Shown here in pieces: positions 1-64,000 of a stretch of DNA of 64,000 bases (positions are counted from its first letter, which is position 1; the number at the start of each line of letters is the position of its first letter). This DNA comes from Antedon mediterranea. Taxonomy: Eukaryota > Echinodermata > Crinoidea > Comatulida > Antedonidae. The DNA lies in the NCBI RefSeq assembly GCF_964355755.1, contig NC_092677.1, positions 16,524,101-16,588,100 on the forward strand, in the 5' to 3' direction. The position numbers and the translations under genes were made by a program. The notes under the pieces are model-generated. The model was not told the DNA's origin. It did no database searches and saw only the letters and a list, made by a program, of their open reading frames with translations.

Positions 1-2092
1 TTCTACATCACATCGTCCACCAAGAAGTTGGGTAGTGTATCTATAAATAAAATAGCATTTTGTGATAGTGATTACTTATAGGTCATCCACGTAGTCATAG
101 TGGAGGTACCAAGAGCCAAGGTGATGCTATCAAAAGGTAACAAGGTTTGCATAGTATGACAATTTTGTAGATAAACAGAAAAACACAATGATGAGAGGCA
201 TGTTTTTTTTGTTCCGAGATGTCCAGAGATGTTAATGTGTGCACATGTATTGACCTACAATTAAAGTAACCAATGTAATCGATTTATATAGATGAGACCC
301 CCTAAGTACTAAAGTTAAATTTGTTGAGACCCACTAACCTACTTTTATTTACCTATGTACTAGAGTTAAATTTGTTGTGAGACCCAATAAGCTACTTTTA
401 TTTACATATGTACTAGAGTTAAATTTGTTGCTACTTTTATTTACCTATGTACTAGAGTTAAATTTGTTGTGACAGCCCCCAAGCTACTTGCTATAGTGTT
501 TATCTCAACCATCTTTGGCAGCATCTCATCTGTCGATCCATCCAACAGGTAATCTGATCTTAGAAGTGCTAAAACGCCGGCCTAGAAACAAAAACACACT
601 TTTAGGTCCCTGGCATTTGAATTGTCTTCTGCATAATTATCATTTTTACTGTACAGTAAAATGTTACAATTGCAATACATTCTTATAATTGTAATCATTG
701 TTATAATTATCAGAATCACTTTTGATACCATCATCATCATGTATTTTAACTGAAAAATTAAAATCAGTAATACTTTAGTCTTCTAAAGCCTACAATAGCA
801 AACTTCACAAAACTCATGTTTAAAAACTCAGAGTTTGCTACATTTTGGAGAAATGTCAGGTTTATAATATATATATACATATAATGAGACATTATATAGC
901 GCTATTTCGTGAAGATCAGAGCGCTTTGAGTGTTAGTTGACTATTAAAATTATCTAGAAAGGCTAACCAAAGGCAAGAAATAGGCTAACAAAAGACAACT
1001 CGTTAATGACAATAAAAAAAATAAAACAAAGATGATTCAAACACCACCCCTATCTACACAATTAAGTTTAAAAGTCCAGTTCCTGGAGGTTGCCACTTTG
1101 CTTACCTCACATAACTACACAACTGTCATTTCAAACCTTAGGAAGAAGCTGTAAAGCACCTACCTTTTGCAAATTAGTTATCTACAGCTTAAAGATTTGT
1201 CATTTAGTTCCCGGTCTTCAACCCGTCCACAGCGCTCTCGCTGCAAAGAAGTTGGGAGCATCCGCAAAGCCGCTGGAGCATGCGCAAAGCATTGTTGTTA
1301 TGCAGTCATTATGGGCAAGCACTATAATATGGTTGATTGATAGGGCACTTACTTCATCATGTGACTCACAATTGTCCAATCAAATGACTGGAATCTCTTT
1401 AGGTGTTATATAATCTACACTAGCAAACTTTGGCAACTTGTTATTACCAAACTTGTTGTTTGCTAAAGTTTGCAAAGTACATGCTACTGTAGACTAAGCT
1501 TACCAGATGGGTAAAGCAGCCTCAATATCTGTGTACTTACATCAGCAATACCTTCTTCTAATATTTTTTCCAATATCTTCAACAGCCTGCCAGTGAAATC
1601 GTCAGATACTGCTGCTCTGAAACAATTTTCAATAAAAAAAAGATTCAGTATTGATTATAGTCCGGTTGAATAAATAACACAACCGCATACATTCAGTATG
1701 AATCATGGTGTCCCAAAGGAGGGGTTCTACTTTACTTAAGACATATGGATCAGCTAGCTGGTTTACAAACGTGTCCTGTTCAACAAGAAAGAAATATTGT
1801 TTTGTGATTCTTACGATTTCAATGTTTCTCGTATAAAATCATAGTCTTTTGAAATAAGATACAACAGCTCATTAATGTACATTTGCCCGTCTGCAAGTTG
1901 GTGAAAATATTTCCTTGGTATCGGTGCTGGCAGAAGAGCATGTGGCCCACACATCACAGTATCTGAAGAAGTTGGATTCTCAAAGGTCCGAAAAACGAAA
2001 CCATGTGAGACAGCGCAGTCTTTTGATTGGTTGACAGCATCTGACAGCAGACTATCAGATAGAGGAAGTTTAACAGGAGGATCCAATTCCAT
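1..2092 (-). CDS. GSS: Glutathione synthetase, second tandem copy (partial, 5' exons only)
   Basis: Glutathione synthetase joins gamma-glutamylcysteine and glycine using ATP in the cytosol. Four exons are visible: 1815-2092 (start codon 2092-2090), 1541-1616, 445-581 and 40 to beyond the left edge. They match the first four exons of the complete gene at 4604-9492 in length (278, 76 and 137 nt) and phase. The first exon's protein differs at 9 of 92 residues from the other copy by my count. Visible family features are the PTSS segment near residue 40 and the LRSDY and EINTI motifs. No frameshift or stop is seen, so it could be functional, but the ATP-binding half lies outside the window. An AG two bases before the ATG, also present in the other copy, suggests an upstream untranslated exon. 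The end of exon 3 and its splice donor are tandemly repeated within the following intron. Confidence 0.85.
305..470. repeat. Tandem repeat of an exon end plus splice donor
   Basis: About four imperfect copies of a 36-55 bp unit containing TACTAGAGTTAAATTTGTTG. The rightmost copy is the coding end of exon 3 of the partial glutathione synthetase gene with its donor (GT at 444-443, minus strand). Copies to the left repeat the same donor-like sequence inside the intron. The complete gene copy has only one such unit, at about 7908-7935. Confidence 0.8.
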
Positions 2093-2571
2093 TTCTATTA
2101 CAGAATGAAGAATAAAAAAGTTAAATCATTTTTCTATATTAATTAAAATTTAAACAGTAGTGCTCTGTGTGCTTGTAAGCAACCTATTTCGAAAGATCTT
2201 TAAGAACATTAAAAATATCATTTCAAATCAGACACATTCCCACGCATTTAAACTTAAATTGAAAATACACCATAAAGTACTGAAATCAGTGGTTTATCTG
2301 TACATTTTATGTATAGTAATTCTAAAAAATATATATAAGTTAAATTAACCACTAATATGTTAATAACATCATCATAAAACCCTACCAGGTGATACTGGGC
2401 CTATCGCTGATACGCTTTTGCTATCGTAATTGGTTCTGGTCAATACTTGTTACATATATGAATGTTTTTTTAGGCCTAATGTATAATTTTTTTTTTCAAT
2501 TTATTTTACAGGTGATTGCAAGAAGTTTGTGAATGTGTGCCGAGACCTGTAAAATTTAAAAAAAAAACAAT
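2093..2571. other. Intergenic, no gene seen
   Basis: AT-rich sequence upstream of the partial glutathione synthetase copy. It presumably holds that copy's promoter and 5' untranslated exon, but I cannot place them. A short plus-strand ORF at 2160-2348 is low complexity and is not supported. Confidence 0.5.
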
Positions 2572-2880
2572 TTAAATATAAAAATATCCACACGGCAAAA
2601 GCATACCTTGCGCCATCAAATCGGTAAGTATGTAAGCCAATGGGTACGAGTTAGCCAAAAAATGAGTACGAGTATAAGCCAAATAAGGGACCATGGGTAC
2701 GAGTAAGCCATGGAAATACTTACGTGTACGAGTTTGTATGGGTACGGATTGGTTTGGGTACGGGTTAGCCACAGTGGGTACGAGTTGACCAATTATTTGG
2801 GTACGACTCGAGTTAGCCAAGTTGGGTACGAGTTGGCATGATGGGTTCGTTTGGGTACGGTACGGGTTGCCCAGCACCCA
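2572..2880. repeat. Degenerate minisatellite (GGGTACGAGTTAGCCAA-type)
   Basis: About ten variants of a GGGTACGAGTTAGCC unit with irregular spacing of roughly 17-30 bp. The minus-strand ORF over it is a by-product of the repeat. Confidence 0.8.
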
Positions 2881-2915
2881 ACAGATTAGTAGCAGGCTAG
2901 GCCTTCTACTTTTAG

Positions 2916-3454
2916 GGGTGTCTGATCATTTCGGCCGCCAGTCATTTCGGCCGCCGGTTATGGAATTGCCAAATTCATGAAACGCCAAAAAGGACAAAAT
3001 ATGTATTGTTAATTTCGGCCGCCAGAATTGTAATTATTCTTGAATATGTATGACACGCCATGTGTGTTAAAATGTTAATATTTTACTAAATAGTGTATTA
3101 TTAAGCCGAATCGGCGGTCTTCAATTCCAGAAACAGCAAGCGATATTTATAGCGTGCACATTGCCATCACTACAGTGAATATTAATGATATTTTTTTAAT
3201 AAGAAGGAGTTGATGCTGAAGTTTTTAGCCCATTGCACAACTGATCTCTAGTTTAAATGATGATAATTCTCTGTGTGGCGTTCCATTTTTTTTCACTGTA
3301 ATTCTGTACAGTTATTTCTGGCTATTTCAATTTGGCGCGCCATACCTGGCGGCCGAAATGATCATGCCATATTTTGTCCTTTTTGGAGTTTCATGAATTT
3401 GGTCGTTCCATAACCGGCGGCCGAAATGATTGGCGGCCGAAATGCACTGTGACC
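2916..3454. mobile_element. 539-bp non-autonomous foldback DNA transposon
   Basis: The two ends are inverted copies of each other for roughly 80 bp. They share CATTTCGGCCGCC near each terminus, then a second CATTTCGGCCGCC, a TTCCATAACC-type stretch and a GTCCTTTTTGG-type stretch in opposite orientations (left 2926-3003, right about 3363-3447). A candidate 7-bp target duplication CTTTTAG lies at 2909-2915 and 3455-3461. No transposase ORF is present. The superfamily is not determined. Confidence 0.8.
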
Positions 3455-3461
3455 CTTTTAG

Positions 3462-3620
3462 GCGCCTAGGCTAGTTAGGCCTCTGGCCGGCAAAAGACTA
3501 GTCTGGGGCCAGCCTAGCCTAGCTAGGCGGCCCTAGAGGCTAGGTCTAGGCCTAGGCTAGGCCTCTAGTAGGCCTAGACTATATTAGGGCGCTATAGTAC
3601 GTAGGCTTTACTTACTTCTT
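3462..3620. repeat. AGGCCT/CCTAGG-rich palindromic tract
   Basis: A dense run of TAGGCCTAG, GCCTAGGC and CTAGCTAGG words, all self-complementary. Similar tracts recur at 29440-29690, 30180-30550, 35700-36000 and 46660-46930. Confidence 0.7.
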
Positions 3621-4603
3621 TTTAAGGCACAGAGCCTACTATAAACATATAATAGCCTTACTTAAAAAATAAATATAAAACTCTGCAGAGTCATGTGTTT
3701 TTTTTTTATTGTTATTAATGTAGCGCCCTCTTCAGTAAGTAAACTTTTTTAATACAATAATTTTCTATTATTATTTTCGTATACTATTATATCTTGACAC
3801 AGATAATATATATATATATATAATTACATACTGCAATAAATCGTAATTTTCACTACGATGAAATCTTAAAATAAACAAAATGACACTTTGCATAAAACTG
3901 AAAGTAAAGTTTAGTCTCAGCTTCAATATTATGTGAAATAGGCTTATTGGTTAACTTTATCTTTTTGGAAAATCTTTTATTCCAAATACGGATGATCATT
4001 AACTTTAATTTCTGTAAAATTCTAGGCCCTATTCTAGTAATGATTAAACGTTTTTATTTATTATTTAAAGAATATTATATTGTTTTACGGTAACGTGAGC
4101 CTATTGTTTGAAAGTCTTTTTAGGCACTATATCATTTAATATTTTAAACATTTTAAATAACATGTTAGTAACAGGTTTCACACGTAATGCACCTAGAAAA
4201 TATTGTTTAACTATAACAAGAAACTATTTATTGATTGGATCATGCAAAACTTGAATATATTAGTTAATTATAATAATTATTATAATAATTTTTTACTAAA
4301 TGAAAATACAACATGCTAACATTGAGGAGGGGTTAATGTTAACTATACTCAAAAACTCTGACTTCATTTCTGGCTGTTTTACACTTTATCGTTTTGATGA
4401 TTTATCTTGTTGCTTTTCTTTTTTATTTCTGTTGAGCTGAGCTGATTTCCACAGCATTGCCATGAATAATATTCTAATTAAATATATACGTATTTGTTTT
4501 AGTTGAATAGTTTTGATACCGGGTAAGCCTACTCTTACAGATTATTATGTAGTAACATTCAGGAAAAACAAAAGAAACCCGTTACTTAGATTTACGATTT
4601 GAT
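3621..4603. other. Intergenic, 3' flank of glutathione synthetase
   Basis: AT-rich with a short (TA)n run near 3810. It probably contains the 3' untranslated region and poly(A) site of the minus-strand gene ending at 4604. I see no other gene. Confidence 0.5.
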
Positions 4604-7600
4604 TTAAAATTCAACCAAGAAAGGCGTATCTGAAATCGAGACTCCGACCATTATACCACCCTCATCCACACCGTTGGGTTTCGTTCGTACTAAATGTCCT
4701 GCAAACTCATTCAATACAACATCATTGCCATCACTATATAAAAATGACACATTTTTATTCATGTAAATCATCAAGAAACTATTGTAAAAAAACGTAGTTT
4801 TATTAGTATTACGTACATTTTCATGGATGATATAATTACGCAGATTTTCGTCATGGAGCTAAAGCTTGGTTCCAACTAGGATGCAACTCAAGGACGTAGA
4901 CGCAACGTAAGTGAGTTGACCAATCACAAGCGATGGATTATTCGAACTGTCGCTTGTCATTGGTCAACACATTTGCGTTGCGGTTACGCCATTGCTTTGC
5001 GTCCTAGTTGGAACCAAGCTTTAGTAATCGGTCAGAATGATGTTTGTTACGGTAGTGTGTACTTAGCATAGTATATATAGACATACAATTACTTTAGATT
5101 ATGGCAAAATCCGACCAACTACGTTTTATATTCCTTGTAAATAATATATACTGTAATAAAAAGAAATAAGCTGATGGTAATATTTCTCACCTAACCAGAG
5201 CTCCAAACATACCAAACTCTGAGACCATATTCTGTAGTTTCGGCAGTTCTGGTGATGACACTACTTTATAGCCTGGGACAGTGACCGGGAATATTCGATC
5301 CATCAGGATATATGCATTTCTTTCTGATGTGTTCTGAATTTCCAGGAGTTTGGTGCGAATGTCAACTCCATAGATATTATTTCCTAAAATAATACCAATA
5401 CAAAAAAACAAATGTCAGTTTTAGTTAGTTGAGGCTTATTCCTCACCAATGACAGAATGACTAACATATTGCAAAAGTGTGAAACTAGAATGTTAATCTT
5501 CTCAGATATTAAAATTCTTGATAAATTTTGTCAAATAAAATTAGCAAAATGTAATAAAGAGAAGTAGAGTGAATCAACATATCGGTATTTCCTTTTCTGA
5601 GACTATGTGGTTGTGATTAACGTAGTGACAACGCTTGGTCCTCCTCATGGACGCAACGCAAGCGGCTGGCTCAACGTGTCGACGACGCATACATGCCGTA
5701 ATAACATATTGCGTGGGTACCGACGACGTTTCCTAAACTTTTATTCAACACTCGTTTCTGCTTGGGCGTACGTTGCAATCGACGTGATGGTTCAACTTCT
5801 TGTCGTAAGAGGGGGATGGAAAAAATGATAGAACAGTATTTCTTCTACTAGTCGGAAACAAGCTTTATACAATTCCTAGTGGTCTCCACCCAACCACCAC
5901 ACCAATCTGTATAGACATTATCTTAGTTCACAGTAAAACGTATTTTACCTCCTCCTTCCTTGTTTGGCTTCATCACAAAGTTTTCTGGTGAATTAATCGC
6001 CATTGCGATTGCCTCATCGCCTTCAGCACCCTAGAAACAAATTGAAAGAACTACAAGAAACTGCAAGATAGTATCTTTATTGTATTATAACAAATTGCTG
6101 ATGTAGTATGAGAAAGGTATTATATGAAATGAGCAATAGTTGGGTAGAAAAGCGAAGACATGAGTTACAAAACCATCTTATTATCTTTTCGGAAAATGAC
6201 TAAACTACAATTAAATTCCTAAACAAAGCGGCTACTGCACATCACTCCATAGGCATAGCTAGCAACCATGTTGTAATTGTATTTCTATGTAATTATCCTT
6301 GCCAAAAGGTTATATGTCCAGTTTCGTTATCCGAATATAATCGCCGTCTTACTTTGAATAATTTTTAACAACATGGATCACGGTACTTACAATATCAAGA
6401 GAGTATTGGCCAGTGAATGTTGCCCTGATTGCCTTCACTTTATCTGGATTTGATATGAACCTTTCAACCATCCCTGGCTTAGCTATCACTTGTTGGACTT
6501 TCTTAGTTCCAGCTAGGTGTAACGAAACGTTTGGACAGCATATTGCACGAGACCTTGCAGCCATGAACACAGCATTCCACTCCTATATAAATTAAATATT
6601 ATTATTATTATTTATTTACAAAATACTGTACGTATTGTTTATGAATTAATTTAATAAAATGAATAATTATATACATACCATCTCAGACGTAAAATGGGAT
6701 GGAATGTAACCATCTCTGTAGTAAACTATGGCAACTTCAGTACTATCACTAATTATAAATTAGTAAAAGGAAATCAACAGTATTACTCTTTAAATATCGT
6801 TTAACCAGCCAATCAATGGTTATTACAATTAATCTATGTTGGTTCTTTAATAAAAATGGCAGCCATTTTTGTTATTGAAATTTGAAGTAGATAAACGTTT
6901 GTGGTTTTTCAAAATAAGCATTGGTTCAGGATTTAAATTTCTAGATTCAGATTGGTACATATTGATAGAGCAAAGAACAAAAAAAAATCTATATTCTAGT
7001 GCCATCTCGCAATAAGACATAAATTGATGATATAAGGATGTACCTACGCTGCTGATTGTCATATGTAAAAACTTTACTTTGGGTTTTGTTGAACGCTCGA
7101 TTTAGACATAAAATCAACAGGCAATGGGAACTTACAAGACAATGCGGATTGTTTTGCAATTGTCAGATTGTGGAAGTCTAAGCATATGTAAGGCGACAAT
7201 AATTACTTGCTTTGGCACTAAATTTTAACTCTGACACTTACACTATTAAGCGCCTATCGTCTGACAGTTTTCCTTTTGAACCAATGTCCAATAGTGTAAC
7301 TCTCTTTATTGGAATGTCCCAATTAATCTTCTTAATTCCAAACTCTATTAGTCGTTGGTCAAATATATTTCTTTCTGTACGTGATACAACGAAGATAATA
7401 GCTGCCCTGTTTTATACGAAATACACAGCATAAATTTTCAGTTTAAATAAAATTTAATTTAAATTTTAAAAAATAGAGAACGACAAAACACATTTAGCAA
7501 GAAGTAAAATGTTCTAACTAAATAGTACAGTGTTTTACTCGTAAATGCTAAAATTATAACTTGAAAGGTTGTTTATTGTTTTTCTTGAAATTATATCATC

Positions 7601-9492
7601 ATTTTCTTTTTCTTTTTACAAAACGAAAATAAAGCGAATTTAAAAGTTGACATACTTGGGTGTGCCGTAAATCTCCCATGCTTTTACAAATGCATTTGAA
7701 TACTTTTCTATGTTATTGTTTGTCGGCAGAGACTTTTCAACATCACATCGTCCACCGAGAAGTTGAGTAGTGTATCTATATATAAATTATTTATTTGCTA
7801 TTACTTTTGTGTTATATTTGTCTTTTCCCATTATTTTATTACTATTTCCCATGTTTAGTAGACTATAATTATTTGTGATGATTCTATTTTCTGAGGAGAA
7901 TACTCATTTACTTATGTACTGGAGTTAAATTTGACTGGATAGCCCCGGCGCCACTTGCAATAGTGTTTATCTCAACCATCTTTGGCAGCATCTCATCTGT
8001 TGATCCATCCAAAAAGTAATCTGATCTTAAAAGAGCTAACACTCCGGTCTAGAAAAAAAAAATTCTTTTAAATTATTATCATCTGCCATCATCATCACTA
8101 TTTCAGTTCTGAAGGTATTCCAATATTTAAACCTTTAAGCATTGTACTTCTCTAATTAATTTCTCGTAATTCACCTTCCCTGATTTACTCAACAAAATAC
8201 AATCTATTTATTCATTCTTTTCATACGCATTCAAGAGCGAGTACCTCGCCAATTACAGGATGGATCAACTATTTTAATAATTGATCTTGCTTGTTAAACT
8301 AAGTCTCATTTGATTATTAGGGAGTGGAGTTGAAAAAGTCGTGAGTTACATCCCTGGCCTGGGATTAGAAGGTACGTTAACGTTAAGTAGCTACAGCTCC
8401 ACTTCGTGCCTCACTATCAATAAAGCAAACTTCAATTTTGGCAAGACAATTTCCAAAAGTTCGACAAATCTAGTTTGCCAACTCGAGCAAACTCCGAGTT
8501 TGTCAAGTAAGGTTTGCTAGTGATGTACAGTTGACGAACTTCAGCAAACTGCAACAATCATACACATCTTTAGTTTGCAACTCGAGCAAACTCCGAGTTT
8601 GTCAAGTAAGGTTTGCTATTGATGTACAGTTGACGAACTTCAGCAAACTGCAGCAATCATACACATCTTTAGTTTACAACTCGAGCAAACTCCGAGTTTG
8701 TCAAGTAAGGTTTGCTATTGATGTACAGTTGCAATCATACACATCTTTAGTTTGCAACTCGAGCAAACGAGTTTATCAAGTAAGGTTTGCTTGTGATGTA
8801 CAGTTGACGAACTTCAGCAAACTGCAACAATCATACACATCTTTAGTTTTCAACTCGAGCAAACAAAAACGTATACTTACACCAGCAATATCTTCTTTTA
8901 ATGTTGTTTCTAATATCTTCAACAGCCTGCCAGTGAAATTGTCAGATACTGTTGCTCTGAAACAATTTAACATGAAAATATTCGATTCAACGTCAATCGT
9001 ATCTATTTTTAGATATTTTTAGTCGCGTGGACGCGACTCTATAGCTCACTATGTCGGTCGGTCTGTCGGTCTGTCGGTCTGTCTGTCGGTCCGGTATCAC
9101 TATGCGTTTTAGCACGCAACTTATGGCTGTTGGCCTTGTTTAGTACTTGAGAGCTATGTGTTAAGTTTTATACTCATATTTTGAGGACAAATATTATTTT
9201 TATGTAATTCTTACGATTTTAATGTTTCTCGTATAAAATCATAGTCTTTTGAAATAAGATACAACAGCTCATTAATGTATATTTGAACTTGTGCAAGTTG
9301 GTGAAAATATTTCCTTGGTATCGGGGCTGGCAGAAGAGCATGTGGTCCACACATCACAATATCTGAAGAAGTAGGATTCTCAATGGTCCGAAAAACGAAA
9401 CCATGTAAGACAGCGCAGTCTTTTGATTGATTGTTAGCGTCCGACAGCAGACTATCAGGTAGAGGAAGTTTAACAGGAGAATCCAATTCCAT
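4604..9492 (-). CDS. GSS: Glutathione synthetase (complete, 10 coding exons, 480 aa)
   Basis: This is the ATP-dependent ligase for the last step of glutathione synthesis, cytosolic and homodimeric in animals. Exons in coding order: 9215-9492, 8881-8956, 7912-8048, 7656-7775, 7242-7406, 6679-6748, 6391-6582, 5949-6030, 5191-5383, 4604-4733. They join in frame to 1,443 nt, and 480 aa compares with 474 in human. Recognisable segments are RSDY and EINTI (substrate region), ERNIFDQR, YRDGY, the LAGTKKVQQ motif, LKP-equivalent MKPNKEGGG with the glycine-rich EGGGNN loop near residues 371-376, and SEFGMFG near the C-terminus. The start at 9492 is preferred over one 45 nt upstream because MELD is shared with the second copy and follows an acceptor-like AG. 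The gene lies head-to-tail with the partial copy at 1-2092. Confidence 0.96.
4860..5023. mobile_element. MITE family A, copy 1 (intron 9 of GSS)
   Basis: A 164-bp element with near-perfect terminal inverted repeats, TAAAGCTTGGTTCCAACTAG at the left and its complement at the right. It has no coding capacity and sits between the last two GSS exons. The outer TA on each side could be a target duplication. A second copy is at 15612-15751. Confidence 0.85.
5384..5948. other. GSS intron 8 with a GC-richer insert
   Basis: The stretch 5605-5830 is richer in CG dinucleotides than its surroundings (repeated GACG, ACGCAACG). It may be a decayed inserted element. No coding signal is supported. Confidence 0.3.
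8420..8868. repeat. Minisatellite of about 99 bp in GSS intron 1
   Basis: About four copies of a unit with CAATCATACACATCTTTAG, AACTCGAGCAAACTCCGAG and GGTTTGCTA. Anchor positions near 8555, 8654, 8732 and 8828 show one shortened copy. The plus-strand ORF across it arises because the unit length is a multiple of three. The array ends about 12 bp before coding exon 2. Related words (GTTTGC, AACTTGTTG) occur in the matching intron of the partial copy near 1410-1480. Confidence 0.85.
9020..9200. repeat. Dispersed repeat with GTCG/GTCT microsatellite
   Basis: A short perfect hairpin (GTCGCG/CGCGAC) at 9022-9037 is followed by CTATAGCTCACTATG and a (GTCG/GTCT)n run, then a unique tail. The organisation suggests a dispersed repeat in GSS intron 1. 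A similar CTGT-rich segment is at about 26220-26370 in URI1. Confidence 0.5.
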
Positions 9493-11479
9493 TGCTAAAG
9501 CAGAAAAATGAAACACCCCTCTCAATAAGAAAAGCACTCTATCTTAAACTATTGATTAATAATCGGGCAAACATGACACATTCTTGTTAAAACAGAAACC
9601 ATTTATACAAGAGTGCGGAATAAGGCCGAAATAAGTTTGGAGACAAACTTAAATGTTCTTATGGTCATCCCACTTTCTTCCACTAAGTCTTTTTACATTA
9701 GCCATTAATTGTTCAAAACGATATTGCGCAATGTGTTCAGTTTCAACAATTGGAACATAACAATATGTTTACGACGATGATTTTGTTTAAATTATAAATA
9801 TAACATCATATGTTACTGATTAATGGTTATGCTAATTAAAGTGAACTCATTGAACTGAAACGATTGTAACTGCTATACCATTGAATGTGTTTTATGTTTA
9901 TGTGACCAATGCCACTTATAAAAGTGTGTTAGTAAACATTGTGCAAAAGTGTAGCATGCAAGTGACATTTCACTAATAAATAAAATATTAAAATAATAAT
10001 TTAACCTTACTTAGATATGTGTATTTATTTATAATATTATATTTACAATTAATTCACATATACTAATATATTAAAGTTGAAATATGAAAATATCATGCTG
10101 CAGTAGTGTAAAGCTAATCCTACACTTACCGATACACACTGTAGATACTTAATTTCAATTGTAATGTACATGGGCATAAAGGTTTGTAGACTCTGTTATT
10201 CAATTAGTTGGAGAGGGCAGAAGCTTTGTCGACAATTAGATTGCTAAATATACTATTTTAACAAACTATTTCTACAACTGTACTTACTTTCTTTATTTAA
10301 AAAGCGCCCATTCAGAGGAATATAATATGCCATATTTGAAGATGTGCCCCGAACTCAAAAAAGTTCCTAAAAGAAACAAACAAAATACTAATTCAATATA
10401 CACAAAGGTCCAGAGAAAAATGCTCCAGACGTAAGAGGCGCTTTCGTTTTATTCCATTCATGTAGACCTCTAGTTGTAATAGCATAATGAGGTTCCAACC
10501 GGTAGAAGCAGCATTTCATCTTAATTCTTTCTGATCTATACAGTATATCCCATTTTTAAATTAAATCTACTATTCATATCGGTTGTGTGTACAGCGTAGC
10601 TTCCTCCAAATTAACCATAATAATGACATTGTTTATTTCTTCTTTATTTCATCTAACAGCGAAAAATCGCCAATAATAGGATGCATTAAAAATATTTATA
10701 TATAAATATATACATAAAAATAAAGAAAAATACAATATGAAACATACAAAAATGGCAAAATTATATCTAGATCTAAAAACAGTCAAAAATATTGTTAGTC
10801 TTATATTTGATAGAAATTGAATTGTAAAGCTTGAATAATTTTTCGAATAAAATATTTTCAGTTACGTTGATTCGACAATGGGCAAGGGAAGAAAGTGTAA
10901 TTTTAAGAGAGAAAAATTAAAATTTAAAAAAGGGAGTGAAAGCATTTGAAGAGAATATTCAATTTGAAAAAAACTTCTCCAATTATGAAGCGGAGGAAGA
11001 TTGATTAGAAGACCAGAATTGTGGTTAATGAAATAAATAAATTTGGATTGAACACGTTCGATTCTATATGATTGAGAGATCGAAATATAATTATAAATTG
11101 TTGATGAAAAATATAAAAAATCAGTCGGACATGAAAATTGACTTCATCAAAGCTCTTCAGGATATTCCAAGATAAACGATCAAAAACATTGCATATAACA
11201 ACCTAATTAGTTCTAGAAAAATAAAAAATAGTCCTAAAGTATGACTATCACGAGCACAGGAATCAAAATAAAACTTAATATAAAGAGACTCCTGTGATCA
11301 GAATCAAAGAACAATTGTAACATTACAATTGTATAATTAGGCTAACATTAAGTATTACAAAGTACAAGATCTAAAATGTTATCCAAACGAGTATATAGAA
11401 AAATTATATTGCGAAAGGTTAAAATGATTAAAATTGATCAGAAAAACAAACATTTTAGTAGCAAAGTCGATTTATAAGT

Positions 11480-11760
11480 ATGGCTACCGTCGTCAATTCA
11501 CTAAAAACCGAGCAGGTTAAAATCGCCAACTATAACTAATTATTTAGCCTTTGTGGATCAAATATTAGCTTAAAAGATTGATGAAGAAGCTGGACGTTGT
11601 TGTTTGGTGGTCTATAATGCAGTCCAATAATACACATTTTTCTGTGTATGAGGCCTTTAATTCAATCCACATAGTTTCACTGCCAGCATATTGAACCAGC
11701 CTAGTTCTAACCAGATTACTAATAACTGATAACTACCAGAATCAAAAGTTCTACACCTCG
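11480..11760 (-). mobile_element. Decayed LINE, endonuclease-domain relic
   Basis: Translating the minus strand across two frames gives pieces resembling the AP-endonuclease domain of non-LTR retrotransposons: a KRGVELLI-like piece, WIELK, then YRPPNNN in the next frame. Frame changes and stops show it is dead. The AT-rich sequence to about 10620 may be the rest of the element, but I cannot show this. Confidence 0.5.
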
Positions 11761-11844
11761 CTTATTATGGACTTTACGAAACACGACGGGAAGCCACAGC
11801 GAACACACGTTGTACGTTGTGCATGTCTTTTTGTTGTCCTTTTC

Positions 11845-11970
11845 TTCTTCCGAGTATGTTGTATTTTTCTGCGAGTACGTTATACATTTCTGCGAGTACA
11901 TTGTACGTTTCTGCAAGAACATTTTTACGTTTCTGCGAGTACATTTAATATTTCAACGAATATATTGTAT
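11845..11970. repeat. Short minisatellite (TTTCTGCGAGTAC unit)
   Basis: Five to six imperfect units of about 24 bp built on TTTCTGCGAGTACATTGTACG. Overlapping ORFs on both strands here reflect the repeat. Confidence 0.7.
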
Positions 11971-12793
11971 GTTTGTAATTGTAGGCCTATTTTTGGCGGT
12001 GATTGTCTTCCATAGTAAAGTCCCTATTTATACGATCCAAACGGTGCAACATGAAACAGGAAAGCGGCTAAATGTGTCAATCACCTTTTCAACCAATTTC
12101 ATTGTCATATAAACAAATATTTTTGTATTACTGCTAGGGACAGCATACATGTTGGCATTGAATTACTTATTTACTTAGACTTAGTTTCTCCTGTATTCTA
12201 AAGAACATTGAGCAGCAACATCTGATATCCATTTCATTGAATTAGTTTCTCGCAAACATTTAGTGTACTAAAAAAAAACCCGGAAAATAAAAAAAAAAAA
12301 ACATTTTGCAATTGTTTAGCTCAAGCTATTCCACCGTTAAAAAAATTGAACACTTTCTGCTGAAAAAAAAAAAAAAAAATACAAATACGCCACATGCATA
12401 ATACACACACAATATTATATACTATTAATTAGGCCTATAAAAACACAAACATATTTATATTACTATTAGTACAATTCATTGATTTAATTCCATTGAACAA
12501 GCATTTTGATAGAATTGTTAGTAGGCCTAACTGTAATTTTCTTGATATTAACTGTGTTGTATTTTTATAATATAATATCTAGGGAGAATTGATTTGATTA
12601 TACATGTGACCATATTAATTACACCCAGAAAACGCCTACCTCGAATACACTCACCCTAATATTTTAAATGAAAACCCTTCCGAACAACGTGTATTCGCGA
12701 ATAAATATAGTAGTAACATAGAAAGTTTGTTATCAGAGAAAAAATGTACAGCTGTCACTTTTTGACCAATCAACTGTCTTGTTACAAATGTCT

Positions 12794-12900
12794 TATAAAC
12801 TCAGTGAACCATTTAACCGGCCGGCGGGAAGGAAATTCAATTTCAAAGTTAGCTCCGTTAAACGTACTGAAATTCATCATTTAAGTATAATTTAGAAAAG
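12794..12900 (+). promoter_or_regulatory. Probable cyclin E core promoter and first untranslated exon
   Basis: A TATAAAC box (12794-12800) is followed at 12823-12830 by GGCGGGAA, a consensus E2F site, and then by a strong splice donor AAAAG/GTAAGC at 12900/12901. The matching acceptor is TTTTTTAG just before 14729, 30 bp ahead of the cyclin E start codon. Cyclin E is a classic E2F target in animals. Start-site placement is inferred from motif spacing. Confidence 0.55.
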
Positions 12901-13029
12901 GTAAGCTATAAGTTAACATCCAAATTCATTCTAGTTCGTATTTGTACAATTTATTTTTTTCCAACGGTCTTGTGTTTGCAAAAAAATGTCTTTGCATATT
13001 TGATAACTTGTTTTGAACAATTGAGCGCG

Positions 13030-13333
13030 CCCGCGAAAGAGGACGGTAAACAAAGGTTGTAATTTTATCAACTAAGCTCTTAATTTTGAAATTTTTTTAC
13101 TACAAATCACATAACAGATAATATTTAAACTACATTCAGTTATTAATTTTAAAAATTGAAGTATATTTATTGTGAAAATAATGGTGTTTATGTGAGGGTT
13201 TTCGCGGCAAAAACGCCATCCTACGGCTGGCCTGGCAGCTGATGCGCAGACACAGCTGCGTTGTATAGCTGGCTTATTGGCGCTGGCGGGATCTGTTAAG
13301 GCAGCATCGATTGTTAGAAAGTTCTTCAATAAA
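13030..13333 (+). promoter_or_regulatory. E2F-like motif cluster and possible alternative first exon of cyclin E
   Basis: Three further E2F-like words occur: CCCGCGAAA (13030-13038), TTTCGCGGC (13200-13208) and GGCGGGA (13286-13292). The segment is locally rich in CG. It ends at a good donor AAT/GTAAGT at 13333/13334, so it may be an alternative untranslated exon. This is inference from motifs only. Confidence 0.4.
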
Positions 13334-14758
13334 TGTAAGTTTCTTCACTTATCGGCTATAATTTGTTATAAAACTAAGGGAATTGATAAATAAGGTTATA
13401 ATCTATATATTTAAGTAAGATTTGTGCTGTGTTATATATTTTTAAGTTGAAAATAAATCGATCAAAGATAGGTCGTTCTGTGCAAGCTGTCGAAGAAGGC
13501 GGCTAAGCCTGACAAAACCTGAATCTTATTGTACCGGTATCCCAGCTTCCTATCCAACTCTTTGTCTCAAAATACTTCCTGTAGAAAAAATTCTAAATAT
13601 TTTAAGATTTTTATATATTTATTCAATTTTTCATGATAACGTTGTTAATAATTATATCTTTATTTTTAATCCAGATATTGTATTTCAGGTAGGTAGCCTA
13701 GCTACAGTACGATTACCCCTACAGTACAGTACACTCAGCAGTACAGTGAGTGTTCTTGTTCCCCCCAAAAATAAATTGTATTTGTTGCTATACTAGGCCT
13801 ACTCTGAATATTGAATGTCTCTGAATTAATAAAAATAAAATTTTAATTATTAATCTGTTTTACTAACTACAAAACTATGTGAAAAAAGTCTTTGTATGAC
13901 CGAAATATTGCATATATTTCTACTGGATTTTGCATTACGTTTACATCATTTCAATCTGTCAAAAAGACCGTGTTTCCACAACCAAAACAAATTTAATTTT
14001 TTTTAACAAGTCAGATAATTAATAACAAAATAAAGTGCGCATGATCAAATTTTACCGAAAAACCAATGAGTCCAAACGTAACGATTTGTCCTTCAGGTCA
14101 AAGGTTGAAAATTGCATTTATGTGATAATTATCTGATTTGAATGAGACAATTATTGGTTAATTTTTAACGAGTGCAATTAAGCCCGGTTTCCACACAGAA
14201 AATTCATCGGTTAATTACTGGTTGATTTTTGGCTGGGGAAACACGGCCAAAACCGAGTCTTTTAACTGCACCCATATGACCAGTAACATTTAAACAGATC
14301 AGAATTGAAAGTCCAAATAAGTAGATTTTAAAATAAACATAAGTTTAATTTAATAAAAGAATATTTTTTTTGACTTGAGGTGTACCACCACAGTCTTTGT
14401 AACTCTTTCATTGCCATTGTTTTTCCATGCTTTTGTTATCTGCACCATCAATGATAATAATAAAGGGTGTAATTGTTTTAAAATGCTACAGCTTTTATCA
14501 CCTTGTGTGTTAGTCATTCATCAGCGAACACACTGGTAGGCATGCATGTTGGTTCCTCGTAAAATAATAGTTTTTTTTCATGATGGTTACACTAATAATC
14601 ATTTGTTTTTCAATTTTGCATGGCATAAAATGTTTGAAAATAAATACGATTAAATAAATTAATTAAATAACTCGGTTTATAGAAGTCAATTTATTCAATA
14701 CTAACACATTTTTCTATTTATTTTTTAGGTTATTATAATCTATTGTTTACTAAAGATA

Positions 14759-17700
14759 ATGTCAAGAAGAAGGTATGCTATAGTTGTATTATTATTTTGT
14801 ACACGTACATTCAGTATTTGGAAAGTGTGCATGAAAAAAATAGGAAACCCAAAAAGGTTGAAAACTTAAAAATTTACCTTAAAAAAAATGGCCTAAAAAG
14901 TACCCATTAAAGAAAATAACATCTTGGTATACAACTTTATAACTTCCCCTATCTCTCCCTCCCCTATTCCTTTCTCATACAGTATCTGTGAAACCAGTAT
15001 ATGTAATTGATAAGTAAATTTCTAGGCTCATTTTTATTTTAGTGGAAGATTGCAAGCAAAGCAGAGGGTAGTGCAAGCTCCCTGTACCATCACAGAAGAA
15101 GACTTTAAGATCTGCACTAGAAAGCGCAAGGCTAAAGACATGATTGGAGAGGTGAGATATACTAATAATTAGTTGGTATGCCTTATTACTTGAAGTCTGT
15201 TTTTTGCTTAGACTAGCCAAATCTAAATTTATACCACCCAAATGTTTTATAAGATTTAGTGTCAGCTTAGGACCAGGACCAGTCAGCTTGGTGTATTCTT
15301 GTGCGCTCATCCCATGAAACCGCTTTACAAATTTCTAATGCTGACCTTATCCAACACCCACAAAATTACTTTATTTGATTGTTAGGCAAATTTTATTCAC
15401 AAGTTTAATGATTTAATTTTGTTTTAAGGCGGATATCAGAAGTATGGAAATTCAGAAGAGAAGACAGCAATTTCAAATACAGGTATAAATAATATTTTGT
15501 TTGTAATATCAACTTCCATAATTTACTTATTGTTCAAGCACTAACCTGCCCTTTGACATCGGGTTACAAAACGGTCAATCACCAGATCATACTACAGGTA
15601 GAACACCTATTAAAAGCTTGGTTCCAACTAGGTCGAAATGCAAATATGCTAGCGCAATTCAAATAAATTGACCAATCACTTTGGCTTATCTGAACTGCAT
15701 TTGCATTGCGGTTACATTGGCGCATTGCGTCCAAGTGGGAATTAAGCTTTAGGGAATACCTACAAAACCCAACAAAGTGTACCTTAATAGGGGTTTTCCT
15801 TAAATAGGAGTTTGTAATTATGTTGCACCTTGTTTTATTCGCTTCAAAAGAGGGTTCATACTGTAGTGTACTGTATATTAATCATTTAATTAATTTTTCA
15901 TTAGACTTGCTGGATCCCAATCTCCGAGACAACTGGTGTACCAACTAGTACAATCATCCCTGCGCAGTTTAACCCTAACCCACCTACAACACCGGAGTTT
16001 TGTGAGAAGAGCTCGATATTTCGTTTCAAGAACCTCTTCCCGACCCCATCTACGCTTAGGTCATCACCATTACCAACGTTAAACTGGGCGGATCATCAAG
16101 ATGTGTGGCGGTTCATGCTCGAGCAGGAAAACTCATACATGAATAAATGCGACGGGAACTACCTACATAAACACCCTAATCTAGAAACTCGTATGCGAGC
16201 TATATTATTAGATTGGTTAATAGAGGTATGACCATCGTTTGTCTGAATATTATTGAAATTATTAGAAATACAACTTCTCATTTTAAACAATTGCATAATA
16301 TTTTTGTTGGATTTTAAATTATTACATTTCGAATTAATCATGTTCAACATCAAGCCATCTGAAGTCAGGGAGGCATGCAATCAAGGGGATCCTAAATTTT
16401 GAAATTTGCTGTGCAAAAGATAGTACATTAGGTTAAGTTCTAGGCCCCACTATTTCAAAACAAAAGACACACATTTGGCACTGGGATATTTAGGCCTTAC
16501 TATAACTTAGCCTATAGAGGCATTTGTTAGTCATTGTATGCTGAACTATGGCAAACATGTACCCAAAATACAGTACCTCCACACATTTATTCCTGTTATT
16601 ATTTTCCTATATTCATCTATAGGTTAGTGAAGTTTACAAATTACACAGGGAAACCTATTACCTAGCTATGGACTTTATTGATAGGTTTTTATCGGTTAAG
16701 ACTAATATTCCAAAGAATAAACTGCAACTTATAGGAATCACAGCATTATTTGTTGCTGCCAAATTAGAGGTAAGATTTTCAATTTATATAGTCTTTACAC
16801 ACACTCGTTATCGAGCAGTCAAGCTTGAAAAACATCCAGATATGTTTTAGCTGGCTTTGCTTAAAAATATAACCTTCCATCTTTCACCTAATAAATTTAT
16901 TTACCACATTGCACATTCATTATTTGTATACCATTACACCATACACTCTCTCAAGAATCAGCTAACATTCTTCAGTAAATGAACGTGTGTGAACTGATAT
17001 TATGTTTCTATTATTGCAGGAAATCTATCCACCAAAACTTACAGAATTTGCGTATGTAACTGATGGTGCTTGTACAGATTCTGAAATACTAGACCAAGAA
17101 CTTGTAATGTTAAAGGTAAAGGGCTTGCATACTATTCTCTAACAGGTTTCTCCAATTAAAGACAGTTGTTCAGACCATGTGGGTCTGTTCTCTACATTCA
17201 GTATATTGTTCTGTACTACTATTTTTTTGCCCCATTAAAAACCCAGATCCAGTTCCTTACATTATATCTCATTTAATAACAGATGTAGGTAAAGACAATA
17301 AAGGCTCCTTCACGCTCTGCTATTTACCCTTGTTGGTTCCTACCCACCAAAGTTAGTGATGACCCACCCATGAAACCAACTTACCCTGCTAGTAACTAAG
17401 CCCCAACAGGGCCTAAAGAGAGCTTGGTAAGGGCCTAGGATCTACGTCTTTTGAATCCCACAAAATATTTCAAAGAATGAAGTAAGGAAGCCTGTCCCCA
17501 CATGTGCACAATGAATTAGCATGGAGGAAAAATAGGCTTTCAGCTAAACTAGACAAATAATGATGTATTTTTTATCATATAATTTGTATCTTCATTACAG
17601 GCCTTAAACTGGGAGTTAACTCCAGTTACAGCCAATGCCTGGCTGAACACTTATCTTCAATTGTGCAATGTAGATGAAATTATTCAAAATAATTCCAACT

Positions 17701-20700
17701 TTGTCTTCCCAAATTACTCACAAGCAGCATTTGTAGAAATAGCCCAAGTAAGTATTGTTTTCATTGTGTTCTGTTCTGTACACCTCATTACAATAATACA
17801 TTGATTTTTTGTTTGTGTTTTGTAGGAGTATAGTAAGTAACTGTTGTCATGTACCTTTACATGTGTTATTTGTTGTTGTTTGGTTTTATGGTTATATTTG
17901 ACCGCACCATAGTTTTTGCATGTCAAATTGAACCAAAATAAACCACATCAAACCCCAATGAACCAGAGTCAGAGTGTAATTCATTTTTGATTTTGTGAAT
18001 GCCACTGTTTTAAAGTTGTTCAAATAAACAGAGCATGGGCATGTGTATGCATTTCTGAAATAAGAAAGTTTTTTGTAGTCATATAAGCTATGGAGGTTTT
18101 TTATACCTCCATGCATAAGCTATCACAATATTATTTTATGACTGCAATGCGTTACAGTTTTCACAGAAGTTACTGTATCCTTATTGTTTTGAAGGGCACA
18201 CTCTGATGTATTTTCTATTCTTTTATTATTAGTAATAGTTGTTCATATTCTTGTATTGTATTTAATATGAGAAAAACACATGTATTAGCGTTGTGTTTCA
18301 CATATTATATTAAATATTTTCCAGCAATTATTGTTTTATCTTTCATTTTTCATTTATCTTTATATAGTTAATTGATTTATGTACCTTGGATATTAGTTCA
18401 CTGCAATTTCATAATAGTACAATAGCAGCTTCAGCATTCTATCATCTGTCTTCCGAGCAGCTTACCTACCAAGTCACAAGTAAGCCATAATTCTTGGGCC
18501 TAGCCTAACGTTATTTCAATGCCTTCCTTCCATATTCGTTAATTCTCATCTACAGGTTGCATCCACCCCACAAAACCACTACTGCAGTAAGTAGGATCAT
18601 GTTAATCCCAAATGATGGTTATTAGTCTTGTGTGTAATTCCTTATCTTCCAGCCAGTACAGAATTATTTATTAATGATTAGTGAATTTCTAGATAAATTG
18701 ATTAGGCATTTCCTTTGCAAAACACAAAAGGACTCACAATGTTCACCCTGTAATCAATATTATCACTGATCTTTAAACCACAGACTTCCTTCGCATTTTA
18801 AATGTTGCCTAATCTGATAATCTTTTGTAGGTCTTCAGTGGGACGACATAGCTACGTGCGTGCAATGGATGACAAGCTTTGCAATGACAATACGTGAAGC
18901 TGGCCAAGCAAAATTAAAAATGTTCCCGAACATCACAAACGATGATTCGCACAACATTCAAACTCATGTTAATGATTTAGCTTTGCTGGTAAGTTTACTT
19001 GTGTAGATAAAGATACACAGAAACATTATTTACCAACAAAGTATTCTACCTCAGAAATACTTTATATTTAGACATTAATCATTTTATTTTAAAAAAAATA
19101 TATTTATACAGGATAAAAAAAAATACTGTATGATGCATAGCTATTGCACTTGTTTACATATGGTCTTGTTTTCTGAAAACTAAAACAGTAAAAATCGCTA
19201 TACTAACAAAAAATAAAAATATTTACAATGTTACTATTTAAAATATATACAAGAACATATTCATATTAATCAACACCATCTAACAATTTCCACAAAACAA
19301 TATTAAGTAAAGAAAAAGGTGTGTTATAGTAACACACTTAAAGGGAAAATAAAATTGACCTTGCTTTGTTTATTAACAATGTTAGTTTCCACTTTCTAAA
19401 GCTTTAGTACATGTTGGCAACAAATACCCTCACTAACAAATTGTTGATGCAATGATGTCTTTGTTGTGTAATCTTCACACCCTATTGTTATTGTCTCACT
19501 ATTATAATCCATAGACCCTTCAAAGTAAAAAACATGTCCTTGTTGCTTAATCCAGCAATTGATTTTTCCATGTATGTGTTGAGGGTACCTAATTTGTTGA
19601 TGGTGTAGGTGTGCTGGGTGTTAGGTGGGTGGAACCAACCATTACCGTTTATTTCATCCAGGTTATTTTGAGATCTTCCAGCCATCTTAATTTGGCATAG
19701 CGTCCCACCAAAAACTAAAAAATAATTAATTTTAATATTAGCTATTTTTTGTCCAAAAAAGTGGTCATATTCAGTAAAAAAAATTCTATTGAAATTGCAT
19801 GTTAAAATTAAGCATGTAAGGTCAGAATAGCTATTATTATTGTGAGGGCGTGTGGCGCAGTGTGTTGGACGTTGGACTACTGATCGCGAGACCGAGGTTC
19901 GAATCCAACTCTCGCCGCATTGCTTGTATCTGTAGGCAAGATACTTTACTTACGTTTGCCTCTCTCCACCCAGGTGTATGAATGGGTACCCGGTTAGATC
20001 AAGACACAACTTTGCGCTGATTACATGTTTGATCCAAAAAAAATGACTGGGGTAATAATGTTCAGCGCTTAGAGGTTTCCTTACATTAGGCGCTATATAA
20101 ATCCAGGATATTATTATTATTATTATTAGTAAACATAAATCCTGGTTGCTTTATAGTTATACTGTTTTCTAATGTATTCCATATTTGAAAAAAAAAAGCA
20201 TCATTTCATCCATATTACATATTTTAAATGAATTTCAAATTTGCCTCAATACATTAGTGTCGGCTATAAATACATCTCAAGCTGTTTGTGTTGCTGAAAT
20301 ACCAATCTACACAACAAAAGCATATCATACAAATGAATGTTTATGAGTAATAAAATGGAACGAATAATTTTATGATCTGAAAGATGAAAATATAAACAAT
20401 TTTCATCTTTCTCATTAATAAATATAAAACATTTGTTTCATTGTCACACCTAAATTAATGGAAGGCTAAGGCCTAAGCCATTCATAAGGCAGGGCTCCAA
20501 TTTTGGACGCAGAATAAATTAATTATAGACGCATGAAACTACAGGTTCCTTGTGTGTGATCAGTAAACAACAGCCTAGCATTTTTTCGCTCATACACTTA
20601 CTGTGTAAAAAAAATGAAATCCCAAAACGAAATTGCAGTACTCTTTGGTATATAACAAACTTTCAAAAGTGCTACAGTACATATATTTAAAAAAAAAAAA

Positions 20701-20934
20701 TGAATAAACATATCATTGCAGGATGTTGTACACAACTATATCCTTGTATATTTTCTTGTCCTGCCTAACAAAAACAGAAATCATTTTTTTCCAATATCTT
20801 TTGTTTTGTAGGATAAAGCCCAAGATGTAGCGAAAGATACACATAACTTATTGAACAACAATAGTCCAGTATTCATGCAAGGCATCCTAACACCACCACA
20901 AAGTAGTAAGAAAAGGCACGAGCAGTGTTTATGA
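14759..20934 (+). CDS. CCNE: G1/S-specific cyclin E (10 coding exons, 426 aa)
   Basis: Regulatory subunit of CDK2 that drives entry into S phase in the nucleus. Exons: 14759-14772, 15043-15151, 15429-15482, 15905-16225, 16623-16769, 17020-17115, 17601-17747, 18368-18479, 18831-18988, 20812-20934, joining in frame to 1,281 nt. The N-terminal cyclin box starts around WADHQDVW. The MRAIL hydrophobic patch is at residues 156-160, followed by LLDWLIEV and the FLAVAAKLEEIYPP-type region. The C-terminal cyclin fold follows. Near the C-terminus LTPPQSSKK (Thr413, Ser417) matches the TPPxS phosphodegron read by FBXW7 in other animals. A single cyclin E gene would be expected before the vertebrate CCNE1/CCNE2 split. 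The gene is convergent with URI1. The 3' flank is long and repeat-rich. Confidence 0.96.
15612..15751. mobile_element. MITE family A, copy 2 (intron 3 of cyclin E)
   Basis: A 140-bp element with the same AAGCTTGGTTCCAACTAGG left end as copy 1 and a diverged right end (GGGAATTAAGCTTTA). It has a similar internal ATTGACCAATCAC block. Confidence 0.8.
19843..20130 (+). mobile_element. tRNA-derived SINE (intron 9 of cyclin E)
   Basis: The head carries an A-box-like TGGCGCAGTGTG at 19852 and a perfect B box GGTTCGAATCC at 19896-19906. The body contains TTTGCCTCTCTCCACCC and TTAGGCGCTATATAAATCC. It ends in an (ATT)n tail. The pairing of the tRNA-like acceptor stem is poor, so it is a SINE rather than a tRNA gene. 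Confidence 0.85.
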
Positions 20935-21196
20935 TGATGATGGATTGATGCGCTCATGCATGAAGTTTAGTCTTTGTAGATGTGACAAGATTCAGTTTTT
21001 GTTCTTTATTTTGTAAATTGTGATTGTAGGATTTGAAGTCACTATAACATAATGACATGTCATACAGTACTATATATGACAATGTCCAAATGCGAGATTA
21101 CAAGCATGCGTTGCTCACATGATTCAGAGTTGCAATATTTGCCACACGATAGAATAGATAAAAGATAAAGCAATTTTGTGTATTCGAATCATACCT

Positions 21197-21500
21197 GATG
21201 AAAATCAAAGAAAAGCTGTACAACTTGGATGTGAACAGTACTTGAGGATGAAAATCAAAGCAACAGCTTGGACGTGAGCCGTGCTTAGATTGAAATCAAC
21301 GGGAAAAAGCTTTACAACTTAGATGTGAATCGTGCTTGGATGGAAATCAAAGCAACAGCTGTACAGCTGGAACGTGAACCATACTTGAAGATGGAAATCA
21401 AAGCAACAGCTGTACAGGTTGGACATGAACCATATTTGAGGATGGAAATCAAAGTAGAAGTTGCAGAGCTTGGATGTGAACCGTGCTTGAGGATGTAAAT
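21197..21500. repeat. Six tandem copies of a 50-51 bp unit
   Basis: Units begin with GATG(A/G)AAATCAAAG at about 21197, 21247, 21288, 21339, 21390, 21441 and a partial at 21492. Each contains a TTGGATGTGAACCGTGCTTG-like end. It lies 260 bp past the cyclin E stop codon, probably within the 3' UTR. Confidence 0.9.
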
Positions 21501-21654
21501 ACAAGATACCATGAATTACATTGCAATTTTCTGACTACCAACAGATGTATAGTTCAAAGATAGACTTTGGCATCTCTAATTGACTCAACCTTGTCGGTAG
21601 ATGATGATGATTTTGCATTTCCAGGCATATCTTCATTGAGATCAGTACAACTGA

Positions 21655-21815
21655 TGACAATTTGGTCACAAGGAATGACAATTTGGTCACAAGCAATGAC
21701 AATTTGGTTGCAAGCAATGACAATTTGGTCGCAAGCAATGACAATGGCTACAAATATTGACAATATGATAAAGTAAAGTAATGAGAATTTGGTTACAGAC
21801 AATGACAATTTTGAT
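21655..21815. repeat. 21-bp tandem repeat (GACAATTTGGTCACAAGCAAT)
   Basis: Four good copies and two or three decayed ones of a 21-bp unit starting GACAATTTGGT. ORFs on both strands here are repeat by-products. Confidence 0.9.
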
Positions 21816-22370
21816 TGATAAAAATGCACTAAACATCAAGCAGTACTGTGGGTATTTTGTAAAACTTCAAATTCCAAGAAAGTGCGGTGAACTGGCAAAC
21901 AGATGACTAGCATGTGTCAATTCCTAAGATTCGTAAATAGCAACTCGATCAGTCCGTCCCAGATGAAACAATCAGTGGACATGCTATTTTATGTACCTAG
22001 ATGTATACATTCTTTTAGTGGTATTTGTTTATATATTGTATTAGTGAAAGTAACCGTCTGCCACTTGTATTTTTCTTTAGAAAATTATTTAATTGTATTA
22101 ATATATAAATATTTCTTATTATATACATGTACAGTAAAAAATAAACTAAACGGGTTATGTTTTATTTAAAATGTTGTATTTAAATTGAACTATTTTTGCA
22201 GTGTAGATAACCTTAGATCCATATCATTTCTGCCAAATATTTTTGTTTGGTTAATTCCCAACTGGGTGGTAGTAATTTGTACAAAAAATGTATGTTTAGC
22301 AATTTAAAGTGTTACCATAAAATATGTAAATAAACTTATTATTAAATGCTAACTATCATTTGAATGCTAA

Positions 22371-22440
22371 ATTATGCAAATTGTTTAAAAATATGCAAAT
22401 TGTTTACAAATATGCAAATTGTTTTAAAATATGCAAATTA
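22371..22440. repeat. Four-copy TATGCAAATTGTTT repeat (octamer-like)
   Basis: Four units of about 19 bp, each carrying ATGCAAAT, the POU-factor octamer, mostly followed by TTGTTTA, which resembles a forkhead site. Whether this is regulatory or a simple repeat cannot be told from sequence. Confidence 0.6.
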
Positions 22441-23120
22441 TTTTGATATGGTTTGAATAAAACCATGTGGTATGGTTCAGTACTACATTTTATGAATATG
22501 ACATTTGTTTTAGCAAATTTTTAAAATGTCTTATACCACTCAGTTTACAATTAAATTAATTTTTTATTAAATGTAATTTTAGCTTTCATCAAATTCATAA
22601 CATTAAATATTCTGACGTTGTGTTCTTATAATTTGTAAGAGATATGTAATTCTTTCTGCTAATGGTAACATCTTAAATATGAATGCTTTTGTGTGTTTAA
22701 CTATTTATTAATATTCAGAATTAATTGTACTTAACATAAAAGGTGCTGAATGGTGATTAATTTTGCATTCATAAGCATTATATTAACGTACAGTAGTAAC
22801 ATTCAGTTAATTATACAGTAAAGTCATTTCCATAATATTGTGTTTTATAGTTCAATGAAATACAAAACACAACATTGTTTTATATGTAACCTCATTTTTT
22901 AATTGAAGTGATTTTTATACTGTATTTTTTTAAATTTAGAAAATATTTTTTAATGTAGTATTAAAAAAGGGGAACAATCAAATTTTAACTATTTAATAGT
23001 TTATTTTTTACAAAATTGTCTTTGAATGAATTTTGATGTACTGAGTGTGTGATTTTTTAAGTAAGTGGTAACCAGCCCCGGCAGTTGAGAATTTGTCAAT
23101 AAAGTTTTTACGAAATAAAG

Positions 23121-24253
23121 TATGTTTTCTTTGCGTTTTTCTTTCTGACATAATATTTATACATTTTAATTTATTTCCTAGTGTCTTATAGCACATTCTA
23201 TTAATGTATTAGTGGTATAGTGTAATAACACTACAGCAGAACTCCTATTAAAGAAGACATCTTCTTAATGTCTCTCATTGTTGTGCTATGTCAACATAAT
23301 GTCAATGACGGCGAAATGTCCCCAATAATGGGGATAGCTTTGCAAACAAGTAACAACAGAGATCATTTTGATCTCGACTAAAAGTACCACAGACAATATT
23401 GTAACTCAATCTGTTCAATTACACAAGTATAGCTCTGTCTGCACATCACATTTTTGATAGTGAAGACAGATCTAAACATACATTTGAATGGCATGGAAAC
23501 AGAACAGTGATATACTGCTGATGGTGAGGAAATCTGTGAATGAGGTAAAGCTGCCCCAACTGTCAATCGATCTGGAATCTTCTGCTTGCTAGGCAGACAT
23601 TTCATCTTGTAGTTCAGGATTATTGTGAGATTCGAGCCTTACAAATGGTGAATCAGTGGCCATCCACTTGCCAATATCGATGTTATTTGTTTGCATCCCA
23701 GTGGTGCAAAAGTTGAATATGTTTAATAACTTGGAAGAGTTTAACAAACAATTTACAGTATTTGTTATACGGGGGCGTTTATTCAAATAAATACAGTATC
23801 TATATATCTCTGAACTAGGATACTGTAGTGTTCCACTGTTTGGTGTTTTAGTGATATAATGTGAAATGGGTAATGACTTATTATGAGCAGTAGTTGTTAG
23901 TATTGTACATTTTTTAATGAAATAGTTGTTGAAAAATAACAAGCAGAAACATATACGATATAAAATATTTATTTAATCATGTCATGATTTGTTGTTACAA
24001 AAATAACATAATAATATTGTTTTGAAAAGGACTGTTTAATAATTGTATTTCTTGTCTGGGGTTTCGTCAGTACATATAAGCAATCAAAGACATGCTCATA
24101 TCAAGGAGAACTTGACTGAACACCACCGCATGAAACTTAGTTCCTGTCTACACCATTTGCTGTGATCACCACAATTATTCTGTCCTCACCCTCTGATTTA
24201 TGTGTGATACATGGTATGATTTTTACTGCACTCTCATTGCTAGCTGACTGATG
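23121..24253. other. Intergenic between convergent cyclin E and URI1
   Basis: Probably 3' UTR sequence from both sides. Small minus-strand ORFs at 23378-23605 and 23589-23942 have no recognisable domain and no splice context, so I do not call them. Confidence 0.45.
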
Positions 24254-27200
24254 CTATCGCTTCCCTTGGCGTGCTGCTTTAAATTTGGAAACCCTCTTCT
24301 GAGGTTGATCAGTCGAGTCTTGTGCCGTCATATTTTTAGTTTCTGGTTTTCGTTCAACTACAGATCCGGTAAAAACCTATATAGATGGGAATATATTTAC
24401 TGTATTACAATTGAAATACCTTAAAGATGTATTGTCCCCCAAAATCATGAAAAATAAAGATTTTTAAAATCGGACTTTGAATAGGTCATTTTGCAGTTTT
24501 AATGAAGTTGTTCACTTCCATAAGAAAAAAAACGGGGGAAAAAATTATTTCACCTATAAAAATACAAAATAAACAGTTAAATTACCCAAAAACTCGTTGT
24601 CTTCCAGACAATTTGACCATTTTTTGCTTGAAATTACATTTTTCTCAGGTAAATAAATTTTTTTCAGACCCAATTTTTTGTGAGAGTGAATAACTATTAT
24701 GTGACATTAAAATAACATATTCAACAAAAAAATTAAATCTTGAATAGAACCACAATGTAAACATTTTTGACAATAACACTACCGATTATAAAAGAAACAA
24801 TAAAAAGAGAGCACAATAAAAAGAGAGCGTTATTAAAAGCAATTTACCGAAGTTGGAGCTGGCTTTGGTTGTCTTGGAGGAGACTCTTTTACATCCTCTT
24901 TAGTCTCCAGTTTTCCATAACTGCTCTGTTTCTTTAAGATTGACTTCACTGCACCAGAAGACTTTCCTTTATCTGGAGAGGACTGGACAAGCTTGTAAAT
25001 ATCTCGTGGTGACTGTATCATTTCCGATTCAGATGTTTCTGGAATCTGAAATTTTAATTTTCTGTCTTAATTATCACACATTTAGGGTTTACATATTATT
25101 TTTTTCTCTTTTTCTGAAAATGCTTTTTTCCGGGATGTTTTAGTGTTTCTTGAATTTATTATTTTACACCGTATCATACTATATGACACAAACTAGACAG
25201 AAATCGTGCGGATCAAAGTGACGAGTTCATATCTAGTAACATTTTTAATGTTTGCATGTTTATGTCTTGTCATATTGTATTTTTGTGAGGGTCTATAATG
25301 ATCAGCTTCGGCTGATGGACCACCCTCATAAAAAAAAACGTACCTCTGTTTTAGATGAACTGCTGTGTTGAAATGTAATCTTGTTTACTGAATTGTCAGA
25401 CTTATCTTTCCACTGAACAGATTTATTTTTGGTTCCATAAGCAGGATTGTCACTCTCCTCATCTTCATCATCTGAATCAGAATCATCGTCATCCATCTCA
25501 TTTTCATCAAAATCAGACATCCTAAAACAGGTAAAACATTTATATTGTGTATTGTCAATGCAGTCTACAGGGATTGTGTGGAACAAAACACCAATACAAC
25601 TCCTACTCATCACATATTATAGGATGTACTTGGTCTGAACTAGACTTGCCACTGTCTGTCTGTCTGTCTGTAGATATTGTCTTTTTTATGTTAGTACACC
25701 AGTCTGTGTTTCTGATGAAAAGCCATGTGTGCCAAAATATTTATCCTTTTCCCAGACGAAATACAGTGTAGAATCTATAAACCAAGTTTGAAATTACAGG
25801 TATGGTTATAATTATTTTATAACTCCCTGGTTTTACAATAGTCAGGTATCCTTCAATTTGTAATAAAATGATATTGACTAACATTGCCAGTTCATCAAAT
25901 TCCTCTTCTTGTTTCTCTAAGGCATCAAGTCTGGCCAACAAGGCTGCTTCCATCTCCTCCATTCTCTTCTGTTTTCTTGTTTTCTCTTCTTCATCTGAAT
26001 TTTGTTCCTTGCCTTTATTTGGTTTTTCTGTAAGACAGATTTAATCAGTTGCATTTACATTGACTGTTTTTTAACACAGTAAAAAACACACAATTTTAGG
26101 TGGATAAAAAAGAAGAATCAGTTCTCGATCATTGGATCATGTTCCTGATATTAAAGTCATTCTTCCAGGTCCATATTGAAAAAAACATCCTGAAAATGTA
26201 TTACTTAGGCTCTATTTCTAAAGCCCTATCTCTGTCTGTCTGTGTTTATTCAAAGACTAGGTGTTGCATGGTCTTCAAACTTGGTGTGTAGGTGCAGCTC
26301 GGTATAAGAAAGAATGAGCTTGTGTTCGTCAGGTCGTCAAGGTGAAAGGTCAACTTTTAAATTTACAATCCAATCATTTTGCAGAAATTTAATGATTCTT
26401 ACATTTTTTGATACCCTTCGGTTAACGTTTTTCATTGACGCTATTTTCCAGAAATAAGGTTCTCGACGCACGTAACTAAAGTTTTTCGTATTTTGATTGC
26501 GCATGCGAAGATTGATTTGTTTACAAAATGGGTGGAGCTTCCAAGTTGCATGTTGGGAAATAGTGCTAAAGTTAAGGTTTACATGCTCCTGTGAAAACTC
26601 CCAAATGTGTTTGATTTATTTACTCACCATCAGTTTTACTTGTTTCTGCTGGTGATTGTTGTTTTTCAGATTTTCTTCTTTCAGCTGTTAAATTAGGTTT
26701 TGTAGCAATTTGCTTTTTTTTTCTTTCCTCTGAAACATAAAATAATAATATTTACAAATATACATAACACAGTAAGTAAGTAAGTATAGTAAGTACAGTA
26801 TCTTCCTTTTGTTTACTACAGTATAGTTTTAAATTTGCCAAAGTTCCCATCGAGCATCATGATCATTCCATATGGTTTACATTCATGGGTTTGTGAAGTT
26901 TAGAGATAACATGTTATAAGATGACAAATCCTAAGAACCTCTCCATTTGGCTTCTTTCTCTTCATCATACTCTTCCCTGATGTCCACAAGACCACTCATA
27001 TTAGATGACTCGGCCTTAAAATCAGCTGTGAAGCCTAGTCTGGCTTCCAGTAACTCTTTCTGTTTCTGAAGGTCTTTTATCACCTTTTGAACATCTAGAA
27101 AAGAAAAGTAATATGTACAGTATGTATTTTTGTAATGTATTATTTTATCTCACTCAGAATCTTCTTTATGTTTGGATGATCTTAAGTCATGTGACCAAGG

Positions 27201-29862
27201 AAACACTTTGAAACAGTACTTGCAGAAGGCTTTAGTGAGTTCTAGCATTTAAGACTCTGGTCATAGAGCATTTTTCTGTAATTTAAAGTTTAACATAGAT
27301 ATTGTTTATCAGTAATTTAAAGTTTAACAAAAATATTGTGTATCAGTAATTTAAAGTTTAACAAAGATATTGTTTATCAGTACTTTAAAGGTTAACATAG
27401 ATATTATTATTATTATTTATCAGTAATTTAAAGTTTAACAAAGATATTGTTTATCAGTAATTTAAAGGTTAACATAGATATTATTATTATTATTTATCAG
27501 TAATTTAAAGTTTAACAAAGATATTGTTTATCAGTAATTTAAAGTTTAACAAAGATATTATTTATCAGTAATTTAAAGTTTAACATAGATATTGTTTATC
27601 AGTAATTTAAAGTTTAACAAAGATATTATTTATCAGTAATTTAAAGTTTAACAAAGATATTGTTTATCAGTAATTTAAAGTTTAACAAAGATATTATTTA
27701 TCAGTAATTTAAAGTTTAACAAAGATATTGTTTATCAGTAATTTAAAGTTTAACAAAGATATTATTTATCAGTAATTTAAAGTTTAACATAGATATTGTT
27801 TATCAGTAATTTAAAGTTTAATATACTGTAGATATTATTTATCAGTAATTTAAAGTTTAACGTAGATATTGTTTATCTGTAATCTAAAGTTTAACAGTTC
27901 ACACTAAGGCTATGGCCACTAGCCATACTAATTGTAAGCTATCAACTGCCTTTTCACACGCAAATTCACTAGACAACCAAATTCACTGATGTTCAGGTAA
28001 TTTTAGTGCAAGATCCTAATAAATTGTAGTTTCCAAAAAAGCTTGTATCCTCAGGCAAGGCAATTTATTTATGTTTGCCTCTCTCCACCCGAGTGTACAA
28101 TGGTACTGTACCTAGAAAGGTCATGACACTGATTACTAGCTGCATTATGGGAGTATGTTTTCATTAGTATTTGATCCAAAAATGACCAGAGTAATAACAC
28201 ATACAGAGCTTAGAGGTTCCACAAAATTAGGCATTTTATAAATCGAAAATATTATTATTATTATAGAGCATCAGCAATATTTATGCTTTACGATCATCAT
28301 CCTAATATACCACCTACGTTCAATCCTTCTCTGTGCTATTCCACAGGCCTGTGTTGCTGACCGCTCCACAAACCAGTTATCCCCAAGCAGAACTGTTATC
28401 TCATTTGTGTGTATCAATTGCCCAGGCATGAATGCCATAGGCCCAAATGGCACCTGTATACAAAAAACACAATACATATTTTCATATTATGAATATACAG
28501 CAGTAGTTCTTATCAGGAGGCAAGTGAGTTAATACTCATTTTGACTGGTTCCTCTCTTGGATGTGTTGATGTGTTTGTCAAATGATTGTTTGAAATTATT
28601 TATAATAGTGGTATTGTCTATAACATGTTGTGGTAGCGCGTTTAATTTGTCTATGATTCTTGTGTCAAAAAAGTGTCTCTTGTTCCGTGTTGTAATTGTG
28701 GCTATTTATGAATAATAGGCCTCATAATATAGATTTATAGAGCGTAGTGCACATACCACTCAAGAGTGCCCAAGGATGAACTTTATGAAAAAATATAATC
28801 TGTTCTGGGTCAGCTATAGTTATATAGATATTGATGAGAGCTGAAGATTATCGATAACTAAGTAACTTAAAGAAATTAGTTTGAGGAAGTTGAAAGCGTG
28901 TCAATGAAATGTCACAAGGTATTTATACCATTTGTGTCTGTATTTTTTTTTGGTTCAACAAAAAAGTAATAATTTTTCAGTTTATTAAATAAATTATATT
29001 ATATATACATATACTTATGCAATTGTCAATTGAATGACGCACTATACAACCCACAAGAGAGGTTTGTCTGATGTGTGTCATACCTTATGTATACCATGAC
29101 ACATAATTAGTGATGGACTTTTACAGAACAATGACGCACCATTGACAGTCATTTTTTGGTGACGGTCCCTGCATAATCATTTATTTGTAAATGATGGGCC
29201 TCTCCCAGCAGGGGTCATATAGGGTCATATAGTGTGCCATACAATAACAACAAAAAGTGCATTATACCATAACTTGATGGGTCACTTTGTCTGGCAATGT
29301 TTTTAGACGTTCTTCTAAAGTTTCATAATCACTTTTGAATGATTCCCTGTAAAAAGTAGTAGAGAAGTAGGTTTTATGCATGATGAGGTAATTGTATTAA
29401 TTAAGATAGCATGACACTCAACTCTAACGAATCGCCCTCCCCTCCCCAAGTAGGCTAGAGGGCCTAGACTACTATTACTACTTGGCATACCTAGCTAGGC
29501 CCTACTAGGTAGGCCAAGTAGTAATAGTAGTCAGGCCTACTAGGCTGGAGGCCCTACGGCTAGTAGTAGTACTATGATGCCTAGTAGGCTAGATAGAGAG
29601 GGCCAGGCCGGGGGCCACCAGCCAGGCTAGCTAGCTAGTCTAGGCCTAGTATAGGGCCAGGCCTAGCCCCCAGCCTACTTACTAGCCTAGCTGCTAGAAA
29701 ATGGGCTATTGCTTGAATTTAATGGCTTTTTAATGGCTAGACTTAAGGCAAAAATAATCTAAACTGTATATAAAATACTCACCATTGTTGTAACTTGGAA
29801 AGTGTTTCTTGAAATGCCTTTATTTGCTCTTCTTCGAGCCTTGTTATCTTCGATGAATTCAT
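24254..29862 (-). CDS. URI1: Unconventional prefoldin RPB5 interactor (9 coding exons, 398 aa)
   Basis: URI1 is an alpha-type prefoldin-like subunit that, in other animals, joins R2TP/prefoldin-like complexes, binds RPB5 and acts in RNA polymerase assembly and growth signalling. Exons in coding order: 29783-29862, 29268-29346, 28318-28453, 26939-27094, 26628-26729, 25883-26027, 25344-25521, 24848-25045, 24254-24376, in frame to 1,197 nt. The prefoldin core has VPFGPMAFMPG and TNEITVLLGDNWF (residues about 54-83) flanked by coiled-coil helices. An acidic Asp/Ser/Glu run lies mid-protein. KSVQW resembles an RVxF phosphatase-1 docking site. DIYKLV...KSILKK and C-terminal RVSKFKAAR match the conserved family tail. 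Human URI1 is longer (about 535 aa). The donors of exons 4 and 6 (GTTCTT, GTTAGT) are weak but phase-consistent. Confidence 0.95.
25190..25335. repeat. Short repeat with hairpin (URI1 intron 7)
   Basis: A hairpin GATCAGCTTCGGCTGATGGACC sits between TGAGGGTCTATAA and CACCCTCATAAAA, followed by an A run. This is typical of a retroelement 3' end on the plus strand, but no family can be named. Confidence 0.3.
27255..27895. repeat. 34-bp AT-rich tandem repeat (URI1 intron 3)
   Basis: About 18 copies of a 34-bp unit, AGTAATTTAAAGTTTAACA followed by (A/T)AGATATTGTTTATC. Two copies carry an extra (ATT)n. The units are nearly identical, so the array is young. Confidence 0.93.
28034..28262 (+). mobile_element. 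5'-truncated SINE, same family as 19843-20130 (URI1 intron 3)
   Basis: It shares TTTGCCTCTCTCCACCC, TTTGATCCAAAAATGACC, GAGCTTAGAGGTT and the (ATT)n tail with the full copy, but lacks the A and B boxes. Confidence 0.8.
28529..28706 (-). mobile_element. LINE relic, reverse-transcriptase C-terminus (URI1 intron 2)
   Basis: The minus strand has an open stretch ending at TAA 28531-28529. It reads RNKRHFF, LNALPQHVID and NNFKQSFDKH, the pattern of the extreme C-terminus of non-LTR retrotransposon polymerases (LP..V....T...FK...D.H). Nothing upstream of it is retained. Confidence 0.6.
29036..29242. mobile_element. Possible degenerate MITE (URI1 intron 2)
   Basis: Imperfect inverted ends GCACTATACAACCC and GGGTCATATAGTGTGC flank about 200 bp. 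The match is too loose for a firm call. Confidence 0.3.
29440..29700. repeat. AGGCCT/CCTAGG tract in URI1 intron 1
   Basis: Dense TAGGCCTA, CTAGTAGG, GCTAGCTAG words. One stretch (about 29470-29535) is nearly its own reverse complement (CTACTATTACTACTTGG and its complement). Confidence 0.75.
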
Positions 29863-30016
29863 CACACACTGGTTTCTATTCTTACAAAAATAACACACCG
29901 TGACCTATTGAAAAATAACGCTGCGTCCTATTGGTTTAAAGTTATTTGTTGTTAAAAAGTGACCAATGACAGATCAGATTATAGAAGTTCCGGAATCAGG
30001 ATAACCATTCAACAAA
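29863..30016. promoter_or_regulatory. Bidirectional promoter of URI1 and MRPL3
   Basis: Only 154 bp separate the two start codons. The gap holds CCAAT boxes in both orientations (ATTGG 29930-29934 and CCAAT 29963-29967) and no TATA box. AAAATGGCTGCC at the MRPL3 start resembles a YY1 site, common at mitochondrial ribosomal protein genes. Confidence 0.7.
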
Positions 30017-33000
30017 ATGGCTGCCTCCGTGTCCGTCATGCCGTTTTTACGGAGGAGCTGCACATTTCTTAAATGTTTTCCAACTTACGCCGTACGAATA
30101 CAATGTGCATCTAGAAAACCATGGGAACCTCCGAAACATCCGTATGTTCAAATATTAGTACATTTATTGTTTAATTTAATAAGCATAGGCCTATAGAAGG
30201 TACATTTTATAAGACGTCGAGCTAGCTAGGCCTAGGCTAGGCCTAAGTAAGTTATTGTTTTTTGTACAAATAAGAAAGGTTGCCTGCCCGAGTGCCGCAG
30301 CTGACATGGAATGGCTACGAGGTCGTTTCGGCCAAAGACATTTCGACCAGTCAGTAGTCGTTTCGTCTTGTTTTGGCCCTGACAGCTAACAAACTAGGCC
30401 TATAAACAATTTATTATTAATTTATTTAAAAAGTAAAATTTAATGTAGGGGGCCTATTTAATATTAATTAACTAGCCTAGGTTAGGCCTCTAGAGCTAGC
30501 TAGGCCTATATTTCTTGAATTGAGAACTAGGCTAGGCCTAGGTAGTAGTCTATCCTATAATTTGATTTTTTTTAAAATTGTTTTTGATCAATATTAGGAT
30601 TGATTACTTGGCAACCAGACCACTTGATACAACTATTTATGAAAATGACATTACAAAAGAAAACGAAGAATTATTAAAAGAGTGGAACATAAAAAAGCAC
30701 CAGTATGACACAAGTCCACTGAAGGAAGCACCGTGGGAAAAAGGCAAATGGGTACCGAAATCAAAGAGAACAGGTTTAGTTGGAATGAAACTTGGAATGA
30801 TGAGACTATGGAATAAAGAGGGCGAACCATTAGCAACGACCGTAGTTCAGGTATTGCATTACTTAAAGATGTATTGATTGTCCTTTTGACTAATTCTAAA
30901 AAATTTAAAAAAAAAACCAGGCGAAATGTAATCAAATTAATTTACCTATTAATTATGTACACTTTTTGTTTTTGGCTCAAATTTTTTACTTAAAGTGAAT
31001 AACGTTAATATTACTTTTTTTGATATGGCCAATTTAAATTTAGAATATTTTCACCTTTTTTGTGTTTCAAGGGACAATACATCTTTAATACTAGAAATCA
31101 GGAAAGGCAACTTAACTTCAAAACTTTCAGTAATATAAAGCTCTAACCCATTCTGTACATTTATAATTTTCTTGCAGAATATCATTCATTGGCATGATAC
31201 CATAGGCCTACCTTTGATTTACATCTATGCTTATATAGCGCCCTCTATAATTACCGAGAAGGCAGTAGTGATTATATTTGTCGCATTATGCAGAAAAAAT
31301 GTCTTGACCAGTGGCGTAACAGTTGAGCACGTACTGGCTTATGGGGGCCCCCTGAGTAGTGCCCAGAGGAAAAAACAGCCATTAAAATAGGCCTATGTTG
31401 AAAAAGGCTAAAAATGGCCGAAGCCTGTTACGCTACTTCTCTTGACCCGTACTGTAACAGTGCCAATTTAATCAAAAATAGTGTTTTTATTTTATATTTT
31501 TATAAACAATAATAAACAAAAATGTATTCTTGTTTGTTATAGTAACATTTTTATTTGATTTTGTGTGCATTTGTTTTCCAGGTTTTAGAAAACACAGTAC
31601 TGAAGTATGAAAGCCCTGAGGAGTATAAATATAGTTCAAAGCGTGGAAACTACGCTGCATTAACAGTTGGGTCCAAAAACATACCACCGGATTCTGTAAG
31701 TAGAAAGATCTATACAAAGATTGTTGTCATTTATAATTAGACAGTTTTATTATTGTGTAAGTAGTATTCAATAGAATCTATCCTTAATAATTTATTTAAT
31801 AAATATTCAATGTAATATTCTTGTACTGTGCCTTCATCAGTGCTTATTAAACTCAATGATATCTTTGTGCTGGGTGGCTTCAAAGTCTACTCAGCCTAAG
31901 CTTGTTTTTAAGGCCTTCTATTAGAGTCTAAATTCAACACAGCACATACCACTGGATATCGTATCCATTATTTGTTTGTAAGTACCCTTGACAGTGGACA
32001 CCCCACGCTCTACATGTCTCTCGCCACATCATTCTAACCCTTGCTTTATCTGTTTTATTTCAGCGTGACAGAAGCTATATCGAACTGTTTAAAGGAACAG
32101 GTGTCCCTGTTAAAGATTTTTTGGCAACATTTACGATATCTGAAAATGCCAAGCTTCAACCAGGTAACTTTATTTTTATTCTGTATGAGAATTACCAATG
32201 ATGGAAAATTAGGTTTCTTATTGACTGTTTGTTGTCATATGACTCTAAATCAAATTTCCACTGGTTCATTGACCGACCAGTTAGAACACAGTCTATAGTA
32301 ATGCTGTGTGGCTTATTGTTTGTAGGACCAGTTGGAACACAGTCTATAGTAATGCTGTGTGGCTTATTGTTTGTAGGACCAGTTAGAACACAGTCTATAG
32401 TAATGCTGTGTGGCTTATTGTTTGTAGGACCAGTTAGAACACAGTCTATAGTAATGCTGTGTGGCTTATGGTTTGTAGGACCAGTTAGAACACAGTCTAT
32501 AGTAATGCTGTGTGGCTTATGGTTTGTAGGACCAGTTAGAACACAGTCTATAGTAATGCTGTGTGGCTTATGGTTTGTAGGACCAGTTAGAACACAGTCT
32601 ATAGTAATGCTGTGTGGCTTATGGTTTGTAGGACCAGTTAGAACACAGTCTATAGTAATGCTGTGTGGCTTATGGTTTGTAGGACCAGTTAGAACACAGT
32701 CTATAGTAATGCTGTGTGGCTTATTGTTTGTAGGACCAGTTAGAACACAGTCTATAGTAATGCTGTGTGGCTTATGGTTTGTAGGACCAGTTAGAACACA
32801 GTCTATAGTAATGCTGTGTGGCTTATGGTTTGTAGGACCAGTTAGAACACAGTCTATAGTAATGCTGTGTGGCTTATGGTTTGTAGGACCAGTTAGAACA
32901 CAGTCTATAGTAATGCTGTGTGGCTTATGGTTTGTAGGACCAGTTAGAACACAGTCTATAGTAATGCTGTGTGGCTTATGGTTTGTAGGACCAGTTAGAA

Positions 33001-35051
33001 CACAGTCTATAGTAATGCTGTGTGGCTTATGGTTTGTAGGACCAGTTAGAACACAGTCTATAGTAATGCTGTGTGGCTTATGGTTTGTAGGACCAGTTAG
33101 AACACAGTCTATAGTAATGCTGTGTGGCTTATGGTTTGTAGGACCAGTTAGAACACAGTCTATAGTAATGCTGTGTGGCTTATGGTTTGTAGGACCAGTT
33201 AGAACACAGTCTATAGTAATGCTGTGTGGCTTATGGTTTGTAGGACCAGTTAGAACACAGTCTATAGTAATGCTGTGTGGCTTATTGTTTGTAGGACCAG
33301 TTAGAACACAGTCTATAGTAATGCTGTGTGGCTTATGGTTTGTAGGACCAGTTAGAACACAGTCTATAGTAATGCTGTGTGGCTTATTGTTTGTAGGACC
33401 AGTTAGAACACAGTCTATAGTAATGCTGTGTGGCTTATGGTTTGTAGGACCAGTTAGAACACAGTCTATAGTAATGCTGTGTGGCTTATGGTTTGTAGGA
33501 CCAGTTAGAACACAGTCTATAGTAATGCTGTGTGGCTTATGGTTTGTAGGACACAAACATTTTCATTTGCAATTCATAAAGCTCTGTCTACACTATCACA
33601 CTTTATGTGACAAAAAAATGTATATCACTTGGGCATATCACTACCATTATTTGGGCACGTCATACTTTTTTTGTCATCAAACTAGTTTGATAGTGTAGAC
33701 AGAGCTTAACAATGATTGATTTATTTTCAGGTACACCTTTGTTTGCATCACATTTTAGACCAGGAATGAAAATTGATGTTTGTGGGAAAACGTAAGTTCT
33801 ACTATAAACCTCTAAAATATACTAGGAGCCATGTCATTTTATTTCCTTTTTAACTTGTTTTTGCAACTATTTTAATTTTTCTTCCTGTTACTTCATCATG
33901 TGGTAAATAAACAAAAATGATTAACATTTAATATTTTGTAGTAAAGCTAAGGGTTTTCAAGGTGTGATGAAACGATGGGGTTTCAAAGGGCAGCCAGCCT
34001 CTCATGGAGCTACTAAGACACATAGAAGAATCGGTGGTTTAGGAGGTGGAGGGGTAGGTACAATTCTTCCATAAGGACTTAAATTTTCAATGCCATACAA
34101 TGCACAGAATTTAACAAAATTTAAAACTGTGCAGTACAATATAATTCTTTGCATTTATAAATAATACAGTACAATATATATAATATATTATATTACATTT
34201 TTTTATGATGTTCTAGTCGCCCAGTCGAGTCTGGCCTGGAAAGAAGATGCCGGGGATGATGGGAGATAGATGGAGGTGGAAGTATAATTTACAGGTAAGC
34301 ATTGTCTTTATATTTTCCTTTCTTCTAATTTTGAACTTTACTTCCACTACCATCATCTTCATCACTATGTCCACATTTAGAGTTGGAGTCCACTACATAA
34401 CTATTTTTATTTATTTACAATCTTTAAAAAGGATAACCCATGCAGATTCTTCATTAAAAAGTATGGTTCAAACAAAATACTTGAAAACACAATATTGGAA
34501 TTTTCTTTTTCACTGGTGATTTGGATATCAGGAAACAATACTCTATGAAGAACTGTACAATGAAGTATCATGTATTGTTAAATTGCCTTTGATATAAGAT
34601 GGTGCAAATAAATTGATGAAATGATTTTTGTAAAAAAATTCCTCAATTCAGCTTTTGTGTCTGCTACGGATTTGTATTTACCTTTGAATTGTTTTGATGC
34701 TTTTTATTCAGTTGTCATAAAGATACCGAGATATATATAATAGATATTGTTCTCACAATGAATATTTTATTACATTGATAGTCTTTTATAGCTTACATAA
34801 TGATTATTTTTTTCCTTTACCAGATTCTTCGCATTAATACCAAACACAACCTTTTATACATTGCTGGCACTTTCCCTGGATTCAAGTACGATTTTTGCAA
34901 GATTAAAGATTCACAAATTACTCCTCTCACGACTGCACCCCCCTTCCCAACATTCTCTCCAGATTTGGACGAGTCACTGGATGAAGATCTCTACGCTGAT
35001 CAAATTTTTAAATTTTCCGATGAGAGTATAAAATATGAAGAGGAAGAATGA
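30017..35051 (+). CDS. MRPL3: Mitochondrial large ribosomal subunit protein uL3m (8 coding exons, 356 aa)
   Basis: Structural protein of the mitochondrial large ribosomal subunit. Exons: 30017-30141, 30598-30850, 31582-31695, 32064-32163, 33731-33791, 33942-34053, 34217-34294, 34824-35051, in frame to 1,071 nt. Human MRPL3 is 348 aa. Conserved blocks are [12 protein letters not shown] in exon 2, [20 protein letters not shown] (exon 6), the [10 protein letters not shown] loop (exon 7) and [10 protein letters not shown] (exon 8). The Arg/Ser-rich N-terminus with few acidic residues fits a mitochondrial targeting peptide. The C-terminal tail is acidic. A poly(A) signal AATAAA is at about 35387-35396. 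Intron 4 carries a 1.28-kb minisatellite and a MITE. Confidence 0.97.
30180..30550. repeat. AGGCCT/CCTAGG tract in MRPL3 intron 1
   Basis: Repeated TAGGCCTAGG and GCTAGCTAGGCC words at both ends of the intron. Sequence between is unremarkable. Confidence 0.7.
32274..33553. repeat. 51-bp minisatellite, 25 copies, in MRPL3 intron 4
   Basis: Twenty-five nearly identical 51-bp units (GGACCAGTTAGAACACAGTC..., ending TTGT/GGTTTGTA). Main variation is T/G in TTATTGTTT versus TTATGGTTT. As 51 is divisible by three and no frame has an internal stop, ORFs of 489 aa (plus) and 454 aa (minus) run right across it. They are not genes: they consist only of the repeat, and the MRPL3 exons on either side splice across them in frame. 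Confidence 0.97.
33577..33708. mobile_element. MITE family B, copy 1 (MRPL3 intron 4)
   Basis: About 132 bp with terminal inverted repeats TAAAGCTCTGTCTACACTAT / complement. Internally it has TATCACTACCAT and TTTGGGCA, shared with copies at 39743-39883 and 44466-44637. It starts 24 bp after the 51-bp array. Confidence 0.88.
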
Positions 35052-35699
35052 AATGACTGTAGTATTTTAATTTCTTAAAAATCAATTGATTACAAAGAAC
35101 ATCACCAAATTGTAAATGAAATATTGATTGCTAGAATAGCTTAGTATTTGTTTGAATCATCGCAATAATTTGCGATTATTCAGCACTTCTACTAAATGAT
35201 ATGACACTAGGCTATCACACTATTCAATGTTTTATTTTTGTGTTTTACAAGAATTTGTTGTCGCATGTACGATTTTTTTAAATATGCAAGTTTCCATCTA
35301 ATTAATAGGCAGGTTGCATACTCCAGTGAAACAAGCAGATTGTGTGTCACACTATGAGGTACTGTGTCAGTTCAGTATCTTTTGTAAATAAATAAACTGA
35401 ATAACTAACAATCTGTACTGTTTTATAAAATACAGTAATTCAATTTAGAAACATTTTTGTACTGCTGCGATTTCTTGTTTGCAAATGCAATAAATAAATT
35501 GTTTTCCGCCCTCTATATTTTTGCTCATGCCAATATTAATTTGTTTGCCGCCCTCTGTAGTTGTACCAAGTCAAGTCACTCGAGCGAAACGCACATGTAA
35601 AAGGTTTGATTTTGATAGCTCGAGTTTATTTTATGTAAAAAATATTATTTATATTAACCATTTAGGATAAATTATCTGCTTTTCATGTGTCAATATTTG

Positions 35700-36000
35700 G
35701 TTTAGCCTGCCCTAGGCCTAGCCTAATCTAGTGTGTCGTGAACGGAAGGCCTACTAGGCCTACCGTAATAATATCGTTCAATTCTCCCGACCACCCGCCG
35801 CCAGCTCGACGAGGGCTGGTAGGCCGGACCTAGCTTACACCGGGGCCTATCCTACAAAAATGTAGGCCTAGCACAAAAGTAGACTAGCTAAATAGTCTAG
35901 CGGCCTAGGCCCCTAGCAGCCAAGGCCCAGCCATTCTTAATTATTAAGCCGACCTCTACTCTAGAGTCTATCTAGTATAGGCCTAGCTAGCTACTAGGCC
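35700..36000. repeat. AGGCCT/CCTAGG tract upstream of MRPL52
   Basis: Dense TAGGCCTA, GCCTAGC and CTAGCTAG words with a GC-rich island (CCACCCGCCGCCAGC) inside. Confidence 0.7.
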
Positions 36001-36067
36001 AATAAATTATTATGAAGTATAAAATGTATTTAAAATTAATACATTTTTACTTCATAATAATTTATTT
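36001..36067. repeat. AT-rich hairpin
   Basis: AATAAATTATTATGAAGTA, a short loop region with AATACAT, then the complement TACTTCATAATAATTTATT, giving a nearly perfect stem of about 30 bp. Confidence 0.75.
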
Positions 36068-36829
36068 ATAATAATTATTATTTAGTACTCGGTCAGTCTA
36101 ATTACTGAAAACAAAATAAAAAACAAATAAATTCACAATAAAATCTATTTTCATTTAGGCCTAGTAACATTACATACAAGAGTTAATGAGTTACAAAATA
36201 GCATTTTTATTCTTGATTAAACATAATACGAGTACTATTCAGTATATTGTTAACTCAAGTGACGAAAACGCGTAAGCAATGTGCCAATGTTATAGGTGCT
36301 AAAATCATGCTTTGCTTTTGAAAATCGAAATACTGAAAACGAAATGGGTTTATACTTATAGATTCTGTAAGTAAATGTTTGTACGATTTTGAATTGTGTG
36401 CACACTACCATTTCGTAGGGTCTTCCTTGGTTTTGCATGCGCGGTCTTCTCTGTGTATCTTAGCTTTAGAAAAACTCCCATCAGAGAGGGCGACAATAAA
36501 AAAAAATATTGATACAAATTTGTTTTCGGGTTTTTGTTTTGGTACCAGGCCTATAGTAATACTTATTAATAAGGTCTACTTTTGAGTTGTGTGGGCTATC
36601 TACCTAGAGCCTCACTCTAGGGCAGGCTTATCTGGCTATAAATACAGTAGTACTAAGGCCTAATGTAATGCATGACAGTGATTAATGTAAGAATAGCCAC
36701 TGCATAAATTATTTATATCTAGTTTTAAGGGTTGTTAACGTTTAGGGTCTTGATTGTTTGAGGAATTTTAACATACCGGTAATTTTGATTTATTTTCTAT
36801 TTTTAGATATTTGTTTGTATTGCATAGCA

Positions 36830-39800
36830 ATGGCAGTAGTTTTGTGTTGGTGCTCTAAGTACTTTACTCTGCCATTATTTCAAACAGCTCGTCTTTACCA
36901 AACAACTGTTCCTGTTGCAGCTGGGAAAGCTTGGAGAGAAAGGTAGCAAGATAATCATGAGTAACTTGTCTAATAGTGTAGAAAATGAAATTACAACAAA
37001 TATACTGTATATATATATACTGTAATAATACAATTTTCTGGAAATTATTAGTAGTTATAAATTATATAGTGATGGGTTTGAAGATGGGGCTATTTTTGGG
37101 CAACTAAAACTAGGCCATGAATACCAAAAAGTTTACAAGTAATATAGGCCTAGACATTGATCGAAATGTTACCCTACTCTGATGTGCTTTTGTAGTTTGA
37201 GTAACACCAAATAATTTTTTTTGCAAGTGTTCTCACTGTATTATACTTGGTATAAAGTAAAAAAAATATGCCAGAGTAAGGCAAACATCTGTCCAATTAC
37301 TCAACTTCTTGATGCAAAGCTACTGCACAGTAATAGAATTAACATAGCCATACTCCAGGCAGTGAAATACATCCCATTGTGAATTCACTATTTCAGAATG
37401 TAATTGTATTTTTATTTCAGCCAAGGACATGCAAGAACTGGAAATGAATATGGACCTCTGACTGACCTACCAGATTGGTCCTTCGCTGGTATGTACATTA
37501 TTATAATATAGAGCGAGAAGGAAGGACACATGACATCCATGGGCCTGTTTCTGCTGCATAAAAAATAACCGGTTAAAATCGGTGTGAATAAATTAAAATC
37601 GGTGTGAATAAATTAACTCCTGTTTCTTGGCAGCAGAAACAGGACAAATTTGTGGTAACCGGTTAAAAGGCAGCGCAAAATAACCGGTTAAAAACACCAA
37701 TTTAAATCGGTGTTAGAACGCCGTTTAACCGGTTATCGCTGAACAATTCTTAGCTGCAACACGAAATAACGGTTATTTGATTGACAGTTATGACCCCGGG
37801 TCAGATACCGTGAAGTGAACATGTATGTGAGATACCGTGAAGTGAACATGTATGTGGATGAATGAAATCACAAGATATGTTATTCAGTTGTGGGGGGAGA
37901 GAAAGTACGGGGAAGGATGGCAGGCAATAGAAAAGAATCACAGATAATAAATAAGAGCATTTTTGCGAAAGTAAAAGAGGAATTTGGGGTGGAGTTCCGG
38001 GGACTACCCAAGCTAAGCAATTTGAGGCGTTGGTACACGCTCGCGAAGGGTATGGATGGTCCTATATAAACACCAAAACGGAAACAAAAGGGACTCAGAA
38101 TGTTGCAAATACCTACCAAACGAGAGTAAATAATGGTTAATCAATTATGAAAACCCAAATTTTATAGCAAAAATCATCCGAATTTATGTTATAAACGATG
38201 AATTTAGCAACAAAAACTTAATCCAAACGAGCGTATTTTTATGGCACGCCCTTAGTGCCTTTAATAGGAGAACAATCTTACTTTGATCGTTTTACATATA
38301 ATTTTTTTAGAAAAACATCACATCGACCGAAAACAAAGGTTATCAGAGCTTTTGATAATATATTAAATATGATTTTATTAAGCATATAAATGTGTTATTA
38401 TTTATGTTAGTACATAAATATACGAAACAATGTTTAATACTATTATCCTAGGCGATCGGGCGCTGCACGACCCTCCCCATGTTATTGAAGGCGCCATGAG
38501 AATTAATTTTATTAACGATGGTAAGTAGGCTTTACAAAAAAACAAAACTTGTAGACCTGGAGACAACATTTTATTATGTTAACATGTTTAAGATGGCGAT
38601 ATCACACACGTGTGTGTACTGACGTCGATGTAAACAAACAGCCAACTTACTACTTCCGTCTGAGTGTATTGCATTTTGGGTAATGATGACGTTTTGCTCG
38701 ACGACCACCCATAGATTTAACCGGTTATTTCGGAGCACAAATTGAGCAGAAACGCGGTCTTGTTATTGTTATCTATTTTTAATCTATTTTAAAATAACCG
38801 GTTAAATTGCGTTATGCAGCAGAAACAGACCCCATGACAGCTGTGTAACATAAAGTTATAAATGTTGGCGATTGTTTACTTGCAGATGGACGCCCTGCAC
38901 CTATGAGTCGTTCAATCCGGCAAAGACAAGAAATTCAGAGTAACATTGCAGTAAGTCAGATTCCTATAAGTAATATACAGAGTTTTTCATTTTAACCACA
39001 AATACAGCCAGGCAAATAGAACATTGTGCTAAACAATGAAAAGCCTAGCAAGATCGTCCAGACTTGATTTAACCAGAAGTATCAACGTTTTAATTTCACA
39101 AGCTATTAAAGGCCAGGTACGGGCAAAAAATTTCTATTGATCATACATTCCAATAATTATCGATCTTTAGTTTCCCCTATGTTTCATAATTTTTTTTAAT
39201 TTTATTTGTGTTACACGAGCTTGTTGAAAATAAGCACTTTCTTATCAGTGGGGGGATAGTTCAAATTACACAGTAAAATCTCTATTCTTTTGTACACAAA
39301 TTTTGTAAATAGTGAGGCATTTTAAAAAGCTATGAAAAATAAACGGGGTGGTAAAAAATGTTATCAGATGACTAAATATAGGTAATATAACTTGAATATT
39401 ACATTTCTGATATTTTTATTCAACTTTAGATTTTTATTTTCATGCTATAGCAAAAATTATCTACTGTATATCCACCATCTTTTTTCACCGTCTAGGTAGT
39501 CATCAGACATGTTATTACATTAGGTTAACTACCTTACTACTGATAAAAAGTCTTCCTGGTTTTTATGGAAGAATTTTGCCAAATTTTGTATTTGACCATA
39601 TTAAGGGAAATTCATGTTTTTTTGTCTCGATTTCTGTTACAAATATTTGATTTATGTACAATTAACTAAATATTATATTTAAAATTCATGCCTGTACCTG
39701 AGCTTAAGTCTAATTCTTATCTTGTTTATGACTGTACAAAGTCTGAAGCCCTGTCTACACTATCAAACAAAAAAAATGTGATAATGTATGCCCATATATG

Positions 39801-40447
39801 CACATGATATCATATCACTACAATATTTGGGTATATCACACTTGTTTTGTCATAAACTAGTTTGATAGTGTAGACAGCTTTAGAAGGAGTTTTGACTTGA
39901 CTGTCACTTGATGTTTTGATGCCAGAGATGATCGCGAGTAGACAAAATGAAAAACAAGTTGACAATTAGTGTATTTCTTTACGTAGAACGCAACAAGTCA
40001 GCTGTGATAAACAATGACCTGGAGTGCAATGATGCGTAACCCATAAACTTAAAATACGTTCGTTACCAGGCCTCATGACATCAGGTTGATTAAAAATATA
40101 CAGATGGTTTGAGAAAGAAAATGTGACCCCCTCCAAGAAACTTTAAATAAATAATAAGTATTTAAAGGATTTTAAACATAAGCCAGGGATGGTGGAGCGG
40201 TCACATCCCACGGTGAATATTTGCATCAGATCCTAATAATTCATCATCAAATGCTAGAATAACGTGTATAAGCATAAGCAAATATTAATTTTTCTTATAG
40301 GAAAGAGTTCAAATGCTAGGAAATGAGATGTTGACTGCTGTTCAACAAACAAAAGATAAGAAGATAATGAAAGAAAGGGAAAAACAAATATTAGAATCAA
40401 AGAAACTGAAGCCAAAGGGATTAAAAGTGAAGCCATCCAGAAGATGA
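36830..40447 (+). CDS. MRPL52: Mitochondrial large ribosomal subunit protein mL52 (4 coding exons, 130 aa)
   Basis: Metazoan mitochondrial ribosomal large-subunit protein. Exons: 36830-36942, 37421-37488, 38886-38950, 40301-40447, in frame to 393 nt. Human MRPL52 is about 123 aa. The diagnostic block [19 protein letters not shown] spans the exon 2/3 junction, followed by basic helices ([18 protein letters not shown]) and a Lys-rich tail with LKPKG. The N-terminus is basic with alternating hydrophobics, as in a mitochondrial presequence. I chose the ATG at 36830 because it starts that presequence; an upstream in-frame ATG lies before an acceptor-like AG. Intron 2 holds a 1.3-kb transposon-like element, and intron 3 a MITE. 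The gene is convergent with NUDCD1. Confidence 0.93.
37541..38833. mobile_element. 1.3-kb TIR element with six AACCGGTT palindromes (MRPL52 intron 2)
   Basis: The ends are inverted copies, GGGCCTGTTTCTGCTGCATA on the left and the complement of GGGTCTGTTTCTGCTGCATAA on the right. AACCGGTT occurs at 37567, 37657, 37682, 37727, 38719 and 38806, all in the subterminal regions. The interior has a decayed ORF near 37860-38066: [11 protein letters not shown] in one frame, then [14 protein letters not shown] and [10 protein letters not shown] after a frameshift. This could be a relic DNA-binding or transposase-linked protein. The target duplication is not resolved. The superfamily is unknown; a Harbinger-type origin is only a guess. 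Confidence 0.75.
39743..39883. mobile_element. MITE family B, copy 2 (MRPL52 intron 3)
   Basis: 141 bp with ends AAGCCCTGTCTACACTATCA and TGATAGTGTAGACAGCTTTA, and the internal TATCACTACAATATTTGGG block. Confidence 0.88.
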
Positions 40448-40856
40448 AAGGGGAAAGAAAAAGAAAATGTCAATCAGGGAAATTGAGACTGAATATTTTA
40501 TTGTAAAAATTTGTAACATCTTCACCATAATTTTCGGTCATAATTTTATCTAAGCTTTTCAGGGGCATGTAAAAAAACATTTTTGTTTACATTGTTAAAT
40601 AACGTTATGTTTATATTATTCATAAACACTCATCTTCAGTACATATAAACTGTAAGGTATGTGTACCGATTTTACATATACACATAAAAAATGGTATTGG
40701 TGACAAAGACCAGAGACACATTGTATGTTTAAAAGTAGAAAGTGTCGATCACTGATAAGTCGCAAGCTGATATAAAAAAAATTAAAGCAACTACAGAGAT
40801 TCACAGACAGTAGTGTGTTAACTTTAACAGACATGAATTGATATTTTGCCATTTCT

Positions 40857-43800
40857 TCAACCATTCTTTTCTATACATACTTTTACAACATAAAGTTTTT
40901 TAGAAGTTAGTACAAAGAGTCTTTGATTAGTAGCTTGCATGCCAAGTATATCATCAGTAACATCTAAACTTATCACCTGCTGTTTAGCAAGTTCATTGAC
41001 AACACGACCACTTTTTCGATTTCTTAACGGCGATAACGTTGGACTCGGTTGGTGATAGATATAGAGATGCCGAACACAATCGCATAATACAGCATATGAG
41101 GTATCCTGGGAACAGGATGCAAATTTCTTTGATGTTTTAGCGGCCTGTATGTAACCTAGTGCGTTGAATGTCGCGGCATGTTTCCACGCATTGGACTGCA
41201 GTTCATCTGGTGTCACTGATTGCCAGACAATGCCATCAACATCGTGACGAAGACAGATGCATGGCATTTGTTTTGGATCAAGAGTCACGTTGAACAGCCA
41301 CTGGTGACCACCTAAACTAACCTGTAAAAAAAGTTTATTTACCATCATATATTCAATATTCTGTAAGTAACAACTATGAACTCTAAATGCACATGGTTTA
41401 TGACATTTTTTAGCAATTACACATTACTTTATTATTACGTTACAGAATGTATAAACATATAGTGTGGTCCAAATTTTTGCAATAAGTAAATTCTTGGCCA
41501 GACTCAAATTAAAGTGTCTTGAATTAAAAAGCCATGCAATGGTAATAATATATTAAAATATACAATTAAACTTGCTTTATTAGTGATCTCGTTTGTATTT
41601 CCATCAAACCTCGACATGGATGCATCAGCCTCCGGGCAGGCATCGCAATCTTCAAGCTCCTGGGGTGTAATTCCAGGTCTGAATCCCCCAGGATGGGGAG
41701 ATGGACTCTGCAAGAAAGAGATAAAATTGTTATTCTCAATTTAGCAGCTTGTAGATAGACAATACTACACAGAAACTGATATAATATAAGTCAATGTTCT
41801 CTTACTAGTTCCTCTGACGTTAAATGTGCTAATTTTTCATGGATGATTCGTGCTTGGTCAGGATCAATTACATAGCGCCCTCTGGAGTTTCCTGTTACTA
41901 CTTCACTCCACATTGTGCCAATGTCTTTCTTTGCAAGCATCAAATCTAGTCTGAAAAAAGTGGGGGGAAAATTACCAAATTGTTTATTTATTCTCAACAG
42001 TTGTCAATGACAGGAAAAAAATGGAAAGAATACAATGCAAAAATGCCTTTTTTTTTGCAATTGCCCAGTCAAAAGTTCATGAACTGAAATATTTATTTTA
42101 AGGTTAGTTTAAATACAGCTTCCCACATGACAATCTTTCCTAAAATACAGTGGTTACTGTTCTTTCACAATATGGGCAACAATTGTAGCAAGCTAGGCTA
42201 GCTAGGTCTACTTACCATTATTTCTGCTACTAGTCTCTAGTTGAAAAGGGCACTTTAGACAAAAGGGGTTTGTTAGGTCAGTTAAAACATTTTTTCTAAA
42301 ATATAGTTGTTATTTAGACAAGGCGGTTTATTTATCCACAACCAAAAAACTGTTGCAAGCTAGCTAGGCCTATTTAGCATTACTTGCACTGTACTTCAGA
42401 CAAAGGAAGGTTTATTTCAAACCCTCAAACCTCCACAGGCTTGGTTACACATGATTCTTTATCATTGACTTTCTCTATAATTTATAGAGAATGTCAATGA
42501 TAAAGAATCATGTAACCAAGCCTGAGTAATACACCTACTCAGAAAAATTGCATAATACAGTACCAAGAAATGGCTGACAGTATGTCATCTTACTTTTTAT
42601 TTTCTACGGTCCATGAGCTTGTTTCTACATCTATGTACCTCGGTAGTTCTCCTTTCAGCAATACTATATCATTCTTGATGCTGATCTCAATGTGATCATG
42701 TGTCAATCGTATCGTGAGATCATCTTTTGTCGCGTCTTGCGGTATGATGAATGTTACGATGACATCTTCTTGAGTTTGTGTCCATGTGTAAAGCGGTATT
42801 TCTTCTTAAAATATTAAATATTTATTTAATAATTTGTTGCAAACCATTTTCTTTTATGAGTAAAGTATAGTCCTAGAGAATTATTTGAAAGTGTCTTTTA
42901 TAGAAATTATCTTCCATTATCAAAAGAAAAATTTTTAACAAAAGAAAATATTTACCCTCTTGTTCACTTTCTTCTGTATGCCCGTTTGATGTTATCGGCT
43001 TAAAAGTGTTCTGAACAACCTCAAAATCTGTTTCACTTGCCCACACTACAGCGCCACCATTACCGTCAATGGCTGCCATCCATGGAGCACTAGCCCCACT
43101 GAACTTTCGTCGCCCTATAATCTTTATAGATACATCTTCTGCAAGAAAAAAGGTAAGGAATACTATAACCCATTCATTACAATTATTAAAAATCATTATG
43201 GCACTTAAAAGCGACAAACAATTTTACTGTAATGATTAAAATGTGGTAAAGGATTTGGTACTGTATCAAAGATACCGATTGCTTAAATTACAGTATTAAC
43301 TCAAAGGGGGAAAAAACATATCGCGGGTGAGTAAATACTAAAAAAATTAAATTGACTTTCAATTTATTGTCGACAAGAATAAGAAATAAAATCATACATT
43401 GACAAAGGGTGAGGATATAATAAACACAAGTAAAAGACCAAACAAAATGAAAATATATAAAACGTGATAAATCTACATATACAAATAATTAAATAAATTT
43501 TGTTAAGTTTGTCTATTAAATAAATATTCCTTGACATATTCAACAAAAAGTTTCTTGCTTGAAACAGAACCCACAACCCCTTGACCACATCACTATGCAA
43601 ACCATGCAGCCAATAAAACAAGTTAAACTTTGTAATGAACACTGTTACGTATGCGGTGGGATGTCATATCATTTACTGTATTGTAGCAGCCATAAATTTT
43701 AATACAGTAGTGTATTTCTGGACACAACTTCATAACAAAATGAGCCATACTATTCATATAGATGACTGGTCAGAATTAGTTATTTAACCAGGTCATTTTT

Positions 43801-46285
43801 CTTTCTTTTTTATAGGCACAGTTTATCACTAACTTTGGTGGTTAAGGACCACCTTAACCTAGTAAACAACTAAGCATGCATTGAGAGGTCTTGAAGGGTA
43901 ATAGATTACACCAACAAATATTCTACCTGTTGTATTAGAAAAAGTAATCCATTCAAGAATAACTTCAAAACTGTCATCTTTCCCTGAACTTGCAGATCCA
44001 GACTTTGTTTTCTCCTGCATGTAAAGCAGCAAGCATTCATACACAGGTTCATCCCCATTCAGGGTATGTATCACAGAGTCTAATAGTACAAAAGGCTGAC
44101 TATCCTCACAAACCATATCTGAATATAGTACCTATAAAAAAGTAAATTAATCTCTGGGTTTCAGGTATATGATTACTAATTAATGAAATACCAGCCAATC
44201 ATTTTTCTTTGATGGTACAGTACACCAGGTTAGAGTGAATATCACTCTTATCCTTATTATACCACTGGTTGGTGCTGGTAGGCCTACAGTACAATTAAAT
44301 TAATAGAACAGTTCCACACGATAATAGAGAAATCCTATCTAACCATGATGAAAGAAGACTTGTCTCCAAACTTATCTCCATTTAATAATTATAATAAATG
44401 GGGCTTATATTGCGCGTTATACAAAGCTTCAATGCACTTAAAAAAGAACGAAAAGCGGAAAAATAAATCTGACAAAAAATGTGATGTGATACCATATTTG
44501 AGCATATCACTACCATATTTGGGCATATCACTACCATATTTGGGCATATAACTACCATATTTGGGCACATCACTACCATATTTGGGCACATCACACTTTT
44601 TTGTCAGATAACGTTTGATAGTGTAGACAGAGCTTTAGAGGGAAAAAAATAGTTAAAAAAGGTAAGTTTTCAGAGCAGCCTTAAAATGAATGAGTTGACA
44701 ATGACTACAATAAAATTTAATGACAAAAAACAAGATCGACGTTTCGGAACCGTCATGGAACCATTTTCAAGATCAAGTGATCGATTTATACAAAAAAAAC
44801 AACACCAATGGGTGACAGGAAATACTAATTAATTGGTTATTTAACATCAAAGAAGGCCTACAATACTAAGAACTTAAGTATTAATTAGCTCCTCCTTCTT
44901 AATTAATAAACAATTTAGCTTTGACTGAATCGGTTTGTTTATTAAGTGTAGGTTTTTGTAGATTTGACAGTTTGTAGAATATCCAGTTTAAATCATTTCG
45001 CTTTTATGACGTGGCAAACTCCTGGTACATGGTTCAGTAATCTAGAGGTCAAGTAAGTAAACACAAACAGATTACAATAATATACAAACAAACCTTCCAT
45101 GGAATGAGTTCAGCAGTGTCTCTCTCACCAGTTGCCAGAATAATCAATGTTCCTGTTCCATCTGATAAGATGCCGATCGTTTCAGATGGAAAGGATATTG
45201 ATACATTGTGTCTGTGCAAGGTTCTCTTCTGATCAAAATCAGGAATTTCAAAAACAATCTCTGGATTATTTAACTGTGTCTCCTAAATTAAAAATAAAGA
45301 TATTATGCATTGGTACCTGGAAGATTCAAGTGCTAATTTATTTAAATTTACAGATGATGACATTAAATACAAACATATGCAAAATATGTCAAATCAAAAA
45401 GCATACTTACTAAAATCACCCGTAAACGCCTAACATGCCATTTCTCATCAATGTAGTAGACATTGTTTGTATTAAAAATATCCAAGAAAAGGTGGTTGTG
45501 CAATCCAAACGCTTTCACGTGTTGGTAGGAATATTGATCGTCGCGTAAACGCACAGAATCTATTCCTGAAAACCAAGAAAAGAAACAAGAAAGCAAGATA
45601 AACCAACTTAACAGTACATGTCCAATCTTTAAGCATTTTGCGCATGAATAATGAGTTCAGTAGGTTATATCTCAAGGTAAGTCTGCACCAGTTCATATTA
45701 GGTTATTAAATCACACTATAATGCACAGATGATGTGCCCTAAAGTGAAAGATTGATTGAAATGACTAATAATGAATTGAATTACACAAAGTATACAGTAT
45801 AACAATACCATATTGAAACACTGATTCTCATCAGATCACCAAAGTAAAGCAACGTTCGGCTTGGTAGAACTTGGATGGTAGAATGTCTAGCAAAATAATG
45901 GGTACTTTCATTTCATATTCACAAAAGTGTGGGATCCTCTCCTAGTGTGCTGATTTAGGTGGGCTTGCACTTGCTTGTTGCTGTGAGTCCTGATTAAATA
46001 ATAATCAAATTTCCTTTGTTTCCATTAAGCATGAGGACCTGCTGTATTCTGCCTGTATTATGTAATAGCAGGGAGTTGTAAAATAATAATTCATTCAAGT
46101 TTTTTTCAGCAGAAAAAGAATTAGAAAACTATGTATGAACATAATGACTAATGTACGATTAATTGTTTACCTGACTCTATTGGTAGTGAATAGATTGGCA
46201 ATGAATCTAATGACAGTTTATACCCATCAAAATTTGGATCCAGCTGTGTTCGATCAACACTTAATGTCTCGGTAATTTCTGCCAT
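40857..46285 (-). CDS. NUDCD1: NudC domain-containing protein 1 (9 coding exons, 603 aa)
   Basis: NudC-family co-chaperone with a CS domain; in human it is 583 aa (also called CML66). Exons in coding order: 46171-46285, 45411-45565, 45094-45282, 43927-44131, 42956-43138, 42594-42804, 41806-41950, 41564-41707, 40857-41321, in frame to 1,812 nt. Matching segments are DPNFDGYKLSL near the N-terminus, VRLRDDQYSYQHVKAFG, SDGTGTL...ATGERD, the CS domain in exon 6 (LYTWTQTQEDV, about residues 285-370), LAHLTSEEL, and the C-terminal propeller-like half with MPCICLRHDVD, HAATFNALGYIQA and NQRLFVLTSKKLY. The donor of exon 8 (ATT/GTATAT) is the only one keeping phase and adds about four residues relative to human. 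An acceptor-like site at 46329 suggests a 5' untranslated exon upstream. Confidence 0.95.
42436..42524. repeat. Near-perfect 89-bp palindrome (NUDCD1 intron 6)
   Basis: CAGGCTTGGTTACA(C)ATGATT ... TTTCTCTATAA is followed by its complement TTTATAGAGAA ... AATCATGTAACCAAGCCTG. The arms are about 42 bp with one or two mismatches and almost no loop. Confidence 0.9.
44466..44637. mobile_element. MITE family B, copy 3, left end missing, internal expansion
   Basis: The right end TGATAGTGTAGACAGAGCTT is intact. The internal ACCATATTTGGGCATATCACT block is repeated about five times in tandem (21 bp each). No left terminal repeat is found. It lies in NUDCD1 intron 3. Confidence 0.8.
44700..44800 (-). 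mobile_element. Possible Penelope-like element fragment
   Basis: The minus strand reads TTGAAAATGGTTCCATGACG followed by GTTCCGAAACGTCGATCTTG. This resembles the GAAACGTC-containing repeats of Penelope-like elements, which in other animals form hammerhead ribozymes. The core CUGAUGA is not intact. Low certainty. Confidence 0.3.
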
Positions 46286-46424
46286 TATTAAATGTTATCT
46301 TGACTTCTATATAATTTATACATAGTCCTAGATAAAAAGAAAATTACAGTATTTAATAAGATATAATATAGTAATAATATTCTGTATGCCTATAAACTAT
46401 ATTTAATAAAGGCAACTTAACAGG

Positions 46425-46622
46425 ATGCTGAATGAGCTCCTCCAGAGATCAATGGGTTTATCTGTGGCTGTGATCAAAGGACTGTTACGAATTCCTATCT
46501 TTGCAAGGCGATCTTGGTGTCCTGCTGTTGATAGATTGTCTACAGAGTGGGGCCGGGAGGGCCTTTTTTATTCTGACCACATTAAGTCCCAACCCACCAA
46601 GAAGAAGAGTTTTCTTAACTAA
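46425..46622 (+). CDS. Small ORF of unknown function, 65 aa, divergent from NUDCD1
   Basis: I do not recognise this protein. It is open for 65 codons with a base composition richer in GC than the surrounding spacer. It has an Arg-containing, acid-poor hydrophobic N-terminal half (VAVIKGLLRIPIFARRSW) that would fit a mitochondrial presequence or membrane helix. The C-terminal half is polar, with TEWGREGLFYSDHI and ending KKKSFLN. An AG stands just before the ATG. Its start is 139 bp from that of NUDCD1 on the other strand. It could be a small mitochondrial protein, one exon of a larger gene, or chance. Confidence 0.33.
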   Translation: MLNELLQRSMGLSVAVIKGLLRIPIFARRSWCPAVDRLSTEWGREGLFYSDHIKSQPTKKKSFLN

Positions 46623-46659
46623 ATTGTTTACATACTATTTCCCCATATAAAATAGGCCT

Positions 46660-46930
46660 ATGTACGCTCTTAGGCCAATTGGCAAAGGTAGGACCTAAGC
46701 TACTAGTAGTAGGGCTAGGGCCTCTAGGCCTATGTCTATACTTCTAACTACTGACATCTTAGTCATCATTATAGGTTAGATAGTATAGGCCTAGCTCTGA
46801 ATGCCAAACCTAGCTAACTAGGCCCTAGGCCTACTACTATAGTATTACTAGCCTAGCCTAGCCTAGTAGTTGGCATAATAGGCCTAGGCTAGGCCTACTA
46901 GGGCCTAGGCCTATAGTATAGGCCCTAGTC
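46660..46930. repeat. AGGCCT/CCTAGG tract upstream of NUDCD1
   Basis: Continuous TAGGCCTA, CCTAGGCC, GCCTAGCCTAG words. The densest of the five tracts. Confidence 0.8.
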
Positions 46931-48460
46931 AGAATAAATTGCGCACCGCCGCGCCGCCTGGCGATTTCAATTAAAAATTTCACAAACACAACCACAACAG
47001 GCTTACAAAGTTTATCCGTGACAGATCATACAAAACTAGGCCTATGTTGTAAAACAAATTGTATTTGTACCCTCCCTCCTATGCTGCTATGGATGTGGTC
47101 AAAGAATATATATGTCATGTGGTGCATGTGGAGGTGTACAGTCTGTACTGCTGCTAGCAAAGAACTTCAAGTTCTTTGCTGCTTCAAGTTCTTTGCTGCT
47201 ATGTACACCAACACACGTCACACACGTCACCGCCAAAAAAGGGGTTATTCCAAATTAGAACGAGTGTTGACTTCTCTTTGGAAGAATACAGTACTACTAG
47301 GCCTAGGTCAGGTAGGCCTAGTAAGTTAACTAAGTAAGATCGTTTAATAAATTGTAGATATTTTCAATTTGAAAATAATTAAATAGTATTCGTTATATCG
47401 TTTTAATTATTCATTTACAATTCTATTTTTTTTGCAATTATGTGGACTACACTTTTTAATGCCACATGGAAACCCCCTCTGATACAATTGAGTCGACTAG
47501 ATACAAGGGGATTTCCCTTTCTTATCCGGAAGTTGATGAGATGATCGTCGAACCTGGATCATCCTCGCTGTTTGCTTTCGTTTTAAAAAAAGAAGAGTAA
47601 ACTCTATTTATAAACTATGGTTTGTAAACGAACGTATTTTAAATAGTAGAGTGGAATTAACCAATAACTAAGTCAGACCCTAGCAGTGCTATTTCAGTTC
47701 AGTCTGTACTGACTGATCCAAACAGTCTTGTTTTTAGATGCCCTTTCTTAGGAGGTCTCGGGGGAGGTCTGGTTTAGAAATAGGGCCTATTCTATAAAAA
47801 GTACTTTGATAGGCTAGACCTAGCAGGACGCTGAGTGTTCCACTTGCCCAGATAGGCTATTGTAATGGACTTTGATCTGTAGTGTTAGGCTTTGACGAAT
47901 TAATATGTTGAATTGTTGTTATTGCTATTTAATTTCATTTTGACATCTCATTTTTAAAATTGATTTGATTGAATTAGACACAAAGTTTCAGATTTAACAG
48001 TTCTTTTAAGTTCTTTTTTTTTGTGAATTGAAATTGTGTCGTGTACCATTAAATTTCATTTTGACATTAAAATGCGTACATGATATATATACTCACTTTA
48101 TTGTTATGTTTCCCAAAGAAGTGTCCCTAAGACATTCTCATTAATTCTAGCATTGATTAATTTATATTGAAAGTTGGAAGGGTTTTGAATTAAATCAATA
48201 AGCATTTTTGCTGTTTGTATCCCATGTCACGTACACAATTGATCAACCATAAACTTTGGTATGAAAAATCTTCTATCTTCAAATGTTTTATGTTATAAAA
48301 CATTGGAGAACATTTTCAACAATTTTTATTTAGAATTAACATTAAAGTTCCTGGTTATGCATTATTTCTGTGAGTTCTAAAAACAAATTCTAATTATATT
48401 GTTCGTGAAGCTCCTATGACACTGTTTCTTACTACTATTGTTTTTTCTTTTTTATTTTAG
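46931..48460. other. Intergenic / 5' region of the death-fold LRR gene
   Basis: It holds a hairpin-rich stretch near 47130-47220 (two inverted AAGAACTT/AAGTTCTT units within GGTGTAC...GTACACC). An ETS-type CCGGAAGT is at 47526-47533 and an IRF-like TTTCGTTTT at about 47576-47584. A first untranslated exon of the downstream gene is likely in 47500-47650, but I cannot fix its donor. Confidence 0.4.
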
Positions 48461-48462
48461 AA

Positions 48463-51400
48463 ATGGAGACAAGATATCTTATTGTCAACATGGCTAAATC
48501 AGGTAGAACTTAATGGAATTCAAAGACTATGAAGCTTGATTTTACAATCATTGCATATAACATTCACCCTTCCTTACCTTACAGATGATAGAATAATGTG
48601 TAATCATTTCAGACCAAGAAAATAATTATTTGCCATTACAAACTCTACTATGTTTGCATTTGCCTCATAATTTGCATTCAGAGTATATTTTGCTAAAGGA
48701 TAACCAAGATTGTTTCTACTTTACATACTGTATTTATAAATAAAGTTGTTTCTGTTGTTATTGTTTTTTAAGAAATATTTGTGTTCAAACAAGTTGGTAT
48801 GGTATTTTACATTTTTGTTTTCTTTTTTTCCTAGAAATATCTGGCAAATCTTTTAACCAGACTTTGGTATGTTTTTCAACTTGGTATGATGACCGATCCC
48901 TCATCACAAAACTGAAAGTTTTGTACCAAGGTTATATTGCAGATGCTGACATACACAATGCCACTATGACGATGGACTTAATGAAACATTTGACGAATTC
49001 TGGACATCTTAGTTCAAAAAATCTAACCCTTCTATATGATACCATAAAAGCTACTAAACAGTTTGGTATTGTAGACGAGCTTCGAGTTCACATACCAGTA
49101 CCATCATTTTCTAGTGCTAAAGAGATGGTTATTTCAAAATTCAGTCATCATCAACAAAAAGTTCTGAATTTGGGTAATGTTCTAATAGAGGAGGATGTAA
49201 TAAAAATTGACAATATTTACAATGATCCACCAAAGAAGTATAAAGATGGATGGAACCTTATACTTCATCTACAACACAAAACCATCATATGTGAAGCAAA
49301 AATGGATGAATTTGTGGAGACCTTAAAAATTCTTAAAATTCCCCATGCTGTGGACATTTTTACTAAAGGTATATAGCCTACATTAATTCATTTTCAATAG
49401 TACATTTTGCAATGTAGCACTACTGTATTAGAAAGATCTTAAATTGATGCAGGCCAAAGCATAGTATTTGATACTACAGTTAAATGAAATGTATTATCAG
49501 GTAGTATAAAATATTAGGAAGTTGAAATATTTAAACTCTACTGAAATTTAATATAGAAAGACACAATGTATCAAGTGGAAGACAATATTGATTAGTTTTG
49601 TAGCATACAAATTAAATAATATTTGCTACAAGAAGACATAATATTTACTATTATTTTAAAACCGTTTTCAATGAAATTCAACTCTTGCATTTATAGTCAT
49701 TGTTTGCTAAATAATGATTGAACTGTGATAAATTGTCAATTTTCTAAATATGTCTTTTTCAGCCATTAATGTATTTTTCTATTATTATTAAAGAGGCTCA
49801 ATTACACTTAACTCTGAAACGTAAACGAGGAAGATCTAACTCAAGCTATCAACCTCCTTCGTCATCAGAAAGAAACCTTGATGAGTATCAACCTCCTCCT
49901 GGCCAAAGTACAAATCCTGTTGAGATTTTAGATCATCTTAACAAACATAAAGGCAATCTGAAGTTTGATGATGCATTGGAATTTACTGATAAACTACAAG
50001 AGCTTGTTAACTACTACAGTCAGCGTGGTGTAAAATTAACCCTCATGACAGAAGGATGTATAGTCTTCCACTTATCTGTCATTGATAAATATGCGCTGAT
50101 AAATTTACGTGAAATCCATGATAGTGGACAACTTTTGAAAGACTTAGCTGAAATATTAGTAGCAGAGGAAAATCAGCAGAAATTGTTTCAAAAGGAATGG
50201 ATCACACACATTGATCAACTTGAATACCACAATGGACTTTGCATGCTCATAAAAAAAGGTAAACATGTTTTATCATGATATCTATATATACTGGGTTTAT
50301 CATCTAATTTTTCCCCCGAAGTACCCTTTCAGACACATTTGTAATTAGGTTATATGCATTATCATGCATATAACATATTGACTATAACCTTATTGATTTT
50401 GTCAGAATCTTTATTTATTTATTCTTTCCTTAGCACTATTTTGTTCGTCAATTATCTTGAGATCAATTTCATCAGCTAAGTCAATTTTTCAAAGTATATT
50501 CTTTATGGCCAGGAATCGATATGGTTATGTTTTCACGATGCGCAATCAAAAATTACGCGATATTAACGAAATCACGTTTGGAATCATATCTTCACAAGCA
50601 TGTATCATAATCAAATTTGGTACTCATAAATTTCATGGCATATATTTTTTTTTTATTCGATCGAAAACAACAGCAATAATTACCGCCACTAACAGGTTTG
50701 ATACAGACAAAGACAGGACTGTTTAAAGCACCTTGATTGGTCCTAACATTGATCAAGGGCTTCTCTCGTCCAATGCCCACCTTGACCAGAACGTCTGAGG
50801 CAGATACTAGATGCAGGGGCTGCCATATTAAGAGTCAGCAATGCTGATTGTAAACGGGACCCCAGCTCAGTATACAGCAGATTTCCAGATGGTCTCCCAT
50901 CCAAGCTCTAACCAGGCCCAACGCTGCTTAATTTCGGTGATATGACGAGAACCGCTGTTTCAACGTGGTAAAGCCGTATTTCATCATATGGCAATACAAT
51001 TACGTGCGTAGCGCACATAACGCATGTGTACGCGCGCTTATATTTTTAAAAATAGATTTTCCATGAAATTAAAGTACTTTTCAGGAAATTGTAAGCGTTT
51101 ACAAAATTTTTATGATTTTCGCGTTAAACGTTATATGCACTCTTTTTGTTTTACAACCTTTCTAAAATAATTTCATCATATTTTATTCACGTTTTAATTC
51201 GAAATTGCGTTATACGAGCACGTCAAAAGTACGGTGGCCCACAACTGTCACGCACACTATACAAATCATATTCACACAATTAAAGAAGAAATCACACAAT
51301 TAAAGAAGGAATCGCATATAAACAAAAGAAAGCATGAAAATATAAAACGAAATGCACAAATAAAGAAGAAATGTGCAATTAAAGAGCTAAGCATAATTAA

Positions 51401-54039
51401 AGAAGTCCGCAACAAATTCGAAAGCTCCTCGCACAATTATAGAAGTCCGCAACAAATTCGAAAGCTCCTCGCACAATTAAAGAAGTCCGCAACAATTTTG
51501 AAAGTACCTCGCACAATTAAAGTACAGTAGTCCGTATGGAACGCCATCACTGCCTCCGGCAGCAAACTTTAATTCTATTCGGCTCTTATTCGGCCCATTT
51601 ACCATTACGTTCGGCTCTTTCAGCATTCGGCGCATTTCTATTCGGCCCATTTACCATTACGTTCGGCTCTTTCAGCATTCGGCTCTTTTTTATTCGGCCC
51701 ATTTACCATTACGTTCGGCTCTTTCAGCATTCGGCTCTTTTTTATTCGGCCCATTTACCATTACGTGTTATAGATTTTAACATAACGCCAGTGCGCCCTC
51801 TTGGACTGGCGATGTTTGTCCGTTTTTGCTGTCCCATGTAGTTATATTGAGTTATTATTAAAGCCATTAAAATACATTACTCGCATTACATCAGTCAACC
51901 TTATTGGCGTAAGAGATGTGAATAGTGAAAATGATCTTATTAGTTGCACTATGGTTCTCAAATCACTTCACTACATGATAGAAAATACTGCTTTAGTTTG
52001 ATTTTCGTTTTCTTTGCATTGTTTGGATATATAATTTTGTTATTCTGAAATAAAATGATCAATCAAGTGAATTTTTAAAACAATCAAACGTTGACTTGCT
52101 TTTTTATAAAACAATTAAATACCCTTTTTTGTGATCTTTTATTTTTCTGTTTAATAGTGAAAGATGGGTTGTGCAATGTTTAGTTTCATTCATTTGCATA
52201 ACATTTCTACATAAATGATGATATTTAATTTTGCTGACACTGGGGCTTATGAAGTGAATAAAGAAATCACACAATTTAGAAGATTTTTGTAAAATTAAGA
52301 TTCATACATTTTTATTTATTATATCTTATCAATTAGCCAAATCAAAGACATTTGTTGAAAAAAGATCAGAAGAATCAAAAGCAGGTGAGGTATAATACTG
52401 TAAACACCATAATTATTTCAAGTTGAAATCGCAAATGAATATGCAAATGGACTTGAATTCAATTTAGGTCCACAAACATATTTATTCTGCTACATCAATT
52501 CTAATTCTCAATCTTGTATTCTAATGATTAAAACATTCAAGATGTCCGCAACCAATGACTTTCTTAATTTTACTGTACTAGTTGTTTAGTTACATTTTAC
52601 AATAATGTTAACTAGGGGTGGCTGTGGCCTATCTTGTTCAAAGTGATACATCTGCCAATACAATTTAAAAATAAAGTGAATTTTGACCACTTTCCACCAT
52701 TCCGGCTAAATTAACCTCCTGCAAAGCATATTACTGGGATGTATCTTTGTCTTGATATTAATAGAGAAATCACACGATGCATCGTATCAGCCACTGAAGA
52801 AGGAATTACCATTCAGTTCTGAACCAAGTGAAATAGAGTTATTACCAGGTGAATTACAGTTATTTCAATTCAGACCAATTACAAATTGCTTTTATTGGAA
52901 AGAGTGAAGCAAGCATAAAACTACCAGTTAAAAAGTAGTTTGTTTTATGATTTTTATTAATCATTCAAAGTTATCATTTATGTCTTTTAGAAGAATCTAC
53001 GTATTCAGTGCGTCCTAAATGGCCAAGCAGATATACTAAACCTAAAATAGGTAAAGTTTTATAGTATAAGTTTTTTTCGTTTCTGTTATGTTTACATATC
53101 ACTCAGTACTAGATTTTTTTATCTTTGTGAACGCATAGTTGTCGAGAAGATCTGGCCTCAATTCATGTAAGCTAGAAGTTCCCACAACAACCAGGAGAAC
53201 CTTTGCTGACAGATCTTTTGACGTCTAAGGTCCACGGTTATGGAACGATCTTCCAGTGACCATTCGGTCTGAAACTAATTTTGATAGCTTTAAGCGTAAA
53301 CTAAAATGTTTTTTTTCCAACAAGTTTATGGAACATAATTTTGATGTACAGCGCTTTTGATAATGGTTCATTCTAAGAGCGCTATATCAGATGTGTAATG
53401 TAATGTGATGTATACCAATAACTTTTTTTCTGCCACTACAGCATTGTATATATTACCTACATACACCATTTTGACAAATCTTTCCAAAACCATTTTCTAT
53501 ATAAAATATAATGAATCTATGAATGATTAAATCGGGTACTGTAGGTTGAACAATTTTATTGCAAACTGTTTCAATAGCAATTTACACTCGATTTGAACTT
53601 GTTGCTTTGGATGAGTTAGGTTATCCGGACAAACTCAACAAACTGTACAGTACGTTAAAATATAAACGTGAAACATGAAGGAACAACTTTGGAAGTTAAT
53701 TGTCTGGGCAACATAATATATATTAATATTTTGACATGAATTCATATCTACAATTCAGCAGCTTCTATGTTTTAATTTTCATTCTGAGGAGCTACAGTAT
53801 AACAGATTGGAATATACTATATAGATGAAATTAAGTAACCCACTTCATTAAAATGTTATAAAATCTACTTTATTATTTTTAATCTTAACAGCAAATTAAA
53901 ATTCATTTGAGTGATAATTATAAATTTGCCACTCAGTTCTAAAATAAAACAACATGAACCAAAACAAAGGTTCTGAATAAAGTGGCTTGAATCAAGTGAT
54001 AATTATGAATTTTGTGTTATTTTTGTATTTTTTTAAATG

Positions 54040-54071
<32 letters not shown>

Positions 54072-57000
54072 TGATAATTATAATTACAGTATTTTAATTG
54101 ACAACAATTACTGGTTAAATATTGCTTTTTCATCAATTATGAAATTAACCTCCTGTAAAATGATTATAAAATTTACCCGTTCTACCGTAATATTTTAATT
54201 CGATCAAGACTAATTAAAAGTGATAATTATAAAAGTGATTATCATTATAAATGTTTTAGTGATAAAAACTACTGGTTAGTTATTGCTTTTCATTGATAGG
54301 AAACTGGTGAGTTAATACTGAATTAACCTCCTGTAAAACAATACTATTGTATTTTTTTCTTTATTTCAATAGAGAAATCAGAAGTGCGATTTCATCGGTT
54401 AAGGAAGAAACTGGCACCCAGTTCTAAAATAAAGCGGCTTGAATCAAGTGAAACAAAGTTAGGTGAGTTATTATAGTTTTTATTTATTTTTTTTATAAAA
54501 TCTACCCTTTCCACCATAATATTTTAATTCAATCAAGACCAATTAAAAGTGATAAAAAACGGTTAATTATAAATTTTTAGTGCTAAAAACCACTGGTTAA
54601 ATCTTCTGAGATGCGCTTTATTTAATGTGCTGAGTGTACGTGTTGCGCCCAATTACGCACATGCTGAGCAAGTTTTGAAAAAAATGCCAGAAATGAAGAA
54701 ACTGAACAATCACAACGGTTATTCACAACTAAGTTGCAGCAGATAACAAAACAAAAAAGTTAAATAAACATTCATCTCTTGTTTCTCTGTCAATTTATAA
54801 ACAAATTTTTATTTTCTTTAGTATAATAATTTTTGTTTTGGTACCCAACAATTACACTTGCAGTCTACACCTTTTTCTATTTTTTTATGACCTCTGCAAA
54901 AACATTACAATATTGTTCCTGTACTCACAACTACTGTTACTGTTACAGTTGTACATATCACAGTACATTCATTTTCTGCTGTAAAATAAAATTATTGAAA
55001 TATACTATATAGATGAAATTAAGTAACCCACTTCATTAAAATGTTTTGACATGATGACATCATCAAAATTACAAATTTTATAAATCATGTGAAAGAAAAT
55101 TGATAGCGCAAGATAATAATTAAAAACTATGTTGCGGCGAATAACCACCTCTTGCTTCTGTCAATTTATTATGTTAAACGGGTAATAATTATAAGCTTTG
55201 TATAATAATTGTGTCATTACATTCAGAACCCAACAATTACACTTGCAGTCTACACCTTTTTCTATTTTTTTATGACCTCTGCAAAATCATTACAATATTG
55301 TTCCTGTACTCACAACTACTGTTACTGTTACAGTTGTACATGTAACAAAATAGTATAATCCCAAAATGTTATCGTCTTTATTATTTATAGAGGAATCAGA
55401 TATAGAGATTATAGAGGAATCAGATAGTTCAGACGGTTCTGAATCAAGTGACTCAGGTGAGCTTATTATATATTGTTACATTGTAATTGCAAGGAGAATC
55501 AGATGAATCTATTGAGTCAAAAACAGGTACTGTATGATATTAGTATACAGCATATTTAATATGTTATGACATCAACAATATGACCACTATTAATTATTTG
55601 TTAATTTCCCATATCTATATTACAAATAATTGTGGGCAAAGCCTTTTGTATGTTAAACTTTCCAGTACCAAAAATTAAAACAGTAAATTAGATTTTAACT
55701 TGTCACACATGCACACTAGCGCGCTGTTAAGCTAGGCCTAGGCTACACTAAAGTGCATGAACAGCTTATAGAGTACTGCTTTATCAGATTCTGTAAATAA
55801 ACATTATAACATTTTTTTTAATGTAAAAGGAAATACTAAACAAGAATCTAAACAGCCGATTTAGTAGATTTAAAATTTATTTATTTTAAAAGAATGTTAT
55901 TAAATAATAAATAAACAATATAAATATGGGGTTCATGCTCCTCTGTGTTTACTGTATAGTTAAATGTCGCAAATATTGTATACACTTAATTATCTATTGT
56001 AAGATTGTATAATATTGTAGTTTAAAAATATGAAGCATAACGTAGTTTAATAGGCAAAAAATTTAAGACAGAAATGTATTGATTTAAACAAAAGTTTTTT
56101 GTATTATTTTTTAGGTGATTTAAGTGAGTATGTAACGAGGAAACTCAAAGAAAAACATATTGATTTAAGAGGAAAAACTGAAGAATTATCTGAAGCAATG
56201 GAACATATGAAGATTACAAGTAAAGGTAGGTATAGAAAATACAAAATTGTGAAAACAAGCTTTTTATAACACGCTACCAGACTACTTCATTAAATCAGTA
56301 AATTTGGTCTTGTCGTGGTTGCGACTTAATAGATGAGATAATCGATTTAATATTTTAGATTATTTAGAGAATTGTTTCAGCTAAAATTTGGAAATAGGTC
56401 GGTAATCGTTAAGATAGGAAATAATTAATCTTTTCATGATTTCTGCCTCAGACATAATATTAATTCCCATAAAAATGTTATCCGATTCTGAGACAAATAT
56501 ATTATTCAATGTATAAACTCTAAGGCAATCAGTAAGATTGAATCAACTGAATGAACAAAATACCAAGCATTGTCACTGTTAGTTAGCATGTTGAGATATT
56601 ACAAAACACTCATTTACAGCTAAAGCTGTAATTTTTAAACAATTCATGAAATCATGATGCCCAGAATGTAGGTGGAAATCAAAGGTTTATATTTCTATTT
56701 CAAATTTTAAAGTGTTTTCTTCCGAACCTTTAGAAGTAATATTTTGTTATTTTGTGTACAGTACATTAATAATGGGTTTTTATTCATTAAAATACATATT
56801 GTTTATATGACTTAATATACAAAATTGGGTAAAAATATATAATTAAAAAAAAACAAATAATATACATAAATATGTTATTGAACAGGCACTTAATCAAATG
56901 TTGGCAAAAGCTCTGATTTGACCATCACAATTATAAAAATAAATTCAATTTGAAGCCCTTTTTAAAATTTTGATACAATATTGTCCGTTTTATTTATTGT

Positions 57001-60000
57001 CCAAAAACGTCATATTTCAATAAAAAATATAATTGTCACATTGATGATTTCTAAAAATAAATTGTATGAAATTGTTTTTGATCATAAATATACGCTTTTT
57101 ACCAATGTTTAATGTTAAATATTTTAAACAAAAATATTGTAATAATTTACCAAGGCAATGTACAAAATGCACTCTGTTAGGCTATGTCTAGGCTACATTA
57201 AAGTACATGAATATAAACTAGTGTTACTATGTTGCATGTACTGATATAATATCAATGTACAAAATGCACTCTGTTAGGCTATGCCTAGGCTACACTAAAG
57301 TACATGAATATGAACTAGTGTTACTATGTTGCATGTACTGATATAATATCAATGTACAAAATGCACTCTGTTAGGCTATGTCTAGGCTACATTAAAGTAC
57401 ATGAATATAAACTAGTGTTACTATGTTGCATGTACTGATATAATATCAATGTACAAAATGCACTCTGTTAGGCTATGCCTAGGCTACACTAAAGTACATG
57501 AATATAAACTAGTGTTACTATGTTGCATGTACTGATATAATATCAATGTACAAAATGCACTCTGTTAGGCTATGCCTAGGCTACATTAAAGTACATGAAT
57601 ATGAACTAGTGTTACTATGTTGCATGTACTGATATAATATCAATGTACAAAATGCACTCTGTTAGGCTATGCCTAGGCTACATTAAAGTACATGAATATG
57701 AACTAGTGTTACTATGTTGCATGTACTGATATAATATCAATGTACAAAATGCACTCTGTTAGGCTATGCCTAGGCTACATTAAAGTACATGAATATAAAC
57801 TAGTGTTACTATGTTGCATGTACTGATATCATATCAATGTACAAAATGCACTCTGTTAGGCTATGCCTAGGCTACATTAAAGTACATGAATATGAACTAG
57901 TGTTACTATGTTGCATGTACTGATATAATATCAATGTACAAAATGCACTCTGTTAGGCTATGCCTAGGCTACATTAAAGTACATGAATATGAACTAGTGT
58001 TACTATGTTGCATGTACTGATATAATATCAATGTACAAAATGCACTCTGTTAGGCTATGTCTAGGCTACACTAAAGTACATGAATATGAACTACTGTTAC
58101 TACTGTATGTTGCATGTACTGATATAATATCAATGTACACTAAATCAATCAATTGTGTGTGAAATGCTGAGTCAACATTCTACAGATAGTTATACCAAAT
58201 TTTTATCCTCTTTATTGCAATAGAAAAATCAGAGGATGTATTGTATAGGTCAAGAGATGTATTGTCAATTAGTTCTGAAATAAAGCAGCTTGAACCAAGT
58301 GAAACGAAGTTAGGTAAGTTTATTATAGTTGTTTATGATTATAAAATCTACCCGTACCATAATATTTTAATTCGATCAAGGCCAATAATTAAAAGTGATA
58401 GTTATAAAAAAATAATGGTTAAAAATATTGCTTTCCATTGATTAGAAAACTGTTGAGTTTATACTGAATTAACCTACTATTGGAAAGAGTGTAAACAAGT
58501 GGATTAATTAATTAACTCTTCTTCTTCTCTGTCAATTTATTGTGTTAAATTTGGTGTTACATAATATAAACACATTTTTATTTTCTTTAGTATAATACAT
58601 TTGTTTTGTCATTACATTCAGAACCCATCAATTACACTTACAGTCTACACCTTTTTCTGTTTTTTATATGACCTCTGCAAAAACATTACAATATTGTTCT
58701 CTGTACTCATAATTACTGTTACAGTTATACATGTAACATAATAGCAATCCCAAAATGTTATCGTCTTTATTTTAATAGAGGAATCAGATAATGTATTGTT
58801 TCGTTCAACAAAGGAATTTCCATATGGTTCTAAATCAAGTGAGTCAGGTTAAGGTCAAGTTATTATAGTTTGTGATAAATCTACTGTTATTTTAAATCAG
58901 AGCAAATAGAAATTCATTTGAGTGATAATTATAAAGTTGCCACTCAATTCTAAAATAAAACAGCATGCACCAACACAAAGTTCTGAATCAAGTGATAATT
59001 ATTTTAATTGACAACAATTACTGATTAAATGTTGCTTTTTAATCAATTATGAAACTGAGTAGTTAATACTTAATTAATCTCTGTAAAGCATACTAATGTG
59101 GTGTTATCTTGATTTAAATAAATAGTAAAATCCGAAGGGAAATTGTATAAGTCAATGGAGGAATTTACAATCGGTTCTGAACTAAAATGGGATAAAGCAA
59201 GTGAAACAAAGTTATTACAAGGTGAGTTAATAGTAGTTATAGTCTGTTATTATAAAATTTACTGTATAATTTTAATCCAGACCAATTAAAATGTATTATA
59301 ATTGGAAAGAGTGCAAAAAAGTGATCAAATCTACTGGTTAAATACTACTTTTTAATTTCTCATATAGTAATAATATTATTTGATTACTACATAATGGTTA
59401 TCATTATTATTTTTTAGGAGAATCTGTGCTGCATCCCAAATTGCCAATCAGATATGCTAAATCCAAAACAGGTAAGTTAGTACAGTTTATTTATCACAGT
59501 ACATTAATTTTCTGTTGTTAAATGTTTAATTTAATTTTGTTTATTTATTCAGGTATAAAAAAGATACAATTTAGCCAAAGGATAAAGGCATTGTATTACA
59601 AAGAAATCTTAGTATTATAAAAATATAAAAATGTTCACATTTAAACTTTACAATACACAATTATTAAAAGAAAAAACAAGAAAATACTGTACAAAATGGG
59701 CAATAACATTAAAATAAATCATCCAAATTATTACAATATAAAAAATATATTTATAAAATAATTAAATATAATTATAAATTAAACAAATCTAGTATTGACT
59801 TTGGTTAAACATACAGTTAATGATTGTATGTTACCATAGTCGGTAATAGATTTGTTTGTTTAAGTTATATATAGAGAACATAGTGTGGGTGTAAAGTTAT
59901 ACATTCTTGTTCCTTCACTCACTACTGTTATTATGTTGTATGTACTGATACAGTTGTATCCAGTTACAAAACAATAATAGGTATTTATATGATTTAATGA

Positions 60001-63000
60001 ATGAAGTAAGTAATTTACAATATAATGTTTTATTAATGATTACGATACGCTAATACCATGCTGAAAAAATAATAATCAAGAGTAGGCCTATTTAGAGAAT
60101 AAAATCAATCAACTACACAAGTGTTCCCAACACCTAAATTAAATATAATGGCAGAGTCAGATTAAGAAATCTATTTAGGTATAAAACAATACGTATAAAT
60201 AATAAAACTAAATAGTACTAAATATATCCTTTGAAGAACATTTAACATTCATGAATTTTGTGAATATTATTATGGTATACTAAGCTGCTCTAACAAAACA
60301 CTATATTTCATGTTATGTATAATTTATTTGTATTTTTCTTGTATATGGTTTTATCTTTAACTGATTGTATTGTATGGAGTGAGTGCAGAATCTGTTTGGG
60401 CTTTAGCCTATTCTCATTCCTGGTTATTTTTACATTGATGACCGAATAAATATTATTATTATAATTATTCACCATCTCCAAATCTGCCACTACGGCAATG
60501 AGAAAATGGGAAGTATGCGAAAAAGAGCACTCTGTATTTTAGATAATAATAATTCTTATTCGCATCCATAAAATACCATAAGCAAAATATAACGGTATAA
60601 TAAACAAAAAATAATTCAAGATTACAGGAGACTAAAAAGCTTTTTTATTTGGGTATTTCCCATTATTTCCTAACGTGTTCTCAGAACTCATCTTACTGCT
60701 TTATCAGATTCTGTAAATAAACATTATAACATTTTTAAAAGGAAATACTAAACAAGAATCTAAACAGCCCATTATATTATTTAGTAGATTTAAAATTTAT
60801 TTAAAATAGTATATTAAAGCATTATTGTAAGATTGTATAATATTGTAGTTTAAAATATGAAGCATAACAGTTTAATATGCAACAAATTAAGACAGAAATG
60901 TATAATTGATTTAAACAAAAGTTGTTTGTTTTAAGTAAAGGTGGCTATAGAAAATACAAAATTGTGAAAAAAAGTTGTTTATAGCATGCTACCAGACTAC
61001 TTCATTAAATAAGTAAATTTGGTCTTGTCGTGTTTGCAACTTAATAGTTGAGATAATCGATTTAATATTTTAGATTATTTAGAGAATTGTTTCAGCTAAA
61101 ATTTGGAAATAGGTTGGCTACCTTTAACATAGGAACTAATTAATCTTTTCATAATTTCTGCCTCAGACATAATAGTAATTCCCATAAAAATGTTGCTGAC
61201 CGGTTATCCGGTCGGATTCTGAGACAATATATTATTCAATGTATAAACTCTAAGGCATTGAATCAGTGAGATTGAATCAACTGTATAAACAAAATACCAA
61301 GCATTTCCACTGTTAGTTAGCATGTTGAGATATTACAAAACACTCATTTGCAGCTAAAGCTGTAATTTTTAAACAATTCATGAAATCATGAAGCCCAGAA
61401 TGTTTATATTTCAATTTCAGATTTTAAAGCATTTTTCTTCCGAAACTTTAGAAGTAATATTTTGTTATTTTGTGTACATTAATAATTTGTTGTTATTCAA
61501 TAAAATACGTATTGTTTATATGACTTATTATACACAATTGGGTAAAAATAAATAATTTTTATACGTAAACCATACATATTATACTTTGTACATAAATATG
61601 TTATTGAACAGAAACTAAATCAATGTTGGCAAAGCTCTCATTGTAAAAATAAATTCAATTTCAATCCCTTTTTAAATTTCTGATACAATACTGTCAGTCA
61701 GTTAGCAAAACGTCATTTGTTTTTCATCATATATATGTAATAACATTGGTAAATATTGTAAACTATATTGTAATAATTTATGTATTATGCTTAGTTTTCT
61801 ATTTCTATTAAAAGATACTGATGATGGCCAGCACTTAAGCTCACGTCCAAAGCTACCAAGTACAATGCAAGATGAAGATTACATAATAGAGGAAATATGC
61901 ACTTCTTTGAGGAGAGTTTGCAATTACATAATGCCTTATAAGGGTGAAGTCACTGATAGTGATATCATAAATATATTGACAATGGATAGGTATAAGAGGT
62001 TTACGAGGTTTAAGTGGTTTAGGTCAATGAGAGAAATGGAATACAAACATGAAAGATCAACAGAGGATTTTGGGAGAATGATTGCTCAATGTGTACTTGT
62101 TGCAGAAAATGAAAGTTACTTTTTATCACAAGTTGTTGAATTATGCACCGATGATGTAGTAAAAGGTCTGTCTAGTGAATTACAAAAATTCAAATTTAAA
62201 TATAATATTCAAGAATTTCATGGATATTATAGTTTTTCAGGATTTCATACAACATCATTTCTAATTCATCTACTAAGTAATGCACCAAGACTTCATAAGC
62301 TTGATTTAATGTCAGGTTTAACAAGTGATACTTTGATGAATACCGTTGATACTCTATCAACAATGAATGTTTGGTTGGAATTATATAGGTTTAAAATCAG
62401 GAAGAGTGATTTGAGTGATGTCAAGGGTACCTCATTAGCCATGCTACTGTCTATTTGCCCCAAACTGAGACACCTTGACATCTCTTCTTGCAGTTTATCA
62501 GGTGCTATTGTAGATTGTATGGCTACTGAGTGTGTTAGTAGGAAACTAGTGTTGGAACTAAATCGTCTTGATATCAGCAGCAATAATCTGACTGATATTC
62601 AAAGTACCTCACTAGCCATGTTACTGTCTATTTTCCCTAAACTGAGACACCTTGACATCTCTTTTTGCAGTTTATCAGGCGCTACTGTAGATTGTATGGC
62701 TAGTGAGTGTGTTAGTAGGAAACTAGTGTTGGCACTAGATTATCTGGATATCCGCAAGAATAATCTGAGTGATGTCAAAGGCTCCACACTAGCCATGCTG
62801 CTGTCTATTTCACGTAAACTGAGTACCCTTGGCATCTCTTCTTGTAGTTTATCAGGTGCTACTGTAGATTGTATGGTTATTGAGTGTGTTAGTAGGAAAC
62901 TAGTGTTGGAACTAAATCGTCTTTATATCCGCAATAATAATCTGACTGATATTCAAAGTACCTCACTAGCCATGCTACTGTCTATTTCCCCTAAACTGAG

Positions 63001-63802
63001 TAGCCTTGAAATATCTGATTGCCATTTATCAGGTGCTACTGTAGATTGTATGGCTAGTGAGTGTGTGAGTAAGAAACTAGTGTTGGAATTACATCATCTT
63101 GGTATCAACAAGAATAATCTGAGTGATATTCAAAGTACCTCACTAGCCATACTACTGTCTATTTCCCCTAAACTGAGTAGCCTTGAAATATCTGATTGCC
63201 ATTTATCAGGTGCTACTGTAGATTGTATGGCTAGCGAGTGTGTGAGTAAGAAACTAGTGTTGGAATTACATCATCTTGGTATCAACAAGAATAATCTGAG
63301 TGATGTCAAGGGTATCTCACTAGCCATGCTACTGTCTATTTCCCCCAAACTGGGAAATGTTAGAATTAATGATTGCAGTTTATCAGGTGCTACTGTAAAT
63401 TGTATGGCTATTGAGTGTGTGAGTAGAAAACTAGTGTTGGAACTAGATTATCTTGATATCAGCAAGAATAATCTGAGTGATGTCAAGGGCACCTCACTAG
63501 CCATGTTACTGTCTATTTCACCTAAACTGAGACACCTTGACATCTCTTCTTGCAGTTTATCAGGTGCTACTGTAGATAGTATTGCTAGTGAATGTGTTAG
63601 AAGGGAACTAGTGTTGGAACTAGATCATCTTGATATCAGCCGCAATAATCTGAGTGATGTCAAAGATACGACACTTGACTCATTACTGTCTATTGCCCCT
63701 AAATTAAAATACCTTTATATGAGAGAATGCAGACTACCCGGTGCTATAATTAATAATATGACCAAACACTTCAATAGTATACAAGGTCTATTTTTACATT
63801 AG
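48463..63802 (+). CDS. Death-fold / TRADD-N-like / LRR protein with mini-exon linker (15 coding exons, 1275 aa)
   Basis: Unnamed immune-receptor-like gene. Exons: 48463-48502, 48835-49368, 49794-50258, 52337-52384, 52765-52848, 52991-53050, 54373-54462, 55391-55456, 55494-55526, 56115-56225, 58224-58313, 58779-58847, 59126-59221, 59418-59471, 61815-63802, in frame to 3,828 nt; every junction is phase 1. Residues about 24-95 resemble a death-effector domain (LKVLYQGYI, LMKHLTNSGHLSSKNLTLLYD). Residues about 105-190 look like a second death fold. Residues about 225-345 (LTLMTEGCIVFHLSVI, GQLLKDLAEILV) resemble the TRADD-N-type alpha/beta domain seen beside death folds in invertebrates. Residues 347-613 are a Ser/Glu/Lys-rich linker. 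Residues 614-800 are helical and unclassified. LRRs follow, 7.5 units of 59 residues. No signal peptide, membrane helix, P-loop or NACHT is seen. Exon choice in the linker is the least certain part. Confidence 0.75.
50866..50980 (-). pseudogene. 5S rRNA-like sequence (5S pseudogene or SINE3 head)
   Basis: The minus strand closely follows 5S rRNA, including TACCACGTTGAAA, CGGTTCTCGTC, ATTAAGCAGCGTTGGGCCTG and GGATGGGAGACCATCTGG, with several substitutions (for example ATATCACCG for GATCACCG). A trailing unique sequence (50690-50865) could be a SINE body. It lies in intron 3 of the death-fold gene. Confidence 0.75.
51234..51530. repeat. Degenerate tandem repeat (CACAATTAAAGAAG unit)
   Basis: Irregular repeats of CACAATTAAAGAAG. 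Between 51400 and 51520 there are about three copies of a 48-bp unit with TCCGCAACAAATTCGAAAGC. The 98-aa ORF over it is a repeat by-product. Confidence 0.75.
51574..51770. repeat. About 53-bp tandem repeat (ATTCGGCCCATTTACCATTA)
   Basis: Four copies of a unit with TTCGGCCCATTTACCATTAC and GTTCGGCTCTTTCAGCATTC. Young and nearly identical. Confidence 0.88.
53131..53405 (+). mobile_element. LINE relic, reverse-transcriptase C-terminus
   Basis: The plus strand reads LEVPTTTRRTFADRSF, then GPRLWNDLPVTIR and FDSFKRKLKCFF with one stop between. This is the typical end of a non-LTR retrotransposon ORF2 (GPRLWN.LP..IR....FK..LK). It is followed by AGCGCTATATCAGATGTGTAATGTAATG. Confidence 0.75.
53925..54005 (+). 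pseudogene. Ghost mini-exon 1 (decayed copy of exon 54373-54462)
   Basis: CCACTCAGTTCTAAAATAAA and TGGCTTGAATCAAGTGA align with the live exon's CACCCAGTTCTAAAATAAAG and CGGCTTGAATCAAGTGA. This copy lacks a good acceptor, frame and donor. Confidence 0.65.
55770..57130. repeat. Segmental duplication, left copy (contains exon 56115-56225)
   Basis: It matches 60690-61790 in order over more than 1 kb: CTGCTTTATCAGATTCTGTA, AACAAGAATCTAAACAGCC, CCTCAGACATAATA, CTAAAGCTGTAATTTTTAAA and others. Divergence is modest with indels. Confidence 0.85.
57158..58138. repeat. 97-bp satellite, about 10 copies
   Basis: Units contain AATGTACAAAATGCACTCTG, TTAGGCTATGCCTAGGCTAC and TGTTGCATGTACTGATATAA. They are nearly identical, differing at a few sites (GTCTAGG versus GCCTAGG, ATAAACT versus ATGAACT). 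The array lies in the intron before exon 58224-58313. A single related word is at about 55728-55765. Confidence 0.95.
58930..58998 (+). pseudogene. Ghost mini-exon 2
   Basis: CCACTCAATTCTAAAATAAA and GTTCTGAATCAAGTGATAA repeat the same decayed exon pattern as 53925-54005. The flanks ATTCATTTGAGTGATAATTA are shared, so both come from one duplicated block. Confidence 0.65.
60690..61790. repeat. Segmental duplication, right copy (exon deleted)
   Basis: Copy of 55770-57130. At about 60932 the sequence jumps from intron to AGTAAAGGTGGCTATAG, the last bases and donor of the exon at 56115-56225, so nearly the whole exon has been lost in this copy. Confidence 0.85.
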
Positions 63803-64000
63803 CTACCGTATATTAGAGTTAACCTGCACCACCTCTATTCGTATTTCTAACTTTGTTTTTATATTTTTTTAATTTTTGGTTTCTCAAAATTGTTTTTGTT
63901 TTATATTTACATATCCTTGGATTATAGTATTCAATATAAATTATTATTCCAATTAATATACAATTATATAATGCTATACATACAGTTATGACTCCAACCA
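63803..64000 (+). other. 3' flank of the death-fold LRR gene
   Basis: AT-rich, no coding signal. Likely the start of the 3' untranslated region, continuing past the window. Confidence 0.5.

What the first reader, a model, noticed from the sequence alone, without database searches (positions are those of the whole stretch)
48463..63802. Death-fold + TRADD-N-like + LRR protein with no NACHT domain
The 5' exons encode two death-fold-like domains and a TRADD-N-like domain; the last exon encodes NLR-style LRRs. In animal NLRs a NACHT ATPase normally sits between such parts. Here the space is filled by a low-complexity linker made of tiny exons, and I find no P-loop (GxxxxGKS/T) or other NACHT exon between 50258 and 61815. 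If the splicing is real, this is an NLR-like sensor/adaptor that must oligomerise without an ATPase. It could be an innate immune signalling protein private to this lineage. Alternatively two genes lie end to end.
Basis: partly seen in the sequence, partly recalled or inferred. Interest (0 to 1): 0.8.

Follow-up and report, generated by a model that had tools for sequence, protein, structure and literature searches.

The report
ATPase-less relative of NLR immune receptors
This animal gene joins two death-effector-like domains and a TRADD-N domain to the tail and leucine-rich repeats of an NLR immune receptor but lacks the ATPase motor that NLRs need; it belongs to a family of at least a dozen such genes in this genome, so the motor-less design is real and kept by selection rather than a prediction error.

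Summary
A 14-exon model (48463-63802, + strand) is open for 1265 aa with every junction in phase 1. It encodes a tandem DED-like exon, a TRADD-N exon, ten tiny linker exons and a last exon with an NLR-type pre-LRR (HD2-like) region plus about 15 LRRs. No NACHT exon or relic lies in the window.

C8:16.711-16.715 Mb carries the same exons in 4.2 kb with clean phase-1 junctions and no room for NACHT. At least 12 further last-exon copies exist, none with a NACHT found nearby. Three NLRs on contig C11 carry NACHT, winged helix, HD2 and LRR in one open frame; the window's last exon aligns with them only downstream of the winged helix. So the C-terminal half is an NLR cut just before HD2.

DED + TRADD-N + variable C-terminus, including LRRs without an ATPase, was described in other marine animals (PMC8195603). 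I rate this a new variant of a known kind. How it signals is inferred: ATPase-free clustering through DED/TRADD-N, or acting as a decoy of sister NACHT-NLRs. No RNA or protein evidence was available.

The parts
48463..48502 (+). first coding exon, METRYLIVNMAKS; donor CAG|GTAGAA, phase 1; a second in-frame ATG (MAKS) is possible
   Evidence: sequence
48835..49368 (+). tandem DED-like exon (first DED clear, second weak)
   Evidence: Pfam DED in 26/26 paralogs; cFLIP E 0.008 and caspase-8 tandem DED E 0.1 by profile; dN/dS 0.27-0.32 against paralogs
49794..50258 (+). exon with basic/Pro-rich lead and TRADD-N domain (domain about 49913-50257); motif G-C at residues 48-49 of the domain (EGCIVF)
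   Evidence: TRADD-like_N in 9/25 paralogs; alignment A2; motif as in PMC8195603
52337..52384 (+). linker exon
   Evidence: in frame in the C9 copy
52765..52848 (+). linker exon
   Evidence: in frame in the C9 copy
52991..53050 (+). linker exon
   Evidence: the C9 copy carries an in-frame 27-nt deletion here
54373..54462 (+). linker exon, EKSE type
   Evidence: in frame in the C9 copy
55391..55456 (+). linker exon, acidic/Ser
56115..56225 (+). conserved linker ('D') exon GDLSEYVTRKLKEKHIDL..., the only linker exon recognised in the compact paralogs
   Evidence: homologues in G5 and G3 and in C4:35.57 Mb; identical in the C9 copy
58224..58313 (+). linker exon, duplicate of the EKSE type
58779..58847 (+). 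linker exon (donor at 58847 or 58838)
   Evidence: in frame in the G2 paralog
59126..59221 (+). linker exon
   Evidence: in frame in the G2 paralog
59418..59471 (+). linker exon
   Evidence: in frame in the G2 paralog
61815..62429 (+). last exon, first part: linker-like lead then HD2-like pre-LRR region homologous to the region after the winged helix of C11 NLRs
   Evidence: alignment A1; tblastn with C11 NLR open frames
62396..63802 (+). last exon, LRR part: about 15 LRRs as 7.4 units of 177 bp; stop codon at 63800-63802
   Evidence: Pfam; TRF

Best explanation
One gene makes a cytosolic, NLR-derived receptor or adaptor that lost the ATPase. Shown: tandem DED-like exon, TRADD-N exon, linker with a conserved exon, then the HD2-like and LRR tail of an NLR, with NACHT and winged helix absent; the arrangement recurs in a family under purifying selection. 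Inferred: the LRR tail binds a ligand or holds the protein inactive; on binding, copies are brought together and the DED/TRADD-N half nucleates a DED assembly that recruits DED caspases or FADD-like adaptors, with TRADD-N docking a TRAF/MATH-like partner. Clustering would come from ligand and death-fold contacts, as in DEDD2, TRADD or PIDD1, not from ATP-driven wheel formation.
For: Open, single-phase gene model; linker array far beyond chance; compact intact paralog G5 with the same exons in 4.2 kb; the D exon shared with the C4:35.57 Mb NACHT-less gene; at least 13 last-exon copies outside NLR frames, none with a NACHT found nearby; DED exons followed by TRADD-N: 15 loci, none with NACHT; same modules with NACHT between them on C11; last exon aligns with C11 NLRs from about aa 490 on only; dN/dS 0.27-0.42 for the DED exon, 0.24-0.41 for TRADD-N (two comparisons with G2 are saturated) and 0.35-0.48 for LRR; DED and TRADD-N identity.
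Against: No transcript or protein evidence. The second DED is weak. The window's TRADD-N does not itself reach Pfam significance, and single-sequence structure models are too poor to decide. Nothing here shows ligand binding, oligomerisation or a caspase partner.
Confidence: 0.55

Rival explanations
1. Regulator or decoy: the protein shares DED and LRR types with the NACHT-bearing NLRs of the same genome and damps them, capping DED assemblies or sequestering ligands, as cFLIP and pyrin-only proteins do for other death-fold systems.
For: Same flanking modules as C11 NLRs; best profile match among solved structures is cFLIP, a caspase-8 regulator; no motor to drive assembly.
Against: The added TRADD-N domain and conserved linker exon go beyond a simple decoy; DED exons of the TRADD-N genes form their own clade away from NACHT-associated DED exons.
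Confidence: 0.25
2. Two adjacent genes: a DED-TRADD-N protein and a separate LRR protein.
For: 11.5 kb separates the TRADD-N and LRR exons here; a 95-99% copy of window 47.1-61.5 kb on C9 was not found to have the LRR exon.
Against: G5 has introns of only 383, 684 and 604 bp across the join, all phase 1; same order in 6 TRADD-N loci and in the C4:35 Mb genes; linker exons preserved in frame in paralogs.
Confidence: 0.08
3. Decaying or non-functional by-product of NLR family turnover.
For: Neighbours include a broken copy (C8:16.704-16.708 Mb with a TGA), and G3 has a one-base shift at its first donor.
Against: The window gene is fully open over 14 exons; dN/dS is below 0.5 in the DED, TRADD-N and LRR parts; zero indels in 219 linker-exon bases against the G2 paralog while introns carry many.
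Confidence: 0.1

Closest known systems
Lineage-specific expansions of DED/Death + TRADD-N proteins (NCOA6 and DEDD2 clades; Kaur et al. 2021, PMC8195603)
   Same: N-terminal death-fold unit (1-3 copies) followed by TRADD-N and a variable C-terminus; C-termini include LRRs (SH3 + LRR in sponge; GT4-TRADD-N-LRR in cephalochordates, hemichordates, cnidarians) and need no STAND ATPase; expanded in marine animals, including echinoderms.
   Different: Here the C-terminus is the HD2-like + LRR tail of an NLR, without SH3 or GT4; the linker is an array of duplicated mini-exons. I did not find this exact combination in the main text; the supplementary list of architectures could not be read.
Animal NLRs with DED-NACHT-LRR order (in this genome, contig C11; DED-NACHT also in sea urchin, amphioxus and Nematostella, PMC2575513)
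   Same: Same type of tandem DED exon, same HD2-like and LRR sequence family.
   Different: No NACHT or winged helix; TRADD-N added.
PIDD1 (from general knowledge)
   Same: LRR plus death-fold sensor/scaffold without an ATPase.
   Different: LRR at the N-terminus, ZU5/UPA core, death domain rather than DED; no homology tested.
DEDD2 / TRADD adaptors
   Same: DED + TRADD-N (DEDD2) or TRADD-N + death domain (TRADD), no ATPase.
   Different: No LRR; not expanded in vertebrates.

Membership tests
NLR (NACHT-LRR receptor) | NACHT ATPase with Walker A/B | tested here: not met
   no NACHT match in the window or tandem cluster; no relic by tblastn; no NACHT exon in the contiguous compact paralogs
NLR (NACHT-LRR receptor) | winged-helix segment after NACHT | tested here: not met
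   homology to C11 NLRs starts at about aa 490, after the winged helix
NLR (NACHT-LRR receptor) | HD2-like pre-LRR region and LRR tail | tested here: met
NLR (NACHT-LRR receptor) | N-terminal death-fold effector domain | tested here: met
DED + TRADD-N expansions of Kaur et al. 2021 | death-fold unit directly followed by TRADD-N | tested here: met
   same order in 15 loci
DED + TRADD-N expansions of Kaur et al. 2021 | small residue + Ser/Cys motif in the strand turn of TRADD-N | tested here: met
   GS in the alignment consensus, GC in the window; in the low-confidence model it lies at a turn between strands
DED + TRADD-N expansions of Kaur et al. 2021 | placement in the DEDD2 clade by phylogeny | not tested
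   no reference set held
Tandem-DED proteins (caspase-8, cFLIP) | two DEDs in tandem | tested here: inconclusive
   first DED supported; second only by a weak profile alignment along caspase-8
Tandem-DED proteins (caspase-8, cFLIP) | structural match of the DED pair | tested here: inconclusive
   single-sequence model mean pLDDT 52

The most novel reading that the evidence does not exclude
A family of at least a dozen NLR-derived sensors that lost the ATPase at or near their origin, gained TRADD-N in part of the family, and signal by ligand-driven DED/TRADD-N clustering: an NLR that works without a motor, with motor-bearing sisters in the same genome for comparison.
Probability: 0.3. Interest if true: 0.75.

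Novelty: new variant of a known kind. Interest (0 to 1): 0.52.

Why it matters
The NACHT ATPase is treated as the switch and motor of NLRs. A family that keeps the NLR tail and death-fold head but drops the motor, while motor-bearing sisters persist in the same genome, is a natural test of whether LRR sensing and death-fold signalling can be coupled without ATP-driven assembly, or whether such proteins serve as regulators. It also warns that NLR counts based on NACHT miss these genes.

Tried and rejected
NACHT exon or relic between 50258 and 61815: not found. Two-gene reading: judged unlikely on compact paralogs and phase. Chance origin of the mini-exons: rejected. Zinc-finger, TM7S3 and other odd Pfam hits on the LRR exon: taken as chance matches to the repeats. 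Structure prediction without an alignment: TRADD-N model pLDDT 61, DED model pLDDT 52; fold search of the TRADD-N model gave frataxin-like alpha/beta matches at Z 4.3 or less and no Foldseek match under E 0.001, so it decides nothing. Genome search with the Pfam TRADD-like_N model finds only two other loci and misses this family. The tree of HD2-like regions does not settle whether NACHT was lost once: C11 NLRs fall next to the C4:26/35 Mb NACHT-less group with weak support, and one NACHT-less clade is not rejected (AU p 0.23). Literature search for NACHT-less NLRs gave no direct precedent.

Full report
Where it lies. The window is contig C8:16524101-16588100 of a 354 Mb, 18-contig animal genome.

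The gene. The tiny linker exons looked like the weak point, so I scanned for small phase 1-1 exons by fixed rules: 8 in the 11.6 kb stretch against 0.045 expected in shuffles, none on the reverse strand and 0-1 in other stretches. Three linker exons match the G2 paralog (C8:16.603 Mb) without an indel in 219 exonic bases, while the flanking introns carry many gaps; in the C9 copy the only exonic indel is an in-frame 27-base deletion. Much of the linker arose by local duplication: blocks at 53.9-56.8 kb recur at 58.9-61.6 kb, and the repeat of the D-exon block at 60.8-61.2 kb lacks the exon itself.

What the parts are. The 48835 exon: Pfam DED is hit in all 26 paralogs, best E 8e-9, and a profile of the family finds cFLIP (E 0.008) and runs along the tandem DED of caspase-8 (E about 0.1). 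The second DED is therefore likely but weak. The 49794 exon: Pfam TRADD-like_N is hit in 9 of 25 paralogs, best 1.1e-5, though not in the window copy. Kaur et al. (PMC8195603) give a tiny residue followed by Ser, sometimes Cys, in a strand turn as the hallmark of TRADD-N; the family consensus has GS and the window GC at such a place. The last exon: about 200 residues of pre-LRR sequence, then about 15 LRRs.

Where the last exon comes from. Searching the genome with the pre-LRR part finds two groups. One group lies in last exons of genes without NACHT: the C8 cluster, C4:8.07 and 8.10 Mb, C4:26.41 and 26.42 Mb, and C4:35.48-35.65 Mb. The other lies inside long open frames that also carry a NACHT, on C11 and C4. 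The C11 frames have a P-loop (GEGGIGKTT) and, in L077, a Pfam NACHT at 6e-18. With these as queries, the window's last exon aligns from about residue 490 on (28-40% identity, E down to 1e-116), that is from after the winged helix, and nothing in the window matches the NACHT or winged-helix part (best E 0.13). So the C-terminal half is an NLR tail cut before HD2. The names winged helix and HD2 are assigned by position and known NLR layout, not by a structure.

One gene or two. The paralog G5 (C8:16711138-16715298) is the cleanest answer: DED, TRADD-N, D exon and LRR exon in 4.2 kb, introns of 383, 684 and 604 bp, all junctions phase 1, no stop, no NACHT. G3 (C8:16.667-16.672 Mb) has the same layout but a one-base shift at its first donor, so it may be broken. 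At C4:35.57 Mb the DED exon is followed by two short basic exons, a D-like exon and the LRR exon, with neither TRADD-N nor NACHT. Genome-wide, 15 of the 150 best DED exons are followed by TRADD-N and none of these by NACHT; 34 others are followed by NACHT, four of them by NACHT and then the same pre-LRR region. These counts rest on capped hit lists and are lower bounds.

Constraint. Between tandem paralogs, dN/dS is 0.27-0.42 for the DED exon, 0.24-0.41 for TRADD-N where it could be computed, 0.49-1.02 for the HD2-like region and 0.35-0.48 for the LRRs. Both halves are kept as protein; the tail changes faster, as expected for a recognition part. DED exons of TRADD-N genes form a supported clade (96/91) apart from NACHT-associated ones, with one C5 TRADD-N locus outside it. 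The DED exon of a C4:35 Mb NACHT-less gene lies far from that clade, so head and tail have partly different histories. Whether NACHT was lost once is unresolved (AU p 0.23), although the shared lead of the last exon and the shared D exon favour one origin.

How it probably works. Shown: the parts, their order, the missing motor, conservation. Inferred: the tail senses or restrains; the DED/TRADD-N head recruits DED caspases, FADD-like or TRAF-like partners; assembly is driven by ligand and death-fold contacts instead of ATP. The main rival is a regulator or decoy of the sister NACHT-NLRs; sharing of both DED and LRR types with them and the cFLIP match leave this open.

Known or new. Kaur et al. 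describe DED/Death + TRADD-N proteins with variable C-termini, among them SH3 + LRR in sponge and GT4-TRADD-N-LRR in amphioxus, hemichordates and cnidarians, and 18-23 DEDD2-clade copies in echinoderms. DED-NACHT NLRs are known from sea urchin, amphioxus and Nematostella (PMC2575513). The ATPase-less design is thus a known kind; the NLR tail without its motor, the mini-exon linker and the NACHT-bearing sisters make it a new variant. The supplementary architecture lists of that paper could not be read, so a prior listing is not excluded.

Noticed in passing
window 47088-61538 against G000:C9:20294709-20329314: A 95-99% identical copy of the 5' gene and linker lies on another contig, interrupted by insertions and with part of it repeated; its LRR exon was not found, and 6 kb beyond its last matched block (L085) no LRR frame is seen. 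Recent inter-chromosomal duplication or misplaced haplotype.
   Followed up: partly
window 57156-58139: Minisatellite of about 10 copies of a 97-bp unit at 97% identity, inside the linker intron.
   Followed up: no
window 51222-51766: Dispersed repeat with dozens of copies genome-wide, many in nearby pairs on opposite strands, so probably the ends of a mobile element; it contains the 52-bp tandem units at 51586-51766.
   Followed up: no
window 60284-60470: About 185-bp repeat, 98-100% identical to many places in the genome: a recently active short element.
   Followed up: no
G000:C8:16593331-16632429 (L034, L010, L086, L064): Next tandem paralog (G2): DED exon 73% identical to the window, but its TRADD-N exon is only 45% identical and of the C7/C4 type with a long repetitive lead, suggesting exon swapping or gene conversion between paralogs.
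   Followed up: partly
window 62396-63703: LRRs occur as 177-bp units (two LRRs each) at about 85% identity, so the array has expanded or been homogenised recently.
   Followed up: no
window 32192-33698: Long open frames on both strands made only of a short tandem repeat ([17 protein letters not shown] units); not a gene.
   Followed up: no
G000:C7:2.18-2.22 Mb, C3:32.71-32.74 Mb, C1:13.04 Mb, C5:3.94 Mb: DED + TRADD-N loci with no matching LRR exon found; their C-termini are unknown.
   Followed up: no
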